Shown here: positions 1 to 64,000 of the stretch, one piece after another
Numbering within the stretch: position 1 is the stretch's first letter
Layout: each line of letters opens with the position of its first letter
Source: Anaerolineaceae bacterium
GTDB lineage: Bacteria; Chloroflexota; Anaerolineae; Anaerolineales; Anaerolineaceae
Length of the DNA stretch: 64,000 nt
Assembly (NCBI GenBank): GCA_030653365.1
Contig: JAURZL010000014.1
Span: 124,001-188,000 of the forward strand
Reading direction: 5' to 3'
Position numbers and translations under genes: made by a program
Notes under the pieces: generated by a model
What the model saw: only the letters and a program-made list of their open reading frames with translations
Database searches by the model: none
What the model was told of the DNA's origin: nothing

Positions 1-1164
1 GAAATCATGGTAGCTTCCACGCGTAGCTTTGATCAGTGGTTTGTCTACGAACATAATGGCAATCTGCGAGCCGGGGATTGGCCGCAACACAGTCCCGATT
101 CTGATACGAATGGTTATGCCTCGGGGTGCTTTAATCAGAATATTGCCGCTGGCGATATGAATAACGACGGTCTGGTTGAAATCATTGGCAGCAATGACAC
201 CCACTATACCGCTGCATTCTACCCCAATGGCAGTCAGGTGCCTGCCCACTCGATCTACGGTACCCTGCCGGGCGGACTGGCGAAACCCTGGAGCCGGGTC
301 GGCATGCATGTATCTCACTTAGTTGACTTACGCGGGTATGCAACTTGCGGTACTGACCACCGCCCAAATTTTGCTCATTCCCCACCCACACTCTCTGACC
401 TGGATAATGATGGAATGCTTGAGCTGGTGATTGTCGGCAATGTTTACAATTGCGGGACGAGCCCCTATACCGATTTATATGAGATGCCCTTTATCTTCAA
501 ACAGGACCGCACACGTTGGTCAAACCCCAGCTACAATTGGACCGACATTCCAGTCCCGGATGGATCCGCATCTCCACGCAGTGAAGATTATACCGTCATC
601 GAAAGCAGTCATCCTGTTCCGGTGGTGGCCGACCTGGATGGCGATGGCATCAAAGAAATCCTATATCCTTCCTATGACGGTCGTATGCATGCGTATTGGC
701 TGGATAAAACGGAACATGGTAACTGGCCATTTTCCGTGACCAAAAGTACTGAACCTTTTCTGCGCTTCGCTTCCCCACCGGTTATCGCCGATCTGGATAA
801 CAATGGCCAGGCGGAAGTGATCTTCGCTTCCTGGGTTCAAAAAGGCACCTCCCAGACTGGGTATCTACACATTCTCGATTATCTGGGTAACCCAATTCAT
901 GAAATTCAACTACCGGCTGCTTTTGGTTCGTCCACCTGGAATGGTGTGCTGGCTTCTCCAACGCTGGCAAATATTGATAGCGACCCCGACCTGGAGGTAG
1001 TGTTGACCAGCGCTCATTCCGGATTTCTGGCTTATGATCTGCCCGGCACAGCCAATGCGCGCGTTCTGTGGGCTACTGGCCGGGGGAATTTTTTGAGGTC
1101 AGGTTCCCCGATTATTCAGGTGGTATATGATCATTTTCACTATCTGCCATTGATTGAAAAATAG
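1..1164 (+). CDS. VCBS/FG-GAP repeat protein, 3' part only
   Basis: The reading frame is open from the first base, so the N-terminus lies outside the window and the ATG at position 7 is probably internal. The visible ~387 residues hold at least five FG-GAP/VCBS-type units, each centred on an Asp-rich calcium-binding loop (GDMNNDG, SDLDNDG, ADLDGDG, ADLDNNG) followed by hydrophobic strands. Such units build beta-propellers in secreted or surface proteins that bind polysaccharide, protein or cells. No catalytic domain is visible in this part. A strong hairpin terminator follows the stop codon. Function beyond an extracellular beta-propeller cannot be given. Confidence 0.85.
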   Translation, partial: EIMVASTRSFDQWFVYEHNGNLRAGDWPQHSPDSDTNGYASGCFNQNIAAGDMNNDGLVEIIGSNDTHYTAAFYPNGSQVPAHSIYGTLPGGLAKPWSRVGMHVSHLVDLRGYATCGTDHRPNFAHSPPTLSDLDNDGMLELVIVGNVYNCGTSPYTDLYEMPFIFKQDRTRWSNPSYNWTDIPVPDGSASPRSEDYTVIESSHPVPVVADLDGDGIKEILYPSYDGRMHAYWLDKTEHGNWPFSVTKSTEPFLRFASPPVIADLDNNGQAEVIFASWVQKGTSQTGYLHILDYLGNPIHEIQLPAAFGSSTWNGVLASPTLANIDSDPDLEVVLTSAHSGFLAYDLPGTANARVLWATGRGNFLRSGSPIIQVVYDHFHYLPLIEK

Positions 1165-1244
1165 GGAAGATAATTAGCTGATTGTCCGTCTGGCAAACAT
1201 GGAGAAAAGTGACAACATTGTACCGGGCCTTTCTGATGATTAAA

Positions 1245-1277
1245 TAAAAACAGGTGGGGTAAGCCACCTGTTTTTTA
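1245..1277. terminator. Bidirectional intrinsic terminator
   Basis: The stem CAGGTGG/CCACCTG (1251-1257 with 1264-1270) is extended by A/T pairs and has a T-run on both strands. It lies between convergent genes, so it can end the VCBS gene on + and the PadR operon on -. Confidence 0.85.
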
Positions 1278-1694
1278 TTACTCAAACTGTTTACGCAGTC
1301 GATGATTAATTCTGTGTAAGCGTTTCTTTAGTCGGAAGATACGCATTTCCAACATCCATTTTTCATGCATCAGATCACGCGGAGCTGTGAAGGGTTCCGG
1401 GTGCATGAAGAATCGGTATCGATTCTGTTCACCGATATCCCTGCTTGGCTGTGAAACGTGCTGGGATGGTCTCGCTCTGTGACGAAATCCTCTCCCCGGT
1501 ATACATTCCTCTGTATGCATTGGATGGCGACGTCCTCTTTGGTGAGAATCTTCCTGTGGAATGAGTTCCTCAACAGTGTTCATGCTGTGCCGATGTCGTC
1601 TTTCCCGGTGGGAAAATTCCTCACGGCTGCATGGTTCTGTGCGTCCCCGTAAATTACGGTTATGTATTCTATTTTTTGATCTTTCCATTCTCAA
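1278..1694 (-). CDS. Arg/His-rich small protein of the PadR operon
   Basis: This 138-residue protein is unusually rich in Arg, His and Glu. Its C-terminal ~35 residues form a basic amphipathic helix (FRLKKRLHRINHRLRKQFE), while the middle looks disordered and holds many His and two Cys, which could bind metal or nucleic acid. The TTG at 1694 is chosen because an AAAGG sequence lies about 10 bases upstream; an ATG two codons later is the alternative. It follows the 34-codon gene by two bases and the PadR gene, and ends at a terminator. I recognise no family. PadR regulators are often co-transcribed with their small targets, so a role in the same response is an inference. Confidence 0.55.
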   Translation of the reverse strand: MRMERSKNRIHNRNLRGRTEPCSREEFSHRERRHRHSMNTVEELIPQEDSHQRGRRHPMHTEECIPGRGFRHRARPSQHVSQPSRDIGEQNRYRFFMHPEPFTAPRDLMHEKWMLEMRIFRLKKRLHRINHRLRKQFE

Positions 1695-1696
1695 TT

Positions 1697-1801
1697 TTAT
1701 TTTTCCTTTATTACTATCTTTCTCACGACTTGATCACCCTTATGGGTCTCGCTTTTGCTGGTAATATGGTCGTTCATATTACCTAATTCGATGGTAAACA
1801 T
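1697..1801 (-). CDS. Small 34-residue protein in PadR operon
   Basis: An ATG at 1801 is preceded by an almost ideal ribosome-binding site (AAGGAGGGACAGCG) and opens 34 codons ending in TAA two bases before the TTG of the next gene. The product starts MFTIELGNMNDHI and ends VVRKIVIKEK; it is hydrophilic with no membrane segment. Position, ribosome-binding site and tight spacing support translation, perhaps coupled to the Arg/His-rich gene downstream. No family is recognised. Confidence 0.5.
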   Translation of the reverse strand: MFTIELGNMNDHITSKSETHKGDQVVRKIVIKEK

Positions 1802-1825
1802 CGCTGTCCCTCCTTATTCAATTAA

Positions 1826-2197
1826 TTAATTCTTGAGCATCTCCTGGATGCTATCCTGTGCCTTGACCAATTCTTCCCGCCATGTCAACAAAGCTGCTTC
1901 ACCGATGCGGGTAAGGTTATAAAGTCTACGCGGTGGACCCTGGTTGTTATCAGTATCCCATTCGGAATGGATCCATTCAAGTTCTTCCATTTGACGCAGG
2001 GTTCGATAGACGACACTTGGGTGCAGCGACTCGAGCCCCAGAGATTCCAGGTCAGCTAGCAGCGAATATCCATGCCGTGGGGATTGGGAGATCAGGGTCA
2101 GCAGTGCGGGTTCGACGAGTGCAACCTTTAAAGGCGTTCGTCGTTTTTCACGTCTGTGACCATTTTCCATTCCCCATCCTCTTTTGTGTCTTGGCAT
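1826..2197 (-). CDS. PadR-family transcriptional regulator
   Basis: The 123-residue protein has the PadR winged-helix fold: a helix-turn-helix with the family signature HGYSLLADLE, a segment reading HPSVVYRTLRQMEE (recognition helix), a wing with GPPRRLYNLT, and a C-terminal dimerisation helix. The ATG at 2197 is preferred over one at 2233 because it has a GAGG ribosome-binding site six bases upstream and because a good promoter would start transcription near 2217. PadR proteins are usually repressors responding to small molecules. Here it heads an operon with two small unknown genes, and probably autoregulates. The effector is unknown. Confidence 0.9.
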   Translation of the reverse strand: MPRHKRGWGMENGHRREKRRTPLKVALVEPALLTLISQSPRHGYSLLADLESLGLESLHPSVVYRTLRQMEELEWIHSEWDTDNNQGPPRRLYNLTRIGEAALLTWREELVKAQDSIQEMLKN

Positions 2198-2223
2198 TTT
2201 TAACCTCTTTCTCAAGTCTTCAT

Positions 2224-2252
2224 ATTTTATCATTCTATTCTATATTTGTCAA
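2224..2252 (-). promoter_or_regulatory. Sigma-70-type promoter of the PadR operon
   Basis: On the minus strand TTGACA (2252-2247) is followed after exactly 17 bases by TAAAAT (2229-2224). Transcription would start near 2217, just ahead of the ribosome-binding site of the start codon at 2197. Confidence 0.7.
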
Positions 2253-2369
2253 TAGTGTTTATAGGACTAGTATAATATAGAATATTCTGGTTAATCGCTT
2301 ATTAGCAATTTCTTCTCCCTTTAGGCTTTAGGCTTTTCCCTTTCCCCTATTCTCCCCTATACTTAACCC

Positions 2370-2915
2370 ATGAACACTTACATCGCCCTTTTTCGCGGTA
2401 TCAACGTTGGTGGAAAAAACACTCTTAAAATGAAGGACTTGGTCAGTCTAATGGAAGCACTCGGTGCCAAGAATGTCCAGACCTACATCCAAAGCGGGAA
2501 CGCCATATTTCAGTCATTGAAAGAGCACACACAGCTCTCCGAACAGATCAGCCTGGCCATCCAACAACACTATGGATTTGCCCCGAATGTCCTGGTACTG
2601 GATCAGGCAGAATTCGAGAAAGCTATGGCTGAGAACCCCTTTCCGGAAGGCATGTCCAACCCTAGGTCCCTGCACCTTGGATTTCTGGCTCGTCCCCCTG
2701 GACAACCCAAACTGGAAGAGTTGGATCGTCTCAAAAGTGAGAGTGAACAATATCATCTGACAGACAGAGTCTTTTATCTGTATGCTCCAGAGGGGATTGG
2801 AAGGTCAAAATTGGCAGCAAATAGTGAGAGATTATTAGGCGTTCCCATGACAGATCGTAATTGGAACACGGTTATGAAAATTTTACAGCTGATTGAATCG
2901 AAGGAGAAACAATGA
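2370..2915 (+). CDS. DUF1697 domain protein
   Basis: The 181-residue product matches DUF1697 along its length: the N-terminal signature YIALFRGINVGGKN, then LKMKDLVSLMEALG and YIQSGNAIF, and a C-terminal segment with GRSKLA and RNWNTVMKILQL. The family is common in soil and anaerobic bacteria, about 180 residues long, and has no established function. It lacks a signal peptide and is probably cytoplasmic. The stop codon overlaps the start of the nitroreductase gene (ATGA), so the two are very likely translated together. Confidence 0.85.
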   Translation: MNTYIALFRGINVGGKNTLKMKDLVSLMEALGAKNVQTYIQSGNAIFQSLKEHTQLSEQISLAIQQHYGFAPNVLVLDQAEFEKAMAENPFPEGMSNPRSLHLGFLARPPGQPKLEELDRLKSESEQYHLTDRVFYLYAPEGIGRSKLAANSERLLGVPMTDRNWNTVMKILQLIESKEKQ

Positions 2916-3766
2916 ACTTTTACGAACTCATCATGAAACGGCGCTCAGTACGAAATTTCAATGATCAACCCATCCCGGTGGAGCTTGTTGAAAAGCTACT
3001 GGATGCCGCCAACAACGCCCCTTCCGGTGGAAATATTCAACCACTTTCCATCATCCTCGTACAGGAAAGTGAAAACAAAGAAAAACTGGCGGAGATTGTA
3101 GGCAACCAACCCTGGGTCAAGAATGCTCCGCTTTCCATGGTCTTCTGCCTGGATTACAACTGCGTCAAACGCTGGGCGGTCATGAGTGGTACCGAATTCA
3201 AAGGGGATCAGGCGTTCTCGCATTTCCTGATTTCTTATGCGGATGTAATCTGCGCTGCCCAATCGGTGGTGCTGCTGGCTGAAAGCCTGGGGTTGGGATC
3301 CGTATATGTCGGAACAATCCAATCCTGCATGGACCAGGCGCGGCAACTGTTAGACATCCCGGAGTATGTGCTGCCAATCATGGTGCTTTCGCTTGGGTAT
3401 CCCAAATCCATTCCCCATACCATCCCCAAGCTGAAACGTGAGGTGATTGTCCATCACGAACAATACCAGGTCCGCAGTGATGAAGAGATCCTGCAGGCAT
3501 TTGATCAAAAATATGGTGATTTCAGCATCAAAGCTGAAGAATATCTGGAGAAAGCCTTCATCGAAACCATCGAAGCAGACAAACAGGGGGCAGATGGATG
3601 GACCGAATGGGCAGTCTCAGCGATGACCAAACTGGAGATTCGCAATAACGCTGAATTCCTCTTCAAGCTCCGCTACCCGAATGATGTGATGGTGAAGATG
3701 AACAAACACCTGATAGAGTCATTCAAAAACGCCGGCTTTGATTTCTTCTTGGAGCAGAATTCCTGA
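2912..3766 (+). CDS. Nitroreductase-family flavoprotein
   Basis: This cytoplasmic protein (284 residues) belongs to the FMN-dependent nitroreductase family, which reduces nitro compounds, quinones or other acceptors with NAD(P)H. The N-terminal FMN-phosphate signature RRSVRNF (residues 10-16) and NNAPSGGNIQP (34-44) are present, as is the segment AESLGLGSVYVG near residue 125. The catalytic domain ends near residue 180; the remaining ~100 residues form an extra C-terminal extension, so the protein is longer than the usual ~200. The start overlaps the DUF1697 stop. The substrate cannot be told from sequence. Confidence 0.85.
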   Translation: MNFYELIMKRRSVRNFNDQPIPVELVEKLLDAANNAPSGGNIQPLSIILVQESENKEKLAEIVGNQPWVKNAPLSMVFCLDYNCVKRWAVMSGTEFKGDQAFSHFLISYADVICAAQSVVLLAESLGLGSVYVGTIQSCMDQARQLLDIPEYVLPIMVLSLGYPKSIPHTIPKLKREVIVHHEQYQVRSDEEILQAFDQKYGDFSIKAEEYLEKAFIETIEADKQGADGWTEWAVSAMTKLEIRNNAEFLFKLRYPNDVMVKMNKHLIESFKNAGFDFFLEQNS

Positions 3767-4039
3767 TCTAAAATAATTTTTTTTCACATTTAATAAAAAC
3801 TCCATACCTCCCAAATTCACCTCAGGATGGATTTTCATTTTTCGCATTTAGCCTTTAGGCTTTCGCCTTTCTTTTTGCCTTTTGGCTTTTGGCTTTAAAC
3901 TATCCCACCTTACATATTTGTTAATTCAATAATTAGGCGTTTTATCGTATCGATTCATAAGCTTAGGCGTCTTAAAAGGTAAATCGATCCCAATCAATCT
4001 CAATCCGTAATACATAAGACAAAAAGAAAGAGAGATCCA

Positions 4040-4879
4040 ATGAAAATTTTGACCATTGCAACAATTCTAGTAATGTTGTTGGGAGGTGGAATATCTACCG
4101 TCGCAGCCCAGACTAGCTTACCAGGCGATGCGCTATATCCGGTAAAAGGACTGGTGGAAGATATCGAATTAGGGCTGGCTACCAATCCTGATATAAAGTT
4201 TGAAATCGCCTCTCAGCTGGCTTACAAACGTTTTACGGAAATCCAGGCGTTAATTGAAAAAGGCGAGCCGGTTACCGAACCTTATCTCTTTGAATGGCAA
4301 ATGCAACTATGCACAGCTTTACAATACGCTCTTCAATCCGGTGATCCTTCAGGCAACTTAATGATGGTTCAGCAAATGCTGCAACAACAAACGATCCAGG
4401 CAAACAAAGGTGAACAGACCGGGGAACCCATCATGAATCTCTTTAAAAACACCCTGCAAAATCAGGTGAAGCTGGTGGGTGCAGGCATCGAAGAACCAGA
4501 CAAGTTAGCCAGTGAGCTGAAATATATGGTGAACTATCAAAAGCAAAATGGGAAAGATGCACTGGAAGAAACCTGGGAAACCCTCTATATGGCGGAAGCA
4601 CAAATTGACAACCAGGATACCAGCGGTGAAATTCTGGATGACTATCAGTGGATGTACATGAAGGGCAAGATTGATGATGAGGAAGATGATGGCAGCCAGG
4701 ACGGCGATAACAATCATCAAAATGGCGGCAGCCAGGGCGACAATGACACTGGTGATGGCAATGATAGCAGCGGTGGCGATAATGGTGGCAGTGGCGGAAA
4801 CGGCGGTGGTAATGGTGGCGGCAACGGCGGAGGGGGCGGTAGCGGCGGTGGAGGCGGAGGTGGTGGAGGTGGTGGATAA
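4040..4879 (+). CDS. Exported DUF5667-type protein with glycine-rich tail
   Basis: A signal peptide covers residues 1-23 with cleavage near VAAQ. It is followed by the motif LPGDALYPVK, which opens DUF5667 domains found in exported and anti-sigma-like actinobacterial and Chloroflexota proteins. Residues ~30-200 are helical. The last ~65 residues change abruptly: an Asp/Glu stretch, then a low-complexity tail of Gly, Asn, Ser and Asp ending in eleven Gly in a row. An ATG with AAAGAGAGA upstream supports the start. It is a monocistronic unit between terminators. A surface or envelope location is likely; function is unknown. Confidence 0.75.
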   Translation: MKILTIATILVMLLGGGISTVAAQTSLPGDALYPVKGLVEDIELGLATNPDIKFEIASQLAYKRFTEIQALIEKGEPVTEPYLFEWQMQLCTALQYALQSGDPSGNLMMVQQMLQQQTIQANKGEQTGEPIMNLFKNTLQNQVKLVGAGIEEPDKLASELKYMVNYQKQNGKDALEETWETLYMAEAQIDNQDTSGEILDDYQWMYMKGKIDDEEDDGSQDGDNNHQNGGSQGDNDTGDGNDSSGGDNGGSGGNGGGNGGGNGGGGGSGGGGGGGGGGG

Positions 4880-4952
4880 CATCCATAAGATCCCACTTCT
4901 TTCGGAGTTTCCGAACCACAATCCACTTGATTGAACAGCAATGACAAGCACA

Positions 4953-4990
4953 AAAGGAGACAAATTTTCATAATTTTGTCTCCTTTATTT
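4953..4990. terminator. Intrinsic terminator after DUF5667-type gene
   Basis: Perfect 12-bp stem AAAGGAGACAAA/TTTGTCTCCTTT (4953-4964 with 4975-4986), ending in a T-rich run. It lies 74 bases after the stop codon. Confidence 0.85.
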
Positions 4991-5074
4991 TCATAATGAT
5001 CTTTTTCATAATCCAATATCCGTGCTGGTTCCTGTATAATAAATCTTGTCGTCCTCGGAAAAAAGGATATCAGC

Positions 5075-5530
5075 ATGCAAACTTACAAACACAAACAGAA
5101 CGGTTCGTTCATTTTATTTGCTCTGAGCCTGGGGGTATTGATGACCGTTTGGATTCTATTTAAAGTTTTTCCCAGACCTGGCACCATCATCACGGCGATC
5201 ATTATGGTGGTTCTCTTAATCTGCATTGTGTTATTCTGGTCACTCACAGTTGAATTAACAACAGATCACCTCTCCGTAAAACTTGGTTTGGGTATCATTC
5301 ACAAAGAAATCCGTTACGAAGATATCCGTGAGGCGCGCGTTGTCAAAAATCCTTTGTATTACGGCTGGGGAATCCGATGGATCCCGCGCGGCTACATGTA
5401 CAACGTCTCTGGTTTTGGTGCAGTAGAGTTGGAATTCACTGATAACCAGCGATTCCGGATCGGTAGTGATGAGCCAGAAAAATTGTTATTTGCGATTCAA
5501 AATAAGCTACATCAGAAAGTGGAAAATTGA
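5075..5530 (+). CDS. Small membrane protein with PH-like domain
   Basis: The 151-residue product starts with two hydrophobic helices (about residues 12-31 and 37-58), followed by a cytoplasmic domain of about 90 residues rich in beta strands. The segments VELTTDHLSVKLG, YEDIREARVVKNP and FRIGSDEPEKL match the bacterial PH-like (YdbS/YvdB-type) pattern. Proteins of this shape are usually of unknown function. Its 3' end overlaps the convergent radical SAM gene by 19 bases. Confidence 0.7.
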   Translation: MQTYKHKQNGSFILFALSLGVLMTVWILFKVFPRPGTIITAIIMVVLLICIVLFWSLTVELTTDHLSVKLGLGIIHKEIRYEDIREARVVKNPLYYGWGIRWIPRGYMYNVSGFGAVELEFTDNQRFRIGSDEPEKLLFAIQNKLHQKVEN

Positions 5531-6270
5531 CGGGCGAGAAAACATTCAATCCCCCACCGCTTAAAGGCTAGCCGCAGCGTTTGTTCTACCAGATCAAAAA
5601 ACCCATCGGTATTCTTGTCTTCCATCTTATACTTGCGATAGACCCAATACGCATGATGGTAATTCATGCGATCCAGGATCACATAATCGACCTTGCCTGC
5701 CAGCAAATCCGGTAGGTCTTCACTGCCAGGCAGTAGCGGTGCCAGCATCGCAAACGTTCGAATCCCAGCTTTGTGCAATTCATCCAGCGTGTGTACTCGA
5801 TCCGCTATTGTTGGTGCTGATGGTTCAAACTTGTATCGGACGCTGTCATCTGATGTGGTGATGCTCAACCCCACCTCGAAATTCTCACCCTTTTGCAGAA
5901 TATCTAGATCGCGTAGAACCAGGGAAGAACGCGTCTGAACAGTCACCGGCCAATGATGCTCAGCCAGTATCTGCAGGCAGCCACGGGTAAGCTGATACTT
6001 TATCTCCAATGGCTGGTATGGATCACACACCCCGCTGATCCAGACTCTGCCCGGTTTATTCTTCACGATTTCTTTCTCTAACAACATTACCGCATTTACC
6101 TTCACATCCACAAATTGACCCCATGGCTCGCGATGCCCCGTGAAACGTTTCATGAATACGGCATAGCAATAGGTGCATTTGTGCTGGCATCCGACATAAG
6201 GATTGATCACATATGGAAAAATTTTTGATCCAGAGAGAATCGTTTTTGACTGGATTTCTTTTATATACAT
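5512..6270 (-). CDS. Radical SAM protein, SplB-like
   Basis: The 252-residue protein carries the [4Fe-4S] cluster motif CX3CX2C at Cys28, Cys32 and Cys35 (CQHKCTYC), preceded by NPYVGC. It also has ISGVCDPYQPLE and a segment RDLDILQ, which are typical of the SPL/Rv2578c-like radical SAM group (COG1533) related to spore photoproduct lyase. Members cleave S-adenosylmethionine to a 5'-deoxyadenosyl radical; the substrate of this subgroup is mostly unknown, and DNA repair is only a suggestion by homology. It is a single gene converging on the PH-like gene. Confidence 0.85.
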   Translation of the reverse strand: MYIKEIQSKTILSGSKIFPYVINPYVGCQHKCTYCYAVFMKRFTGHREPWGQFVDVKVNAVMLLEKEIVKNKPGRVWISGVCDPYQPLEIKYQLTRGCLQILAEHHWPVTVQTRSSLVLRDLDILQKGENFEVGLSITTSDDSVRYKFEPSAPTIADRVHTLDELHKAGIRTFAMLAPLLPGSEDLPDLLAGKVDYVILDRMNYHHAYWVYRKYKMEDKNTDGFFDLVEQTLRLAFKRWGIECFLARQFSTF

Positions 6271-6910
6271 GGGTTAATTATAAGTCCATCGTTGATTGGA
6301 ATAAATCATAGGCGGGTTGTTTCCCAATCCCAATCACCCAAATCTTACAGAAGTGGCTCAATAGAAGGTTTTACCGTTGCACAGCCCAAACAACTCTGCT
6401 ATACTTTATATGGGATATTAAGAAATTTTCCGGTTCACCTTGATCGACCTGGGATGAAACACCCAGGCCTGAAATTCTGGTCAAAGTCATGAAGAAGTAG
6501 GACGTTTCCACCGCCCCACTTGTACCGATCCCGTTTTTCAAGACTTTCAAATTTTGTTCCGACCGGCATTAGGTATCGATCTAACTCTTCGCAAACAAGT
6601 AATTGATTTATGGTTTTGGTACCACTTGTAGCGATAGTTTCTTCCCTCCCTTTATTAACCGTTTGGAACTTTTCGTTTTATATAAACAATTGGTTTCCAT
6701 CGGACATGCATTCACAATCTGGGCAATTTATCCTAAAAGTGAGTGCAAATTTCTGAATAGGAAAAAATAATATGGATTTACACCAGCCAATGAATTCAAC
6801 ATCATTTGTCTGGTCATAAAAAGTAAACCACCCTTCGCTATGGTCATTCGGCAGGTCCTTGCGACCTCTATCAATCAAAGTACATTCAAAAAAATTTTAT
6901 AGGAGAAAAA
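6271..6910. other. 640-bp gap without a convincing gene
   Basis: Divergent region between the radical SAM gene and hflK. Only short open frames of about 66 codons without good starts or family resemblance are present on either strand. It must contain the promoters of both flanking genes, but I cannot place them. A GGAGAAAA ribosome-binding site precedes hflK. Confidence 0.5.
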
Positions 6911-7954
6911 ATGATAAGACAAAATAAACCGATCGAACCTGGAGGCAATCCTTTCCTTAATCCGGATCAACTCTCCAGGTTATTACGGTCACGGCGCCTG
7001 TTTTGGATCCTTGTGATCGCAGTGGTGATTCTATGGCTGCTCTCTGGAATTTACATGGTTGGTCCTGGTGAGCGTGGTATTGTGCTCACATTTGGCAAAT
7101 TAACCAGTCAAAGCGAATCCGGATTACACTACCGCCTGCCAGCACCGATCCAATCCAACTATGTGGTGGATGTTGCGCGGGTACGTACAGCCGAGATTGG
7201 TTACCGCACTGAAGGGAATGAGCAAAGAGTGATGCTTGAAGAGGCACAAATGCTTACCGGTGACGAGAATATGGTCGTCGTTCAACTCTTCATCCAATAT
7301 TTGGTGTCTGACCCGGTGCTATTTCTATTTCATGTACGCGATGCTGAAACAGTGCTCAAATCCTCTGCAGAGATTGCCTTGCGATCCACTGTGGGTCAAA
7401 ACACGATTGACTTCACGATGACAGAAGGACGTGTACAGGCACAGGATCAGGTAAAAACCCAATTGCAGGCTTTGCTTGACCAGTACCAGACAGGTTTACT
7501 CGTCACGGAAGCCCGACTATTGGCCGTCGACCCGCCTGCTGAAGTGCGTGATGCGTTTCATGATGTGGTTCGTGCTTTTGAAGACCGCGAACGCCTGGTG
7601 AAGGAATCTGAGGGGTATGCTGAGCAGGTTGTCCCAGCAGCACGTGGTGAAGCAGCCCAGATGGTGCTGGAGGCAGAAGCCTATCGCGAACAACGTTTGA
7701 TCCGAGCCGAGGGCGATGCAGCCCGATTCCTGGCTTTGTTGGCTGAATATCTAAAAGCTCCGGAGGTGATGCGTGAACGGTTGTATCTCGAAAGCATCGA
7801 ACGTGTCCTTTCAGATGCGACTCTCTTCGTTTTGGAATCCGGACAAAGTGGCGTTTTACCGTTCTTACCCCTGACCGACATGAATACCACAGTCGCACCA
7901 GAGATCGAGCCTGTCCAACCCACCGAACAAATCGAACCAACCCCGGTCCCCTAA
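6911..7954 (+). CDS. hflK: HflK-like SPFH/prohibitin protein
   Basis: A 347-residue membrane-anchored SPFH protein. A cytoplasmic leader of ~30 residues with NPFLNPDQ is followed by one transmembrane helix (about 31-51), then the band-7 domain starting VGPGERGIVLTFGK and a long helix rich in Ala, Glu and Arg (about 230-280). It ends in a Pro/Thr/Glu tail. HflK and HflC form a large cage that surrounds FtsH protease and modulates its access to membrane substrates. The paired hflC follows after 34 bases, the standard arrangement; no ftsH lies nearby. Confidence 0.9.
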   Translation: MIRQNKPIEPGGNPFLNPDQLSRLLRSRRLFWILVIAVVILWLLSGIYMVGPGERGIVLTFGKLTSQSESGLHYRLPAPIQSNYVVDVARVRTAEIGYRTEGNEQRVMLEEAQMLTGDENMVVVQLFIQYLVSDPVLFLFHVRDAETVLKSSAEIALRSTVGQNTIDFTMTEGRVQAQDQVKTQLQALLDQYQTGLLVTEARLLAVDPPAEVRDAFHDVVRAFEDRERLVKESEGYAEQVVPAARGEAAQMVLEAEAYREQRLIRAEGDAARFLALLAEYLKAPEVMRERLYLESIERVLSDATLFVLESGQSGVLPFLPLTDMNTTVAPEIEPVQPTEQIEPTPVP

Positions 7955-7988
7955 TGGACAGGTATTCTGTAAATAAAGGAGAAAAAAT

Positions 7989-8861
7989 ATGAAAAAAACC
8001 ATTATCTTCGGGATATTACTGCTCTTGGTCGTGGCTGGCGTCAACTCAGCATATATCATTAACGAAGGTGAGCAGGGATTGGTGTTTCAGTTTGGTGAAC
8101 CAATGCGCGAAGTACGCGATCCTGGCCTATATTTCAAATTGCCTTTTGTCCAGGACTTAGTCCTTCTGGAAAAACGTGTTCTGGGGACAGAACCTCTCAG
8201 TGCGGAGTATTTGACCCTGGACAAGAAACGTCTGCTGGTAGATCACGTCTCTCGCTGGCAGATCACTGATCCCCTGTTGTTTTACCGTACTGTGCAGAGC
8301 GAAACTGGCGCGAAAGCCAGATTGGATCAAGTCATCGCTGGTCGGTTGAGAGAAGAAATCGCCAAGCACAATTTTATTGATGTCATTCGCGAGAGTCGCG
8401 AGTCAATTATGACCACTGTCACAGATGGTGCACAGGATGCTGCCAAATCATTTGGTATCACACTGATGGATGTGCGTATTTTACGCGTTGATCTGCCATC
8501 CGAAGTGCAGGCGAGTGTCTTTTCCCGTATGCAAGCGGAACGTGAGCGAATTGCCAAGCGTTACCGTGCGGAAGGTGAGGAGAAGGCATTAGAAATTCGT
8601 GCTGAAGCTGAAAAAGAACGTGAGATTACCCTAGCCGAAGCATATTCAACGAGTCAAGTATTACGTGGTGAAGGCGATGCGCAGGCTGCGTTGGTGACCG
8701 CAAATGCATTTGGGCAAAATATTGAGTTCTACAGTCTGGTGCGGCGGTTGCAGGTATATGAGTTGATACTGGGTGAGGGTTCAACTATCATTTTGCCCCC
8801 GAGCTCAGATCTGTTGCGCTACCTGGAATCACCGACTTTTGTTCCAGAACCAACGAATTAA
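7989..8861 (+). CDS. hflC: HflC-like SPFH/prohibitin protein
   Basis: The 290-residue protein begins with a single membrane helix (4-22) and continues with the SPFH domain (NEGEQGLVFQFGEP, DPGLYFKLPF, LTLDKKRLLVD). It has the HflC-type motif RVDLPSEVQASVFSRMQAER followed by the coiled-coil AEGEEKALEIRAEAEKER. It is the expected partner of the upstream hflK in the FtsH-regulating complex on the outer face of the cytoplasmic membrane. A GGAGAAAAA site precedes the ATG. A strong hairpin terminator ends the operon. Confidence 0.92.
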   Translation: MKKTIIFGILLLLVVAGVNSAYIINEGEQGLVFQFGEPMREVRDPGLYFKLPFVQDLVLLEKRVLGTEPLSAEYLTLDKKRLLVDHVSRWQITDPLLFYRTVQSETGAKARLDQVIAGRLREEIAKHNFIDVIRESRESIMTTVTDGAQDAAKSFGITLMDVRILRVDLPSEVQASVFSRMQAERERIAKRYRAEGEEKALEIRAEAEKEREITLAEAYSTSQVLRGEGDAQAALVTANAFGQNIEFYSLVRRLQVYELILGEGSTIILPPSSDLLRYLESPTFVPEPTN

Positions 8862-8919
8862 TGCCGGAACCTGTCCTCTCTTAAAGAGTGACGTGGACAA
8901 GTGTGTATTTCAAATATGA

Positions 8920-8957
8920 AAAGAAATTGGGTGAAAGATTTTCACCCAATTTCTTTT
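8920..8957. terminator. Bidirectional intrinsic terminator
   Basis: A 17-bp perfect stem (8920-8936 with 8940-8956; core ATTGGGTGAAA/TTTCACCCAAT) with a three-base loop and T-runs on both strands. It separates the convergent hflKC operon and the glucan synthase operon. Confidence 0.9.
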
Positions 8958-8997
8958 TAAAAACCATTAAGGTCAGGTTCCTGACTCAATGAAAAAA

Positions 8998-11900
8998 TTA
9001 ATTATTCTCCATATTTCCCATGGTCACAATCACTTGATGTTCACGTTGATCATCGACCAGGGGGATGGATCCATCCGAGAGGGGCTGCCCATCCAAAAGT
9101 ATTTGCCGGACATTCCGAGATATATGATCAGGGTTATCCACCTGGATGTGATAAACAGCCTGTCCAAATTGATAACGAATCGAAAATCCATCCCAGGCAG
9201 GTGGAATAACCGGGTTTATTTGCAAGGTTTTTCCAATCTTTCGAAAACCAAGCATTGCCTCCAAACCAAGACGGTACATCCAGGCAGCCGATCCTGTATA
9301 CCAGGTCCATCCACCACGCCGAACATAGGGTGAACTGCTGTAGATATCAGCACAGATCACATAGGGTTCCACCCGATACTCAGCTGCCTTTTGTGGGGTA
9401 TCGGACTGAAAGATAGGGTTTAGCAAATCAAAGAGCTCGCCAGCCTGTTTGCCATCCCCCAGCAACGTGAAAGCCCAGGCAGTCCAGATAGCAGCATGGG
9501 TGTATTGACCACCATTTTCTCGGGTGCCGGGCAAGTAGCCTTTGATGTACCCGGGATCGTGAGGTGTCTCATCGAAAGGAGGCGTAAAGAGTAACAAAAG
9601 ACGGTCTTCAGGACACACCAGTCGGTTTAGCACTGACTGCATCGCCCTACGGCTGCGTTGTGGTTCGCCTGAACCGCTGATCACAGCCCAAGATTGTGCT
9701 ATCGCATCTATCTGGCATTCTGGCTCAGTGATCGATCCGAGCGCTGCTCCGTTATCATAGTATGCTCGCCGGTACCATTCCCCATCCCAGGAGGATCGCT
9801 CAATAGCGGCAGAATATTCCTCCGCACGGGATCTGTATCTCTTTGCTGTCTCAACATCACCAATTCCCTCACAAACTGATGCAAAACGATTGAGAACATC
9901 GCAAAGGAACCATGCAAGCCAGACACTCTCGCCAACGCCTTTTTCCCCAACCCGGTTCATACCGTCATTCCAGTCGCCGCTACCAATTAATGGCAAGCCG
10001 TGCACACCAGTGGTTGATCCTTTTTCAATAGCTAGTTTACAGTGTTCCAACAGTGATTGAGATTGTTGGGATTGTGGAAATTCACCATAGCGTTCGTGTT
10101 CGCCTGGAAGAAGCAGGGGGCCAACTCTGAAAGGAATTTTCTCCTCCAGCAAGGCTGTATCGCCTGTCGCGTCAATATACAATGCGGTGACATAAGGCAA
10201 CCAGAGCAGGTCATCAGAAAAACGGGTTCGAACGCCACGACCTGAAGGTGGATGCCACCAATGCAGTACATCCCCTTCTGCAAACTGACGCTGGGCAGCA
10301 TTGAGAATCTGGCTGCGGGTTATAGTCGGGTCAATTGGAAGCAGTGCCAATACATCCTGAAGCTGATCGCGGAAACCAAAGGCTCCACTGGATTGGTAAA
10401 AACCTGTACGTCCCCAAATGCGGCAGGAAAGCGTTTGATAAAGCATCCAGCGGTTTAGGATCAAGTCAGTAGCTGGTTCGGGTGTATGAACCTGGATGGT
10501 GCCGAGTAGATGATCCCAGAACACACGGGTATGTTCGAATGCTGCAGCAACAGCGTCGGGGTTATGGTATTTTTCTGCAAGTGCCAGGGAATGATTTCGA
10601 TCCTTTCCCTGCCCAAGCACAAAGTAAACTTCTTCGGCTGCACCGGGCAGTAAATCGAGATGCATTTGCAGGACAGCGCAAGGATCTTCGCCTGGGGTAA
10701 TACGGGTTTCCAATCCCAGGCGTTTCAGAGCAACAGGGAAGGCGAGTGTTCCACCGCGTCCAAGGAACTCAGTGCGATCTGCTGTCAGGCCATGAATAGA
10801 TTTGCTTGCGATCAGGAATCCTACTCTTTCCTTAAATTCAACACTGTAAGGGTTGGTGGCAAGTAGACACTCTTGAGCAGAATCGTACTCAGGGATAATA
10901 TAGTTCATGCTTGCAGCATGCGTTGTTCCTAAAACCCATTCCACATACTGTGTGGTCGTGATTCGGCGCGTATGGTCCAAAGTATTCTCAACCTTCAAAT
11001 GCATAATTTTCACCGGGTCTTCCGGGCTGGCAAACAAGGTGAGAACCTGGCGAAGACCATGCGAGTTATGTTCGAAGCGTGTGTAACCTGCAGCATGGGT
11101 GACACGGTATGGCTGATCTGCACCGCCAGGGAGTGGTGTAGGCGTCCAAACCTCGCCAGTTTCTTCATCACGCAGATATAGCGCCTCACCCGTTGGGTCT
11201 CGAACGGGGTCGTTGGACCAGGGAGTGAGGCGGTTTTCGCCACTGTTTATTGCCCAGGTGCACTGGCTGCCAGATTCACTCACCATAAAGCCAAACAGTG
11301 GATAACCAATTACGTTCACCCACGGGGCAGGGGTAGTCATGCCCGGTTGAATATCTATGACATATTCACGTCCATCAGCACTAAAACCTCCAAATCCATT
11401 AAAGAACTGAAGTTTTCCGTTTTCTTCGGATTCAAAGGGTTGTAGGACAGGTGAAGCATAGGAGGGGATTTTTTTCTGACGGGTTGGTGATAAATTTGGA
11501 AGATGATGTACCGGCATTGAATAGCCTGGTAACTGATCGCCCAGCGATCCATTCGCTCCAGAGAGGACAACCCTTGCAGCAGTCTGCAGCAAGATGCGTT
11601 CCTCGCCACTCATCTGGTCATTATAAAGAATGAAAATTCCACCACGCTGATTCAGCCATTCTTCACTGTTCATTTTGCTGACCATACGATAGAGTAACCC
11701 ATTCAACTCAGCACCATAATCAGTTGGTTGGCGATTTATGATGACGACATCAATAATAAATCGACGGCTTCGAAGGAATTTATGCACTTGTAAAGCTTCA
11801 CGCACCAGATTGACCTGCAGGGCATGATCCACTTCAACCAACAGGATGGGATAATCCCCAGAGATACCAAAGCGCCACAATCCGGGCTGACCTAACCGAT

Positions 11901-14900
11901 TGGCAGCAATTATCTCTGGTGACGAACGAACAGCCTTGAATGAATAAAGCAACGCGGAAAGGATCTGCAATGTGTCCCTGTATGACTGCGTGTCGATATC
12001 TTGCTTTGCCAACCAGGTCTGAGCACCAATATTTGCTTGATGAAAGGAGCGCATCACCAGGGTCCAACTTCTAAAACGTCTGGCGAGTGCAATGATCTCC
12101 TCACGGCTCTCCGCAGCAAAAGTCAGGTAAGCCAGTTTCGTGCTTTCGTGAGGTTCCAGATCTACCTCAACTCCAAGGGAAAAGATGGGGTCGAAAGTCG
12201 CACCAGATGTGCCCGTCAGATATTGTGCTGAAGTCAGAGCAGCAGGTTTTTGCAAGGTCAGATTTCTTCCTATAAACCGATGACGATCTGCTTCATGCCC
12301 TGCAACCGCCTGACTGTCTTCTATAACAACCATATGCCCCATCAGGATCGGTGTTTCCTGGTTGGAACGAGGCCGGCGCATGAAAATTTGTAAATTTAAA
12401 CCTGGAATGAACTCACTTTCAATAAATAATTTATTAAAAGCAGGATGACGAACATCAGCAGTATGCGGTGCAAGAATCACTTCCCCATAGGATGTCAGGC
12501 GTAGTTTCCTTGATTGTTCATTGGTATTATGAAGGTGGATGCGGCGAATTTCAACCGGGTCGTCTGGAGCTACAGTAATATCCATCGTTGAGTTGATACC
12601 CTTTTCAGTGCGCCGATAGACAGCCATGTGGGCAAAATAGGTGACCAACGTGTCAATTACATTGCCAGGGATAGGTTGGTGTGTAACTGACCAGGGATTG
12701 CTGAATTTTTGATTATCTGAGACTTCTTCCTGGATGTAAATCCAGGAACCCCATGGATCCAAAACTTCGTCAGACTGCCATCGGGTGAGGTCAATATCGC
12801 GCCAGGAACTGTATCCGCCACCCATATTAGATACCAGAACATTGTAATTTCCGTTGGAAAGGAGATTCATCTGAGGGATTGGCGTTTGAACAGGCACGTT
12901 CCAGGGAATGATTTCGACAGGGACAGCTGCAAACCTTTGCTCACCTTCAACTTCTTCTGTATCTGCTTCTGGTAATGGAACAAACTGTGGTATCTTTTCT
13001 TGGAGAAGCAATTCGACACTTTGAATTCGCAGATCTCTGTGCATTCGCTGCACCATACTATCGGCGTGAAAATAGTTTGCCATTGCCATCAGGATCATAC
13101 CTTGATGATGTGCCATATATTCGCTAACGACAGCGGATGTTTCATCCAGAGACAGCCGGTCACTGGTAAAATCAATTGATTCGTACAGTCCATAAAGCCC
13201 GATCATATCGTAGTCGATCAAATCAAGCAGGTTGTGCACAACTGCGTGGGGGTCATATCCAATAGCCATCAGAGACGCATAAGGGGCAATCACCAGATCA
13301 TCCCCTGCTCCACGCTTTAACCCCAATCCGGGTACACCAAAAGCGCGGTACTGATAGTTTTGATTGGCATCAAAGTGATAATAACCTGATTCAGAGATAC
13401 CCCAGGGAACCTTTTTTGCTTTCCCGTATGCGATTTGACGGAGGACAGCCCCTTCGGTGCTGTCTGCCAGCAATGTACCCGGGTAGGATTGTAAGAACAG
13501 TGGCGGCATCAAATATTCGAACATCGTTGCGCTCCAGGATAACAGCACATACAAACCTTCCACGCGGGTAACAGGTCTGCCAAGGTGCAGCCAATGGGAT
13601 TGTGGAACCTCTCCTTTTGCTATTGCGATAATGGAAGCAATGCGTGCCTCAGAAGCCAGCAAATCATAAAAATTTTGGTCAAGCAAACCTTCGTCAAGGT
13701 TGAGACCGATATGAAAGACTTTTCGGCGCAAATGGTAGAGGAAGCCAAATTCCATCTCGTTGACATACTGGTTAGCTCTGGTAGTGATTTGTTCATATTT
13801 CGTTATAAGATCAGTTGCATTCTTGTTGGCTTTCGTAAGTCCAAGCGCCAATTCCTCCAACCATTGCATTTCTGGTGTAATCTTCCCATTAATGGAATTT
13901 AATGAGTATTCCGGATCGGTTTCGTTTTCTGCTGAGAGGATTTTCTGCATGGTGATAATATGTAGGATTGCAGCTTCTGTAAGCGTTGGCACCTCTCCCA
14001 GCAAAGGGTTATAGGGTAAATTTTCTTTCAATTCGTTCATCAAATCTACAAATTGAGGATCATGCAGTCTCACCGGTAGAGTTTCAAGCAAGGGAATCCA
14101 GGGAATCAACTCGGTGATCGTGCGTTGCACAGCAAGGTGGTGGCGATTCACCTGTGCAGAGACTTCCTGCAACTTTTCTAATGTTTCCAGATCAAAAGCT
14201 GAACGACCTACCTCCAACAACTCCATCAGTCGGCTGGAAAGGTCCTGCCAAAAGGTACCGCTAGCCTCGAGAAAAAGGGAGTACCAACGCGCAGGTTGTG
14301 ATCTGACAGCTAAAATTTTTGTTTGAATGGTAGTAATTCGCAAGTTGATTTCTTCAACTTGTTGGTCAAACTTGGCAATCTTCATCCCGGTCAGGGTTTC
14401 TGTCAGGTTTGCAAGTGTATCCAGATACCCTTGCCACAAATCCCAACGAAACACTTGTTCATCCGGCATTGTTTTACATCCCTGTGCAGTGACGATAAAA
14501 CTGGCTGCCAGGTTACCACTATCCACAGTAGAAATGTATCGTGGTTGAAGTGGTTGTAGAGTGAGCGTATCATACCAGTTCAGAAAGTGTCCACGAAAAC
14601 GTTCCAGCTGGTCAAGCGAATCCATCGTGGTATACAACCGGGTTGCCAGTCCAAGCTGATCCAGATAACCCATGTCGTAAGCTGCCAGGGTTGAAGTGAG
14701 CAGCAGACCAATATTGGTTGGCGAAGTGCGATGGGCTACTATTCCATTGGGTGATTCCTGATAATGATCGGGGGGCAGCCAATGGTCTTCCGGCCCAACA
14801 AATCGCTCAAAGAACCCCCAGGTCAGGCGGGTGATTTGACGCAAGCGATTGGTTTGATCCTGATTCAATTGGACTCTGTTTTTGATGATTGGACGATTAA

Positions 14901-17805
14901 CCCACCATACAATGACAGGAGAGAAAAACCACAAGATCAGTACCGGAGAAGCATTGAGCAAGGTTGGAGCAATTCTGGTCCAGGTGTGAGTAGAAATGAG
15001 TTGCATACCAACGATGAGAGCTACTGCCAGGGCTGATGAAGGGATCATTTTTTGCCAGGCTGCCTGCTTTCGTGAATTTAAACCAAAAACCCGCGCTGTT
15101 TGGGCAGCTGTTGTCCACTGTAAAAGATCGCGGTGGCTGATAGCAAGACGATAAAGTGTGGTGAAGATCGCATCGATACAAATATATGCTTCATAGGGCA
15201 GGAAGGCGATCGCCAACAACCAGCGCAATAGGTTCCATCCCAATGGCTGCAGAGCAACCCCAGAATTCTCTCCCCCAAGAATTTGAATTGCACTGCGGGA
15301 TAATCCAGTTAACAGCGGAATGGCGAGAGAGAGCAACACCACCGCTGTCCAGAGTGCTGAGTAGGTGGGAAAGAAAATGAGACCTAGAATAAAGATCAGT
15401 AAAAGTGCTGGAGAAAGTAATGAACGGCGCAAATTATCAAACAACTTCCACCGATCAATCCAAGTGAAGGCCAACCTGTTGCGATTGCGTCGGAATAACC
15501 ACGGTAAAAGCTGCCAATCTCCGCGGATCCATCGCCGTTGGCGCAAGATCTGAATGAAATAATTCTGAGGGTAATCCTCAATCATCGTAATATCAGTCAC
15601 CAACCCCGCGCGTCCCATCAGTCCTTCCAGCAGGTCGTGACTTAGCACAGAATTTTCAGGAATTTTTTTGTTTACACTATGCTCAAAGGCATCCACGTCG
15701 TAGATGCCTTTGCCAACATAACTGCCTTCACCAAACAAGTCCTGATAGGCATCCGAGACAGAAAGCGTATACAGATCCAGTCCGGCATCTCCAGCGAAGA
15801 AACGGGTGAACCAGGATAACCTTGTACTTCTGGGATGAATCTCCATACGGGGTTGCAAAACTGTGTATCCAACTACAACCTTTCCGGTCGTTTCATCAAA
15901 TACCGCCTGATTGAGAGGATGCGCCAATGTCCCAGCCAGACGACAAGCCGCTCCGTGTGGCAGGATCGTATCTGCATCCAGTGTAATGACAAAACGCACA
16001 TTTTGGATTGCACAACCACTGGTATACATTTCACTGGTCAGCGTGGTAAATGTCAGATTTTTTTCACCTCGCAAGAGCTGGTTTAACTCATTCAGCTTAC
16101 CGCGCTTTCGTTCCCAACCGATCCACTTTCCTTCAGATGGATTCCACACCCGCTTTCGATGAAACAAAAAGAAAAGTTGATCGCTTCCCTGCGGCGATTC
16201 TTCCTCTGGACTTTGAATAAAGGCATTTATGGTGTCAGGGCAAGGAGGCAAACTGTCATATTTATTATTTAATATCTCTATCGCACTCAAAGCATACTGA
16301 ACCAAATCCTCGTCTTCAGGTAAAGTTTCGCTGTCAGCGTCTCGAAAATCGGTCAACAAGGCAAAGAGCAATCCGGGCTCAGGGTTGCGAAGATAATGCA
16401 TTTCGAGCTGCTGTGAAAGCGAATCGATTTCCTCACGATTGTTGATCATCCCTGGAATCACCACCAGCGATTGGAACTTTTTGGGGATCTCACTCTTGAA
16501 ATCGAGTTTGGGTAGAATGCGCGGTTTAAACAGGAGCGTGATCAGCCAGTTGATCACGCTCGTAGTAATCGTCAACACAGGGATCAAAACTGCTGTTGCA
16601 ATCAATACCATTACAGTCCATTGTAAGATCGCAGAACTCGTGGACTGAGCTGTATCCCAGAGAAAGTTGACTGAAGATTGGTAGTGTCGGATGGTTGTTA
16701 ACAGTGAAACGACGATTCCTATTGTCAATAACAAAATGCAGAAGAAATAAACCAAACTGGAATGCCTGAACACCCAACGCTTTAATGCAATTTTACCGGC
16801 TGAGTGATAACCTATCTCTTGCTCCAAGGCAGCCCTGCCTTCTCCCAACAGAAATTCACCAACATGGGATGAGGTTCCCGCCAGTTTGATGACTATCTCT
16901 GCTAATTCGTTCTCGTCAACACTACTGGAAAAGGCCAGGGATTCAATTTCTGCTCGGTACAAGTCGCGTGTCTTGAAGTCCATTTGGGAATAAATCCCTG
17001 TAGGGTCTTTTCGTAGTGTTTTTTCCAGACAGCTTACGGATTCAAAAAATTCACTCCAATTCTGCGCGGAGATAGTTCTCAAACCATGGATAATATTGGC
17101 GACGCTGTCATGATTGTTGCTTTCTCCAACCTCGTTTTCCCAGTTTAAGGAAGGGTCGCTGACTCCTGGTAGTTGCGGAACGATTGGAGGCAGATGAGGT
17201 GCTTTTTCTGGACGAATCGCTGAAACAAGGGAGTGTGACAGAACCTCGATCAGGCCATAGCGCAGAAAGATCGGAAAAGCCCACAACTCACCCATTGTTA
17301 ATGAAACGTGTTTCTGATATTGGATCAGGATCGTCTGTAATTCGATTGGGTCTATCAAAAAATGTTGGAATGTCAACAAACTTCTGGTAATTGCGTATAT
17401 CCGTGGGTAGCCTTTAAGTGGACCACCTGTCAACCTGGGCAGTTGATTATAAAACTTTGATGGTAAGTCTTCTTTGATCTGTAAGAGAGCCTGGCGGATG
17501 ATATAGTAATTATCCAGCACCCATTCAGAAGTATAAGTCAAAGCGATCTTCTGGTGAATAGACTTGCGGAAATAACTGTGGGCTTCGGCAAGCCAGGATT
17601 TATATAGAGCAAGATCGAGACCAGGTACGTTGCGTCCAGAAAATGGAGTTTTCTTTATTTTTTTTTCGTTAATCTGGATGGTATCCTGGTAATTCTCAAC
17701 CAGCGCATTAACAAGATCCTGAATTAGTTCTGCTTTGTTGGCAGAAGAATGGGGTGGGGAAACAGTGCCCTCTTCCTGTTCCCTATTCAGGGGGTCTACC
17801 AGCAT
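8998..17805 (-). CDS. Cyclic beta-1,2-glucan synthase-like protein (GT84-GH94)
   Basis: This 2,935-residue protein has the architecture of NdvB/Cgs, which makes cyclic beta-1,2-glucan from UDP-glucose at the cytoplasmic membrane. In order: an N-terminal helical region, membrane helices near 350-440, a GT84-type glycosyltransferase domain with the metal-binding motif LDADT near 610 and QRRWIRGDW near 757, more membrane helices at 790-970, a glycoamylase-like domain at about 1390-1540, and two GH94 N-terminal sandwich repeats (about 1650 and 2140). A C-terminal GH94 barrel carries FGFRDQLQD near 2480 and GSGDWNDGMN near 2612, where the family's catalytic acid lies. It starts four bases after the stress-protein gene stop, implying an operon. 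GH94 in these enzymes trims chain length. Close relatives can instead make linear beta-1,2-glucan. Confidence 0.9.
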   Translation of the reverse strand: MLVDPLNREQEEGTVSPPHSSANKAELIQDLVNALVENYQDTIQINEKKIKKTPFSGRNVPGLDLALYKSWLAEAHSYFRKSIHQKIALTYTSEWVLDNYYIIRQALLQIKEDLPSKFYNQLPRLTGGPLKGYPRIYAITRSLLTFQHFLIDPIELQTILIQYQKHVSLTMGELWAFPIFLRYGLIEVLSHSLVSAIRPEKAPHLPPIVPQLPGVSDPSLNWENEVGESNNHDSVANIIHGLRTISAQNWSEFFESVSCLEKTLRKDPTGIYSQMDFKTRDLYRAEIESLAFSSSVDENELAEIVIKLAGTSSHVGEFLLGEGRAALEQEIGYHSAGKIALKRWVFRHSSLVYFFCILLLTIGIVVSLLTTIRHYQSSVNFLWDTAQSTSSAILQWTVMVLIATAVLIPVLTITTSVINWLITLLFKPRILPKLDFKSEIPKKFQSLVVIPGMINNREEIDSLSQQLEMHYLRNPEPGLLFALLTDFRDADSETLPEDEDLVQYALSAIEILNNKYDSLPPCPDTINAFIQSPEEESPQGSDQLFFLFHRKRVWNPSEGKWIGWERKRGKLNELNQLLRGEKNLTFTTLTSEMYTSGCAIQNVRFVITLDADTILPHGAACRLAGTLAHPLNQAVFDETTGKVVVGYTVLQPRMEIHPRSTRLSWFTRFFAGDAGLDLYTLSVSDAYQDLFGEGSYVGKGIYDVDAFEHSVNKKIPENSVLSHDLLEGLMGRAGLVTDITMIEDYPQNYFIQILRQRRWIRGDWQLLPWLFRRNRNRLAFTWIDRWKLFDNLRRSLLSPALLLIFILGLIFFPTYSALWTAVVLLSLAIPLLTGLSRSAIQILGGENSGVALQPLGWNLLRWLLAIAFLPYEAYICIDAIFTTLYRLAISHRDLLQWTTAAQTARVFGLNSRKQAAWQKMIPSSALAVALIVGMQLISTHTWTRIAPTLLNASPVLILWFFSPVIVWWVNRPIIKNRVQLNQDQTNRLRQITRLTWGFFERFVGPEDHWLPPDHYQESPNGIVAHRTSPTNIGLLLTSTLAAYDMGYLDQLGLATRLYTTMDSLDQLERFRGHFLNWYDTLTLQPLQPRYISTVDSGNLAASFIVTAQGCKTMPDEQVFRWDLWQGYLDTLANLTETLTGMKIAKFDQQVEEINLRITTIQTKILAVRSQPARWYSLFLEASGTFWQDLSSRLMELLEVGRSAFDLETLEKLQEVSAQVNRHHLAVQRTITELIPWIPLLETLPVRLHDPQFVDLMNELKENLPYNPLLGEVPTLTEAAILHIITMQKILSAENETDPEYSLNSINGKITPEMQWLEELALGLTKANKNATDLITKYEQITTRANQYVNEMEFGFLYHLRRKVFHIGLNLDEGLLDQNFYDLLASEARIASIIAIAKGEVPQSHWLHLGRPVTRVEGLYVLLSWSATMFEYLMPPLFLQSYPGTLLADSTEGAVLRQIAYGKAKKVPWGISESGYYHFDANQNYQYRAFGVPGLGLKRGAGDDLVIAPYASLMAIGYDPHAVVHNLLDLIDYDMIGLYGLYESIDFTSDRLSLDETSAVVSEYMAHHQGMILMAMANYFHADSMVQRMHRDLRIQSVELLLQEKIPQFVPLPEADTEEVEGEQRFAAVPVEIIPWNVPVQTPIPQMNLLSNGNYNVLVSNMGGGYSSWRDIDLTRWQSDEVLDPWGSWIYIQEEVSDNQKFSNPWSVTHQPIPGNVIDTLVTYFAHMAVYRRTEKGINSTMDITVAPDDPVEIRRIHLHNTNEQSRKLRLTSYGEVILAPHTADVRHPAFNKLFIESEFIPGLNLQIFMRRPRSNQETPILMGHMVVIEDSQAVAGHEADRHRFIGRNLTLQKPAALTSAQYLTGTSGATFDPIFSLGVEVDLEPHESTKLAYLTFAAESREEIIALARRFRSWTLVMRSFHQANIGAQTWLAKQDIDTQSYRDTLQILSALLYSFKAVRSSPEIIAANRLGQPGLWRFGISGDYPILLVEVDHALQVNLVREALQVHKFLRSRRFIIDVVIINRQPTDYGAELNGLLYRMVSKMNSEEWLNQRGGIFILYNDQMSGEERILLQTAARVVLSGANGSLGDQLPGYSMPVHHLPNLSPTRQKKIPSYASPVLQPFESEENGKLQFFNGFGGFSADGREYVIDIQPGMTTPAPWVNVIGYPLFGFMVSESGSQCTWAINSGENRLTPWSNDPVRDPTGEALYLRDEETGEVWTPTPLPGGADQPYRVTHAAGYTRFEHNSHGLRQVLTLFASPEDPVKIMHLKVENTLDHTRRITTTQYVEWVLGTTHAASMNYIIPEYDSAQECLLATNPYSVEFKERVGFLIASKSIHGLTADRTEFLGRGGTLAFPVALKRLGLETRITPGEDPCAVLQMHLDLLPGAAEEVYFVLGQGKDRNHSLALAEKYHNPDAVAAAFEHTRVFWDHLLGTIQVHTPEPATDLILNRWMLYQTLSCRIWGRTGFYQSSGAFGFRDQLQDVLALLPIDPTITRSQILNAAQRQFAEGDVLHWWHPPSGRGVRTRFSDDLLWLPYVTALYIDATGDTALLEEKIPFRVGPLLLPGEHERYGEFPQSQQSQSLLEHCKLAIEKGSTTGVHGLPLIGSGDWNDGMNRVGEKGVGESVWLAWFLCDVLNRFASVCEGIGDVETAKRYRSRAEEYSAAIERSSWDGEWYRRAYYDNGAALGSITEPECQIDAIAQSWAVISGSGEPQRSRRAMQSVLNRLVCPEDRLLLLFTPPFDETPHDPGYIKGYLPGTRENGGQYTHAAIWTAWAFTLLGDGKQAGELFDLLNPIFQSDTPQKAAEYRVEPYVICADIYSSSPYVRRGGWTWYTGSAAWMYRLGLEAMLGFRKIGKTLQINPVIPPAWDGFSIRYQFGQAVYHIQVDNPDHISRNVRQILLDGQPLSDGSIPLVDDQREHQVIVTMGNMENN

Positions 17806-17807
17806 GC

Positions 17808-18896
17808 TTAGCGTCCCCCCGATTTTTCAGCAGCAATCTCTGCTGCCGTTGGTTGCACCTGGCTGCGCGGCAAATCCTGGATGACCAATACCGGTTTGGT
17901 GCCATGTTCAATATAATTGCGTGCAATGCTTCCGTATGGCCAGGCAAATTGCCCGGAATAACCGTGAGCGCAAAGTACAACCAGATCGATATCCTCCTCC
18001 TGGCTGGCCAGTTTTTGAATTGCTGAAGATACACTGATGTTCTCAAGCACATAGGACTCGCACTCGACGGGTAATCGCTCTTGCATTTCATTTAGATAAT
18101 TGGTAACAGCCAGGCGGCTTACTTTCATCAACTGTTGAGAGAGTTGTTCAATCTCAATGGGGTACGGTTCTGGTATGGGAAGTTCTGGAGGCTTGATTAC
18201 CGCGGCAAGGACTAGCTTTGATGAAGGTGGTGACATTTCCGACAGGGTGTGTAATACCGAGCGATTATTTCCCTCAGTTACCGAAATTTGAGAATTTCCA
18301 CCACCAGCCAGCATGATGCCTGCGGACAGGGAACACTCAGCGCGGCGCGAACAGTCGATAGGAAGGAGAATACGTCTATAGTGAATTCTTGCGTCTTCCG
18401 TTTCTGGTTGGACATAGGTTCGGATAATCAGCAACGGCAGATAAATCAGATTGATTACTTTCTGTGCAACACTACTGATGTTCCAGCGACTAAGCCCGCT
18501 CGCCCCATGCGTGCTAATCACCAGTAAATCAATATTTTCACTGTGAGCAAAATTAACAATGTTCTCCGCTGCTTTCCCTTCCAAAATTGAATATTCGACA
18601 AAGGTTTTTCTGTTCTCTTTGCCACTGTTTTTAAATCTATTCTCGCCTTTACTATTTTCCTGTAGAAATTCACGGGTCCGGGCTGTCATCTTCTGCATAT
18701 ACATATCAGCCTCGGTCTTGCGAATCTGCCAGCTCAACGGATCAACAGGATTGGGATTTTCATGGTAGGAAATAGGATCGAGAACCTGCAACAGAATGAT
18801 GGTTGATTTGAAGATGCGTGCAAACTCCACAGCATGAGGGATAGCTCGCTCTGCCAGTGTAGACCCATCCAAAGGAACAAGAATTCGGTTAAACAT
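17808..18896 (-). CDS. Tandem universal stress protein (two UspA domains)
   Basis: Two UspA domains follow each other in 362 residues. The first starts RILVPLDGSTLAERAIPHA and has HGASG; the second starts RILLPIDCS and ends with HGYSG...GSIARNYIEHG and PVLVIQD. The nucleotide-binding glycine motif is kept in domain 2, whereas in domain 1 the usual GS pair reads SS, so ATP binding by domain 1 may be lost. The ATG at 18896 is chosen because of a GGAG site six bases upstream. The gene lies directly before the glucan synthase, suggesting that envelope glucan and stress response are expressed together. Confidence 0.88.
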   Translation of the reverse strand: MFNRILVPLDGSTLAERAIPHAVEFARIFKSTIILLQVLDPISYHENPNPVDPLSWQIRKTEADMYMQKMTARTREFLQENSKGENRFKNSGKENRKTFVEYSILEGKAAENIVNFAHSENIDLLVISTHGASGLSRWNISSVAQKVINLIYLPLLIIRTYVQPETEDARIHYRRILLPIDCSRRAECSLSAGIMLAGGGNSQISVTEGNNRSVLHTLSEMSPPSSKLVLAAVIKPPELPIPEPYPIEIEQLSQQLMKVSRLAVTNYLNEMQERLPVECESYVLENISVSSAIQKLASQEEDIDLVVLCAHGYSGQFAWPYGSIARNYIEHGTKPVLVIQDLPRSQVQPTAAEIAAEKSGGR

Positions 18897-19276
18897 GATT
18901 TCTCCTTTACGCATGAACTCCCCTTTTAATCGTATGGAAAAAAACTGCCAATGTCCCTGAAAAAAACTGTTAAATACCTGTTAAATTTATTAACATTCAG
19001 TTTTATTTCATCTCGATAATCCGGAGTGTTTGGGTTTTTTAAGTAGGAAAATATCCTCCAAAAAACCTTGCCACTCATAATAGAAATAATACCATCATTT
19101 TTTTATGATCAACCAGTTGTAAATTTCTAATTCGTTGAGACATGACGGTGAAGGTATGAAATAATAAAGTTTACAAATTATTTAATTGTGTGATTCCTGC
19201 GGCAATAAATGCCAGATACTACGAGTGAGCCTTTTAACCTTATTATTTCATTTAAAAGGAATGTCTCCCATGATCG
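18897..19276. other. AT-rich 380-bp gap, no gene seen
   Basis: Region between the stress-protein/glucan synthase operon and the URO-D-like gene, both read leftwards. It must hold the operon promoter and the end of the upstream transcript, but no clear hairpin terminator, promoter or small gene was found. Confidence 0.5.
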
Positions 19277-20347
19277 TTAATCTCCAATATCTGCAGCAAA
19301 TTCCCTTGCCTTGCTGGCGGTAATCATTAAATCTTCATTTATATGAAAGTAAAAACCTTTACATCCCAAAACTGAGATGATCTTCTCCATTCCTGCCCGG
19401 CTGACATACACCTGGCAGAGCTTACCTGCAGTTCGGATTTTCTTGAGTACATCCAGCCATTCTTCCGGTTCAGGCTGCCCAGCACCCGGGATCCACTGGA
19501 TGCCGCGCAGATTCGGGATCGCCAGAATCTGATCCAGATGATTCAACTGCCCTATTCCGTCCAGGTGGTAGAAGGGGTATTCCAAAAAATCACAACAGGC
19601 AGTCAGATCAGGCAGCACAAAACGTTTGAACATGCGTGGGGAGATCATGTAGGAAAAATCGGATTGGAGCATGTACAATTTTCCGGGTGCCCATAAGGGA
19701 CTCCAGCCACTGGTGCCCCATTCCTTTCCATTGGTCAGATTAAAGAGCTGATCATAATATTTCATCCACAGGCGGGTAATTTCAGTCAATAACCCCAGAA
19801 CTTCCTCAGGCGAATCACTCAAATCCAGCAGCAACTTCTCACTACCCCGCAGAGAAGCCAGAATGTCCAGATTCCCTCCCAGATCTGTGAACCCTACCAT
19901 TACTTTGCCATCCCAACGCCGGGCAGCCAGGGTCGTCAGCTTTTGCACTCGCTGCCACCAAAGGTTGTGTAAGTCGAAGCGTGGTTGGATCTCAGACAGC
20001 TGTTCAACCCCCAACGGATCAAACCAGACCGTGTCTGATTGAATATTCAGTTTAGAGCCTAAAAAGGCTGCCATCAACCCGGGACCATAATTCGGCCAGA
20101 ATTTCGGGAAAGCACCCCCGAACCAGTGGATGCCCTCACCAAATTGCTCAATTTGGTCCAGGATCCGCTCAGCGGGCATCTCATCTGATTCCACAGCGGT
20201 CACTTCATAATAAGTGGCTAGTGTTTCTATGGCAGAATCATCGATCGCCTCGATCCCAAAGAAGGGACGCTCGATCGTCCCCGACCACCAATCGATCCAG
20301 TCTTGTTTTACACGTTGCATATCTTGTTCTGAAAACCTTAAATTCAT
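19277..20347 (-). CDS. Uroporphyrinogen decarboxylase-like (URO-D superfamily) protein
   Basis: The 356-residue product fits the URO-D/methyltransferase TIM-barrel superfamily best: features include MVGFTDLGGNLDILASLRG, the tail segment FYHLDGIGQLNHLDQIL and a final helix with ITASKAREFAADI. It lacks the N-terminal RFPDF motif of true HemE, so haem synthesis is unlikely; corrinoid-dependent methyl transfer is the common alternative in this group. The ATG at 20347 has AAAGGAGAG just upstream. No corrinoid protein gene adjoins it, so the substrate is open. Confidence 0.65.
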   Translation of the reverse strand: MNLRFSEQDMQRVKQDWIDWWSGTIERPFFGIEAIDDSAIETLATYYEVTAVESDEMPAERILDQIEQFGEGIHWFGGAFPKFWPNYGPGLMAAFLGSKLNIQSDTVWFDPLGVEQLSEIQPRFDLHNLWWQRVQKLTTLAARRWDGKVMVGFTDLGGNLDILASLRGSEKLLLDLSDSPEEVLGLLTEITRLWMKYYDQLFNLTNGKEWGTSGWSPLWAPGKLYMLQSDFSYMISPRMFKRFVLPDLTACCDFLEYPFYHLDGIGQLNHLDQILAIPNLRGIQWIPGAGQPEPEEWLDVLKKIRTAGKLCQVYVSRAGMEKIISVLGCKGFYFHINEDLMITASKAREFAADIGD

Positions 20348-20424
20348 GAGTCTCTCCTTTAGCACCTTGATGATTATATAAAATTTTGATCAGAAAAAAA
20401 GAAAAAACTCGCGCTAACCAAAAA

Positions 20425-20562
20425 ATGAATGGTTGGGTTTTGAGAATTGAAAAAAGCACTTGCATTGCTATACTTGTATTATTCATTATTACAATTGCAC
20501 CAATCCTGACAATTATTATTTGGATTAAAGAGAGTTTAACCCTAAAAAAGAAGATCTCATAA
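20425..20562 (+). CDS. Possible 45-residue single-span membrane protein
   Basis: An ATG at 20425 opens 45 codons ending in TAA. The predicted protein has one strong hydrophobic helix (CIAILVLFIITIAPILTIII) followed by a basic tail (KESLTLKKKIS), typical of small membrane proteins with the positive end inside. No good ribosome-binding site is visible and the region must also hold promoters for the divergent URO-D-like gene, so this may be chance. Confidence 0.28.
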   Translation: MNGWVLRIEKSTCIAILVLFIITIAPILTIIIWIKESLTLKKKIS

Positions 20563-20613
20563 ATTATTAACTTTTTTCAACTGGATAAACCAAATTCTTA
20601 ACAAGGACGAAAA

Positions 20614-21105
20614 ATGACATTTAACTTCAACTCGCTAGATCATGCTTACTTTATGAGTGAAGCACTCAACGAAGCTACTCAAGCTTTACAGGCTGGTGAA
20701 CGCCCAATTGGGGCTGTGATTGTCCACAATGGCCAGATTATCGGTCGTGGACAAGCACAGCATAAAAATAACCGCAATCGCCTGGCACATGCAGAGTTAA
20801 ATGCGTTACTGTCAGTGGCCAATCGTCTGTATGAATTTGACCGCGGGGATGCAGTCATCTACACCACAGTCGAACCCTGCGAGATGTGTCTGGGCGCAAT
20901 CGTGATGAGCGATGCCGTCAACCATATCGTTTATGCCCTGCCAGATCGCTGGATCAACACAGCTCCGATGTTCGCCATGCCACACGTCCAGCGCCATATC
21001 TACAACTACTTAGGAGGCGTCCTTGAGAAGGACAGTGCCGACCTTTGGGAAAAATATTCCCCACGTGAGCTGAGCTTGATTCGGGAAGGAAAACTACCGG
21101 AATAA
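20614..21105 (+). CDS. Nucleoside/cytidine deaminase-like protein
   Basis: The 163-residue protein has the zinc signature of the cytidine/tRNA-adenosine deaminase family: HAE at His59-Glu61 (proton donor Glu61) and PCEMC with Cys89 and Cys92. Such enzymes deaminate guanine, cytosine, adenosine or the wobble adenosine of tRNA-Arg. The C-terminal part (LGGVLEKDSADLWEKYSP) differs from typical TadA, so I call it a nucleoside deaminase rather than TadA. It stands alone, preceded by AAGGA six bases before the ATG. Confidence 0.8.
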   Translation: MTFNFNSLDHAYFMSEALNEATQALQAGERPIGAVIVHNGQIIGRGQAQHKNNRNRLAHAELNALLSVANRLYEFDRGDAVIYTTVEPCEMCLGAIVMSDAVNHIVYALPDRWINTAPMFAMPHVQRHIYNYLGGVLEKDSADLWEKYSPRELSLIREGKLPE

Positions 21106-21258
21106 TACATAAAATTCTTCAGATACTGCTATACTGATTGTAATTACATTCGCAGCCAGGGTATACACAGAGCGGTTTCCTGATCAAACCTCATAATCAA
21201 AATTTCATAATCCATTTTCCTTATCTTTCAGCAATCAACATTTGCAGAAAGGGTTGCT

Positions 21259-23478
21259 ATGCGTAATCCGATGCGTGCTTTCCAGATGTTAATGGTCTGC
21301 TTAATTCTGCTATCTTTAATAACAGGGTGCAATCCATCCAAAAGCGACATTGATCCAACTTTGACAATTGAAGCAACGCTTTCTCTACAAGCTACGTCAA
21401 TCCCAGAACCAGACATATCGAACCCATTACCCATCCGTATCCGGTTCATCACAACCTCCGATTGGACAGATTTCAAAATTATTTTAGGGGCTGATTTTGT
21501 CAATCCCAATCTGGTTTTCAGCAGTTCGGAGGCTAACACAGCAGAAGTACAGGGGAATCATTTTAGCTTAGGTCAGGACTTTGCCCGTTCAGAAACCGGA
21601 GCCAGTGTAGAAATGGTGGTGGAAGGACAATTATCTTTTCAACCGATTTACAGGAATGTTTTGCTTATGATTGAACGCGGTGATATTGGGATGACCCGTG
21701 TGGATATTTCACGCTATTTAAGTGACGATTGGGTGGTTATTAAGTCATTTATGTGGGATGGGATTAAAGGGGACGGACTCAACTCCTTCAGTGTGAAGTT
21801 TCCTTCGGAAGAATTTTTAAGCAAAGAACCGGTTACAGTCGTTGATCTTCCGCCAGTTTCCCCCACAACAACTGCCATTTTTTCACAAATGGGTGACGCC
21901 AGGCCTGTATCTCCTATCATCGGTATGCCAACTGGTAGTGATGGGTACCCCTGGTGGAACGATAGCGTCTTTTATGAGATCTTTGTGCGCTCTTTTTATG
22001 ACAGTGACGGCGATGGGATTGGCGATTTTAATGGTATCACCCAAAAACTGGATTATCTGAATGATGGGATTCCGGATACCACCACCGATTTGGGGATCAC
22101 AGGCATCTGGTTGATGCCCATCAACCCTACTCCTTCGTATCACGGCTATTCGGTGATCGACTATTATGCCATCAATCCGGAATTTGGTAGCATGGAAGAC
22201 TTCAAAACCATGCTGAACGAAGCACAATCACGCGGTATTCGGGTGATCATCGATCTGGTTCTCAACCATACTTCCGTGGATCACCCTTGGTTTCAAGCAG
22301 CAACAGATCCTTCATCACCTTATTATGACTGGTATATTTGGTCTGATACCGACCCGGGTTATAAGGGTTCCTGGGGACAACAGGTGTGGTTTCCATCTAA
22401 TGGTAAATACTTCTATTCCACATTTTCCGCGGGTATGCCAGACTTGAACTACAATAACCCGGATGTGACAGCCGAAATGCGAAATGTCGTAAGATTCTGG
22501 CTGGAAGAGGTTGGAATTGATGGCTTCCGGTTCGATGCATCCAAGCATTTAATTGAAGAAGGCTCCATTCAAGCCAATTCCGTTTCCACACATACTTGGT
22601 ATGAGAATTTCAGGCCATTCTATAAACAAATAAATCCGGAAGCTATGATCGTTTGTGAAGTCTGGGATGAAACCGCCATCACAGCCGAATATATTCAGGG
22701 GGATGAACTCGACCTGTCTTTTGAATTTTACCTTGCAGGGAAAATCATTCAGGCTATTAATGAAAGTGATGCGAATCTGATCAATGAACAAATCTCATAT
22801 TCATACCAGTTAATTCCTCCATTACAATTTGCTACCTTCCTCAGCAATCATGACCAGGATCGAGTATTGAACCAACTCGGAAACGAACCTGAAAAAGTGA
22901 AGGTTGCTGCAGCCATATTGTTGACAGCGCCAGGAGTACCTTTTCTTTATTATGGGGAAGAAATAGGCATGAATGGAGAGAAACCAGACCAATTGATCAG
23001 AGCTCCTATGCAGTGGACCCAAGAAAATTATGCTGGATTTTCGACTGTTCCTCCGTGGCAGGATCTTGGGTTTGACTGGGAAAACGATAACGTTGCTGTT
23101 CAGAGCGATCATCCGGATTCTCTATTATCACACTACCGGACACTCATTCATGTTCGCAATCAGCATGCCGCTTTACGGGTGGGGGACTTAAAGGTAGTAA
23201 CAACAGAAAACAATGGGGTATACAGCATTCTGCGCGAAAGTCAGAAAGAGTCAGTATTGATAGTGATAAATCTGACGGGGGATATCATTGTTGATTATCA
23301 TCTGTCTACGTCTAAAAGCAACCTATCAGAAGGGCAGATTCAACCTAAAAACATACTCGGTGATGGTAACTATGAATCACTGGAAATCGATTCATCAGGT
23401 GGTTTTTCTGATTACCAGCCTTTGACCGAAATACTACCTTATTCTGTGATGATTCTTCAACTTGATGATCGCAACTGA
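21259..23478 (+). CDS. GH13 alpha-amylase-family lipoprotein
   Basis: A lipoprotein signal (residues 1-24, lipobox LITGC) anchors this 739-residue enzyme outside the cytoplasmic membrane. Residues ~40-180 form a beta-sandwich-like N-terminal domain, followed by the GH13 barrel. The barrel contains all four conserved regions: VIIDLVLNHT, GFRFDASKH with the nucleophile Asp near 425, VCEVWDE with the acid Glu near 466, and LSNHDQDR near 530. A C-terminal beta domain follows. It cleaves or rearranges alpha-glucans; maltogenic or oligo-glucosidase activity cannot be distinguished. It is a single gene. Confidence 0.9.
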   Translation: MRNPMRAFQMLMVCLILLSLITGCNPSKSDIDPTLTIEATLSLQATSIPEPDISNPLPIRIRFITTSDWTDFKIILGADFVNPNLVFSSSEANTAEVQGNHFSLGQDFARSETGASVEMVVEGQLSFQPIYRNVLLMIERGDIGMTRVDISRYLSDDWVVIKSFMWDGIKGDGLNSFSVKFPSEEFLSKEPVTVVDLPPVSPTTTAIFSQMGDARPVSPIIGMPTGSDGYPWWNDSVFYEIFVRSFYDSDGDGIGDFNGITQKLDYLNDGIPDTTTDLGITGIWLMPINPTPSYHGYSVIDYYAINPEFGSMEDFKTMLNEAQSRGIRVIIDLVLNHTSVDHPWFQAATDPSSPYYDWYIWSDTDPGYKGSWGQQVWFPSNGKYFYSTFSAGMPDLNYNNPDVTAEMRNVVRFWLEEVGIDGFRFDASKHLIEEGSIQANSVSTHTWYENFRPFYKQINPEAMIVCEVWDETAITAEYIQGDELDLSFEFYLAGKIIQAINESDANLINEQISYSYQLIPPLQFATFLSNHDQDRVLNQLGNEPEKVKVAAAILLTAPGVPFLYYGEEIGMNGEKPDQLIRAPMQWTQENYAGFSTVPPWQDLGFDWENDNVAVQSDHPDSLLSHYRTLIHVRNQHAALRVGDLKVVTTENNGVYSILRESQKESVLIVINLTGDIIVDYHLSTSKSNLSEGQIQPKNILGDGNYESLEIDSSGGFSDYQPLTEILPYSVMILQLDDRN

Positions 23479-23563
23479 TTTATCTTAATTCCAATCAACC
23501 ACAATCGATTGGTGATCTTTCTGAAAATCCCAGGAACAAGAGCTAATAAAAAAGGCATGGAAA

Positions 23564-23788
23564 TTACAAACCATGTACCTCTCGATAAGCAGCCTTTTGT
23601 TGCACCAATAACTCCTTAATTTTCTCCCAATCCCCAGCTTCAATTCGCACGCATACCCCACAATCCGAGCTCAAATGACGGGGTACAGGGATCATCTTGC
23701 AGGGGATCAAATGCCGCACCAGGATTTGTTCAATTCGTAAAGCATGACTGGTCGAATCTACCAAAATAACCATGTGATGATTCTTCAT
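23564..23788 (-). CDS. DUF3343 putative Se/S carrier-like protein
   Basis: A 74-residue protein matching DUF3343, annotated as a putative selenium/sulfur carrier. It has a CGVC pair (Cys43 and Cys46) and Cys30, which could carry persulfide or perselenide. It is the last gene of the yedE-tusA-desulfurase operon, and its start overlaps the desulfurase stop by four bases (ATGA). This gene order recurs in anaerobes using selenium, so delivery of activated Se or S is the likely role, though not proven for this family. Confidence 0.8.
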   Translation of the reverse strand: MKNHHMVILVDSTSHALRIEQILVRHLIPCKMIPVPRHLSSDCGVCVRIEAGDWEKIKELLVQQKAAYREVHGL

Positions 23789-24990
23789 GGCTTGTTCACC
23801 CGGCTAATATTTTGTAATGCCTGAAGAACAGAATCAATGTCTCTTTTTTGATGAAATGCACCCAGACTGATGCGCACACTGCCGGTTGGGAATGTGCCCA
23901 ACGTGCGATGTGCCGCTGGAGCACAGTGCAATCCAGCTCTGCACAGGATTCCATACTCATCATCCAGAATCAAACCCAATTCTGCGGGGGAATACCCAGC
24001 TAGATTAATAGCCACAGTAGCAGTCTGCTGAATGCTTTCTTTTGGCCCATAGATGGTAATACCGGGTATCCCCTTCAATCCATGTAGCAGATAAGCACAC
24101 AATTCCTCTTCCTGTAGGCGTAATTCGGAGATACCCAGCTCCTGCAACCATTTCAAACTGGCACCCAGCCCAGCCAACCCCACCACATTCTGAGTACCGC
24201 TCTCAAAGCGATCCGGAAGGAAGTCAGGTTGCTCTTCCCGTTCAGAGCGGCTTCCTGTACCCCCACGCGTGAGCGGACGCACCATTTCAATATCCACACG
24301 CTCGCCAAAGATCACACCTCCGGTTCCCGTGGGACCATAGAGTGATTTATGCCCGGTAAAGGTCAAAAAATCGATCTGGTCTGCTTGGATATCAATCGGT
24401 AATACTCCGGCAGTCTGGGCAGCGTCCACCAGCAATAGAATGTTGTGTTTGCGGGTGATCTCAGCCACTTCCCGCAATGGAAGTATCGTACCACTCACGT
24501 TGGATGCATGATTCAGAACAATCAGACGTGTATGTGGAAGAATCAGTTTTTCCAGATCCACTGGATTCAATTTCCCCTCCACATCACAGGCAACACAGTT
24601 GAGTTCCACTCCTTCGTGTTCCAATGCGCGTAAGGGACGCATAACCGAATTATGTTCCATGCTGCTGGTCAGCACGTGATCGCCTGGTTTCAACAACCTT
24701 TGCAACACCAGATTGATCGCCTGGGTAATGTTCAGGGTAAAGGCCACCCGCATGGGATCATTACAATTGAATGTCTCTGCCACCAATTCTCGGGTCTGAT
24801 ACATGATCCTGCCCGCCTCAATGGAAGCACGATGACCCGATCGCCCGGGATTAGCTCCCACCCGTTCCAGATAATCCAGCATGGCAGCTGCCACCCCTGG
24901 CGGTTTTGGCCAGGAGGTAGCAGCACTATCAAAATAGATGGCTCCATCCGGGGTTACCGCGGATGGAGTATTATCTTTTATCAAACTCAT
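23785..24990 (-). CDS. Cysteine desulfurase-family PLP enzyme
   Basis: The 401-residue protein is a class V aminotransferase of the cysteine desulfurase-like group (EGID-type). The PLP-binding lysine is Lys215 in TGHKSLYGPTGTGG, the PLP-stacking region is SSMEHNSVMRPL, and the active-site Cys lies near 355 in RAGLHCAPAAH. It draws sulfur (or selenium) from cysteine or selenocysteine and passes it to an acceptor. Its start overlaps the tusA stop, and DUF3343 overlaps its end, so it is a partner of this operon rather than of Fe-S assembly genes, none of which adjoin it. Confidence 0.9.
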   Translation of the reverse strand: MSLIKDNTPSAVTPDGAIYFDSAATSWPKPPGVAAAMLDYLERVGANPGRSGHRASIEAGRIMYQTRELVAETFNCNDPMRVAFTLNITQAINLVLQRLLKPGDHVLTSSMEHNSVMRPLRALEHEGVELNCVACDVEGKLNPVDLEKLILPHTRLIVLNHASNVSGTILPLREVAEITRKHNILLLVDAAQTAGVLPIDIQADQIDFLTFTGHKSLYGPTGTGGVIFGERVDIEMVRPLTRGGTGSRSEREEQPDFLPDRFESGTQNVVGLAGLGASLKWLQELGISELRLQEEELCAYLLHGLKGIPGITIYGPKESIQQTATVAINLAGYSPAELGLILDDEYGILCRAGLHCAPAAHRTLGTFPTGSVRISLGAFHQKRDIDSVLQALQNISRVNKP

Positions 24991-25196
24991 TTCTTCAACA
25001 CCATTAAGAATTCATCATCTTTTTCCGTTATCTCAATGCTACACCCCGATCTGGTTGCCATACGGCGCACATTTTCACGGGATGTAACCGAATCAAGCCA
25101 TACCTCAATCGGAAATTGGCCTTCATCAATTGCGTTTTGCACCAGAATAACCGGTTGTGGGCAAGATAACCCACGCACATCTACTACCTTGCTCAT
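24987..25196 (-). CDS. TusA-family sulfur carrier
   Basis: A 69-residue TusA/SirA-like protein with the signature DVRGLSCPQPV, where Cys12 would hold the persulfide or perselenide. The ATG at 25196 has an AGGAGG site upstream. It lies between yedE and the cysteine desulfurase, overlapping the latter by four bases, so it likely accepts Se or S from the desulfurase. YedF proteins of selenium loci have an extra DsrE domain which this one lacks. Confidence 0.9.
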   Translation of the reverse strand: MSKVVDVRGLSCPQPVILVQNAIDEGQFPIEVWLDSVTSRENVRRMATRSGCSIEITEKDDEFLMVLKK

Positions 25197-25209
25197 TTCT
25201 AGCCTCCTT

Positions 25210-26328
25210 CTATGCCATCTTTTCACGCATGCTGAAACCAAATACCAGGCAAATTACCAGTCCCTGAATCACTGCCCACCAACCAATGGGTGAAATGCCT
25301 CCTACTGTGAGTACTCCATCCACAATGGAATCCGGCCTGGCCGCAATGGCAAAATTATGCGAAAAGGCTGCCCCTGCAATCATGCCTAACACAAAAACGG
25401 CCGAATCGCCATCCCCCTCGCCAGAAAGGAATAGTTGCCGACCCGGGCAACCACCTGCCAGGGCATACGCCAACCCGGCCAATACCATGCCCATGAAATT
25501 CGCCAGTAGGTTGGAGTGGGATACCGGTTGGGCAGCATAACCAAATTTGAACTGACCAAACACCAGATTGGTGAGAAAGGCAAACACAATCAACGCTGCC
25601 AGACCACTTAACAAATGAGTATCACGCATAAGGATCACATCCCGAACTGCGCCCATGGTACAGAAACGGGTACGCTGTGCCAGGAATCCAATCACCAATC
25701 CGATGATCAATGAGACCAGCAGTGGTGCGTACAGGGATCCTGGTCCGGATTCACTGAAGAAGATCGGTCCACCTTCAGCAAACACCGGCTTAAAAATGCG
25801 TAACAACAACAATCCAACCATGATGATTGGCAAAATCCAACCGACCATCGGGTATGTTTTGTGGCTGCGTCCTAGGTTGTAACCCTTGCGCAGGAAAAAG
25901 ACACCAATCGCAATCCCGAGTGCCAGCCCGATCAGTGCTGGGAAAGCATTCATATCGCCACCTGCCAGGCGAAATCCAGCACGCCAAGGGCACCCTAAAA
26001 ACACCAGAGCACCCACCATCGCAAAGAATCCCAGAACAAAGCGAACGATCGGTGCGGAACCGGATCGAGCCTTAAATTCCTTGAAGATCAAGGCCGCAAG
26101 TGTAGCTCCCAACACAAAACCAATGATTTCCGGTCGGAGATATTGCACCACAGCAGCACGATGCAATCCCAATGCTCCAGCGATATCGCGCTCAAAACAA
26201 GCCACACAAATCCCCATGTTAGCCGGGTTACCCAGCTTCTGCAAGGTGGGTCCCAGAATACCTATGATCGCTCCAACCAGGATAATCCCCCATCTGGATG
26301 CAAAAAAACGAGTGAGTTTATTTAACAT
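25210..26328 (-). CDS. yedE: YedE/YeeE-family selenium or thiosulfate-type transporter
   Basis: The 372-residue membrane protein has about ten helices and two repeated half-domains. The conserved cysteine loops LGCPWRAGFRLAGGD and AGGCPGRQLFL are typical of YeeE/YedE transporters, which carry thiosulfate or, in the long YedE branch, are linked to selenium metabolism. A GGAGG site lies eight bases before the ATG at 26328. It leads the operon yedE-tusA-desulfurase-DUF3343. The structured leader upstream suggests regulation by attenuation. Confidence 0.88.
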   Translation of the reverse strand: MLNKLTRFFASRWGIILVGAIIGILGPTLQKLGNPANMGICVACFERDIAGALGLHRAAVVQYLRPEIIGFVLGATLAALIFKEFKARSGSAPIVRFVLGFFAMVGALVFLGCPWRAGFRLAGGDMNAFPALIGLALGIAIGVFFLRKGYNLGRSHKTYPMVGWILPIIMVGLLLLRIFKPVFAEGGPIFFSESGPGSLYAPLLVSLIIGLVIGFLAQRTRFCTMGAVRDVILMRDTHLLSGLAALIVFAFLTNLVFGQFKFGYAAQPVSHSNLLANFMGMVLAGLAYALAGGCPGRQLFLSGEGDGDSAVFVLGMIAGAAFSHNFAIAARPDSIVDGVLTVGGISPIGWWAVIQGLVICLVFGFSMREKMA

Positions 26329-26421
26329 ACAACGTCCTCCTATAGTTTAAATGACCTGATCTCAGATTTGCTTAAGATTGGATATAGAGAATTCTTGATT
26401 GGCAGTCTCCTTTCTATACTA

Positions 26422-26456
26422 AGAAAACAAAAAACCACTGACACATGCCAGTGGTT
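26422..26456 (-). terminator. Intrinsic terminator inside yedE leader
   Basis: Perfect 8-bp stem AACCACTG/CAGTGGTT (26456-26449 with 26440-26433) followed on the minus strand by TTTTTTGTTTT. Its location between promoter and yedE indicates premature termination control. Confidence 0.8.
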
Positions 26457-26541
26457 CAGGAGACAGCGAATGTCTACTTAACCCATACCAGGCACGTGAA
26501 AGTGATCACCACAGCGCTGACCAGCGCTCAGCCTTCCGGCT
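26422..26541 (-). promoter_or_regulatory. Structured 5' leader of yedE operon, riboswitch-like
   Basis: Read on the minus strand, the 120-nt leader holds several stems in a row: AGCC-GGAA-GGCT with a GNRA-like loop (26541-26530), AGCGCT-GGTC-AGCGCT (26528-26513), a GTGATCAC segment, and AGACA-TTCGC-TGTCT (26475-26461). A terminator hairpin (26456-26422) with a T-run follows. It is 94 bases upstream of the yedE start. The layout fits an attenuator or riboswitch, but matches no class I know. Confidence 0.5.
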
Positions 26542-26602
26542 CAAACAAAATACAAGAGTAGTTTTTTCACAATTCAGACCTTTTTGGGATTATGTTGTAT
26601 TA

Positions 26603-26632
26603 ATTATACATTGTTATAAAAATCGCAAACAA
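26603..26632 (-). promoter_or_regulatory. Likely promoter of yedE leader
   Basis: A TATAAT box (26608-26603 on the minus strand) with TTGTTT 18 bases upstream. Transcription would begin near 26595, giving a leader of about 265 nt before yedE. Confidence 0.55.
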
Positions 26633-27154
26633 ATCTTGAGTGTTTTTTTACTTCCTTTGTTTTCATTTCAAAATTTGTATAATGGTTGCAGAGACAACTC
26701 CAGCACATTTATTCATCACATTCTTGGAAAACTTCCCTTTTAGAATGCTTAATCGACAAAATGGTAGCGCTTTAAATATTATTTGCACTCCTTATCTTTT
26801 TTGTAATCATCTCCATGATGGAATCGGTAGACCTCCAAATTATCAGTGCTTCAATCGAAGCGATTGAAGATTTGTCAGGATAGAGTTGCGTATTTTTATC
26901 ACTTATTTCCAATGTATAATCATATCTGAACATTTTCTCAAACCGCTTCTTTCCTATTCCATTACGATTAATCACCACCTCTCTAAACCAATATCTCCCA
27001 AAAAAATCGTCTTATTGCCATAACCTCATTCAACATCTTCTTCGAACCAACACACCAAATAACCAGGATAAACCATATTCAAATTAATATATTTAATAAC
27101 AAACCTGGATGATATCTAAATCCAAACTTCGCTAAAAAATAAAAGGAGTTAAGG
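26633..27154. other. AT-rich 520-bp gap, no gene supported
   Basis: Short open frames of up to 75 codons exist on both strands but lack starts, ribosome-binding sites or family resemblance. Base composition is lower in GC than in flanking genes. The region probably holds promoters for yedE and for the DinB-like gene. Confidence 0.45.
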
Positions 27155-27628
27155 TTGGAAACAAGAGAAGACCTCCTCAAGCAATTGAATGAAACCATCA
27201 CACAACTGTTGGTTGTTTACCAAAATATGGCTGATTCTGAAATGGAAGTGTATGAAGGTTGGACAGCCAGATATGTCTTAGGTCATATTACTTTTTGGCA
27301 TGAAAGTTTTGCGAGAAATGTCCTGGATATTGTCAATGATGGGAAGCCAAGTCCTTTAAAGGGAACATATCGAGACCTTAATCAACGTTGTTTTGATGAA
27401 ATCAGGACACAGACTATAGAAGACATCATCATGAGATTAGAGGCAGCCCATAAAGTTATTCGAGAAGATATTTTATCAACCAAACTAAAATTAATTCCGT
27501 ACAAAAAAGGATCAAGAGATTATTTTCCCGAAGAGCATCTGGACATTGTCAACGCTCACATAAAAGACCATTTGAGCGATATTTTAAAAGTTAACAAAAA
27601 GAATACGCAAACCTTTCAATCTGTTTGA
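27155..27628 (+). CDS. DinB/ClbS-DfsB-like four-helix protein
   Basis: A 157-residue helical protein similar to the DinB/DfsB-like superfamily: GWTARYVLGHITFWHESFARNVL resembles the motif in which His residues bind a metal, and a helix ends HIKDHLSDILK. Members act as thiol-dependent transferases or have unknown function; ClbS protects against colibactin. The start is a TTG, chosen because AAAAGGAGTTAAGG precedes it. It belongs to an AT-rich patch; the substrate is unknown. Confidence 0.6.
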   Translation: METREDLLKQLNETITQLLVVYQNMADSEMEVYEGWTARYVLGHITFWHESFARNVLDIVNDGKPSPLKGTYRDLNQRCFDEIRTQTIEDIIMRLEAAHKVIREDILSTKLKLIPYKKGSRDYFPEEHLDIVNAHIKDHLSDILKVNKKNTQTFQSV

Positions 27629-27701
27629 AATTCTTTCGTTTCTTTTACTCTCGGAATTTTTCAACAGATCCAATTTGAAGAATATAAAGGAGGTGATGAT
27701 T

Positions 27702-27968
27702 ATGAATTCAAAAAATATTGAAAACTATCTTTCGATCCTCAAAATCCGTCAAAAAGCTGGACAGCGAGATGTGAATATCATCGCAGGGATATCACTCGTT
27801 TTATTCATGTTATCTTTTTCATTCGGAATGCTCGACCGATTAAGCGGAAGATCCCTATATATTGTAGGCGCTATTCTGATTGTTTTTGCATTTTCTTCCC
27901 TGATGGCATGGGTGAAACTTCAAATCACCAAAGCATCAATAGAGGTGATTGAAAATCTCACGAGATAG
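27702..27968 (+). CDS. Small two-span membrane protein
   Basis: The 88-residue product has two hydrophobic helices, about residues 26-42 (VNIIAGISLVLFMLSFSFGML) and 50-70. The ATG at 27702 is picked over 27675 because a perfect AAAGGAGGTGATGATT site stands before it. It follows the DinB-like gene after 73 bases and could be co-transcribed. No family is recognised. Confidence 0.6.
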   Translation: MNSKNIENYLSILKIRQKAGQRDVNIIAGISLVLFMLSFSFGMLDRLSGRSLYIVGAILIVFAFSSLMAWVKLQITKASIEVIENLTR

Positions 27969-28335
27969 AGTTGGTGTGTCGCACAGCAACGCTTGTAGAT
28001 TGTAGGATTTAGATTTTAGCAATTAAAAATTTTGGTGAACCCGTTAAGGTGCACTGCTTGTGAATTTTAGGTGTAACCTAAAGGTTATAAGTACACAATT
28101 ACATTCACCAGTGAGTATGAAAATCCTAAAACCAAAAATGCGCTGCACTCTGGTGTAAGTAGAATGAATGATTAATAAATTTTATTGATAGCCAGTAGTT
28201 ATGTAATTACAAAAACACTATACTGGTCATATATAGCTGAACTGGAAAATATTTATCCAAAAAACCTTCAGTTTTTCAACCTGATATATTTTACAGAGTG
28301 GAATCCAATCATTACTCCCCTTAGAGGAATAATCT
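27969..28335. other. 367-bp gap with small hairpins
   Basis: No gene seen. It contains the hairpin TTTAGGT-GTA-ACCTAAA (about 28067-28083) and words such as GTGCACTGC and GCGCTGCAC that recur in the intergenic repeats near 29055 and 45950. These look like remnants of a dispersed palindromic family. The flavin reductase promoter must also lie here. Confidence 0.4.
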
Positions 28336-28851
28336 ATGAAGAGAATCGAAGATGAATTAATTAAAGGAATCTGGGCTTTACCCTCTTTTCCGGTTGTATT
28401 GGTAACAGTGGGGCATAATATTATGACGGCTGGCGCTTTTCATTTCTATTCATTTGACCCTCCATGTGTTATGGTGGGCATCATTCACGACAAATACACA
28501 AATGAACTCATGAATCAATACAATGAGTTTGGGATCAATATCCCCACCGTCGATCAAATTGAAATTGTCCACATCTGTGGTTCTAAATCTGGCAAAGGGG
28601 GAGAAAATAAGTACTCTTTGGCTGGGATCACACCCATGAGTGGGGTGAAAATCAAAAGCTCTTTAATTAAAGAATGCCCTTTAAATTTGGAATGCAAGGT
28701 GGTGCATAAAATCGATTTTCCCGGGTCTCACCAATGGTTCGTGGGGGAAGTTAAAGCTGTTCACAAAGACGAAAACTACAGCCGCGATCAGGCTTTGATG
28801 TTCTGGGGTGGAGAGTATCGCAAAGTTGGGGAGTTCTTGGAGAACTCATAG
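28336..28851 (+). CDS. Flavin reductase-like (FMN split-barrel) protein
   Basis: The 171-residue protein follows the flavin reductase-like family: after the helix at the start, VVLVTVGHNIMTAGAFHFYSFDPPCVMVGI matches the conserved first strands and FMN pocket, then GINIPT and LECKVVHKIDFPGSHQWFVGEV. It binds FMN and probably reduces it or another acceptor with NAD(P)H. Most close relatives occur in archaea and anaerobes. An AGAGGAA site precedes the ATG. Substrate unknown. Confidence 0.8.
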   Translation: MKRIEDELIKGIWALPSFPVVLVTVGHNIMTAGAFHFYSFDPPCVMVGIIHDKYTNELMNQYNEFGINIPTVDQIEIVHICGSKSGKGGENKYSLAGITPMSGVKIKSSLIKECPLNLECKVVHKIDFPGSHQWFVGEVKAVHKDENYSRDQALMFWGGEYRKVGEFLENS

Positions 28852-29047
28852 GGGAGTTGTAAACCTGATCGCCGATTTGATTAATGAAGCCCGTCAATTT
28901 GAGCCTGTGTATCAAAAACTTGGTTTCAAACAAGTTGCTGAATGGGCTAAATATGAGAAGATTCTCGATTATGGCAAAATTTTACGATCAAGTGCAATAG
29001 ACCTGCAAGATTCCTTAACAGAAAACCTTCCAAAACGTAGTCATTGA
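28808..29047 (+). pseudogene. Possible short gene or gene remnant after the flavin reductase
   Basis: An open frame overlapping the end of the flavin reductase gene in another frame continues about 63 codons beyond it with protein-like composition (FEPVYQKLGFKQVAEWAKYEKILDY). The phrase VYQKLGFKQV resembles the end of GNAT acetyltransferases, but an acetyl-CoA motif is absent. No convincing start exists, so a truncated remnant is likelier than a working gene. Confidence 0.3.
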
Positions 29048-29156
29048 TTCATCCCCAAGTGTAACCCTTCGGGTCACAAGCAATGCACCAATCCACCACC
29101 CCAAGAACTCAAATTATTTTAAACCTAAATCCTAGACCCTAAGACCTACCACCTAA

Positions 29157-30065
29157 CTAATAATTCGACTGTAAACTCATGCCCTCATACAGAGCCGCTA
29201 CCTCTTCCTCATATCCATTGAACATCAGAGTTGGTCGACGCTGCGTCTCACCGATGCGGCGTTCGGTTGCCTGTGACCAGCGCGGGTGCGAGACATCCGG
29301 ATTGACATTTGAATAGAAGCCGTATTCGCGTGGGGCGATCAGGTTCCAAAAAGTAGCCGGCATTTCAGAAACCAATTCAATCTTGATCAATGATTTTGCA
29401 CTTTTGAAACCATATTTCCACGGCACGACCAGACGTACCGGTGCGCCATTGGCGGGATCCAGCGGTTCATTATAAATTCCGGTAGCCAGAATGGTCAGAT
29501 CATTCATGGCTTCATCCAGGCGTAACCCTTCCTGATAAGGCCAGGGAAAATTGGCCGTCAGACCAGGCATCTGTTCTGGATCTGCCAGTGTTTCAAAGCG
29601 CACAAATTTTGCCTCTGCGGTTGGTTTTACAACCTCCAACAATTTTGCCAATGGGAAACCAACCCACGGGATTACCATTGACCAGCCTTCCACACAGCGT
29701 AAACGATAAATCCGCTCTTCCTGTGTGAATTGATTCAGGATGTCCTGCATGCTGAAGTTTGTTGGGTTTTCCACCAAACCCGAGACCTCCACTGTCCAGG
29801 GGTCTGTTTTTAAGTTCTCCGCAAGTTCAAACACGCGATCTTTATACACGGAGAATTCATAATAATTATTGTATGTCTTGATAGAAGTGATATCCGTCGG
29901 AGCATCATATTGAATGATTTTTTCTTCTTCCTCCGTGGGAATCACACCCGGCGCACAGGCTGCCAATATGGCAGCACCACCCACAAGCGAAACTTTTTGT
30001 AAAAACTGACGGCGATTCATATATAACCAGCTTGGTGTAATATCAGAACGATTTATCTTTTCCAT
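29157..30065 (-). CDS. msrP: MsrP-like molybdopterin methionine sulfoxide reductase
   Basis: The 302-residue product has the YedY/MsrP sulfite-oxidase fold: the Mo-ligand Cys124 in RLRCVEGW, then VIPWVGFPL, LYNEPLD-like PLDPANGAPVRLVVPWKYGFK and SATERRIG near the end. It repairs oxidised methionines of exported proteins. An N-terminal twin-arginine motif (MNRRQFLQK, Arg18-Arg19) is followed by a lipobox-like LAAC at Cys37, suggesting Tat export and lipid anchoring, unlike soluble E. coli MsrP. The membrane partner msrQ is not adjacent. The ATG at 30065 has an AGAGGAAAC site. Confidence 0.85.
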   Translation of the reverse strand: MEKINRSDITPSWLYMNRRQFLQKVSLVGGAAILAACAPGVIPTEEEEKIIQYDAPTDITSIKTYNNYYEFSVYKDRVFELAENLKTDPWTVEVSGLVENPTNFSMQDILNQFTQEERIYRLRCVEGWSMVIPWVGFPLAKLLEVVKPTAEAKFVRFETLADPEQMPGLTANFPWPYQEGLRLDEAMNDLTILATGIYNEPLDPANGAPVRLVVPWKYGFKSAKSLIKIELVSEMPATFWNLIAPREYGFYSNVNPDVSHPRWSQATERRIGETQRRPTLMFNGYEEEVAALYEGMSLQSNY

Positions 30066-30321
30066 TGTTTCCTCTTTTACCAATAAAACCAATCAGGCAT
30101 TTGCCTGTTTTTTACTATATTTCTATGTCCATTAAACCAGTATTCAAACCCAGACGGTAGTATTTGTATAAGAGTATTACGAACCTGTAATTATTTGTAA
30201 TCGTTTCTTAAGAATTTTTCATGCGGTCATATATGTGCCAGGGCATTTATCAAATAGGGAGTTAAAACAAGGATGCTCTTAGCACCTAATAGAACCTATT
30301 CCATATGATACAATCGGCTAC

Positions 30322-30999
30322 ATGGGAACAATTCCGATTGATGAACTCATCTTGAGCCGGAGGAAAACCATTGCACTGGTGGTGCAGCCGGATGGTCGTT
30401 TGCTGGTTCGTGCTCCCTTGCGCACCAATCGAAATTTGATTGACGCTTTCATCACCAGCAAAACGGACTGGATCGAAAAAACCCGTCAGATGCAACATGC
30501 CCGTCGAAAATCAATCCCACGGCACCATTTTGTGGAAGGGGAACAATTCTGGTATCTGGGACAACAGTTTCCCTTGCGTCTGGTACCGCCAAAACGACCG
30601 GCTTTGCAGTTCGACCTGGCATTTGTGCTGTCAGAAAATGCTTTGCCACAGGCTCGCAAACGTTTTGAAGATTGGTATCGCGAACAGGCTCGCCTGTATC
30701 TGACTGAACGGGTAGCTTATTTTGCCCAGTGTTACAATTTCAATTATCAGAAGGTTAAGATCACCAGTGCCCGCACGCGCTGGGGCTCCTGCAGCGCACG
30801 TGGCACGATTAACTTCGCATGGCGGTTGATCATGGCGCCACCGGAAATCATCGATTACGTCATTCTGCATGAGTTATCTCACACCGTTCACCACAATCAC
30901 AGCCAGTCCTTCTGGTCGTTGGTGCTGTCCATGGTGCCGGATTATACTGCCAAACGAAAATGGCTAAAACAGCACAGCCAGCAATTTCACTGGGAGTAA
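30322..30999 (+). CDS. YgjP-like zinc metallopeptidase (DUF45/M48-like)
   Basis: The 225-residue protein carries the HExxH zinc motif as HELSHTVHHNHSQSFW (from about residue 183), preceded by RWGSCSARGTINFAWRLIMAPPEIIDYVILHEL, the signature of YgjP/WLM proteins, and the first strand ILSRRKTIALVVQPDGRLLVRAP. These are cytoplasmic putative peptidases or DNA-repair-linked proteins of unknown target. It is a single gene divergent from msrP. Confidence 0.88.
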   Translation: MGTIPIDELILSRRKTIALVVQPDGRLLVRAPLRTNRNLIDAFITSKTDWIEKTRQMQHARRKSIPRHHFVEGEQFWYLGQQFPLRLVPPKRPALQFDLAFVLSENALPQARKRFEDWYREQARLYLTERVAYFAQCYNFNYQKVKITSARTRWGSCSARGTINFAWRLIMAPPEIIDYVILHELSHTVHHNHSQSFWSLVLSMVPDYTAKRKWLKQHSQQFHWE

Positions 31000-31086
31000 A
31001 ACCAAGAAAATTGGTCAACAAATGAACTTTTTAGAGTTTTTTACAATTTCTTGTAACAAAGGCTTTTTAAGTATTGTTGAATGGTA

Positions 31087-31752
31087 TTAAATAGTTTTGT
31101 ATTTTGATTTTCTGTGCCAATACCCTTTTTCAATCAACCCTTGTTTTTCCAATTCTTCATAAGCGTGTGCTTTTTTTAATTTATTTATAAGTGCCTTGCC
31201 ATCTGCTGTCATACTGAAGTAGTAGTCATAAGCAGTGTCACTATTAAGAAAATAAATCTCATACTCATTCATAAATTCTCGAATTGCTTTCAGAATGTTT
31301 TTTATTTCTAAAAAATTGATTTTTGGGATAAATTCTGCTTTTTCTAAAGCAACATCCAAATCATAATGAGCAAGTTTTTTGTTTCGGTATGTTTTCAAAG
31401 ATACACTTAAAGAATTAATTTTTCCTAACAATTCTCTCATTTTACTTTCTAAATCAGGGTATTTATCTTTATCTAAGTGAGTAATAAGTTGTTCTAGTGA
31501 TAAATTTTCATCTTTACCTAATTTAGATTTATCTAAAATTCGGCTTAAAAACAATAAGATATCATTGAAAAGCGCATGTTGAGTAATAAAAAAATATGAA
31601 GACGCTGTTTCATTCAACATTTCTACTCTTTCCTCAGAATTGGTGAAAAGTTGTTCAAAAATTATCCATCTAGCATGTAACCAGATGATTTCTGATTGCA
31701 GTTTCTTAAATATCTCAGCGGATTCTTGTGGAAATTCTTTTTCTTTCTTCAT
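31087..31752 (-). CDS. AbiU2/HEPN-like protein
   Basis: The 221-residue helical protein resembles AbiU2-family proteins of phage abortive infection. It has YRNKKLAHYDLD near 122-134, with Arg123 and His129 matching the RX4-6H motif of HEPN RNases and the AbiU2 pattern. The N-terminal half is long and helical; the C-terminus is basic. It has low GC compared with its neighbours, which suggests recent transfer. It is 27 bases from the GxxExxY gene, on the same strand. A toxin or RNase role is plausible but not shown; no antitoxin partner is seen. Confidence 0.6.
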   Translation of the reverse strand: MKKEKEFPQESAEIFKKLQSEIIWLHARWIIFEQLFTNSEERVEMLNETASSYFFITQHALFNDILLFLSRILDKSKLGKDENLSLEQLITHLDKDKYPDLESKMRELLGKINSLSVSLKTYRNKKLAHYDLDVALEKAEFIPKINFLEIKNILKAIREFMNEYEIYFLNSDTAYDYYFSMTADGKALINKLKKAHAYEELEKQGLIEKGYWHRKSKYKTI

Positions 31753-31778
31753 TAATAATGATTATACGAAAATTTATT

Positions 31779-32192
31779 TTAATAATTAACAAATGCCGAT
31801 GCCTGAATATTCCGAAATTCAAACTGGTCTGCCCCAAAGTTGACCAGTAGCACCGCTTTACAGCCGGTATTCCGTAAATATGTGCTGGATTGTATTTCGT
31901 CCTGGATATCCAGGGAGGGTTGTGCGCGTACTAACACCATCAGTTCATCAATCACAAAATCCACCCGCTTATGGCCAATACGCTGTTGGCGATATACGAG
32001 ATCAATCCACAAATCGCGAGAATAGGGAATCTTAAGCGCATCCAGTTCCAATCCCATGGCTCGTTGATAAATCTGGATTTCGAATCCTGGCCCTACTGTT
32101 GAATAAACATTCTCTGCTGCGACGGTCACCAGACTGGTCAGGTCAATTCGTTTTTTATTAGATACGTTTTGCAAGTCAAGCATTGATTCCAT
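31779..32192 (-). CDS. GxxExxY-family protein (PD-(D/E)XK-like)
   Basis: The 137-residue protein fits the GxxExxY family of unknown function, which has a nuclease-like fold: GPGFEIQIYQRAM, then GHKRVDFVIDELMVLVRA and QSSTYLRNTGCKAVLLVNFGADQFEFRNI. The signature Glu is shifted (GFEIQIY) compared with the usual GLLESVY, so the motif is not exact. The ATG at 32192 has a GGGAGA site upstream; an upstream ATG at 32219 is possible. Family members often sit beside dispersed AATCATA-type repeats, as this one does (recollection, not a search). Confidence 0.75.
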   Translation of the reverse strand: MESMLDLQNVSNKKRIDLTSLVTVAAENVYSTVGPGFEIQIYQRAMGLELDALKIPYSRDLWIDLVYRQQRIGHKRVDFVIDELMVLVRAQPSLDIQDEIQSSTYLRNTGCKAVLLVNFGADQFEFRNIQASAFVNY

Positions 32193-32290
32193 CGGGTTGA
32201 TTCTCCCATTTAATTTCAAAAGTACTTAATACCTAGCAAGTTTCTTGCCAGAATTTAGGAATTAGGAATTAGGATACTAGAATTTAGGAT

Positions 32291-32322
32291 TGAGGTTTGA
32301 GGTTTGAGGTTTGAGGTTTGAG
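32291..32322. repeat. 7-bp tandem repeat
   Basis: Four to five copies of GAGGTTT in a row, in the intergenic region upstream of the GxxExxY gene. Confidence 0.8.
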
Positions 32323-32375
32323 TGTTGAGTCCTAAAAAATGTTTACTGAAAATTACAGGATAAGTCCTCTTTCAT

Positions 32376-32563
32376 CAGAACTATGATTTTAATGATTTCT
32401 AGATTGACTATGATTTTCTCACTATAGAGCACACCTGTTCCCTTTGGGTATATCATGCCCTTTGGGTATATCATGCCCTTTGGGCTTCATGTAAATCCCC
32501 CATAATCATATTTCATCATTTCATCATCATAGGGTATCATCTTAATCCTCCATAATCATAGAT
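32376..32563. repeat. Dispersed AATCATA-type repeat, copy 1
   Basis: Starts CAGAACTATGATTTTAATG, contains TGACTATGATTTTCTCACTA, and ends with ATAATCATA-type words twice (near 32510 and 32560). A second copy is at 40745-40848. Words at the ends are mutually complementary, suggesting a palindromic mobile sequence. Confidence 0.6.
32440..32491. repeat. 18-bp tandem repeat
   Basis: CCCTTTGGGTATATCATG occurs twice exactly and a third time in part (CCCTTTGGGCTTCATG). It lies inside dispersed repeat copy 1. No gene. Confidence 0.8.
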
Positions 32564-32719
32564 CAAATCTCTTTCCATCATAATAATACCCAAATGCTAC
32601 TCAACTTTTCTTCTTTCGCCCTCTTTGAGCTTTCAGTGGTCAGCTTTGAGCCATTAAAAATTCATTCGACATCAAACTTTATACAAAGAGTTTGCTTCAA
32701 TCTCATTCTTTGTTATTAT

Positions 32720-32731
32720 TTCGATATCGAA
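32720..32731. promoter_or_regulatory. 12-bp palindrome TTCGATATCGAA upstream of mhqE-like gene
   Basis: Perfect palindrome 26 bases before the start of the ring-cleaving dioxygenase-like gene. The B. subtilis mhqED genes are controlled by the MarR-type regulator MhqR, which binds a similar ATCTCGA-type repeat, so this is a likely operator. No MarR gene is in the window. Confidence 0.4.
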
Positions 32732-32756
32732 TGATTTTTATTGAAAGGATTAACTA

Positions 32757-33713
32757 ATGAAAACAGCCGGTTTACATCACATTACCGCCGTAACCAGAGA
32801 TCCACAAACCAATATTGACTTTTACCAGCAGGTGCTCGGACAGCGCCTGGTGAAAACAACCATAAATTTTGACGACCCCGGAACCTATCACCTTTATTAT
32901 GGTGATTATACTGGTATTCCAGGCACAGCCATGACGTTCTTCGGTTGGCTACGCTCCGTCCAGGGTAAAGTTGGCATAGGAGAAACCCAGGCAGTCGCTT
33001 ATACCATCCCTCAGAATTCATTAAGCTTCTGGAATGCCCGCTTGAAACAACTTGGCTTCTCACCCATGCACGTCGAATCGCGATTCGGTCAGGAGGTAAT
33101 TCCTTTCATCGATCCGGAAGGTATGCGCCTGGAACTCATCACAGACGAAAATTTACCTCACATCGAGCCATGGCAGGGCAGTCCGATCCCCCAGGAGCAT
33201 GAACTGCGCGGTTTTTATGGGGTCAGCCTGTGGTTGGACGAAGTCGAAACAACCACCCGAATCCTCACCGATGTGCTTGGATATGAATCCGGTGGGCAGG
33301 AAGGCGATCGTTATCGCTTCAGTGTTCCTGGAAATGCCCCCGGAAGGGTTGTTGATCTGGTACACAAACCCAATACTGCTGCTGGTATATTTGGTGCTAG
33401 CTCGGTTCATCACATTGCCTTCCGCGCATCTTCCGACGAACACCAACTGGAGATCCAGCAGCAAGTGAGGAAGATGGGTATACAAGCAACCCAGGTAATT
33501 GAGCGTCATTATTTCCGTTCGGTTTACTTCCGTACCCCGGGTGGAGTCTTATTCGAAATCGCCACCGACCAACCTGGTTTCACCGTCGATGAATCCGCCG
33601 AGAACCTCGGCCAGACGCTGGTTTTGCCACCCTGGCTGGAACCACGCCGTGAAGCGATCGAAGCCAACCTGCCTGCCATTCGTCGTTCTTTTCCGATCGA
33701 GGTCACATCATGA
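32757..33713 (+). CDS. MhqE/MhqO-like ring-cleaving dioxygenase, glyoxalase fold
   Basis: The 318-residue protein has two vicinal-oxygen-chelate (glyoxalase) domains. It starts LHHITAVTRDPQTNIDFYQQVLG, continues with DDPGTYHLYYGD, and its second domain has HHIAF and a final VYFRTPGGVLFEIATD with metal-ligand His and Glu. This is the MhqO/MhqE group, Fe(II)-dependent enzymes linked to degrading hydroquinone or catechol stress products. The end overlaps the hydrolase gene (ATGA), matching the mhqE-mhqD pair. Confidence 0.85.
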   Translation: MKTAGLHHITAVTRDPQTNIDFYQQVLGQRLVKTTINFDDPGTYHLYYGDYTGIPGTAMTFFGWLRSVQGKVGIGETQAVAYTIPQNSLSFWNARLKQLGFSPMHVESRFGQEVIPFIDPEGMRLELITDENLPHIEPWQGSPIPQEHELRGFYGVSLWLDEVETTTRILTDVLGYESGGQEGDRYRFSVPGNAPGRVVDLVHKPNTAAGIFGASSVHHIAFRASSDEHQLEIQQQVRKMGIQATQVIERHYFRSVYFRTPGGVLFEIATDQPGFTVDESAENLGQTLVLPPWLEPRREAIEANLPAIRRSFPIEVTS

Positions 33714-34357
33714 ACCAGAACCCGCATCTGCAGAATCCCGTTCTCAGTCTTGGTGCGCCATTCAAATCAGCCCGTCAGGTGATGATTCTTCTGCATGGTC
33801 GCGGTGCTAATGCGGAATCAATTCTCTCGCTGGCTGCTGAATTCAACGCACCGGAGACCCATTATCTGGCTCCACAGGCGGATCAATACCGCTGGTACCC
33901 TTACAGCTTTCTGTCACCCATCGAACGGAATGAACCGGATCTATCCAATGCTCTCGAACGGGTGGACACACTCGTCCAGCGTCTCTTGGATTCAGGAAAA
34001 AAGCTGGACCAGATCGTATTGGCTGGTTTTTCTCAGGGAGCCTGCCTGGCGAGTGAATACGTGATCCGTAATCCACGCCGGTACGGTGGATTGATCGTCC
34101 TCAGTGGTGGCTGGATTGGTCCCAAAGACTCTCTTCGTTCCGCCAGCGGGGATCTTGATCGCTTGCCGGTATTCATCGGCTGCAGCGATATCGATCATCA
34201 CATTCCATTGAGTAGAGTGAATGAAACGGCCAGCCTGCTGGAGAGTATGAATGCCAATATTGATCTGCAAATCTATTCCGGCATGGGACATACCGTCAAC
34301 GCAGATGAAATCAGCCGGATTAACATCCTGATTCAACAGGCAGTACAGGCTGGTTAG
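33710..34357 (+). CDS. MhqD-like phospholipase/carboxylesterase
   Basis: The 215-residue alpha/beta hydrolase has the oxyanion strand MILLHGRGANAESIL, nucleophile GFSQGA (Ser), an Asp before SRVNET and a final His in GMGHTVN. The family is the carboxylesterase/phospholipase group to which MhqD belongs. Translational coupling with the dioxygenase-like gene points to hydrolysis of the cleaved ring product. It converges on rnhA with a 4-bp overlap. Confidence 0.85.
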   Translation: MNQNPHLQNPVLSLGAPFKSARQVMILLHGRGANAESILSLAAEFNAPETHYLAPQADQYRWYPYSFLSPIERNEPDLSNALERVDTLVQRLLDSGKKLDQIVLAGFSQGACLASEYVIRNPRRYGGLIVLSGGWIGPKDSLRSASGDLDRLPVFIGCSDIDHHIPLSRVNETASLLESMNANIDLQIYSGMGHTVNADEISRINILIQQAVQAG

Positions 34358-34872
34358 AATAATCCAGGTTGTGGTGCAGTGTCCGTCTGACTCGTTTCGT
34401 AGCCCTGGTCGATTAACAGATTCTTTTGCTGAGCTGCCTGAACCGCCAGGCGGTCACAGCGCTCGTTCTCTGGGTGCCCGGCATGGCCTTTCACCCAAAC
34501 CACCTCGATCTGGTGGGTATCTAAAAGTTGTTGCAGTTGCTGCCACAGATCCGGGTTGAGCACCTTGCCTTTACCAACCTTACGCCAGCCTTTTCCGCGC
34601 CAGATATCCACCCATCCTAAATTGATTGCGTCAGCCAGATACTTTGAATCGGTGAACAGCCTCCCTCGCACAGGCTCTTTCAGCACTTTTAATCCTTCAA
34701 TCGCTGCCATTAACTCCATGCGGTTGTTGGTGGTCAGGCGATACCCTTGCGAGCGTTCGATTTCCTGGCCATCCTGCACAACAATCACCCCATAGCCCCC
34801 TGGTCCGGGATTGCCTATACAGGCACCGTCGGTGAAGATGTCGATTTGGGTTAGTTTCGGGTTGCTGGTCAT
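34354..34872 (-). CDS. rnhA: Ribonuclease HI
   Basis: The 172-residue protein has the RNase HI DEDD active site: Asp15 in DIFTDGACIGNPGPGGYG (residue positions near 11-28), Glu53 in RMELMAAI, Asp75 in FTDSKYL, and a final Asp near 139 in NERCDRLA, with HAGHPENERCD as the conserved His loop. It removes the RNA strand of RNA-DNA hybrids (Okazaki primers, R-loops). The 20-residue C-terminal tail exceeds the E. coli length of 155. Single gene. Confidence 0.95.
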   Translation of the reverse strand: MTSNPKLTQIDIFTDGACIGNPGPGGYGVIVVQDGQEIERSQGYRLTTNNRMELMAAIEGLKVLKEPVRGRLFTDSKYLADAINLGWVDIWRGKGWRKVGKGKVLNPDLWQQLQQLLDTHQIEVVWVKGHAGHPENERCDRLAVQAAQQKNLLIDQGYETSQTDTAPQPGLF

Positions 34873-35017
34873 TTCTCTTCCTTATTGAGTATCATCAGGG
34901 TTTAATTGTACATCATACCGGTTGTCAGGGAGAACTCTTACAAATTGTTCTTAATTTTCTTGATCTTCCGCTCCTTCAATGATAAGCTAAGCGTAGAATT
35001 CCTGCCCGGGGTGAACC

Positions 35018-36445
35018 ATGCGTATATTTGAAATCATCATTCTTGTTATTACTTTCCTTTCTTTGCTGTTGCGCTTCCTACGCACGGATAAAGCTGCCTG
35101 GATTCATCTATTACCTACACTAAACCTTCTTGCCATTGGCTATCATCTCTTCTTTGAAGGTGCTCGCTGGCAGATGATCCTCCTGTATGTGCTGGCTGTG
35201 GGAATCATTCCGCTGGCTTTTCATAAAGCCATTCATCCAGAACATAAATTCAACCAAAAATTTACCATCTTTGGGTTTGTTTTTCTGTTGGTCGGTACTG
35301 CGTTGCCAGCTTTTCTGCCCGTTCCGGTCTTCCCTGTTCCGCAGGGTCCTTATGCGGTTGGGACAACTTCGTTTTATTGGGAAGATGAGAACCGTCTGGA
35401 AGTTTATAGCCCTAATCTGGATCAGGTTTACGCCCAACCACCCAGCGAATCGCGCCGAATGATGGTTCAGGTCTGGTACCCAGCCACCGCAGGACAGATT
35501 GGCGAACCAGCTCCCTACCTGCCAGATGGCGTCATCAATGCTCAGGCTCTGGCAAAAAACTTTGGCTTTCCGGGTTTTTTCCTGAATCATTTCAGGCTTG
35601 CCACCACCAATGCTTTGCTCAATGCGCCACTCGCAACCTGTTTCGATCAATGGCCAGTACTGGTCTTCTCCCATGGTTTGAATGGGATGCGTTACCAGAA
35701 TACCGCCCAGATGGAAGCCCTGGCATCGCAGGGGTATATTGTCTTTGCTCCGGAGCATGCCTATGGGGCTGTGATCAGCGTTTATCCGGATGGTTCGGCA
35801 ATCTACAACAAAGAAGGCGCTCTTCCCTCCGGAGTGTCAGAAGAAGAATATGCGTCTGCTGCCTATATACTCGGTCAGAGCTGGGTAGGTGATCTGGTGT
35901 TTACCCTGGATCAGGTTGAACGCATGCAATCCGGTGAGATCTCATCCGTCTTTCTGGGACATCTGGATACCTCTCGCATCGGGATGTTCGGGCATTCCAC
36001 CGGTGGCGGAGCCGTGCTGCAAACCTGCTGGCAGGACCAGCGCTGCCTGGCAGTGGTGGGACAGGATCCCTGGTTGGTGCCCTACGACCGTGCCATGCCA
36101 GCCAGTGGTGTGAGCCAGCCTTCCTTAAATATGTTCTCTGAAAACTGGGTGCGCGAACCCAATCTCTCGTTGGTTAATCAACTCTGGGAAAATGAAACAC
36201 AAGGCTCACAACTGCAACGCATGACCATCCTGGGCACCCAGCATTATGATTTCTCGGATATCTCGCTTTATTCTCCTCTGGGAGCAGCACTCGGATTGAA
36301 AGGGCCAATTTCAGCTGGAAGGGAAATCAGTTTGTTCAATGATTTTCTGATCGGGTTCTTCGATCAGAATTTGATGAATCCAGACTCTATCCTGCTGGAG
36401 GCTGCCATCCAGGAATACAGCGAAGTGAATTTCGAGCAAAAGTAA
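35018..36445 (+). CDS. Membrane-anchored PAF-acetylhydrolase-like esterase
   Basis: The 475-residue protein has three or four N-terminal membrane helices (about residues 1-105), then an alpha/beta hydrolase domain of the PAF-AH isoform II/ dienelactone hydrolase group. It has PQGPYAVGTTSFYWEDENRLE, RRMMVQVWYPA, the oxyanion loop VFSHGLNGMRYQ and nucleophile elbow GHSTGGG. A His near 400 (GTQHYDFSD) would complete the triad. It hydrolyses short acyl esters such as oxidised phospholipids, on the outer or inner face depending on topology. Single gene. Confidence 0.82.
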   Translation: MRIFEIIILVITFLSLLLRFLRTDKAAWIHLLPTLNLLAIGYHLFFEGARWQMILLYVLAVGIIPLAFHKAIHPEHKFNQKFTIFGFVFLLVGTALPAFLPVPVFPVPQGPYAVGTTSFYWEDENRLEVYSPNLDQVYAQPPSESRRMMVQVWYPATAGQIGEPAPYLPDGVINAQALAKNFGFPGFFLNHFRLATTNALLNAPLATCFDQWPVLVFSHGLNGMRYQNTAQMEALASQGYIVFAPEHAYGAVISVYPDGSAIYNKEGALPSGVSEEEYASAAYILGQSWVGDLVFTLDQVERMQSGEISSVFLGHLDTSRIGMFGHSTGGGAVLQTCWQDQRCLAVVGQDPWLVPYDRAMPASGVSQPSLNMFSENWVREPNLSLVNQLWENETQGSQLQRMTILGTQHYDFSDISLYSPLGAALGLKGPISAGREISLFNDFLIGFFDQNLMNPDSILLEAAIQEYSEVNFEQK

Positions 36446-36545
36446 GCCAGACTGGCCACGCAACCTGTTAAGAATCCCTTCCATCAGCCTTTCTCAGGTC
36501 ACCTATTAGCTGTTAGAATTTGTCTCCCATTCAGGAGTTTTCAAA

Positions 36546-37151
36546 TTGACCAGAACCAAACCAACTTTTCCCAAACCTGGCTGCCGGATCGCTGTGATTG
36601 GAGCCACCGGCAGTGGCAAAACCACTCTCACACAACAGCTGGGAGTTGCGCTCAACTTTAACGTTATCGAGTTGGATGCCTTACATTGGATGCCCGGTTG
36701 GACAGAAGCCCCCTGGGAGGAAATGCGTATACGCCTGGACGCTATGACCAGCCAGGATCGATGGATCACGGATGGCAATTACAGCCAGGTACGCGATCTG
36801 GTTTGGCCACGTGCTGATACGATTATTTGGCTGGATTATCCTTTAATGGTGGTGTTTGTTCGTTTATTCATCCGCACAATTCAAAGGATCATTCTAAAAG
36901 TTGAATTGTGGAATGGGAATCGTGAACGCTTTAAAGACAACTTCTTCTCGCGAGACTCTCTGTTTCTCTGGTTGATCTCCACCCATCCCCAACACAAGAA
37001 AAAGTACCTGATCGCTTTTCAGGAACCGCAGCACGCGCATCTGCAGGTGATTCGCTTCAAACATCCACGTCAAACTGAGCTTTGGATAGAGTCGCTACAT
37101 GAATCTGTCATAAATCACCAGGATGGAAAAAAACTGGTAAAATTTTCATAG
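36546..37151 (+). CDS. P-loop kinase-like protein (adenylate kinase/FlaR-like)
   Basis: The 201-residue protein starts with a Walker A loop GATGSGKTT and has the DNA topology modulation (FlaR-like) or adenylate kinase-like pattern: LDALHWMPGW, WITDGNYSQVRDLVWPRADTIIWLDYPL, and a helix with RDSLFLWLISTHPQHKKKY. It is a small-molecule or nucleotide kinase of unknown target. The start is a TTG, supported by an AGGAG site eight bases upstream; the frame has no better start. It precedes xpt by 93 bases on the same strand. Confidence 0.75.
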   Translation: MTRTKPTFPKPGCRIAVIGATGSGKTTLTQQLGVALNFNVIELDALHWMPGWTEAPWEEMRIRLDAMTSQDRWITDGNYSQVRDLVWPRADTIIWLDYPLMVVFVRLFIRTIQRIILKVELWNGNRERFKDNFFSRDSLFLWLISTHPQHKKKYLIAFQEPQHAHLQVIRFKHPRQTELWIESLHESVINHQDGKKLVKFS

Positions 37152-37244
37152 CCTGTTTTTGTTCCAATCCCATCTGATACGATGTAAAATGAATTGAACT
37201 GGCCTTTTCGCTGAGTTTTTTGTTTTTAATATCAAGGAGTATAC

Positions 37245-37817
37245 ATGCAATTATTAAAAGATATGATTCTTCAAAAAGGGGCAAATCTGGGGGGTGGTAT
37301 TTTGAAAGTCGATGGTTTTATTAACCATCAGGTTGATCCGGTTTTGATGAATGCCTGCGGGCAGGAACTGGCAAAGCGCTTCGAAAATATTGGAGCCACA
37401 AAGGTGCTCACGGCAGAAATTTCCGGGATTGCCCCTGCTGTGATGGCTGCCTTATACCTAGGTATTCCGGTCGTTTATGCCCGCAAGACAAAACCGATTA
37501 CCATGCCGGATACGGTTTACCTGACCACTGCCCCTTCGCATACCAAAGGCCGTCTGGTGGAATTGATTGTCTCTCCCGAGTACATCGCCCGCGGAGAAAA
37601 AGTGTTGATCATCGATGATTTCCTTGCCTCCGGAAACACGATCCAGGGTCTGGTTCGCTTGACAATGGCAGCTGGCGCAAAACTTGTTGGAATTGGAACC
37701 CTGGTTGAAAAAATCTTCGAGGGTGGCCGCCAAAAGCTCTCTGTATTAAAAATCCCGATCGAATCACTGGTTATCATAACCAACATGGATGACGGTAAAA
37801 TCGAATTTGCGGACTAA
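37245..37817 (+). CDS. xpt: Xanthine phosphoribosyltransferase
   Basis: The 190-residue protein has the Xpt pattern: MQLLKDMILQKGANLGGGILKVDGFINHQVDP at the start, TVYLTTAPSHT, and the PRPP loop VLIIDDFLASGNTIQGL. It converts xanthine plus PRPP to XMP in purine salvage. It is followed six bases later by guaA, so XMP made here feeds straight to GMP. An AAGGAG site precedes the ATG. No purine riboswitch was seen upstream. Confidence 0.92.
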   Translation: MQLLKDMILQKGANLGGGILKVDGFINHQVDPVLMNACGQELAKRFENIGATKVLTAEISGIAPAVMAALYLGIPVVYARKTKPITMPDTVYLTTAPSHTKGRLVELIVSPEYIARGEKVLIIDDFLASGNTIQGLVRLTMAAGAKLVGIGTLVEKIFEGGRQKLSVLKIPIESLVIITNMDDGKIEFAD

Positions 37818-37823
37818 AACAGC

Positions 37824-39380
37824 ATGAGTGACACGGTCATCGTCCTCGATTTTGGCTCACAATACAGCCAGTTGATCACACGGCGGGTACGTGAGGTGCA
37901 GGTTTACGCCGAGATGTTCCCCTGGGATGCTCCCCAGGAACAGGTCATGGCATTGCAACCCAAAGGTTTCATTCTCTCCGGTGGACCTAATTCCGCTTAT
38001 GATTTGGGTGCTCCGGATGTCCCTGAGTATGTGCTGGCATCCGGTCTACCCATCCTGGGCATTTGCTATGGGATGCAGGCTATCACGGTAGCCCTGGGAG
38101 GGAAAGTTGCTTCTTCTCAGGAGCGTGAATATGGCATGGCAGAGATTTCGGTTGTACAGACCAATCCGCTGATCGATGCTGGGGATTACCCAGTCTGGAT
38201 GTCGCATGGCGACCGTCTGGAAGCCCTCCCGCCCGGCTTTGTGAAGCTGGCAACCAGTCGTAACAGTCCTTATGCAGCCATGGGTGATCTACAGCGCCAT
38301 TATTACGGGGTGCAATTCCATCCGGAAGTGCGCCATACACCTATCGGCGTCGAGATGATCCGGCGTTTTACTGTCGAAATCTGCAAGGCATCCCCCAGCT
38401 GGACTGCCGCATCCATCATCGAACAGAGTGTTGAACGCATACGTGCGCAGGTAGGACAAGAACGCGTGCTGGTGGGCGTCAGTGGTGGCGTCGATTCGAG
38501 TGTCGCAGCTGCCCTGGTTCACCATGCCATCGGTGATCAGCTGGTGGCTGTTTTCGTCGATCACGGCCTCCTGCGCAAAAATGAACGTCAGCAGGTGGAG
38601 ATTGCCTTCAAAGCCAATCTGGGTGTAGAGATGCACACCGTGGATGCTATCAAGGAATTTATGGACGCCCTGGATGGGGTTACTGATCCCGAAGCCAAGC
38701 GTAGAGCTATTGGCACTACCTTTATTCGCGTGTTTGAACAAGCTGCGCTGAAGGTTGGCAAGCCGCGCTTCCTGGTTCAGGGTACCATCTATCCGGACGT
38801 GATCGAGTCCAGCGCACCCGATCGCAACAAGGGACACAAAATCAAATCACATCATAATGTCGGTGGTCTACCGGAGGATCTTTCCTTCGAGCTGGTTGAA
38901 CCGCTGCGTTATTTATTCAAAGACGAAGTGCGTGCGGTGGGTGAAGCGCTGGGTCTGCCGGTTGAACTGGTCTGGCGGCAGCCATTCCCGGGTCCCGGTC
39001 TGGCCGTTCGCTGCCTGGGAGAGATCAATATGGAGCGTCTGGCAACCCTGCGTGCTGCGGATGCCATCTTCACCGAAGAACTAACCAAAGCAGGATTACT
39101 CGGTAATCGCAAGAGTGTTGGCGAACCCGGTATCGCCCAGGCATTTGCTGTGCTGCTACCGGTGCGTTCTGTTGGCGTGATGGGAGATGCACGCACCTAC
39201 CAGGAAGCTATCGCCTTGCGCGCCGTCGCCACCGACGACTTCATGACCGCTGACTGGGCACGTCTGGATTATGATCTATTGGCGCGCGTTGCCAATCGGA
39301 TTGTGAATGAAGTCAGCGGGGTGAACCGGGTGGTCTACGACGTCACATCCAAACCGCCCGCGACGATTGAGTGGGAATAA
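37824..39380 (+). CDS. guaA: GMP synthase (glutamine-hydrolysing)
   Basis: The 518-residue protein has both GuaA halves. The amidotransferase begins [20 protein letters not shown], with catalytic Cys in GICYGMQ and the HPEVRHT triad. The ATP-pyrophosphatase has [14 protein letters not shown] near residue 215 and the C-terminal dimerisation domain ends [13 protein letters not shown]. It aminates XMP to GMP with ATP and glutamine. It is in an operon with xpt. The length is the standard one for the family. Confidence 0.97.
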
Positions 39381-39623
39381 TTTGATATGTGTGTGAGGGA
39401 ATGAATCACATCGGATCTCAGTCAAAGAAATTTTTCGCCAACTAACACAATAAAATCCCGCCAACTTCCACAATAAATCTATTTTAATTAATTGCTGGTT
39501 GTCAACCACCATGCACATAAAACTAAATTTGGATTATGATTGGCATAAAGAAGAACCTTAATCTATTAGCTTTTTTCAAAGCCAATACCAATCATCCAAA
39601 AACTTCATAGAAGAGGAATCAAA

Positions 39624-40049
39624 ATGAAGAAATCAAGCATAAAATTACTGACCGTTTTCTTATTGGTAACCATTTTAAGCGCTATCTCCCTTTCCGCCTG
39701 TACTGCCCCGGAATTGTCCGCAGACTATAACGAGGTGGAAGTCAAAACAGCAGCTGAAAATGTCGTTACATTACTGAATGCCCAGGACTCTGAAGGACTT
39801 CGCGCTTTGTTCACTGAACAAATGAATGTTGCCATCACCGACGATGTTTTCGTCCAGATCTACGCAGCCATCGAAGGAGGAGGCACATTTGATACGATTG
39901 AGAGTGTCAATGTAGTTGGATCCACCGACAAATCGACCGCTGAAGAATTCGCCACCTCTGTTGTCACTGTAAAATATGAAAACAAATCATTCACCTACAC
40001 AATCACTTTCAACAAACAAATGCAGCTCGCAGGTCTATATTACAAATAA
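39624..40049 (+). CDS. Small DUF3887-like lipoprotein
   Basis: The 141-residue protein has a lipoprotein signal (MKKSSIKLL..., lipobox ISLSAC near residue 26) followed by a single compact domain of about 100 residues that resembles DUF3887/SnoaL-like folds: ENVVTLLNAQDSEGLRALF, a middle segment FDTIESVNVVGS and YTITFNKQMQLAGLYYK. Such small exported domains have no known activity. Single gene with GAAGAGGAA site. Confidence 0.7.
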   Translation: MKKSSIKLLTVFLLVTILSAISLSACTAPELSADYNEVEVKTAAENVVTLLNAQDSEGLRALFTEQMNVAITDDVFVQIYAAIEGGGTFDTIESVNVVGSTDKSTAEEFATSVVTVKYENKSFTYTITFNKQMQLAGLYYK

Positions 40050-40088
40050 AATACAACATCAACACCATCCCACATTATCTGAACGGCC

Positions 40089-40131
40089 ACTTTATCTAAC
40101 CTTGTTAGGACTTAACATGTTTAGATAAAGT
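40089..40131. repeat. Inverted repeat after the lipoprotein gene
   Basis: An 11-bp perfect stem ACTTTATCTAA/TTAGATAAAGT with an inner GTTA...TAAC hairpin. No T-run follows, so it could stabilise mRNA or be a remnant of a palindromic element rather than a canonical terminator. Confidence 0.55.
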
Positions 40132-40250
40132 ATCTTGAAAGAGCAGAAAAGCTGTTTTTTTAGTAAACATATTTTAGGACAGCACAATAAAACCTGTCAA
40201 CTATCAGCTGTCGACTATAAACTATCTGCATTCCTGTTACAATTTATCCG

Positions 40251-40739
40251 ATGGACATCAGCCCGCTTATCACCAAAGACCTGCTCGAATTCCTCAAGGG
40301 TCATTACCAACTTAATTGGAACGGTCTGCATGGCTTCCAGCATTGGATACGGGTGCGGGAAAACGGTTTACGACTGGCTGTTCTAAACGGGGCCAACCTG
40401 AAGGTGGTCGAGTATTTCGCCTTCACGCATGATATTCAACGACACTCGGATGGTTTTGATCCGGGACATGGTGCGCGTGCCTGTAGATTCATTCGCTCAC
40501 ATCTGCTGGATTACCTGGATCTGTCAAACGACGAAATTAATCAACTTTGTATTGCCACGTCCGGACACACCAACGGTAAATGTCATCCCGATATTACCAT
40601 CAGCACCTGTTGGGATGCTGATCGCCTGGATTTGATGCGCGCTCGTATTCGCCCAAACCCGAAGCTACTGTGTACGCCTGAAGCCCGAGATCCCCACATT
40701 ATCGAATGGGCAATTCAGCGCAGTATTGCAACAAGTTGA
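40251..40739 (+). CDS. HD-like metal-dependent hydrolase
   Basis: The 162-residue protein has a cut-down HD-domain pattern: HGFQHWIRVRENGL, the HD pair in FAFTHDIQRHSDGFDPGHGARA, an ATSGHT helix, and CWDADRLDL with the final Asp. These suggest a phosphohydrolase acting on nucleotides or related substrates. No regulatory domain is attached. It lies alone between the lipoprotein gene and a dispersed repeat copy. Confidence 0.7.
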   Translation: MDISPLITKDLLEFLKGHYQLNWNGLHGFQHWIRVRENGLRLAVLNGANLKVVEYFAFTHDIQRHSDGFDPGHGARACRFIRSHLLDYLDLSNDEINQLCIATSGHTNGKCHPDITISTCWDADRLDLMRARIRPNPKLLCTPEARDPHIIEWAIQRSIATS

Positions 40740-40744
40740 AAAAA

Positions 40745-40848
40745 TGTCTGAACTGGGATTTTTATGATTTTTAGATACCCAAGGGTACAGGTTTGGACAT
40801 TGATTTTCTCATCATAGTCCATCATGTCAATCCCCTATAATCATAGTT
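40745..40848. repeat. Dispersed AATCATA-type repeat, copy 2
   Basis: Starts TGTCTGAACTGGGATTTTTA, contains ATTTTCTCATCATAGTCCA and ends TATAATCATAGTTT. Compare 32376-32563, with which it shares the order of words; the start and end words are roughly complementary. It sits just after the HD-like gene. Confidence 0.6.
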
Positions 40849-40947
40849 TAAAAATTAATGGGGCAGGTCGCGGACACTGCCCCTACCCCTACGAGTCATC
40901 TCTTAAATTCCTAACCACTACCCCCTAATAACTAACCCCTAGTATCC

Positions 40948-42708
40948 CTACAACGCTTCCAGTTGGTCAATTAATCCGCTCAAGACTTCAAATCCGCCCT
41001 GCCAGAAGGCTGCATCGTAAACATCGATGCCGGCTTCGGAAAGCACCTGCACAGGCGCCTTCGAGCCGCCCGTTGCAAGGATCTTTGTGTAGCGCGGGAC
41101 AAAGCTTTCGCCTTCATTCTTGTATTGTTGATAAAGCGAGAGCACAAGCAGTTGTCCGAATGTATAGGCATATACATAGAAGGGCACATCATATATGTGC
41201 GGGATCGAGACCCATTCCCAACGGAACTCATCACTGACTTCTACCGCATCGCCAAATTGTTCTTTGAGATTCGCCAGGTAAGCATCCGCTAACTCGTCCA
41301 CTGAAGCTCCCTTCTGAATCATATCGTGTGCCTGGCGCTCAAACATCGCAAAGTATGCCTGGCGCATGATGGTGGCATAAGCGCCATCTACCTGTCCAAA
41401 CAGGATGTCACGGCGCACATTTTCATCCGGTTCATTCTTGAGGAGGTGATCCACCAACACCATTTCCCCAAACGTGGACGCTGTTTCTGCCAATGGTAGA
41501 TTGGAATGGAAAGTGAAAATAGTATGATCTGCAGCCAGCATGCCATGAACAGCGTGGCCTAATTCATGTGCCATCGTTGAAACATCATCTGCCTTGCCCT
41601 GATAATTGAGCATTACCCAAGGAGTCAGGTCGGGGCCGGAAGGCCAGCAGAATGCACCACCACGTTTGCCTTTTCTCACTTCGCTGTCAAGGTGATTCTG
41701 GGTGAAAACACGTTCAGCCATTTCTGCAAAGCGTGGATCAAAGGCTTCAAATGCATCCAATACCAGTTTTGTGCCGGTTGCAAATGGGTAGGTCTTGTCG
41801 GATTTCACTACTGGCGCATACACATCATAGCGGCGCAATCGGTCCATACCGATCAGCCTGGCTTTGAGCTGGAAGAAGCGTTGGAAAATCCCGGCATTCT
41901 TTCTACAAACATCCAGTAACGTGTCCACGACAGCGTCAGGGATATCATTAATCAGGTTGCGGGCGGCGATTGGGGATGTATGCTTTCTTAAGCTCACCTG
42001 CTCATTTCGCCAATCCCGTACCAGCGTCTGATATATCTGCCCGAGAATGGAACTATCATCACCATAGACTTTGTACAGCTCCTGATAGGCTTTGGCGCGG
42101 ATTTCCGGATCGGATTCACGCACGTACATCATCAGCTCGCCCCGGGTCAGTTCTTTAACTTCGCCATCAATTTCCAACTTGTAAACATAACGGTTGGTCA
42201 GTGAGGAATAAACTATCTGTAAAGCACTCTGTCCGGTAACATTCTTGATATTGATAATCTTTTCTTCGGCTTCGCTGAGGGTATGTGGGATAAACAGGCG
42301 AATTGCTTCCAACCAATACGCATAATCACCACTACCAGCGATCAATCCTTTCGCTTTTCCTTCCGGCAGTGCCTTAAACCACAAATTAAAGAACAGGGTG
42401 CGGTTGGTCAATTCTGCCACAAATTGTTCCACTTTCGCCATTAGGTTCTGCGAGATCTGATTCTGGGTATCTTCCGAGAAATATAATCCCGCAAATGTAT
42501 AAATCTTTTGACCTATCACCGTGTTCGTATCTAGTTCCTTCACAATGGAAAGAAAAGTCTCCAAAGTGATATCGTCAGTCAATTCCGGACGGCGTTTTTC
42601 GAGTGTTTCCACCTGTTTTTCAAGCTCGGTGAAAGCAGATTCAAGTTCAGTGGATTTTGGACCTGGGAATAGATCTTCCAGACTCCAACGAGTTTGTTGA
42701 TAATTCAT
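40948..42708 (-). CDS. pepF: Oligoendopeptidase F (M3 family)
   Basis: The 586-residue cytoplasmic zinc peptidase has the HExxH motif as HELGHAVHG near residue 385, with the third ligand Glu in PLAETASTFGEMVL. It also has the typical start SLEDLFPG and YVYAYTFGQLLVLSLY near the C-terminus. It cuts oligopeptides. Its start codon overlaps the stop of the methyltransferase gene (ATGA), so the two form an operon, though no functional link is obvious. Confidence 0.93.
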   Translation of the reverse strand: MNYQQTRWSLEDLFPGPKSTELESAFTELEKQVETLEKRRPELTDDITLETFLSIVKELDTNTVIGQKIYTFAGLYFSEDTQNQISQNLMAKVEQFVAELTNRTLFFNLWFKALPEGKAKGLIAGSGDYAYWLEAIRLFIPHTLSEAEEKIINIKNVTGQSALQIVYSSLTNRYVYKLEIDGEVKELTRGELMMYVRESDPEIRAKAYQELYKVYGDDSSILGQIYQTLVRDWRNEQVSLRKHTSPIAARNLINDIPDAVVDTLLDVCRKNAGIFQRFFQLKARLIGMDRLRRYDVYAPVVKSDKTYPFATGTKLVLDAFEAFDPRFAEMAERVFTQNHLDSEVRKGKRGGAFCWPSGPDLTPWVMLNYQGKADDVSTMAHELGHAVHGMLAADHTIFTFHSNLPLAETASTFGEMVLVDHLLKNEPDENVRRDILFGQVDGAYATIMRQAYFAMFERQAHDMIQKGASVDELADAYLANLKEQFGDAVEVSDEFRWEWVSIPHIYDVPFYVYAYTFGQLLVLSLYQQYKNEGESFVPRYTKILATGGSKAPVQVLSEAGIDVYDAAFWQGGFEVLSGLIDQLEAL

Positions 42709-43811
42709 GATTCAAGATCTCCTTTTTCTGATAAATATTCACGTAATTTTTGTCTCAAGCGATCTATCGGATAACGCTTGCCTTTTACTTGATCCAGATA
42801 GAACCAGGCCGTCCAGCCATTGACCGGACCAGACTTGATTTGCCGTCCTAATTGGTGAATGGATCCACGTTTGCCATCCATCATCAGTGACCCATCTGCC
42901 ATCACCTGCGCTGCTAATGCACTATTTTCACCAAAATATAGCGTCGTGCCTGGCAGTAAAAAGCCGTTTTCGATCAATTCACCAAATGGCAATCGGGGTT
43001 CCCGGCGTGGGTTGATTTGTGAAAGCAAAAAATCCTCGCCCAGGGGTGTCACGCCAGTGATGCGTTCTTTTGCCAAGCGCACATAAGTTTCATCACGATC
43101 AATACCGATGAATCGCCGCCGCAACAAACGGGCAGCTGCCCCAGTGGTACCACTGCCAAAAAAGGGATCAAGCACCAGATCGCCTTCATTGGTACACACC
43201 TGCAGGACGCGGTATAAAAGTGCTAATGGTTTTTGGGTGGAATGCGCTCGCGAGCCATTTTCCTTTAACCGTTCCTTACCACTACAGCGTGCAAAGTACC
43301 AGTCACTGCGCATTTGCAGGTCATCGTTCATCATCTTCAAGTTATGATGATTAAATGTGTAGGTTGTCCCGCGCTGTTTTTGCGCCCATATCAGGGTTTC
43401 GTGGGCATTGGTCAGGCGCACGCCGCGGAAATTTGGCATCGGGTTCGATTTTATCCAGACCACATCGTTCAGGATCCAGAAATCCAGATTTTGCAGAATT
43501 GTGCCTACCCGATAAATGTTATGATAGCTGCCAATTACCCAAAGAGTCCCGCTCGGCTTCAACACACGTTGACAGGCACTCAGCCAATCCTTCGTAAATT
43601 GATCATAGGTTTCAAAATCATCAAATTTATCCCACGCATCATTGACCGCTTCGACATGGGATAGATCGGGGCGATACAGTTGTTGTCTCAGCTGCAAATT
43701 GTAAGGCGGATCAGCGAAGATCATATCCACTGAGTCTGGCTCCATCTGGCGCATAATCTCCACGCAATCACCCAGAATGATCTGGTCTTCTTCTTTTTCG
43801 GCTTGATTCAT
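42705..43811 (-). CDS. CcrM-like orphan DNA adenine methyltransferase with RAMA domain
   Basis: A 368-residue beta-class N6-adenine methyltransferase: motif IV DPPY at residues 34-37 comes before FGSGTTGAAA near 220. Segments VNDAWDKFDDFETYDQFTKDWL, VIGSYHNIYRVG and SNPMPNFRGVRLTNAHETLIWA closely match alphaproteobacterial CcrM, as does the C-terminal RAMA-type domain (about 285-365; RLPFGELIENGFLLPG and GSIHQLG). CcrM methylates GANTC. No restriction enzyme adjoins it. The ATG at 43811 follows AAAGGAT; an upstream ATG at 43868 lacks a ribosome-binding site. Confidence 0.9.
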   Translation of the reverse strand: MNQAEKEEDQIILGDCVEIMRQMEPDSVDMIFADPPYNLQLRQQLYRPDLSHVEAVNDAWDKFDDFETYDQFTKDWLSACQRVLKPSGTLWVIGSYHNIYRVGTILQNLDFWILNDVVWIKSNPMPNFRGVRLTNAHETLIWAQKQRGTTYTFNHHNLKMMNDDLQMRSDWYFARCSGKERLKENGSRAHSTQKPLALLYRVLQVCTNEGDLVLDPFFGSGTTGAAARLLRRRFIGIDRDETYVRLAKERITGVTPLGEDFLLSQINPRREPRLPFGELIENGFLLPGTTLYFGENSALAAQVMADGSLMMDGKRGSIHQLGRQIKSGPVNGWTAWFYLDQVKGKRYPIDRLRQKLREYLSEKGDLES

Positions 43812-44117
43812 ATCCTTTATTGTACTTGAAAAAACATTCAAAACCTGAATTCTGGCCACAAAAACCATTCTGATGTAGTGTTGGTAGGAAATAGTTTTTA
43901 GGCGTAAATGAAAAAGGGAATTCCTGTTAAGAATCTTCCAAATGGATTGCTATTTTATTATAAATTTCTTTTTTGTAGGTTGACTTTAATCGAATACTAC
44001 CTAAAATTGTAAATATCATAGCATGTGAATTTGTTTTTTTTATTTGTTTTGCAATAAAAACTTGCGATTGTCTGTCTTTCGGAAGTTTTGGATTTTTTAA
44101 ATCTTATTGGAGGAAAA
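43812..44117. other. Divergent 306-bp gap, no features resolved
   Basis: Between the CcrM-like and HtrA-like genes, which point away from each other. Quite AT-rich. It must contain both promoters but no clear box pair could be assigned. Confidence 0.4.
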
Positions 44118-45827
44118 GTGAAACGTAAAATATTAATTCCGATCTTATTGTTAATCATTCTTTCTTTAGCCTGTAATCTTTCAGCAAACAAAACGACACA
44201 AGAAACTGAAGAGCCAGTGCGTGTACCTGTTAAAGAAGAAGTCACAAGCCCAGCACCGGTAGTGGATCAACCTTCCATTTCTGGCGCAGCAAAAAATATT
44301 GACGAAGTGCGTCCTGCTGTGTTTCAGTTATTTGCCACCGGCACTTACAATGATATTGATCAAGGTCTGGTACTAAATGCCGAATGGGGCGGATCAGGGT
44401 TCTTCATCCACCCATCCGGAATTGGTGTTACCAATAACCATGTGGTCGCAGGTGCAGCCATTTTGAAGGCTTACGTAAATGGTGAAACAAACCCCCGCAA
44501 TGTGCGCGTCCTGGGAACCTCCGAATGTGCTGACCTTGCTGTTGTCCAGGTGGAAGGCAGCGACTTTGCTTATCTCGATTGGTACGAAGAAGAGGTAAAA
44601 ACCGGACTGGATGTCTATGCTGCTGGTTTCCCCTTGCTGGATCCGGAATACAACCTTACCAAGGGTATCATTTCCAAAGTCAACGCTGATGGGCAGACCT
44701 CATGGTCCTCCATGTCCTACATTTATGGACATGACGCCAAAATTAACCCTGGCAATTCTGGTGGACCACTGGTTACAAACGATGGTAAAGTAGTCGGGAT
44801 CAATTACATGACCCAGGCAACCTTTGACCAACAATTCGCCATTCCAGCAAGCCAGGCGATCCCGATTGTCAATCAATTGCGCGAAAGAAATAATGTTGCT
44901 TCTTTGGGAATGGATGGTACCGCGATTGTATTTGGACCTAACAGCGAATACCCCGGTATCTGGGTTTATTCCACCACCACCGGCGGGATTGCTGACAAAG
45001 CCGGCATCAAACCCGGTGACATCATTCATGAAGTTGAAGAAATTCTGGTTGCTACCGATGGTACCATGAAAGATTACTGCGATATCCTCAAGAGTCACGA
45101 CCTGGATGACGAACTTAAAGTCTTTGTGTACCGCTGGGAAACGGATGAACTCCTCGAAGGTTCTTTGAATGGTGAAAAATTAGCCTATTGGGGTTCTGCC
45201 GGTTTATCTGGTGAAGCAGAAACGTGGGTGGAAGAAGAAGGGGAAACTACTTATACCGAGAATGAACCCTACCGTACAGAAGAATTTGATGGTGATATCA
45301 GCTGGTGGTCATGGTTCACTACCAATGGTGATGAAGATCAGCTCGATATCTATCAGGACAACGGAAGAATCATATTTGAAATGTACGATACCAACATCTG
45401 GGCATATTTAACCTATGATGAATATTATTATGATGATGTCGAGGTGCATACACTGGTTGAAAATCGCGGTATGAATACCAATAGCGTCAGTTTGATGTGT
45501 CGCTATGATGAAAATCTGGGATGGTATGAGTTTAATATCGGCAGTGATGGTTTATACAATATTCTGCGCTATGATGGATCACTCAGTAATGGTAGTTATA
45601 CACTGATTGCCAGCGGCGGTTCTAACCAGATCCGAACCGGTAAAGAGTACAACGAATATGCCATCCGTTGTCAGGGTGATACAATGACACTCTGGATTAA
45701 CGGCAAACAAACCAACAGTGTTCGTGATCGCACATTAAAGGAAGGCTTGATCGGTATTTCCGCTTCTTCCTACGAGGTAACCCCGATCATTGTTGAATTT
45801 GAATACGTGGATATTTTTTATCCGTAA
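44118..45827 (+). CDS. HtrA-like trypsin lipoprotein with PDZ and C-terminal jelly-roll domain
   Basis: The 569-residue protein starts at GTG 44118, chosen for the TTGGAGGAAAA site directly upstream. A lipobox LSLAC (Cys19) follows. The trypsin domain has His near 107 in TNNHVV, Asp near 139 in CADLAVV and Ser near 214 in NPGNSGGPLV; a PDZ domain covers about 273-348. The last ~180 residues hold a beta-sandwich (concanavalin/DUF1080-like) with ISWWSWFTTNGDEDQ and CRYDENLGWYEFNIG. It probably monitors or degrades proteins outside the membrane. The extra C-terminal domain is not part of ordinary DegP. Confidence 0.88.
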   Translation: MKRKILIPILLLIILSLACNLSANKTTQETEEPVRVPVKEEVTSPAPVVDQPSISGAAKNIDEVRPAVFQLFATGTYNDIDQGLVLNAEWGGSGFFIHPSGIGVTNNHVVAGAAILKAYVNGETNPRNVRVLGTSECADLAVVQVEGSDFAYLDWYEEEVKTGLDVYAAGFPLLDPEYNLTKGIISKVNADGQTSWSSMSYIYGHDAKINPGNSGGPLVTNDGKVVGINYMTQATFDQQFAIPASQAIPIVNQLRERNNVASLGMDGTAIVFGPNSEYPGIWVYSTTTGGIADKAGIKPGDIIHEVEEILVATDGTMKDYCDILKSHDLDDELKVFVYRWETDELLEGSLNGEKLAYWGSAGLSGEAETWVEEEGETTYTENEPYRTEEFDGDISWWSWFTTNGDEDQLDIYQDNGRIIFEMYDTNIWAYLTYDEYYYDDVEVHTLVENRGMNTNSVSLMCRYDENLGWYEFNIGSDGLYNILRYDGSLSNGSYTLIASGGSNQIRTGKEYNEYAIRCQGDTMTLWINGKQTNSVRDRTLKEGLIGISASSYEVTPIIVEFEYVDIFYP

Positions 45828-45837
45828 ATAATTCATA

Positions 45838-46108
45838 AGTTCATAAGCTGTTAAGCTGTTAAGCTGTTAAGGAAAATTCTCCGGTGAATTGCACTTGAGG
45901 ATTAACCTAAAACGAAATTTATGGAATTTGTGTTGGCGATCTTTCGGGCAGAAGTGCATTGCACCTTGTAGTTAATTCCTAGGTGCAACGCACTTCTAGA
46001 CTTGTAATTACAAGTTGTTTGGTTCCATTCGGGGGTTACATGATTATCCCCAAGTGCAGCGCACCGTACTTTGCTCAACAACTCAACTAGCTTATCAGCT
46101 TAACAGCT
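45838..46108. mobile_element. Palindrome-rich intergenic element with terminal inverted repeats (MITE-like)
   Basis: The left end (45846-45865) and the right end (46089-46108) are inverted repeats identical at 19 of 20 positions, built on the word AGCTGTTAAGCT. Inside are a 17-bp hairpin (45950-45966 with 45981-45997, AGAAGTGC arm) and a 16-bp perfect palindrome (46000-46015, ACTTGTAATTACAAGT). The left end is also a tandem 8-bp repeat. There is no open frame. It fills the gap between two convergent genes. Confidence 0.5.
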
Positions 46109-46109
46109 A

Positions 46110-47051
46110 TCAATACGCCCATGCATCCAGCGGCTGCGGGCCGGACATCACATCACGCACAATTCGCAAGTTTCCGCCAAAATCAGGTTTGACACTCCAG
46201 CGGATCATGGCGATCTGCCCATGGCGAATTTCGATCCCGGTAATACTGTAAGGCGATACCACCGAGCCGGTATTAAAGTAAGGCACATGATTGAGGGAAG
46301 GAAAACGGGGTCGATGGGTGTGCCCAGCTATAATCATTTTGCGGTTTTCTTTGCTCCAATAAATCAGTTTTTTGTCCACCCGTTTGGCTTTGGTGAAGTT
46401 TTTTGCCGCACTGGTCGGATCACCCAAGCCATACAGCTGCAGATTGCGCCAGAATACGCGCACAAAAAAACGGCCAATCGGCCAGAAGAGATCAGAAAGC
46501 AAATCACCCTGGTGACCATGCACCAAAAATAATTCCCGCTGGGTGGGTTCGTGTTGTAACACCAGCCCTGGATGAATTTCTAAATCCGGAAAAAATGGTC
46601 GACGCTGCTGGGTGGTTTCATCAAAGTATGTATGAAAATTGGATTGCAGGAATCGTGGCGAGGATTTTTCAATATCATGGTTGCCAAGCATCATGTAGAA
46701 CCGCTTTTCAGCATAAAATCGCATCATCACTTCAAAAATGACGCGGTGGGCCGTAAATATTTCTTGAAAATTGTGGTTTTTCCATAAATCATCACCATCA
46801 CCTAATTCAATGTAGGTATAACCTTCATGAAAATAATAAGAGAGGGCATAATAAAACAGATTTTGATTCTTGGCAAAGTCGTCCGCCCAGCCATAATCAC
46901 CACGATGACAATCACTGAAGATTATGATACGCGAATCATTATCGATCGGAATGCGCTTTGCTGCTTCCCGGACCTGGTTCAAACGTCTGAAAGTAATTTT
47001 TTTTGAACCAGGTATTGAATCATTTTGATTGCCAAAATCAGCCCTGTTCAT
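46110..47051 (-). CDS. Calcineurin-like metallophosphoesterase
   Basis: The 313-residue protein has the full two-metal signature: Asp/His in IIIFSDCHRGD, GDGDD, the LGNHD motif, VHGHQGD and IAGHTHRP. This pattern resembles UDP-2,3-diacylglucosamine hydrolase (LpxH-like) and related UshA-type phosphoesterases. The substrate is unknown. It has a basic N-terminal helix before the first motif and no signal peptide. The single gene converges on the HtrA-like gene and is separated from it by the palindromic element. Confidence 0.85.
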   Translation of the reverse strand: MNRADFGNQNDSIPGSKKITFRRLNQVREAAKRIPIDNDSRIIIFSDCHRGDYGWADDFAKNQNLFYYALSYYFHEGYTYIELGDGDDLWKNHNFQEIFTAHRVIFEVMMRFYAEKRFYMMLGNHDIEKSSPRFLQSNFHTYFDETTQQRRPFFPDLEIHPGLVLQHEPTQRELFLVHGHQGDLLSDLFWPIGRFFVRVFWRNLQLYGLGDPTSAAKNFTKAKRVDKKLIYWSKENRKMIIAGHTHRPRFPSLNHVPYFNTGSVVSPYSITGIEIRHGQIAMIRWSVKPDFGGNLRIVRDVMSGPQPLDAWAY

Positions 47052-47213
47052 AATTTAAATCATCAAATCCAATTTGGTTCTTCTCATCTTCCCATTCACG
47101 GTGTTTTTGACGGAAAAACCTTGCCAAAAACCTCTGTTCTCCTGCTTTATTGAGGGGATACCCACTATCATTATACGACTGATTAGACCGGTTTTCATCA
47201 CTTCCAATCCATT

Positions 47214-47897
47214 CTAGATTTGCGCGCCTTTCCCAAAGTGTACTTTTCGCAATCCCGGTATTTGATAGATTTTATTTTGGATCTCGTCAATCAATTTCGC
47301 TCGTTTACAACTAAATTGCAGACTGACCTTCGTGTCCATATCCTCAAAATCATATTCATAACTCAAATAAATTAATTGAACATGTTTTTGATCAAAAAGA
47401 CTGCGAAGTGCAACCAGATCTGGCTTTTCACCCTTGATCCAGATCGTAATCGGGGCAATCATTTTGGGATGAAACAGTTTGTTTTCCAGTTTGTTCAGAA
47501 CCGATAAAACGATAAATAACGCAACCGTAACAATCACCGCGGCAGAAAAGAAACCTGCCCCAACCGCAAGACCCACCACCGCCATTGTCCAGATCGTGGC
47601 CGCAGTGGTCAGCCCACGAATATTGACACCCGCATGCAAGATCGCACCCGCTCCGAGGAAGCCAACGCCGGAAATGACCTGAGCAGCCAGACGTGCCGGA
47701 TCACCCATGCCACCAGCCGGTTGATAGTAGTACGAGAGCGAGACGGAAAGAATCATTGCCAGTGCTGACCCCATCACAATGATGATATTGGTGCGCAAAC
47801 CTGCTGGCTGGTTATCCAACTCACGCTCAATCCCAATAATCGCACCCAATAAAAAAGCTACTCCTAATCGAATTGCTATATCCATTTCAGAAATCAT
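47214..47897 (-). CDS. MgtC/SapB-family membrane protein
   Basis: The 227-residue product has the MgtC fold: five or so N-terminal helices with GIERELDNQPAGLRTNIIIVMGSALAMI, GVGFLGAGAILHAG and RGLTTAATIWTMAVVGLAVG, then a cytoplasmic ACT-like domain from about 145 on. Members affect Mg2+ limitation and F-ATPase regulation in pathogens; in environmental bacteria the role is unclear. ATG 47897 has an AAGGAG site upstream. A perfect 20-bp palindrome precedes it by 160 bases. Confidence 0.88.
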   Translation of the reverse strand: MISEMDIAIRLGVAFLLGAIIGIERELDNQPAGLRTNIIIVMGSALAMILSVSLSYYYQPAGGMGDPARLAAQVISGVGFLGAGAILHAGVNIRGLTTAATIWTMAVVGLAVGAGFFSAAVIVTVALFIVLSVLNKLENKLFHPKMIAPITIWIKGEKPDLVALRSLFDQKHVQLIYLSYEYDFEDMDTKVSLQFSCKRAKLIDEIQNKIYQIPGLRKVHFGKGAQI

Positions 47898-48058
47898 AGA
47901 GCTCCTTGTCTCCAATTTTGTTGAGAAACAAAGCCATCAAGATTGGTTGGCTTTGTCTTATATTCTTTAGATTCTATTCTAGCAAAAAAAACGCAAAGCC
48001 GCAGCGAACCGTCAACATTGATCACATAATATAAAACATATGTTCTAATGTTTTTGTA

Positions 48059-48078
48059 TAAACAGACTAGTCTGTTTA
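48059..48078. promoter_or_regulatory. Perfect 20-bp palindrome, TetR-type operator candidate
   Basis: TAAACAGACTAGTCTGTTTA reads the same on both strands. It lies about 160 bases upstream of the mgtC-like gene. Its core, ACAGACTAGTCTGT, resembles operators bound by some TetR-family repressors; no TetR gene is in the window. Confidence 0.4.
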
Positions 48079-48105
48079 TCAGAAATCTTGCAAACCTGAG
48101 AAGAG

Positions 48106-48147
48106 AATAAAAAAGAGGGCTGCCAGCTAATCGAAAGCAACCCTCTT
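48106..48147 (-). terminator. Intrinsic terminator of the GntR-SdpI-ABC-YhfC operon
   Basis: Minus-strand stem AGAGGGTTGC/GCAGCCCTCT (48146-48137 with 48123-48114; one U-G pair) followed by TTTTTT. It directly follows the YhfC-like gene. Confidence 0.85.
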
Positions 48148-48163
48148 CGAAAAGATTTTTACA

Positions 48164-48982
48164 TTATGACAGATCTAATAGAACCACCCGCTCCCGATCC
48201 ATCTTTTTGGCAGTGCGAATGATCCAATACAGCATCCCGCCCGAAATCAGAATCAGACCGGCTTCGATCAACCAGACCTCGACACCAAACGACATCGCCA
48301 ATACGGCCAACGCATCCACCACCGCATGATAAAGGATCGCCCCCCAGAACCATAGTGGCTTTCGGAATGAGATTGCCAGCCAGACCATCACACTCAAACT
48401 AATGTGCAAACCGAGAGCAGCAACGCGCTCCACCGCACCAGCCAGTGGCAAATGCCAGGGTGTCGCCCAATAAGCCTGCATTTGTTGCTCAGCCAGCGCT
48501 GCCTGGTTCGGTGGTAAAGCTGACAGGACGCCACTTGAGCTCTGTAGAGCCAGCATCGATACCAGGCTCGCCAGCACACTGACACCAATGATCATCGCTT
48601 CTATTCCACCATGCCCGGCACCCAATGTAAGCGCAGCACCAAAGGAATCGCCCTTCTTTTTGAGCAATTTATACCCGATCCAGCGGGCTGTCTCTTCAAA
48701 AATACCAGCCAGCAGACCCAACACGATTGCATTGAAAAATGGTGCAAATCCCGGATCAACGTGCGGTAACAAACCACTGGAAAATGCAGTCGTCAGTCCC
48801 CGGACCACAGGAATATGGAAGATTTGCGATCCGATAAATGTCAAAACACCAATCCCAAACAACTTCCAGTTGGTGCCTTTCTTTTTGATGATCCAATACC
48901 CCAAAATCAGGGGAAAGATGACATTAAATGTTCCGGCCAGTAAAAATGTGATAATCAAAACGATGTTTGGATTACTTTCCAT
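48164..48982 (-). CDS. YhfC-family membrane protein (CPBP-like)
   Basis: The 272-residue protein has about seven membrane helices and the YhfC motifs: EETARWIGYKLL with the Glu pair, GHGGIEAM, HISLSVMV and a last YHAVVDALAV. These Glu and His residues line up with the active site of CPBP (CAAX-type) intramembrane proteases. It is the last gene of the GntR-led operon and sits before a terminator. Role beyond a possible membrane protease is unknown. Confidence 0.8.
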   Translation of the reverse strand: MESNPNIVLIITFLLAGTFNVIFPLILGYWIIKKKGTNWKLFGIGVLTFIGSQIFHIPVVRGLTTAFSSGLLPHVDPGFAPFFNAIVLGLLAGIFEETARWIGYKLLKKKGDSFGAALTLGAGHGGIEAMIIGVSVLASLVSMLALQSSSGVLSALPPNQAALAEQQMQAYWATPWHLPLAGAVERVAALGLHISLSVMVWLAISFRKPLWFWGAILYHAVVDALAVLAMSFGVEVWLIEAGLILISGGMLYWIIRTAKKMDRERVVLLDLS

Positions 48983-48996
48983 AACACACCTCTCTA

Positions 48997-49824
48997 TTAA
49001 TGGGCGCTCTGGTATAACAATGCTTTGCGATTAAATTGTTGTATAGCCAGGAAGAACAGCACTCCTGCTGCCAGCCAGATGATAAATCCCAGCACAACTC
49101 CCACCCATACACTCAGATAGATCAATCCGGAAGCCTGCCCAACCATTAACCCCAACACCAGAATGACCAGAGAACCGCTGGCCTGATAAGCGCCCATGAA
49201 AGTCTGTACTTTCGCGGAAATCAGGACGGTCGCCCCCACCCCCAGCGCAGCAAAGGCTGGCATAACCCAGAACACCAACGGATACCAGGTGGGCAGCGGG
49301 AACCATAAATACCCGAACAAAGGATAGCCACCAACATTTATAACAATCGTGTAAATCAGGAAACTGACCAATGAAACCAGAACAGCAGGCACAAAAGCTG
49401 CCAGCGCTTTGCCAATAAACAATTCCGTATCGGTAGCCGAGGTATACAAAAGTGCTTCCAGCGTCTTGCGCTCACGTTCGCCAGCAAAAGACTCCGCCGC
49501 AATACTGGATGAAAGCATCAAAGGCATGATCAGAAACATTGGCGCAAACAAAAATCCCAACAACATCGCAATCGATAATTGCACCTCATTCATCTCCCCT
49601 AACATGAGAGCGATGGAAGGCGGAATACGTTCAAACATCATCTGTAAATCCGGATCATTGAGGGCTTCGGCCGATCCAGTTGTGTTGGCAATCACCAGCA
49701 TAACCACTGGCAAAACAAACATAATGATCAAAGGCACCATAACCATTGAAATCACCACAGATTTATTCTGGCGAACCTCTAAAATATCCTTCCAGGTGAT
49801 AATACGAATTTTGCGCCAGTTCAT
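48997..49824 (-). CDS. ABC-2-type transporter permease
   Basis: The 275-residue membrane protein has six helices and a large extracytoplasmic loop. It follows the ABC-2/NatB pattern: KDILEVRQNKSVVISMVMVPLIIMFVLP at the N-terminus and SIAAESFAGERERKTLEALLYTSATDTELFIGK in the coupling region. It overlaps the ATPase gene (ATGA), with which it forms an efflux transporter, perhaps for antibiotics or ions. GntR control suggests induction by envelope stress. Confidence 0.87.
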   Translation of the reverse strand: MNWRKIRIITWKDILEVRQNKSVVISMVMVPLIIMFVLPVVMLVIANTTGSAEALNDPDLQMMFERIPPSIALMLGEMNEVQLSIAMLLGFLFAPMFLIMPLMLSSSIAAESFAGERERKTLEALLYTSATDTELFIGKALAAFVPAVLVSLVSFLIYTIVINVGGYPLFGYLWFPLPTWYPLVFWVMPAFAALGVGATVLISAKVQTFMGAYQASGSLVILVLGLMVGQASGLIYLSVWVGVVLGFIIWLAAGVLFFLAIQQFNRKALLYQSAH

Positions 49825-50786
49825 TTTGCACCTCCGTTATGACCCATGTGGCCATTATTGCTACTGTTCTGTAATTGTAAATAAACCTGCTCGAGCGGGA
49901 TTTCCTGCGGCTGCAGACGTAAGATCTGCCCACCCAGAGCAACCAGACCGGAAACGACCTGCGGAATCATCGTTTCAGATTGCACTTCGATCTTCACTTC
50001 CTTTAAGGAACGCACATCCAGACTCAAAACACCATTGACGCCACGGATCCGATCCATAGGTTCAAACGGGCTCAGGAATTGCACATCCAGCCACATGCCG
50101 GGCGAAACCAGCTTGCGCAATTCGGACAGACTGCCCGTCGCCAGCGTGCTGCCGGAGCGCATGATCAATAGCCGGTCGCACAAACGCTGGGCTTCATCCA
50201 GATTATGCGTACAGATCAGCACCGTGGTGCCTTCCTGCTGGCGCACATCTGCGATCAGCTCACGCACCTGCACCGCCGCTTCTGGATCCAGACCAGAGGT
50301 CGGTTCATCCAGAAAGAGCAATTTTGGGTGCGTCAACCACGCCCGCGATAATGCCAGACGCTGCTTCATCCCCTTGCTGAATGTACCAGTGCGATCATTA
50401 CCGCGCTGACTGAGACCAAACATCTCCAGCAATTCCTCTGTGCGCTGTTCGATTTCCCGATCCGCCAACCCGGCCAACACGCCAAAAAAGCGTAAGTTCT
50501 GACGGGCAGTCAGGCGTTCATACAGCGCTGGTGTTTCTGTCAGAATACCGGCATTTTCGCGGATCTTCTCGCCAGCATTCTTCGGATCAAACCCCATCAC
50601 CGAAATCGTCCCACCACTGGCCTCGAACATACCGTTCAAAAGCCTGACTGTGGTGGTTTTTCCAGCACCATTCGGACCCAGCAAACCGAACACTTCTCCG
50701 TGTTCAACACTGAATGTCAGATCCTGAATTGCCTGGAAATCACCATATTTATGTTGCAAATGCGATACTTCAATAATTTTTTCCAT
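49821..50786 (-). CDS. ABC transporter ATP-binding protein
   Basis: The 321-residue ATPase has Walker A GPNGAGKTT, signature FSKGMKQRLAL, Walker B LLFLDEPTSGLDPEA and a switch His in ICTHNLDEA. The C-terminal ~90 residues are a dimerisation extension typical of NatA- or CcmA-like exporters. The ATG at 50786 has AAAAGGAT upstream. An upstream ATG at 50819 lies within a parS site, so it is not used as the start here. Partner of the permease gene. Confidence 0.9.
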   Translation of the reverse strand: MEKIIEVSHLQHKYGDFQAIQDLTFSVEHGEVFGLLGPNGAGKTTTVRLLNGMFEASGGTISVMGFDPKNAGEKIRENAGILTETPALYERLTARQNLRFFGVLAGLADREIEQRTEELLEMFGLSQRGNDRTGTFSKGMKQRLALSRAWLTHPKLLFLDEPTSGLDPEAAVQVRELIADVRQQEGTTVLICTHNLDEAQRLCDRLLIMRSGSTLATGSLSELRKLVSPGMWLDVQFLSPFEPMDRIRGVNGVLSLDVRSLKEVKIEVQSETMIPQVVSGLVALGGQILRLQPQEIPLEQVYLQLQNSSNNGHMGHNGGAK

Positions 50787-50802
50787 GCTTTTATCCTTTT
50801 CA

Positions 50803-50818
50803 TGTTTCACGTGAAACA
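50803..50818. promoter_or_regulatory. parS site, copy 1
   Basis: TGTTTCACGTGAAACA is an exact match to the 16-bp bacterial parS consensus, the ParB (and Noc-like) binding site. It lies in the gap between sdpI and the ABC ATPase gene, on the leader of the latter. Confidence 0.85.
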
Positions 50819-50828
50819 TTATTCTCCA

Positions 50829-51485
50829 TTAAATATTGTTCTTATTCCGGTGTTTCCGGCGGTAAGCCACATAGGAATAAATAATCGTATAAAAAGCCGC
50901 GATAAACAACGGCACCATCATGAACCAGATGGCCAATGACGGAAAAATGATACCCATTAACGACATAAGCGCTGCCCATTTGAACCCCTTTGAACCTATT
51001 GCATGTGTTTCATTCCAGACATCCTCGTCCTGCAGTGTCCAGGGGGTGCGAATCCCGATAAAATAATTTTGTTTTGCCTTGCCCAACATCACGCCGACAT
51101 AATAAAAAAATCCAGCCATCGCAGGGATCATCATCGCCAGCATATTAAATTTCAAACCCACGTTATACAGCAAGGTTAAAACATGGAGATAAGCAAAATA
51201 ACCGGCAAAGATCAGAATGAAAATGTAGTATTCATTTCGAAATTTTTCGATATTCTTCTTCAACGGATCGATTTGCGGAATACCCAGCAACAGCAGAGAC
51301 ATCCCAACAATGAGGATGGGCATAAAGAATAACCCCATAAAGCGCGAACCGTAGCCATCCGCTACCCCCTGCTCATCCCAGTGAATGGCGATTCGATCCG
51401 AAAAGCGTGGTTCCAGCGCTAAACCCAATACCAACGCACCAACTGCTATAATAATGACCCATAATAATACTGTTTTTGCTTTCAT
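50829..51485 (-). CDS. SdpI/DUF1648-family membrane protein
   Basis: The 218-residue protein has an N-terminal helix and DUF1648 signature PRFSDRIAIHWDEQGVADGYGSRF, followed by several helices and YFIGIRTPWTLQDEDVWNETHAIGSKGF, the SdpI-type motif. SdpI confers immunity to the SDP killing peptide in B. subtilis, but many homologues have unknown roles. The ATG at 51485 has AGGAG upstream; the ATG at 51518 is inside the parS site and is rejected. It sits in the GntR-led operon. Confidence 0.85.
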   Translation of the reverse strand: MKAKTVLLWVIIIAVGALVLGLALEPRFSDRIAIHWDEQGVADGYGSRFMGLFFMPILIVGMSLLLLGIPQIDPLKKNIEKFRNEYYIFILIFAGYFAYLHVLTLLYNVGLKFNMLAMMIPAMAGFFYYVGVMLGKAKQNYFIGIRTPWTLQDEDVWNETHAIGSKGFKWAALMSLMGIIFPSLAIWFMMVPLFIAAFYTIIYSYVAYRRKHRNKNNI

Positions 51486-51497
51486 AGTGCTCCTAAT

Positions 51498-51513
51498 TGT
51501 TTCACGTGAAACA
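51498..51513. promoter_or_regulatory. parS site, copy 2
   Basis: Second exact TGTTTCACGTGAAACA, in the gap between the GntR and SdpI-family genes and 695 bp from copy 1. Two perfect copies so close together suggest a partition region near the replication origin. Confidence 0.85.
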
Positions 51514-51582
51514 TCCATAAAAAAACCATCCTTCGCAGATGGTTTGAGTTAACATCATTTGTTTTACCTCTACCCATCCATC

Positions 51583-51987
51583 TTATTCAACCAGACTGCT
51601 TTCGTCATCATCGTGTTTCATTTGCCGCAAATTGCGCTGAAACACTGCCAATATCTCTGCTCCGGAATACTCTTCCTTTTCAAGCTCTTCCAGAAAATCC
51701 TTTATGGTTCGATCCAGTTTTTCCATTCTTTCCGATGTTTGTGGTGTGATCTCCGGCAGGACAAAAGTGCCGCGTCCATGCTGCGTGTTGATAATGCCAG
51801 CCTGATCCAGCATCCGGTATGCTCTGGCGACTGTGTTGAAATTTACCTTCAGCTCTTCAGCCAAATCCCGTACGGTTGGCAATTGTTCCCCGGATTGCAA
51901 CTCACCCTGAACAACATGATCGTAAATCTGCTCTACAATCTGGTTGGTGATGGGGATTCCGGACCGAAAATCGATGATTATTTGAAT
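51583..51987 (-). CDS. GntR (YtrA-like) regulator with apparent ATT start
   Basis: The 134-residue winged-helix protein matches the YtrA subgroup: IDFRSGIPITNQIVEQIYDHVVQGELQSGEQLPTVRDLAEELKVNFNTVARAYRMLDQAG, and then a short C-terminal helix-rich tail without an effector domain. No ATG, GTG or TTG is in frame before the helix-turn-helix region; an ATT at 51987-51985 follows a perfect GGAGGT by five bases and is the only sensible start. A TTG inside (51900) would remove half of the DNA-binding domain. It leads the SdpI-ABC-YhfC operon and probably represses it. Confidence 0.8.
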   Translation of the reverse strand: MQIIIDFRSGIPITNQIVEQIYDHVVQGELQSGEQLPTVRDLAEELKVNFNTVARAYRMLDQAGIINTQHGRGTFVLPEITPQTSERMEKLDRTIKDFLEELEKEEYSGAEILAVFQRNLRQMKHDDDESSLVE

Positions 51988-52053
51988 GTCAACCTCCGTT
52001 GTTTAATATCCCTTCTCGGGAATTGTAGAGTAATTTGATCAAGTTTATAAAAT

Positions 52054-52101
52054 ATTGTATCATTGTACAATTGTATCTTTGTATTATTGTATCATTGTTC
52101 A
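52054..52101. repeat. Three 16-bp direct repeats, likely regulator binding sites
   Basis: ATTGTATCATTGTACA, ATTGTATCTTTGTATT and ATTGTATCATTGTTCA start at 52054, 52070 and 52086, i.e. one period of 16 bp. They stand in the divergent promoter region of the GntR operon and contain an ATTGTACAAT palindrome. Probable operator for the GntR protein. Confidence 0.65.
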
Positions 52102-52268
52102 CGCAGCAGTCAAGCAGATCAGCCGATTTTCCCAAAAAAAAGTCCTTTAACAGAAAAAACTATCCCCTTGACCAGGTAGACTTCCCTTTGAAAGCATAGC
52201 GTCTCTCCCACCCAACAACCGATAACATCCTTTTCCCGAAGGGGTATTATTCTTGTGAGGAGTGTACT

Positions 52269-53102
52269 ATGAAACCTTTAATCATTATTTTGTCTGTCCT
52301 TATCGCCCTGATTTTAATCGTCTGGCTCGGGTTGCAAATCAATCCAATGCCTTTTCCGTCCTATACTGCCCCCACCACCCCCCTTCAAACCATCCCCATT
52401 CCGGACAATCTGCCCGCACCGGTGGAACGCTATTACCGCCAATTATACGGTGACTCCATCCCTGTCTTCGAGTCGGCGGTGATCAGTGGTACCGGTCGCA
52501 TGAACATTGCGGGCATTTGGTTGCCAGCTCGTTTCCGCTTCACTTTTATCCCCGGGCAGGAGTATCGCCACTACTTCGAGAACACCATCTTTGGAATTCC
52601 CTTCTTCAAAGTCAACGAACATTTCCTCAAAGGCACCGCTCGCCTGGAATTGCCATTCGGCATCAGTGAAGGTGCTAAGATAGATCAGGGTGCCAATCTG
52701 GCGCTATGGGCAGAAGCGATCTGGATGCCCTCCATCTGGGTAACCGACCCTCGGGCTCACTGGGAAGCAATTGACGAGAATTCCGCCATGCTGGTGGTTC
52801 CTTTCAAAGATGGTCCAGGCCAATCCACCGCCGAAGTGGAGCGCATTACCGCTTTCTTCGACCCCCAGACCGGCCTGCTGAAATCCATGCAATCCATGCG
52901 CTACCAGGGAAACGAGAGTGAAAACAAAACCCTGTGGATCAACGAGGCGTTGGAATGGCAAATCCAGAACGAATACTGGCAACCAACCCAGACCGCAGTC
53001 ACCTGGGCTGACAAAGGCACCCCCTGGGCACGATTCACCACCCTGGAAGTGGTCTATAATTCAGATGTAACTCAATATATCCAACTATCAGGAATCGAAT
53101 AA
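52269..53102 (+). CDS. Membrane-anchored DUF6544-like protein
   Basis: The 277-residue protein has one N-terminal membrane helix (about 4-22) and an extracytoplasmic beta-rich domain with the phrases LPAPVERYYRQLYGD, YRHYFENTIFGIPFFKVNEHFLKG and ALWAEAIWMPS. This resembles the DUF6544/DUF6920 group seen in Actinobacteria and Chloroflexota, with no known function. An AGGAG site supports the ATG. It overlaps the methyltransferase start (TAATG), so co-translation is likely. Confidence 0.6.
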   Translation: MKPLIIILSVLIALILIVWLGLQINPMPFPSYTAPTTPLQTIPIPDNLPAPVERYYRQLYGDSIPVFESAVISGTGRMNIAGIWLPARFRFTFIPGQEYRHYFENTIFGIPFFKVNEHFLKGTARLELPFGISEGAKIDQGANLALWAEAIWMPSIWVTDPRAHWEAIDENSAMLVVPFKDGPGQSTAEVERITAFFDPQTGLLKSMQSMRYQGNESENKTLWINEALEWQIQNEYWQPTQTAVTWADKGTPWARFTTLEVVYNSDVTQYIQLSGIE

Positions 53103-53977
53103 TGAAAAATTCTTCCCTAATCGCTCCCCATGGGTTTCTCAATTTCGAAACATTAATCAAGCTCCAGCAAAAACCAGAGCCCTTCACCCCCGGCGAGCCG
53201 CTCTTCTGGAATGACCCGCACATCTCGCTGCAGATGCTGGCCACCCATCTCAACCCCAACACCGATCTCGCCAGCCGCAAGCAGGAAACCATCGCGCAAA
53301 TCGTGCACTGGCTGGTGGACTATCTCCAGCTCAAAATCGGCCAATCCGTGCTCGACCTCGGCTGTGGTCCCGGACTGTATGCCACCCGCCTCGCGCAGCA
53401 GGGTCTCCAGGTCACCGGGGAGGATTATTCACGCACATCCATCGATTATGCCACTCAAACCGCCCAGCAGCTGGGACTGCCGATCACCTACCGCTACCAG
53501 AATTACCTCACCATCGAGGATCGGGAACAGTACGACCTTGCCCTCTTAATCTACGGTGATTATTGCCCGCTCTCCGCCGAACAACGCAGCCAACTCTTAC
53601 AGAATGTGAAGCGCGCCCTCAAACCCGGTGGTCACTTTGTGCTGGACGTTACCACCCGTGAATTGCGCCGTAAACACGGCCAGAAAAACGGCTGGTATGC
53701 CGACAAAGACGGCTTCTGGAAAGCCGGTCCGCACCTGGTGCTCGAGCAGGGCTTCGATTACCCAGAACAATCCATTTATCTCGACCAGTCGATCGTGATT
53801 GAACCCGACGGAAAGATTTCCATCTACAACAACTGGTTTCAGGATTTCGACGGCGACAGCATCACCCGCGAATTAACCCGCGCCGGCTTCCGCGTGGACA
53901 GCCTGTGGAACGATCTGCAGGGTACGCCTTACACCGCCGGCAGTGACTGGATCGGTGTGGTCGCCCAGAAGCTGTAA
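53102..53977 (+). CDS. Class I SAM-dependent methyltransferase
   Basis: The 291-residue protein has the Rossmann methyltransferase core with motif I VLDLGCGPGLYATRLA near 81-97, motif II at GEDYSRTSIDYA, and later LLIYGDYCPLS and LKPGGHFVLDVT. The N-terminal 80 residues include KPEPFTPGEPLFWNDPHIS, common to a group of uncharacterised proteins. The substrate is unknown. It is paired with the preceding membrane-anchored gene. It converges on the phosphorylase-like gene. Confidence 0.82.
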   Translation: MKNSSLIAPHGFLNFETLIKLQQKPEPFTPGEPLFWNDPHISLQMLATHLNPNTDLASRKQETIAQIVHWLVDYLQLKIGQSVLDLGCGPGLYATRLAQQGLQVTGEDYSRTSIDYATQTAQQLGLPITYRYQNYLTIEDREQYDLALLIYGDYCPLSAEQRSQLLQNVKRALKPGGHFVLDVTTRELRRKHGQKNGWYADKDGFWKAGPHLVLEQGFDYPEQSIYLDQSIVIEPDGKISIYNNWFQDFDGDSITRELTRAGFRVDSLWNDLQGTPYTAGSDWIGVVAQKL

Positions 53978-54006
53978 TCCGCTAACCCTCACGCCTCACG
54001 GAATCT

Positions 54007-54690
54007 TTACAGATCAGCCTGTTCCAACCAGGCCGGCAGATGTTGCAGCAGATCGGCAATGATCTTTTCGCTGGCACGCTGAAAGACCTTAATATTTCCA
54101 TAGGCTTCCCCGCCATCCGGGCCGACCAGGTCGCTGACCCCCCGTAAAATCAGGCACTTCACCCGATTCTTATGGCACACCCACGCAATTGCCCCCGATT
54201 CCCAATCAGCTGCAATCCCGCCGAACTTCTCCTGCAGCCACGCCACCTGCTCCGGTAGAATATCCCGGTCAGCCGAGAGCAACAAACCGCGCTGCACCGG
54301 CTGTGGCAAAGGTTCCCGCAGCCAGCTCAAATCCAGGTCAATGGCGTAATGCTCGAAAGCCTGCTCTTGGTCCCCCATTTGCTCGGTCACGTCATACACC
54401 AGCGTGCGCTCCGCCAGAATCACAGTCCCCCGCTCGACCTTGCCCAGCAGCCCGCCACAGGTGCCGAGATTAATCACCAGCGCCGGTTTCCAACGCAGAA
54501 TCGCATATTGAGCACTGGCAGCCGCAGAAATTTTCCCCCAGCCGCCCTGCAGGTAAATGGTGGTTCGTTCCCCCTCCAGCATCGCAAAGCACTCCCCATA
54601 AGGCGTTTCTTCAACAAACGTAACCTTACGGAATTTTCTGGCAGCCCGCCATTCAGCATCCGAAGAAAAAATAATCACAATTGTGGCCAT
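54007..54690 (-). CDS. MTA/SAH nucleosidase-like (PNP superfamily) protein
   Basis: The 227-residue product follows the phosphorylase-like fold of MTA/SAH nucleosidases: GGWGKISAAASAQYAI, NLGTCGGL, DWESGAIAWVCHKNRVKCLILRGVSDL, where Glu in WESGAIA and Asp in VSDL correspond to ribose-binding and catalytic residues. It would cleave purine nucleosides such as methylthioadenosine or related compounds. The ATG at 54690 has an AGGAG site. Single gene. Confidence 0.82.
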   Translation of the reverse strand: MATIVIIFSSDAEWRAARKFRKVTFVEETPYGECFAMLEGERTTIYLQGGWGKISAAASAQYAILRWKPALVINLGTCGGLLGKVERGTVILAERTLVYDVTEQMGDQEQAFEHYAIDLDLSWLREPLPQPVQRGLLLSADRDILPEQVAWLQEKFGGIAADWESGAIAWVCHKNRVKCLILRGVSDLVGPDGGEAYGNIKVFQRASEKIIADLLQHLPAWLEQADL

Positions 54691-54729
54691 CAGCACACTC
54701 CTGGCTTAATTGTAACGGAATTTCATCGA

Positions 54730-56277
54730 TTAGGGCAGAATCTCCACCACCACCCCATTTTCAGCCCAATTATACAGCGCCTCCCCGCTGGCCAGATCCA
54801 GAATGATGCAGCCATACGAAGCCCGCTGCCCGAGCACATTCGCCCACAGTCGCGCCCCACTCGAGAGCACCGGCAAGCCATGGATCCCGTTCATAAAGCC
54901 CGGCACTGCCTCGTAGATCCCCATGAAATGCGGCATCCACAAATCCCAGTTGGAAGCATAGGCGTTGATCTCGTGCGTCTGAATCTGGAAGACACCCGGC
55001 AGCGTCGGGGAATTGGACATCCCGGTGCTGATCACATGCTCGGATTTCAACGCAAGGTTCTCATACACCCACATGTGCTGCTCCGTGATGCTGATCACGA
55101 TGCGCTTGCCGAACACCGGCGGATATGGCAGCATCTCGTTTTTGGAGGGGATCGTCAAAACCTGCCCGGCGGAGACATTATAGATGCTCGTACCAGGGTT
55201 GGCTTCCTGAATCTTCCAGTATGGCATCCCGACCTGGAAGCCGATCCTGACCAGATTGTCCCCATAGTTGACGGTATATTGCGTGGCTTTGTGCCGCAGG
55301 AAGATGGTATAGACCCCGCCACTCGTCCAGACGTCATCCAGCTGCTCCACCGGATCCTTGAAATCAATCTCGCGGTTACCGATCGTGCTTTCCCATTCCG
55401 CCAGATACTGCTCGAATTGCGCTGTGTCCACCGTAATATACGGCTCGCCATAGGGATCATCCAGATGCACCCAGCCCGCCACCAGTTCCTGCGGCAGTGT
55501 CCAGGTCAGCAGTTCGTCCGTGATGGCATCCCAGGCGCGCAGTTGAATCGGCCGTTCGTAATGCACCGCGATGCGTTCCAGCTCGGAGGAGAGATCCGCC
55601 ACCGCCGGGGGAATCGCCACCATCGGTAATTGCAAATACCCCGACTGTAACACCGCCTGTGGATCAGCCTTGATCATTGCGATCGCCGCCTCCACGTCCA
55701 GCCCCCAGCCGTCCACCCCCGCCTGCGCGTACCAGTGCCCCTGTGCATCTTGTGCCAACGTGGCATCCTGCGCCGGGATATTCATGCGCGTGGATAAATC
55801 AAGTAGCACCTCGCGGGCGTAGTCTTCATTAAAAGTCACCACCGGCGCAATCGCGACCTGCTTTGTGGTTGCCAGCTGCAGGATCTCCCCGACCCCGCCC
55901 GTATTGCGACCGACATCGAAAGCACGCTCGGCGGTCTGCACGGGATCAATCCACAACCCGATATTGGGCGGCGTGACTGTCCATTTGTATTGTTCATTCA
56001 AAACCACAAAATGGGTGGTGTTGTTCCAGTAATTGTCGATATAGGTGGAAGCCTCCGCCAATGGCAAATTACTCAGCTCCACCGGGCCGACCGCCACACC
56101 CGGCAGGATCATCTGCGTCTGCCGTACGTACAGGGCACTGCCCGCCACCGCCGCCATCGGCACCAGCAGCGCCAGCACAACCAGCACCAGCAGAATGATG
56201 CCCAGAATTTTTCCGAAATTAGATTTTGATTTAGTCCTACCCTGCAACTGCCCAGGGATTGTCACAACTCGCTGCAT
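54730..56277 (-). CDS. L,D-transpeptidase-like protein with PG-binding and LysM domains
   Basis: The 515-residue protein has one membrane helix (about 24-50), a PG_binding_4-like region (VAVGPVELSNLPLAEAS), a LysM domain near 355-400, and a C-terminal YkuD domain (KRIVISITEQHMWVYEN). The YkuD motif reads IHGLPVLSSGA...RASYGCIIL, with SYGC in place of the usual SHGC: the catalytic Cys near residue 487 is kept but the preceding His is Tyr. It probably acts on or crosslinks cell-wall peptides outside the membrane; activity is uncertain because of the changed motif. Confidence 0.82.
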   Translation of the reverse strand: MQRVVTIPGQLQGRTKSKSNFGKILGIILLVLVVLALLVPMAAVAGSALYVRQTQMILPGVAVGPVELSNLPLAEASTYIDNYWNNTTHFVVLNEQYKWTVTPPNIGLWIDPVQTAERAFDVGRNTGGVGEILQLATTKQVAIAPVVTFNEDYAREVLLDLSTRMNIPAQDATLAQDAQGHWYAQAGVDGWGLDVEAAIAMIKADPQAVLQSGYLQLPMVAIPPAVADLSSELERIAVHYERPIQLRAWDAITDELLTWTLPQELVAGWVHLDDPYGEPYITVDTAQFEQYLAEWESTIGNREIDFKDPVEQLDDVWTSGGVYTIFLRHKATQYTVNYGDNLVRIGFQVGMPYWKIQEANPGTSIYNVSAGQVLTIPSKNEMLPYPPVFGKRIVISITEQHMWVYENLALKSEHVISTGMSNSPTLPGVFQIQTHEINAYASNWDLWMPHFMGIYEAVPGFMNGIHGLPVLSSGARLWANVLGQRASYGCIILDLASGEALYNWAENGVVVEILP

Positions 56278-56387
56278 AATTCACCGTCTCATCAGTATAC
56301 AATAAACTTCCATCGGTGCAATTCCCGCGCCAATGTTTAGTTATGACGACAACCCGCTTCATTGAGTTCCCGCCTTGCTATCCGTAC

Positions 56388-56489
56388 GGGTAAAGCATTT
56401 GATTGTAAAATTCTCGAGAAATTCGAAATAAAGGAATACTTAAAATTGTTGTACTATTTAGAATTTCACGATTATCAAATGCTTTACCC
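56388..56489. repeat. REPIN-like palindrome A
   Basis: A 102-bp unit that begins GGGTAAAGCATTTGAT and ends ATCAAATGCTTTACCC, with a ~70-bp AT-rich partly palindromic core. It adjoins the RAYT stop codon. Confidence 0.75.
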
Positions 56490-57095
56490 CTACCATCTCC
56501 GTGGATTTTCCCGGATGTACCCAACGATCCTGTCATAATCCTCTTCATCTCGGATGACATGCTCGTAGTAGTTCCGGTGCCAGATAGTAGATCCAGGTGT
56601 TTCCAGTAGTCTGTTGATCTTGCGGGAGGTGATCGACTTGAAGTTCTGGACAATCGCCGGTATCGAGCCGGGCTGACTACCAGCCCTGGCAGCACGTATG
56701 GGTAAAGCATTTGATTGCAAAATTTTCGAGAAATTTAGATTAATCGAGGAACTTGAAATTATTGTACTATTTTGAATTTCTCGATGGTCAAATGCTTTAC
56801 CCTTACCATTCCCTCCACCCTCCCCCTCGGTAATCACCAGAATCCCATGCAGATGGTTAGGCATGATCACGAACTCATCCAGTACGACATTCGCGAAGTG
56901 GTCAGGGATTTTCAGCCACTGCTCCTGGGCGATCTCCCCCACAGGTGAAAGATGCACAACCCCATCAACAACTCTCCCAAACAAGTGTTCCATTTTGTGG
57001 GCATTAATGGTCAAGAAGTAAGCACCTGGTTGAGTGTAATCGTACCCTGACAGGCGGAGAGAGTGGCGGTTATGAATGGCGGGATTGTATGACAT
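56490..57095 (-). CDS. REP-associated tyrosine transposase (RAYT, Y1_Tnp)
   Basis: The 201-residue protein has the HUH nuclease motif in VIMPNHLHGIL near 79-84, the N-terminal RLSGYDYTQPGAYFLTINAHKM, and the catalytic Tyr region WHRNYYEHVIRDEEDY near 170-180. A 103-bp REPIN-like palindrome (B) is inserted in frame between these halves, adding about 45 residues (from GKGKAFDH on) that no other RAYT has. The C-terminus ends early at ENPRRW with palindrome A. RAYTs recognise REP hairpins. Activity may be impaired by the insert. Confidence 0.85.
   Translation of the reverse strand: MSYNPAIHNRHSLRLSGYDYTQPGAYFLTINAHKMEHLFGRVVDGVVHLSPVGEIAQEQWLKIPDHFANVVLDEFVIMPNHLHGILVITEGEGGGNGKGKAFDHREIQNSTIISSSSINLNFSKILQSNALPIRAARAGSQPGSIPAIVQNFKSITSRKINRLLETPGSTIWHRNYYEHVIRDEEDYDRIVGYIRENPRRW
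56700..56802. repeat. REPIN-like palindrome B, inside the RAYT gene
   Basis: Starts GGGTAAAGCATTTGAT and ends TCAAATGCTTTACCC. It is similar to palindrome A in its core (AATTTTCGAGAAATT-like). It keeps the reading frame of the transposase open. Confidence 0.8.
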
Positions 57096-57185
57096 GCGTC
57101 GGGTGGAAAATGGACAAGACTTTCATTAGCAGGAAATTCGGATTTAAGTAATTATGGTCAAAAGCACTGCTTTTGTAAACCGTTT

Positions 57186-57975
57186 GGGTAAAGCATTTGA
57201 TCCAGTCTCACTTCCAGCTGTATGGGTAAAGCATTTGATGTCTTGCATAATCAAAAAAATTCCAAAACGCAAAATTATTCTACTGATCAAAAACAATCTA
57301 CAAATTACGGATCAAATGCTTTACCCTTACCCAGACCTACCTCTCCCTCCGTGGTCACCAGCATGACATTCTCTTTGCTCAAGTACTTCGTGCTACAAGC
57401 CAGTCTGGTCTCCCGTCCCTGACTCCCTACCAGCCCTTCCAGCCGTAAGAGTATAGCATTTGATCCTGTTTTATCGGAAAAACTCCAAAACACAAAAATT
57501 ATTCCACTGATCAATACCAATCTACAAATTACGGATCAAATGCTTTACCCTTACCTGTGCGTACCTCCCCCTCCGTCATCACCAGCACGACGTTATCTTT
57601 GCTCGAGCACTTTCTGCTTCAAGACAGGCCAGTCTCTCGTCTCCTGTCCCCGGACTCCCTGCCAGCTCTGCCCGTGCGCATGGGTAAAGCATTTGATCCT
57701 GCTTTATCGGAAAAATTCCAAAACGTAAAATTATTCTACTGATCAAAATCAATCTACAAATTACGGAACAAATGCTTTACCCTTACCCGGACTCACCTCC
57801 CCCTCCGTGATCACCAGTACGACATTCTCTTCGCTCGGGTACTTCTTGCTTCAAGACGGGCTAGTCTCTCGTCTCCCGTCCCCGGACTCCCTGCCAGACC
57901 CCAGGTAAAGCATCCGTGCCTCGCAGGGGTATCAACTTTCAGCTTTCAACTTTAACATATCCCAATGCTTTACCC
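57186..57975. repeat. Tandem array of REPIN-like units with RAYT fragments
   Basis: After a single half-site (57186-57203) follow four units at 57224, 57449, 57682 and 57901, i.e. periods of about 225, 233 and 219 bp. Each holds a REPIN-like palindrome and a spacer whose word CCTCCCCCTCCGTGATCACC, read on the minus strand, encodes VITEGE, part of the RAYT. The last unit is degenerate. Confidence 0.75.
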
Positions 57976-58610
57976 TTACCCGGACTCACCTCCCCCTCCG
58001 TGATCACCAGGATGACGTTCTCTTAGCTCCTATTGCTTCGCCCCTACAACATGACACCTAACTATTTTGGGTACAGTTTTGACAATTATCTTTATTTACG
58101 CCTGTGGTTTTGAATGTGGATTGTGAATCCACCATACGCAGATCTAGGGGAAGCAGACAGAGGAAGGGAAAGTAGGCAGTCATAAGTTGAAAGTAATAAC
58201 CGAAGAATAGGAAGAGAAGGATTAATTGACTGGTGCTTCAGCGACGCACACTTCACTAAGGTTGGATCACAATTCGCTGAAACGTCCAGAACATGCTTGA
58301 CTACAAGCCATCCCTTAAAAATAATATGAAAACAAATGTCTAGTTTTGAAAAATTTCCGCAACACGTTGTTTTTTTCAAATAATTCTGCTTTATAATTAT
58401 AAAATCGCTAATTATTTGAAATCATGATTATCCCTTATCCTCACGCCTGGATTTGAAAAGCACTATATAAATTCAATTTTTTTTATTTATTAGCAAAAGT
58501 CTAATTAAGCGACTCAACCAAAATCTTAATTAAAAATTTTCTTGCCAATACAAAAAAAATTATGCGATATCTATTACTTTATCGGAGGATTTAATAAACT
58601 AGAGATTATT
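57976..58610. other. 635-bp gap, end of array and AT-rich flank
   Basis: The first ~50 bases are a further decayed spacer copy. From about 58330 on the sequence is very AT-rich, marking the border of the neighbouring cluster. No gene was supported; an open frame at 58092-58379 (minus) lacks family resemblance. Confidence 0.45.
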
Positions 58611-59261
58611 ATGAATAATAGTAATAACCAGGAAGGTAATTATATAATCCTCGAAGGAAATAGCGGAGTAGGAAAAGATACTCAAGCTTATTTGTTACAA
58701 AAATGGTTAACAGATAACGAAATAAACGCAATTATTGTAAATGAACCAACCAGATTTTATGCTTTGTGTATGAAATATTTAAAGAGAATTCACATTGATT
58801 TAGATGAAAAAAATAAATTATTAAAAATAGTTCTAATTTTCATTGATAGGTTTTTTTTAATAAATTTTAAAGTAAAACCGTTAATCAGAAAAGGTATTAC
58901 TATAATTTCTGTTCGGAGTTTTATTAGCATGATGGTATATCAATTTGACACTTTTACGTCACGTGCAAGGGTCTACAAATTCCACTTCTTTCTTCCCAAA
59001 CCAATTTTAATAATAATATATGATGTAGATCCATTAATAAGCTTAAAAAGAGTAGAAAAGAGGGGAACCAGCAATAAATATCATGACAAATTAGAATCTT
59101 TGAGAAAACATAGACCATTATATATTGAGATAAGTAAGGATTTTTGTAATAAATTTGCTGTTGAAGTGATTGATGCTAGTGAACCTTTAGAAGCAGTTCA
59201 TAGAAAAACAATAAATATTTTACAACCTAGGTTAAAAATTGATGATGTTTTGAATTTTTAA
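58611..59261 (+). CDS. Thymidylate-kinase-like P-loop protein
   Basis: The 216-residue protein has a Walker A loop GNSGVGKDTQ and the order of motifs of dTMP kinases: GNYIILEG at the start, then VNEPTRF, RSFISMMVYQ (in place of the DRYxxSxxAYQ motif), and a lid-like RVEKRGTSNKYHDKLESLRKHRPLY. It is strongly diverged and AT-rich, unlike housekeeping Tmk. The ATG at 58611 is the best start, though the GGAGG site lies 18 bases upstream. It converges on the HD gene with a 4-bp overlap, so it is a member of the same cluster. Confidence 0.7.
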   Translation: MNNSNNQEGNYIILEGNSGVGKDTQAYLLQKWLTDNEINAIIVNEPTRFYALCMKYLKRIHIDLDEKNKLLKIVLIFIDRFFLINFKVKPLIRKGITIISVRSFISMMVYQFDTFTSRARVYKFHFFLPKPILIIIYDVDPLISLKRVEKRGTSNKYHDKLESLRKHRPLYIEISKDFCNKFAVEVIDASEPLEAVHRKTINILQPRLKIDDVLNF

Positions 59262-59854
59262 TTCGATAGGAAACTGTAAAATTCTTGCCAAGAGTTGAAT
59301 AAAGTCCTAAATTTAGGAAAATTATTACATAAAGGAATAATATAATCAACAGTTTGTTTATAATATGATTTTTGTCGATCATAAGATGGATCTATAGATA
59401 ATCTTTGAACATTGCTGTATCTATCTGCTAATTTAATTATTAAAACATTCGATGGAGCATTTTTTAGAGATTTTAAGTAATCAATTTTTAAGGTTTGTTT
59501 ATTCTGAGATTGAGTAACTTTAGGTTTCGTTAAAGTTTTAACAATATTAAATACTTCCTTTCCAAACAAATCAATTATTTCATTTTCTATTACAGAAGTA
59601 TCTTCTAAAATATCGTGTAATATACTAGCTGTCAAGATTGGTTTATCTTTTATACCCATTTCTAAAATTAAAATTTCTAAAACTTGAAGTAAATGTTTTA
59701 TGATGGGCTCTCCGTTTACTCTTTTCTGGTCACCATGATATTTTTCTGCAAATTGTATGGTATATTCAAGATGTTTTACTAAATCCATCTCGAAAATTTC
59801 ACATAAATCTTGCTTAGCATCATCCCAAGTTTCCCATTTAATAAAAAAGATCAT
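59258..59854 (-). CDS. HD-domain hydrolase (SpoT/Mesh1-like)
   Basis: The 198-residue protein has the HD pattern of (p)ppGpp hydrolases and their relatives: AEKYHGDQKRVNGEPIIKHLLQVLEI, ILHDILEDTSV (HD pair) and IIKLADRYSNVQRLS. It lacks the synthetase and regulatory domains of SpoT. Such proteins remove phosphates from nucleotides. An AAAGG site precedes the ATG. It follows the Nudix-membrane gene after 12 bases and so is the third gene of a minus-strand operon. Confidence 0.75.
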   Translation of the reverse strand: MIFFIKWETWDDAKQDLCEIFEMDLVKHLEYTIQFAEKYHGDQKRVNGEPIIKHLLQVLEILILEMGIKDKPILTASILHDILEDTSVIENEIIDLFGKEVFNIVKTLTKPKVTQSQNKQTLKIDYLKSLKNAPSNVLIIKLADRYSNVQRLSIDPSYDRQKSYYKQTVDYIIPLCNNFPKFRTLFNSWQEFYSFLSN

Positions 59855-59866
59855 AAATCAACCTTT

Positions 59867-61144
59867 CTATTTATTTTTGTTGTGTTTGTTTATTTGTTTG
59901 ATTAAAAAATATCCTATTGTCAAAATAGAGACTAGGAGGCTTATAATAATATCGGTTCTTTCTAATTTATCCCAGTGAAAAGGAAATATTAAGAATAACA
60001 ATACGATAAGAATAATAATTATGGAAATGATCCACCAAATCTTAAGGATTAATCGAAGAAATTTTTTTCCAATGAAAAAAATTTCTTTTACTCCATTATT
60101 GAAATAATATTGCATTTTTTTAACGTGATAATAAGTATCGTCATAATTTAGAAGATTAATATTTCCTACTGTAATGGGTATTGATGAAAGTTTATATGTA
60201 TTATCAATTTTCTCAAGCAATTCGTGGCGTGTCATAATTAGATTATCATTGTTTTCTGATCTTCGTTTCATGATTTCTTCTTTTGTAAACCATGCATATT
60301 TAAGATCTGAACGAAATTTTAACTCGCCTTTTATTTCTGTTACATAAAATAAATTGAATTCAAATCTTGTGAATAATCCTAATTTAATTTCTGGTTCAGA
60401 AAGGATAAAATCATTCACTCCTGATGACTTAAGTATAAAGGATCCAGATCGTGTCTCTAGGTCTTCATCCAATGCAATTTTCGCTGTTGTTTCATCATTC
60501 CAACCTTCTTGTTGATTTGACCCGATTAATGCGTATTTTCCCCACTCTGGCTTATAAACATGTAAATAAACTTCATCATATTCATTTCGTAATTTTTTAT
60601 TTTTATACCTTTTCCCTTTAATTAAAACAGAGATAACTCTAGATTTCAAATTTGGTTGCAATTGCCAATCATAAAATTGTTGAGAGAAAATATTTGATAA
60701 TAGTAAATGAGGATCAATTTTTTCATCCGAAATTTGGTCTTCAATGGTGCTTTGAAAAAATCTTATCGATGAATTTTGTTTAATAGGTGATATTTTACCG
60801 TTGGAATTTTTTAAATGGAAACTAATATTTTGTAATAAAGAACTGGAAGAATATGATGTTGCTGATATTTTTGTTAAACCAAGTTCTTCTCTGATTGATA
60901 TTATCCCTATCGAATTTAAGGTAATTAATAATGCTGATACGATATTTTCTAAATTAGAAAGATTAGGAAATAATGAATTAATCCGATTGACTATTTCATC
61001 AAAAGAAATCTCATGAATTATTTGTTGTTCTCTAATTTCTAATTGTCCTCTTATTTTTTTTTCAATTTTTCTTAATGACACCGTTGGTATCAGATCCAAA
61101 ATTGAATATATTATTACTTCATATTCTTCAATCTTTTTCTTCAT
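59867..61144 (-). CDS. Membrane protein with degenerate Nudix-like domain
   Basis: The 425-residue product has an N-terminal helical region (possibly winged helix, residues 1-90), a Nudix-like domain at about 180-300 and two C-terminal membrane helices (about 365-385 and 400-420). The Nudix box is eroded: the phrase TTAKIALDEDLE takes the place of the usual REUXEE. The tail KYAWFTKEEI is typical for Nudix domains. Catalysis is therefore doubtful; ligand binding is the alternative. Starts at ATG 61144, five bases after AGGGG, overlapping the kinase gene. Confidence 0.55.
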   Translation of the reverse strand: MKKKIEEYEVIIYSILDLIPTVSLRKIEKKIRGQLEIREQQIIHEISFDEIVNRINSLFPNLSNLENIVSALLITLNSIGIISIREELGLTKISATSYSSSSLLQNISFHLKNSNGKISPIKQNSSIRFFQSTIEDQISDEKIDPHLLLSNIFSQQFYDWQLQPNLKSRVISVLIKGKRYKNKKLRNEYDEVYLHVYKPEWGKYALIGSNQQEGWNDETTAKIALDEDLETRSGSFILKSSGVNDFILSEPEIKLGLFTRFEFNLFYVTEIKGELKFRSDLKYAWFTKEEIMKRRSENNDNLIMTRHELLEKIDNTYKLSSIPITVGNINLLNYDDTYYHVKKMQYYFNNGVKEIFFIGKKFLRLILKIWWIISIIIILIVLLFLIFPFHWDKLERTDIIISLLVSILTIGYFLIKQINKHNKNK

Positions 61145-61787
61145 CATTTCCCCTTAGTGATTCAATTTTATTTACAATTTTTTTTGCTATTTCATACTGG
61201 CTTAGGTTAGTAGTTTTTATTCTTTCAATTAAAGGGAATTTTATTCCATTATATTTATCATAAATAATTGAATAGGATTTTTGAAGATTATCCAAAGTGA
61301 TTAAGTTTGTTATTAAACCAGGACCTGCGCCTATTTGAAGAGCAATATCTCTTTTAATTGCAATTTCAGGTTCAATCTCAAAAAGAAACACAATATCGAC
61401 ATATTTCCCCCAATTAGCAAAGAGATTCATGTAATAAAAAATATCTTCTTTCTTTTTGTTTTGTGTAAAAGGGTGTATTTCATTTTGTGAGTCTAAAATA
61501 CCTTCTATTTCTAATAATAAAAGGAAACCTAAGGCGTCAAACAAACCCCTATCTTGAAAGATCATTGTTGACTTAATAAATTGATTTTTTCCTTCTATAA
61601 TATTGTTCAATGCATGATTAGCAAGCCAAAATGCCGTACTAACTCGGGATGTATTAGGAAATGGACAAAAACGCGCACCTTCCGTGTAAAGTTTTACATT
61701 ATTTCCTAGTCGAATGTAATAATCCTTAATAGTATCTAATGTTGTGGATTTACCGCTTCTTGGTGAGCCAGCAAATTCAATAATCAT
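61128..61787 (-). CDS. P-loop nucleoside/deoxynucleoside kinase-like protein
   Basis: The 219-residue protein starts with MIIEFAGSPRSGKSTTLD (Walker A GSPRSGKST) and has the DRG motif in FQDRGLFDALGFLLLL and an RDIALQIG-like lid, like small AAA/deoxynucleoside kinase-type proteins. A GGAG site lies five bases before the ATG. Its gene overlaps that of the Nudix-like membrane protein by 17 bases. The sequence is highly AT-rich. Phosphoryl transfer to a nucleotide or small molecule is inferred. Confidence 0.7.
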   Translation of the reverse strand: MIIEFAGSPRSGKSTTLDTIKDYYIRLGNNVKLYTEGARFCPFPNTSRVSTAFWLANHALNNIIEGKNQFIKSTMIFQDRGLFDALGFLLLLEIEGILDSQNEIHPFTQNKKKEDIFYYMNLFANWGKYVDIVFLFEIEPEIAIKRDIALQIGAGPGLITNLITLDNLQKSYSIIYDKYNGIKFPLIERIKTTNLSQYEIAKKIVNKIESLRGNDEEKD

Positions 61788-62121
61788 ATTTACTCCAAAT
61801 TATACGCTTGTGAAATTAATTATAAATTAGATCTAATAATGTACTGAATAAAGTTTATTTTAACTAAATAAATTATAGTGCGTTTTTGTAAAATAATTGG
61901 TTCAACAACCAAATGGTTATATTTTAATATACGTCGCATATAGGAAAGGATTTTCATCTGTACAATTCTTGAAATTACACCACTATTAGCGACGAATACA
62001 GCATATTTTCAGTGAACTTTATAAAAAAAATTTCAAATTTTAATTTTTATTGTAGTTTCATATCCCATTTATGCTACAATAATTCCATCACTCCTCACTC
62101 CAACCTCAAGGGGACACTCCA
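61788..62121. other. AT-rich divergent gap before hsdM
   Basis: 334 bp between the kinase-like gene (minus) and hsdM (plus). No gene or sure promoter pair was found. The ribosome-binding site AAGGGG stands nine bases before the hsdM start. Confidence 0.4.
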
Positions 62122-63645
62122 ATGCCAAACCATTCTCCCTCCCATCCGATCTCACAGGACGAGATTAACGCTATCCTTTGGAAAGCTTGCGATACCTTCC
62201 GTGGTACCGTTGACCCCTCCGAATACAAAAATTACATCCTGGTGATGCTCTTCCTCAAATACATCTCGGATGTCTGGCAGGATCATTATGATCAGGTCAA
62301 GCAGCAGTTCGGCGAGGACGAAGAGCGCATTATGCGCCGTATGGAACGCGAGCGCTTTGTTCTGCCCAAAGGAGCAGATTACTATTCGCTTTACGAACAG
62401 CGCAACGCCGACAACCTCGGTGAGCTGATCGATATCGCCCTGGCGAAGATCGAAGAAGCCAACATCACCAAGTTGCAGGGTGTCTTCCGCAATATCAGCT
62501 TCAACTCCGAATCCGCGCTCGGGCAGACCAAACAGCGCAATACCCGCCTGAAAAACTTACTAAGCGATTTCTCCGATCCTCGTCTGAATATGCGACCAAG
62601 CCGTATCAATGGACTGGATGTGATTGGCAACGCTTATGAATACCTGATCGGCAAATTTGCTGCTACCGCTGGCAAAAAAGCCGGAGAATTCTACACTCCA
62701 CCCCAAGTCTCACGCCTGCTGGCGAAACTGCTTGCCCCCCAGCCCGGCGAACGGATTTACGACCCTGCCTGTGGTTCTGGTTCGCTCTTGATCAAATGTG
62801 CCGAGGAGGTTAGCGATAAGAATTACGCCATATATGGGCAGGAGAACAACGGTGCCACCTGGGCATTGGCGATGATGAACATGTTCCTGCATGATATCAA
62901 CCAGCCCAAAATTGAGTGGGGCGACACCATCGACAACCCCATGCACGTGGAAGATAACCAGTTGATGCGTTTCAACGTGGTGACCGCCAATCCACCCTTC
63001 TCGTTGGATAAATGGGGTGCAGAGAACGCTGCCAACGACCCTTATAAACGCTTCTGGCGTGGGGTACCTCCCAAAAGCGTTGGGGACTACGCCTTCATTT
63101 CCCACATGATTGAAAGCACCTACCTCGAACCGTCACAGTATGGACGTGTCGGGGTCGTGGTACCACATGGTGTTCTCTTCCGGGGGGATGCGGAGGGAAA
63201 AATCCGTCAGAAGTTGATCGAAGAGAACCTGCTGGATGCTGTCATTGGCTTGCCCGCCAACCTCTTCTTCGGTACCGGCATCCCTGCAGCTATTTTGGTT
63301 TTTAAGCGCCAGCGAGGGGATCGAAAAGTGCTCTTTATCGACGCCAGCCGCGATTACCTACCCGGCACCAACCAGAACTACCTACGGCTTGAGGATCTCG
63401 AGAAGATTCTGTTTACCTATCAAGCACGCCAGACTGTCGATAAGTACGCCTATATGGCGGAGTTTGAAGAACTAGTCGAGAATGATTTCAATTTGAATAT
63501 TCCTAGATATGTGGATACTTTTGAACCTGAGCCCTTGGTGGATATGATCGAAATAAGTTTTGAGATAATAAAAATCAAGAGCGAATTACTTAATTTAGAA
63601 CAAAAAATGGAAAAATATTTTCTTGAGTTATTCAAAAATGAGTAA
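62122..63645 (+). CDS. hsdM: Type I restriction-modification methyltransferase subunit
   Basis: The 507-residue protein has the HsdM N-terminal domain (DEINAILWKACDTFRG...KNYILVMLFLKYISD), the SAM-binding motif DPACGSGSLL and the N6-adenine motif NPPF near 290, plus AGEFYTPPQVSRLLAKLL. It methylates adenine in the sites chosen by HsdS. The last ~55 codons (from about 63475) are clearly more AT-rich than the rest. Its stop overlaps the hsdS start by eight bases. hsdR is not in the window. Confidence 0.95.
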   Translation: MPNHSPSHPISQDEINAILWKACDTFRGTVDPSEYKNYILVMLFLKYISDVWQDHYDQVKQQFGEDEERIMRRMERERFVLPKGADYYSLYEQRNADNLGELIDIALAKIEEANITKLQGVFRNISFNSESALGQTKQRNTRLKNLLSDFSDPRLNMRPSRINGLDVIGNAYEYLIGKFAATAGKKAGEFYTPPQVSRLLAKLLAPQPGERIYDPACGSGSLLIKCAEEVSDKNYAIYGQENNGATWALAMMNMFLHDINQPKIEWGDTIDNPMHVEDNQLMRFNVVTANPPFSLDKWGAENAANDPYKRFWRGVPPKSVGDYAFISHMIESTYLEPSQYGRVGVVVPHGVLFRGDAEGKIRQKLIEENLLDAVIGLPANLFFGTGIPAAILVFKRQRGDRKVLFIDASRDYLPGTNQNYLRLEDLEKILFTYQARQTVDKYAYMAEFEELVENDFNLNIPRYVDTFEPEPLVDMIEISFEIIKIKSELLNLEQKMEKYFLELFKNE

Positions 63646-64000
63646 TAAATCTCCCAATTCCAAAAAATTCAGCCCCTTTCCTCAAGATTGGAAAGTAGTT
63701 AAGATTAGTGATTTACTTGAGAATCGAATTCTCATAAGTCACTTAGATGGAAATCATGGTGGAGAGTATCCACGTTCTGATGAATTTGTGAGTAATGGAA
63801 TTCCATATATTTCTGCAAACTCTATTCTTTCCGGTTATGTTGACTTTTCTAAATGTAAATTTTTATCTCCAAAACGAGCAGATAAAATTCGCAAAGGAAT
63901 TGCCAAAAATGGTGATGTTTTATTTGCTCATAATGCAACTGTTGGACCTGTAGCCTTATTAGAAACTGATGAACCTAGAGTTATTCTTAGCACCACACTA
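63638..64000 (+). CDS. hsdS: Type I specificity subunit, 5' part only
   Basis: The frame runs 121 codons to the window edge. The start, MSNKSPNSKKFSPFPQDWKV and ISDLLE, opens a target-recognition domain; SNGIPYISANSILSGYVDF and KGIAKNGDVLFAHNATVGPVALLE are the typical HsdS repeats that bind DNA. The ATG overlaps the hsdM stop by eight bases. AT-rich composition differs from most of hsdM, consistent with exchange of specificity genes. Confidence 0.9.
   Translation, partial: MSNKSPNSKKFSPFPQDWKVVKISDLLENRILISHLDGNHGGEYPRSDEFVSNGIPYISANSILSGYVDFSKCKFLSPKRADKIRKGIAKNGDVLFAHNATVGPVALLETDEPRVILSTTL

Follow-up and report, generated by a model that had tools for sequence, protein, structure and literature searches.

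A three-gene cassette of a P-loop kinase, a membrane protein and an HD hydrolase in an Anaerolineaceae bacterium suggests a little-known nucleotide-signalling module

We describe a cassette whose core unit is three genes, encoding a P-loop kinase, a membrane protein termed p3 and an HD hydrolase, in a window of 64,000 nucleotides (the whole stretch of Anaerolineaceae DNA that was analysed). Parts of the same types recur together in other bacteria and on a phage contig, which suggests that the cassette is a little-known nucleotide-signalling module, possibly with a function in phage defence. The three genes were probably acquired horizontally. The original prediction had proposed a four-gene defence module, an interpretation that was partly supported overall: a defence role is plausible, and one kinase-HD relative ends a NAD-biosynthesis operon.

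Gene organization and context of the cassette

All four predicted open reading frames (ORFs) were present, AT-rich and beside hsdMS (Table 1). The overlapping starts and stops and the low GC content noted earlier were also confirmed. The kinase and p3 genes overlap by 20 bp, the stops of the HD gene and the convergent thymidylate-kinase-like (TMPK-like) gene overlap by 4 bp, and 12 bp separate the p3 stop from the HD start. GC content is 26-30% in the four genes (TMPK-like 0.27, HD 0.26, p3 0.27, kinase 0.30) versus 46-50% around it (0.46 in window 1-56 kb, 0.47 at 56-58 kb and 0.50 in hsdM). The proposed operon holds for the three minus-strand genes but not for the fourth, the TMPK-like gene, which lies on the opposite strand and for which an alternative TTG start at 58542 is likewise open.

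Table 1. Positions of the cassette genes and adjoining features in the window
Feature	Position	Strand	Description
TMPK-like gene	58611-59261	+	216 aa; convergent; ORF list, PF02223
HD hydrolase gene	59258-59854	-	198 aa; RelA/SpoT-Mesh1 type
p3 gene	59867-61147	-	426 aa; membrane protein, two C-terminal TM helices
Kinase gene	61128-61787	-	219 aa; P-loop kinase, first in operon
Candidate sigma-70-like promoter of the three-gene operon	61799-61826	-	TTTATA, 16 nt, TATAAT; weak
hsdM-like gene of the neighbouring type I R-M locus	62122-63645	+	labelled by reading; context, outside cassette

These ORFs exceed chance expectation: the longest ATG-initiated one has 426 aa, and none longer than 145 aa arose when the region (58500-61900) was simulated 500 times with a first-order Markov model. 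The candidate promoter is not specific, because the region holds 38 promoter-like sites as compared with 26.7 (sd 4.4) in shuffles. No terminator-like site was found in the cassette region, and no Rfam match within 56.0-62.5 kb. The hsdMS locus adjoins the AT-rich genes, and its hsdM-like ORF clusters with that of another locus carrying a related kinase (L029). REP-like repeats crowd the left flank of the cassette, and more low-GC ORFs lie inside the neighbouring R-M locus.

The HD hydrolase and the TMPK-like protein

By domain and motif, the HD protein is predicted to be a small alarmone hydrolase with an RSH-type HD domain. It matched PF13328 at 57.1 bits (cut-off 27.2) and aligned to Drosophila Mesh1 (3nqw; 9.3e-15), with a partial match to TIGR00691 (1.1e-25) that was far below the whole-protein cut-off. 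The H...HD...ED...D motif of HD_4-type domains is a metal site, and its residues were all kept in the alignments that we read, including that to Mesh1. An alarmone synthetase domain was absent from all four window proteins. Relatives of the HD protein were present in 85 phage records.

The TMPK-like protein matched PF02223 at 74.2 bits (cut-off 27) and fell below the TIGR00041 equivalog cut-off (77 versus 83.25 bits), and the host genome encodes a second Tmk on contig C8 (159.6 bits). Two more TMPK-family matches (G000:C12:226-229 kb) were read as ordinary deoxynucleoside kinases, and a PADLOC match of the TMPK-like protein to PDC-M51B (7.4e-5) was set aside as P-loop likeness. Three weak phage matches were obtained. 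In none of the fetched loci did a TMPK-like counterpart lie beside the kinase family, and this gene is probably a passenger. Together with a failure to find relatives of p3 in the collections searched, this result did not bear out the claim of a four-gene system.

The kinase recurs with Nudix, HD and membrane partners

The window kinase reached no family cut-off among Pfam and TIGR-type models and resembled AAA_28 weakly (E 0.073). By profile match it is a member of a kinase family from kinase-Nudix loci, scoring 115 bits (1e-34) against a family HMM built without the window protein. Thirteen residues were invariant across 17 aligned rows (E4, F5, G7, P9, S11, G12, K13, E36, P42, D79, R80, D84 and R146). 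The family is patchy: among Chloroflexota, the same three genomes, the window's own included, were recovered in samples of 400 and 301. Strong matches numbered 6/296 in the class of the L036 genome, that genome included, and 1/249 in the phylum of the L019 genome, namely the centre genome alone. Seven of the 13 matches in the former search were weak (3.7e-10 to 9.1e-9), were read as housekeeping Tmk or other P-loop proteins and were not counted. The window kinase had no match among plasmid records, and searches of viral_contigs yielded none with a three-row kinase alignment and three loci with a sixteen-row alignment. In a tree of 29 of the 42 kinase rows plus one outgroup (L006, L008, L009, L013, L014, L015, L028, L030, L031, L032, L035, L041 and L060 being left out), the placement of the window kinase is unsure because it forms a long branch, as do L061 and L033. 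The kinase-Nudix family spans several phyla and also occurs in prophages.

Among loci found with kinase patterns alone, a Nudix domain lay downstream of the kinase on the same strand in 30/32, fused in 17 and separate in 13, the gap from one profile match to the next never exceeding 258 bp. HD domains were fused to the kinase in L036 and L058 and adjacent to it in L061 and L085, and a viral contig (L039; copy L040) carried the order HD, one-helix protein, kinase. Since the HD-linked rows were drawn at separate places in the kinase tree, the HD and Nudix partners look interchangeable. In six of the 32 loci (L019, L021, L023, L025, L027 and L034), the gene for a membrane protein family with 3-4 predicted helices overlapped the kinase-Nudix gene or ended 17 bp before it. 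This count excludes a membrane ORF of L031, which lies on the opposite strand, and the small hydrophobic ORFs of L010 and L014. The expectation of nucleotide enzymes around a membrane protein was upheld at the level of part types. Set against the refutation criterion of the original prediction, a lack of co-occurrence in other genomes, the outcome goes half way: kinase with HD, kinase with Nudix and kinase with membrane protein were each found elsewhere, but not the exact window genes together.

Some of these surroundings point instead to a module that has no defence role and serves the metabolism or house-cleaning of NAD(P), ADP-ribose or similar nucleotides. This is the main rival reading, and a real if doubtful possibility when taken with all its parts, in which the kinase would salvage a riboside, the HD protein would act as an NADPH or alarmone-type phosphohydrolase and p3 would be a membrane-anchored regulator. 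The NAD-biosynthesis operon of L085 ends in HD and kinase genes, following NAPRTase, Nudix, NAD synthase, phosphoribosyltransferase domain, NMN transporter, NadR-like, NrtR and WYL regulator genes. An NrtR-type Nudix regulator lies beside the kinase in L059 (where Pfam was run), the near-identical L060 and L062, each of which also has a HAD-like neighbour by reading, without a Pfam match at 1e-5. An ADP-ribosylglycohydrolase fragment follows the kinase-Nudix gene of L017, and the neighbours of Chloroflexota kinase-Nudix pairs are metabolic genes by reading. A bacterial orphan small alarmone hydrolase (SAH) is reported to hydrolyse both alarmones and NADPH (PMC9765508). The patchy distribution of the kinase argues against a metabolic module, as do the low-GC stretch beside R-M genes, the prophage cargo in L023 and L034, the viral contig L039, and in p3 the two added TM helices and the worn Nudix box, which are ill suited to plain catalysis. 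If the metabolic reading alone holds, the cassette would still point to a step in the salvage of NAD or nucleotides that has yet to be described.

p3 is a putative membrane sensor or effector

A simple hydropathy scan located two C-terminal hydrophobic helices in p3 (370-388 and 398-416), in agreement with the predicted two-helix membrane protein, and we regard p3 as a putative membrane sensor or effector. Its N-terminal part matches no recognisable kind, with a possible degenerate Nudix-like region at about 190-305. One test Nudix HMM gave 9.2 bits, a score reached by 0/1000 shuffles, and a second gave 3.3 bits, which 15/1000 shuffles equalled or exceeded. The degenerate Nudix label given earlier to p3 retains this weak HMM signal; profile comparison with the partner-Nudix and NrtR sets, however, revealed no Nudix register, and p3 gave no match to the HMMs of the partner Nudix proteins or to the Pfam NUDIX model and reached no family cut-off. 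The Nudix box consensus is GX5EX7REUXEEXGU, and no intact box was seen on reading the p3 sequence and alignment. A Nudix nature of p3 is only weakly supported. The protein occupies the slot in which a Nudix partner usually follows the kinase.

Relatives of p3 were found in none of 400 Chloroflexota genomes, its own excepted, nor in viral_contigs, 72,556 plasmid records, 50,697 phage records or, with peptide patterns, genome_contigs. Distant kin may exist, because pattern scans detect close relatives only. The best match among PDB sequences had an E value of 0.87, and a Baculo_FP_2nd match was set aside as chance.

The isolation of p3 is one of the points in favour of unrelated AT-rich genes having collected, with no joint function, at a recombination-prone spot between the REP-like repeats and the type I R-M locus; the lack of linkage of the TMPK-like gene in other loci, the repeats on the left and the extra low-GC ORFs of the R-M locus are others. 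We consider this improbable, given that the three same-strand genes overlap or abut and that equivalent partner types recur at other loci.

Phage and defence surroundings

Phage or defence surroundings were seen in 7/8 membrane-partner loci, the window included, as judged by eye without a matched random control. Neighbours comprised QatC in L019 (3.4e-50), AIPR (4.8e-35) and AbiH (1.3e-32) in L027 and a YhcG nuclease in L021. L034 and L023 lay among prophage genes for head proteins, terminase, tail fibres and integrase, and the L034 cassette recurred in an IMG/VR contig (L041). Type I R-M genes directly follow L029 and L032, by reading.

Against PADLOC, there was no strong match for the four window proteins (best 7.4e-5) or for seven proteins of L016, L017, L019, L034 and L036 (best 0.0039), and no match for four proteins of L003/L004. 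Neighbours were tallied from lists pre-filtered by length, letter make-up and distance, covering 112/139 ORFs of 22 non-Chloroflexota loci (L028 and L035 being omitted entirely, together with the six membrane proteins and a further 11 ORFs) and 61/65 ORFs of ten Chloroflexota loci (omitting four). Among the 25 of 83 families listed for the former, REase_I appeared in two members and MTase_I in one. The latter included a Csm4 match and PDC-S02, so the Chloroflexota neighbours are not free of defence-type matches. Both tallies are weak evidence.

The same loci bear on the possibility that the genes are phage or mobile-element cargo that aids the element, through nucleotide supply or repair of defence-depleted NAD, and is passive in this chromosome. 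The membrane protein-kinase-Nudix set occurs in prophages L023 and L034 and contig L041, and the HD-TM-kinase set in IMG/VR contigs L039/L040. NAD-synthesis proteins fused to a P-loop kinase or a Nudix domain are also encoded by phages (PMC7824862, PMC9503650). Nevertheless, this explanation appears improbable: 50,697 phage records held no match to p3, the L034 fusion or the L039 kinase, and no phage genes adjoin the window cassette on reading of the surrounding ORFs. Prophage location is uninformative as to the side served, because prophages carry host-defence cargo too. The L034 fusion likewise had no match in plasmid records, and searches with the L039 kinase and membrane protein returned the two known contigs alone. 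Four partial plasmid matches of the L018 fusion were not counted.

A nucleotide-signalling model and its relation to known systems

Our preferred reading, held tentatively and with less than even confidence, is a nucleotide-signalling cassette, probably acquired horizontally, with a kinase-made ligand, its removal by the HD protein and p3 as membrane effector. It builds on the observed gene structure, the recurrent linkage of the kinase to Nudix, HD and membrane partners, and the occurrence of phage or defence genes near most of the versions that include a membrane protein. The kinase would phosphorylate a nucleoside or nucleotide, perhaps derived from NAD or ADP-ribose, and so make or prime a ligand that the HD hydrolase (a Nudix hydrolase elsewhere) would clear, holding its level low. 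p3 may bind this ligand through its worn Nudix-like domain, and a shift in ligand level during infection would then lead its TM helices to damage or depolarise the membrane. A further possibility, which seems unlikely, is a class of immune signalling with a dedicated P-loop kinase as the source of the signal nucleotide, interchangeable Nudix or alarmone-type HD enzymes as off-switches and a membrane protein as effector, the sensor Nudix being merged into the effector in the window. We counted against the signalling cassette the lack of p3 relatives, the weak Nudix signal, the metabolic neighbours of some pairs, the absence of strong PADLOC matches to the cassette proteins, the judging of surroundings by eye, and the window itself being one of the eight membrane-bearing loci. 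If the model is true, bacterial immune signal nucleotides would need no cyclase or NADase, a small kinase and a hydrolase brake being sufficient, and both the kinase-Nudix family and certain orphan HD hydrolases of the alarmone type would gain a suggested role.

No system composed of these parts came up in the literature listings searched, and one may already have been described. KomB is of the HAM1 type and KomC of the SIR2 type, and no match to either or to the KomA deaminase was found among the four window proteins. In Kongming (KomABC), a kinase step helps to produce the dITP signal that triggers the effector, a contribution akin to that proposed for the window kinase; there, however, the kinase belongs to the phage and the effector is a NADase (PMC12774641). 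The CBASS effector Cap16 joins a Nudix-type domain to TM helices, a layout that p3 may share; in p3 the Nudix signal is weak and a Pfam NUDIX match is lacking. Cap16 reportedly harms the inner membrane, and a NUDIX mutant stays toxic (PMC10419184). Unlike in CBASS, none of the four window proteins matched a CD-NTase model, and the kinase and HD protein would replace the cyclase.

Predicted conflict systems centred on ADP-ribosylglycohydrolase (ARG) have Nudix/WYL regulators, an alarmone-type HD phosphatase and HAD phosphatases as named partners (Viruses 2022, section 3.8; PMC9503650), and NrtR, WYL and HD neighbours lie beside relatives of the window kinase. That section mentions neither a P-loop kinase nor a Nudix-TM protein, and an ARG gene is absent from the window's four, a fragment being present near the relative L017 only. 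The HD protein is of the Mesh1/SAH small alarmone hydrolase type, some members of which pair with toxic alarmone synthetases, and it keeps the motifs; its partner, in contrast to such synthetase-hydrolase toxin-antitoxin pairs, is a kinase and not an alarmone synthetase. The window also differs from the kinase-Nudix family at large in that its kinase is trailed by p3. Finally, NadR and NadM join a P-loop kinase or Nudix to a NAD enzyme (PMC9503650), and L085 has a related kinase together with HD in a NAD operon. No nucleotidyltransferase domain was found with the window kinase.

Gene cluster and its flanks

All four open reading frames (ORFs) of the predicted cluster lie at the positions proposed for them (see table), their reality being backed by length and overlap and, for two of the four, also by a family match. 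On the minus strand the order is kinase, p3 (a 426-aa protein with two C-terminal transmembrane helices) and HD hydrolase, with a convergent thymidylate-kinase-like (TMPK-like) gene overlapping the HD gene by 4 bp. The GC content of all four genes is 26-30%, as against 46-50% in the compared stretches, and the observation of an AT-rich cluster holds. The right flank carries hsdM, hsdS and, further on, hsdR (labels by reading). Since the host genome has, at other sites, a further Tmk and a long ORF of RelA/SpoT type, the TMPK-like and HD genes of the window are additions rather than household copies.

The original prediction had proposed a four-gene defence system, which is not borne out: within the fetched loci, the TMPK-like gene had other matches only in L065 and L069, loci of weak kinase matches that we read as housekeeping Tmk. 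We therefore treated this gene as a passenger.

Features and loci of the cassette and its relatives
Feature	Position	Context	Remark
P-loop kinase	window 61128..61787 (-)	cassette	
p3	window 59867..61147 (-)	cassette	
HD hydrolase	window 59258..59854 (-)	cassette	
TMPK-like gene	window 58611..59261 (+)	convergent with HD gene	
REP-like palindromic repeats, dense	window 56375-58029	left flank of cassette	e.g. GGGTAAAGCATTTGATCC and its complement
Transposase-like ORF, 201 aa	window 56490-57095	amid REP-like repeats	label by reading
Low-GC ORF, 28% GC	L049 (G000:C12:186001-205900), 9208-10446	type I R-M locus adjoining window cassette	one example of such ORFs there
HD-kinase protein, 454 aa	L036:7290-8654		Mesh1-type HD
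HD-kinase protein, 456 aa	L058:1456-2826		Mesh1-type HD
NAD-biosynthesis run	L085:105-7911		
Family common to L019 and L026	L019:4610-5386	adjoins QatC	no clear Pfam/PADLOC match
Family common to L019 and L026	L026:10265-11077	near kinase-Nudix gene	no clear Pfam/PADLOC match
Small hydrophobic ORF	L010:9293-9679	just after Nudix gene	Chloroflexota pair
Small hydrophobic ORF	L014:1340-1600	just after Nudix gene	Chloroflexota pair
Membrane-partner locus	L019	QatC neighbour	judged phage or defence
Membrane-partner locus	L021	YhcG nuclease neighbour	judged phage or defence; weak marker
Membrane-partner loci	L023, L034	prophage genes around	judged phage or defence
Membrane-partner locus	L027	AIPR and AbiH neighbours	judged phage or defence
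Membrane-partner locus	L039	IMG/VR contig with primase match	judged phage or defence
Membrane-partner locus	window	type I R-M adjoining, by reading	judged phage or defence

Kinase family and its hydrolase partners

Because none of the collections searched yielded a relative of p3, the kinase was used as the search handle. It was found in three of 400 sampled Chloroflexota genomes, own genome included, and scanning genome_contigs with two kinase peptide patterns yielded 32 loci, titled Chloroflexota, Planctomycetota, Alpha- and Deltaproteobacteria, Actinomycetota, Clostridia, Bacilli and Armatimonadetes, among others. L009 and L013, within the 32, appear to be the loci L003 and L004 of the Chloroflexota sample over again; these two lie outside the 32. 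A same-strand Nudix domain followed the kinase in 30 of the 32 loci, with no more than 258 bp separating the profile matches, the two forming one open frame in 17 and lying apart in 13; the exceptions were L012, in which Nudix was not found, and L036, in which the kinase is fused to HD.

Beyond the window, a Mesh1/RSH-type HD domain was linked to the kinase in L036 and L058 (single proteins), in L061/L085 (adjacent genes) and in the viral contig L039 (copy L040), where three overlapping ORFs encode HD, a one-helix protein and kinase, in that order. A profile of five kinase-linked HD proteins, run at E 1e-4 on all fetched loci minus those of the own genome, matched the source loci, their copies and a second L085 site about 6 kb onward, and no other fetched locus, although a profile built from its own sources may miss other HD types and flank lengths vary. 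The kinase tree draws its HD-linked members in separate places: L036 with L058 (99/97), within a group holding the NrtR-linked L059 and L062; L039 beside kinases with a membrane partner (80/85); and L061 and the window on long branches, the latter loosely with a Chloroflexota-Planctomycetota-Actinomycetota group (86/58). From this tree we read Nudix and HD as probably exchanged repeatedly as kinase partners, the number of exchanges being unsure given the long branches; such exchange would be expected if both enzymes act on a similar product. A three-part version of the proposed system, its hydrolases being interchangeable, does seem to recur.

Testing p3 for a Nudix domain

No Nudix match to p3 was found in Pfam, NCBIfam or the partner-Nudix HMMs, and when its profile was compared with those of the partner Nudix and NrtR sets, nothing aligned but short, unrelated stretches. 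Scored against a small HMM built from eight canonical Nudix domains, p3 reached 9.2 bits (0 of 1000 shuffles as high), and against a mixed HMM, with partner and NrtR domains added, 3.3 bits (15 of 1000 at least as high). In a profile comparison, residues 194-304 aligned in Nudix register with the mixed set (single-test E 0.005, probability only 7%). That p3 sits directly after the kinase makes a Nudix nature more likely. Since p3 contains no intact Nudix box, such a domain would more likely bind than cut.

Membrane partners and NAD-related neighbours

In six of the 32 loci (L019, L021, L023, L025, L027 and L034), a gene that overlaps the kinase-Nudix gene or stops 17 bp ahead of it encodes a membrane protein; all six proteins belong to a single family and are predicted to have three or four helices. 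Counting L039 and the window, membrane partners occur in eight loci, of which seven (six of seven without the window) have phage or defence surroundings by our own judgement, made with no random control; L025 is the sole exception. PHROG gave no match for two other L039 proteins. Type I R-M genes lie directly downstream in L029 and L032, by reading.

The main rival explanation, an NAD or nucleotide salvage module, is to be weighed here: several Chloroflexota kinase-Nudix pairs sit among metabolic genes, by reading, and the L085 run comprises NAPRTase, Nudix, NAD synthase, a phosphoribosyltransferase domain, an NMN transporter, NadR-like, NrtR and WYL, ending with HD and an AAA_28-type kinase. 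An NrtR-type Nudix regulator (PF21906 plus PF00293, tested on L059) adjoins the kinase in L059, L060 and L062, the first two near-identical, and L017 has an ADP-ribosylglycohydrolase fragment behind its kinase-Nudix fusion. Strong kinase matches occurred in six of 296 genomes of the L036 genome's class, L036's own included. A predicted ADP-ribose conflict system has Nudix/WYL regulators, alarmone-type HD and other phosphatases as partners (PMC9503650, section 3.8), and the regulator and HD partners are also seen here. An orphan bacterial SAH is reported to cleave NADPH in addition to alarmones (PMC9765508). From the NAD-gene neighbours, this partner set and the NADPH-cleaving SAH, our guess is an NAD- or ADP-ribose-like ligand.

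We rate the cassette as a variant of nucleotide-regulated membrane-effector systems, of putative function. The gene linkage is observed, and we infer every chemical step of a scheme in which the kinase would make or prime a nucleotide ligand, the HD hydrolase would remove it, and p3 would read it and then act at the membrane. Among working systems the Nudix-TM effector Cap16 (PMC10419184) is the closest parallel, and Kongming (PMC12774641) offers one for a kinase-made signal; the cassette is a member of neither. No published account of it was found in the literature searched, some likely surveys lying outside that search's reach.

L026 has a gene family in common with the Qat neighbourhood of L019, perhaps a Qat component. 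The small ORFs with hydrophobic stretches in L010 and L014 are possible further membrane partners. One neighbour protein matches ThsB1/ThsB (4.9e-123) in the PADLOC tally of alignment A5, which is by family, not member.
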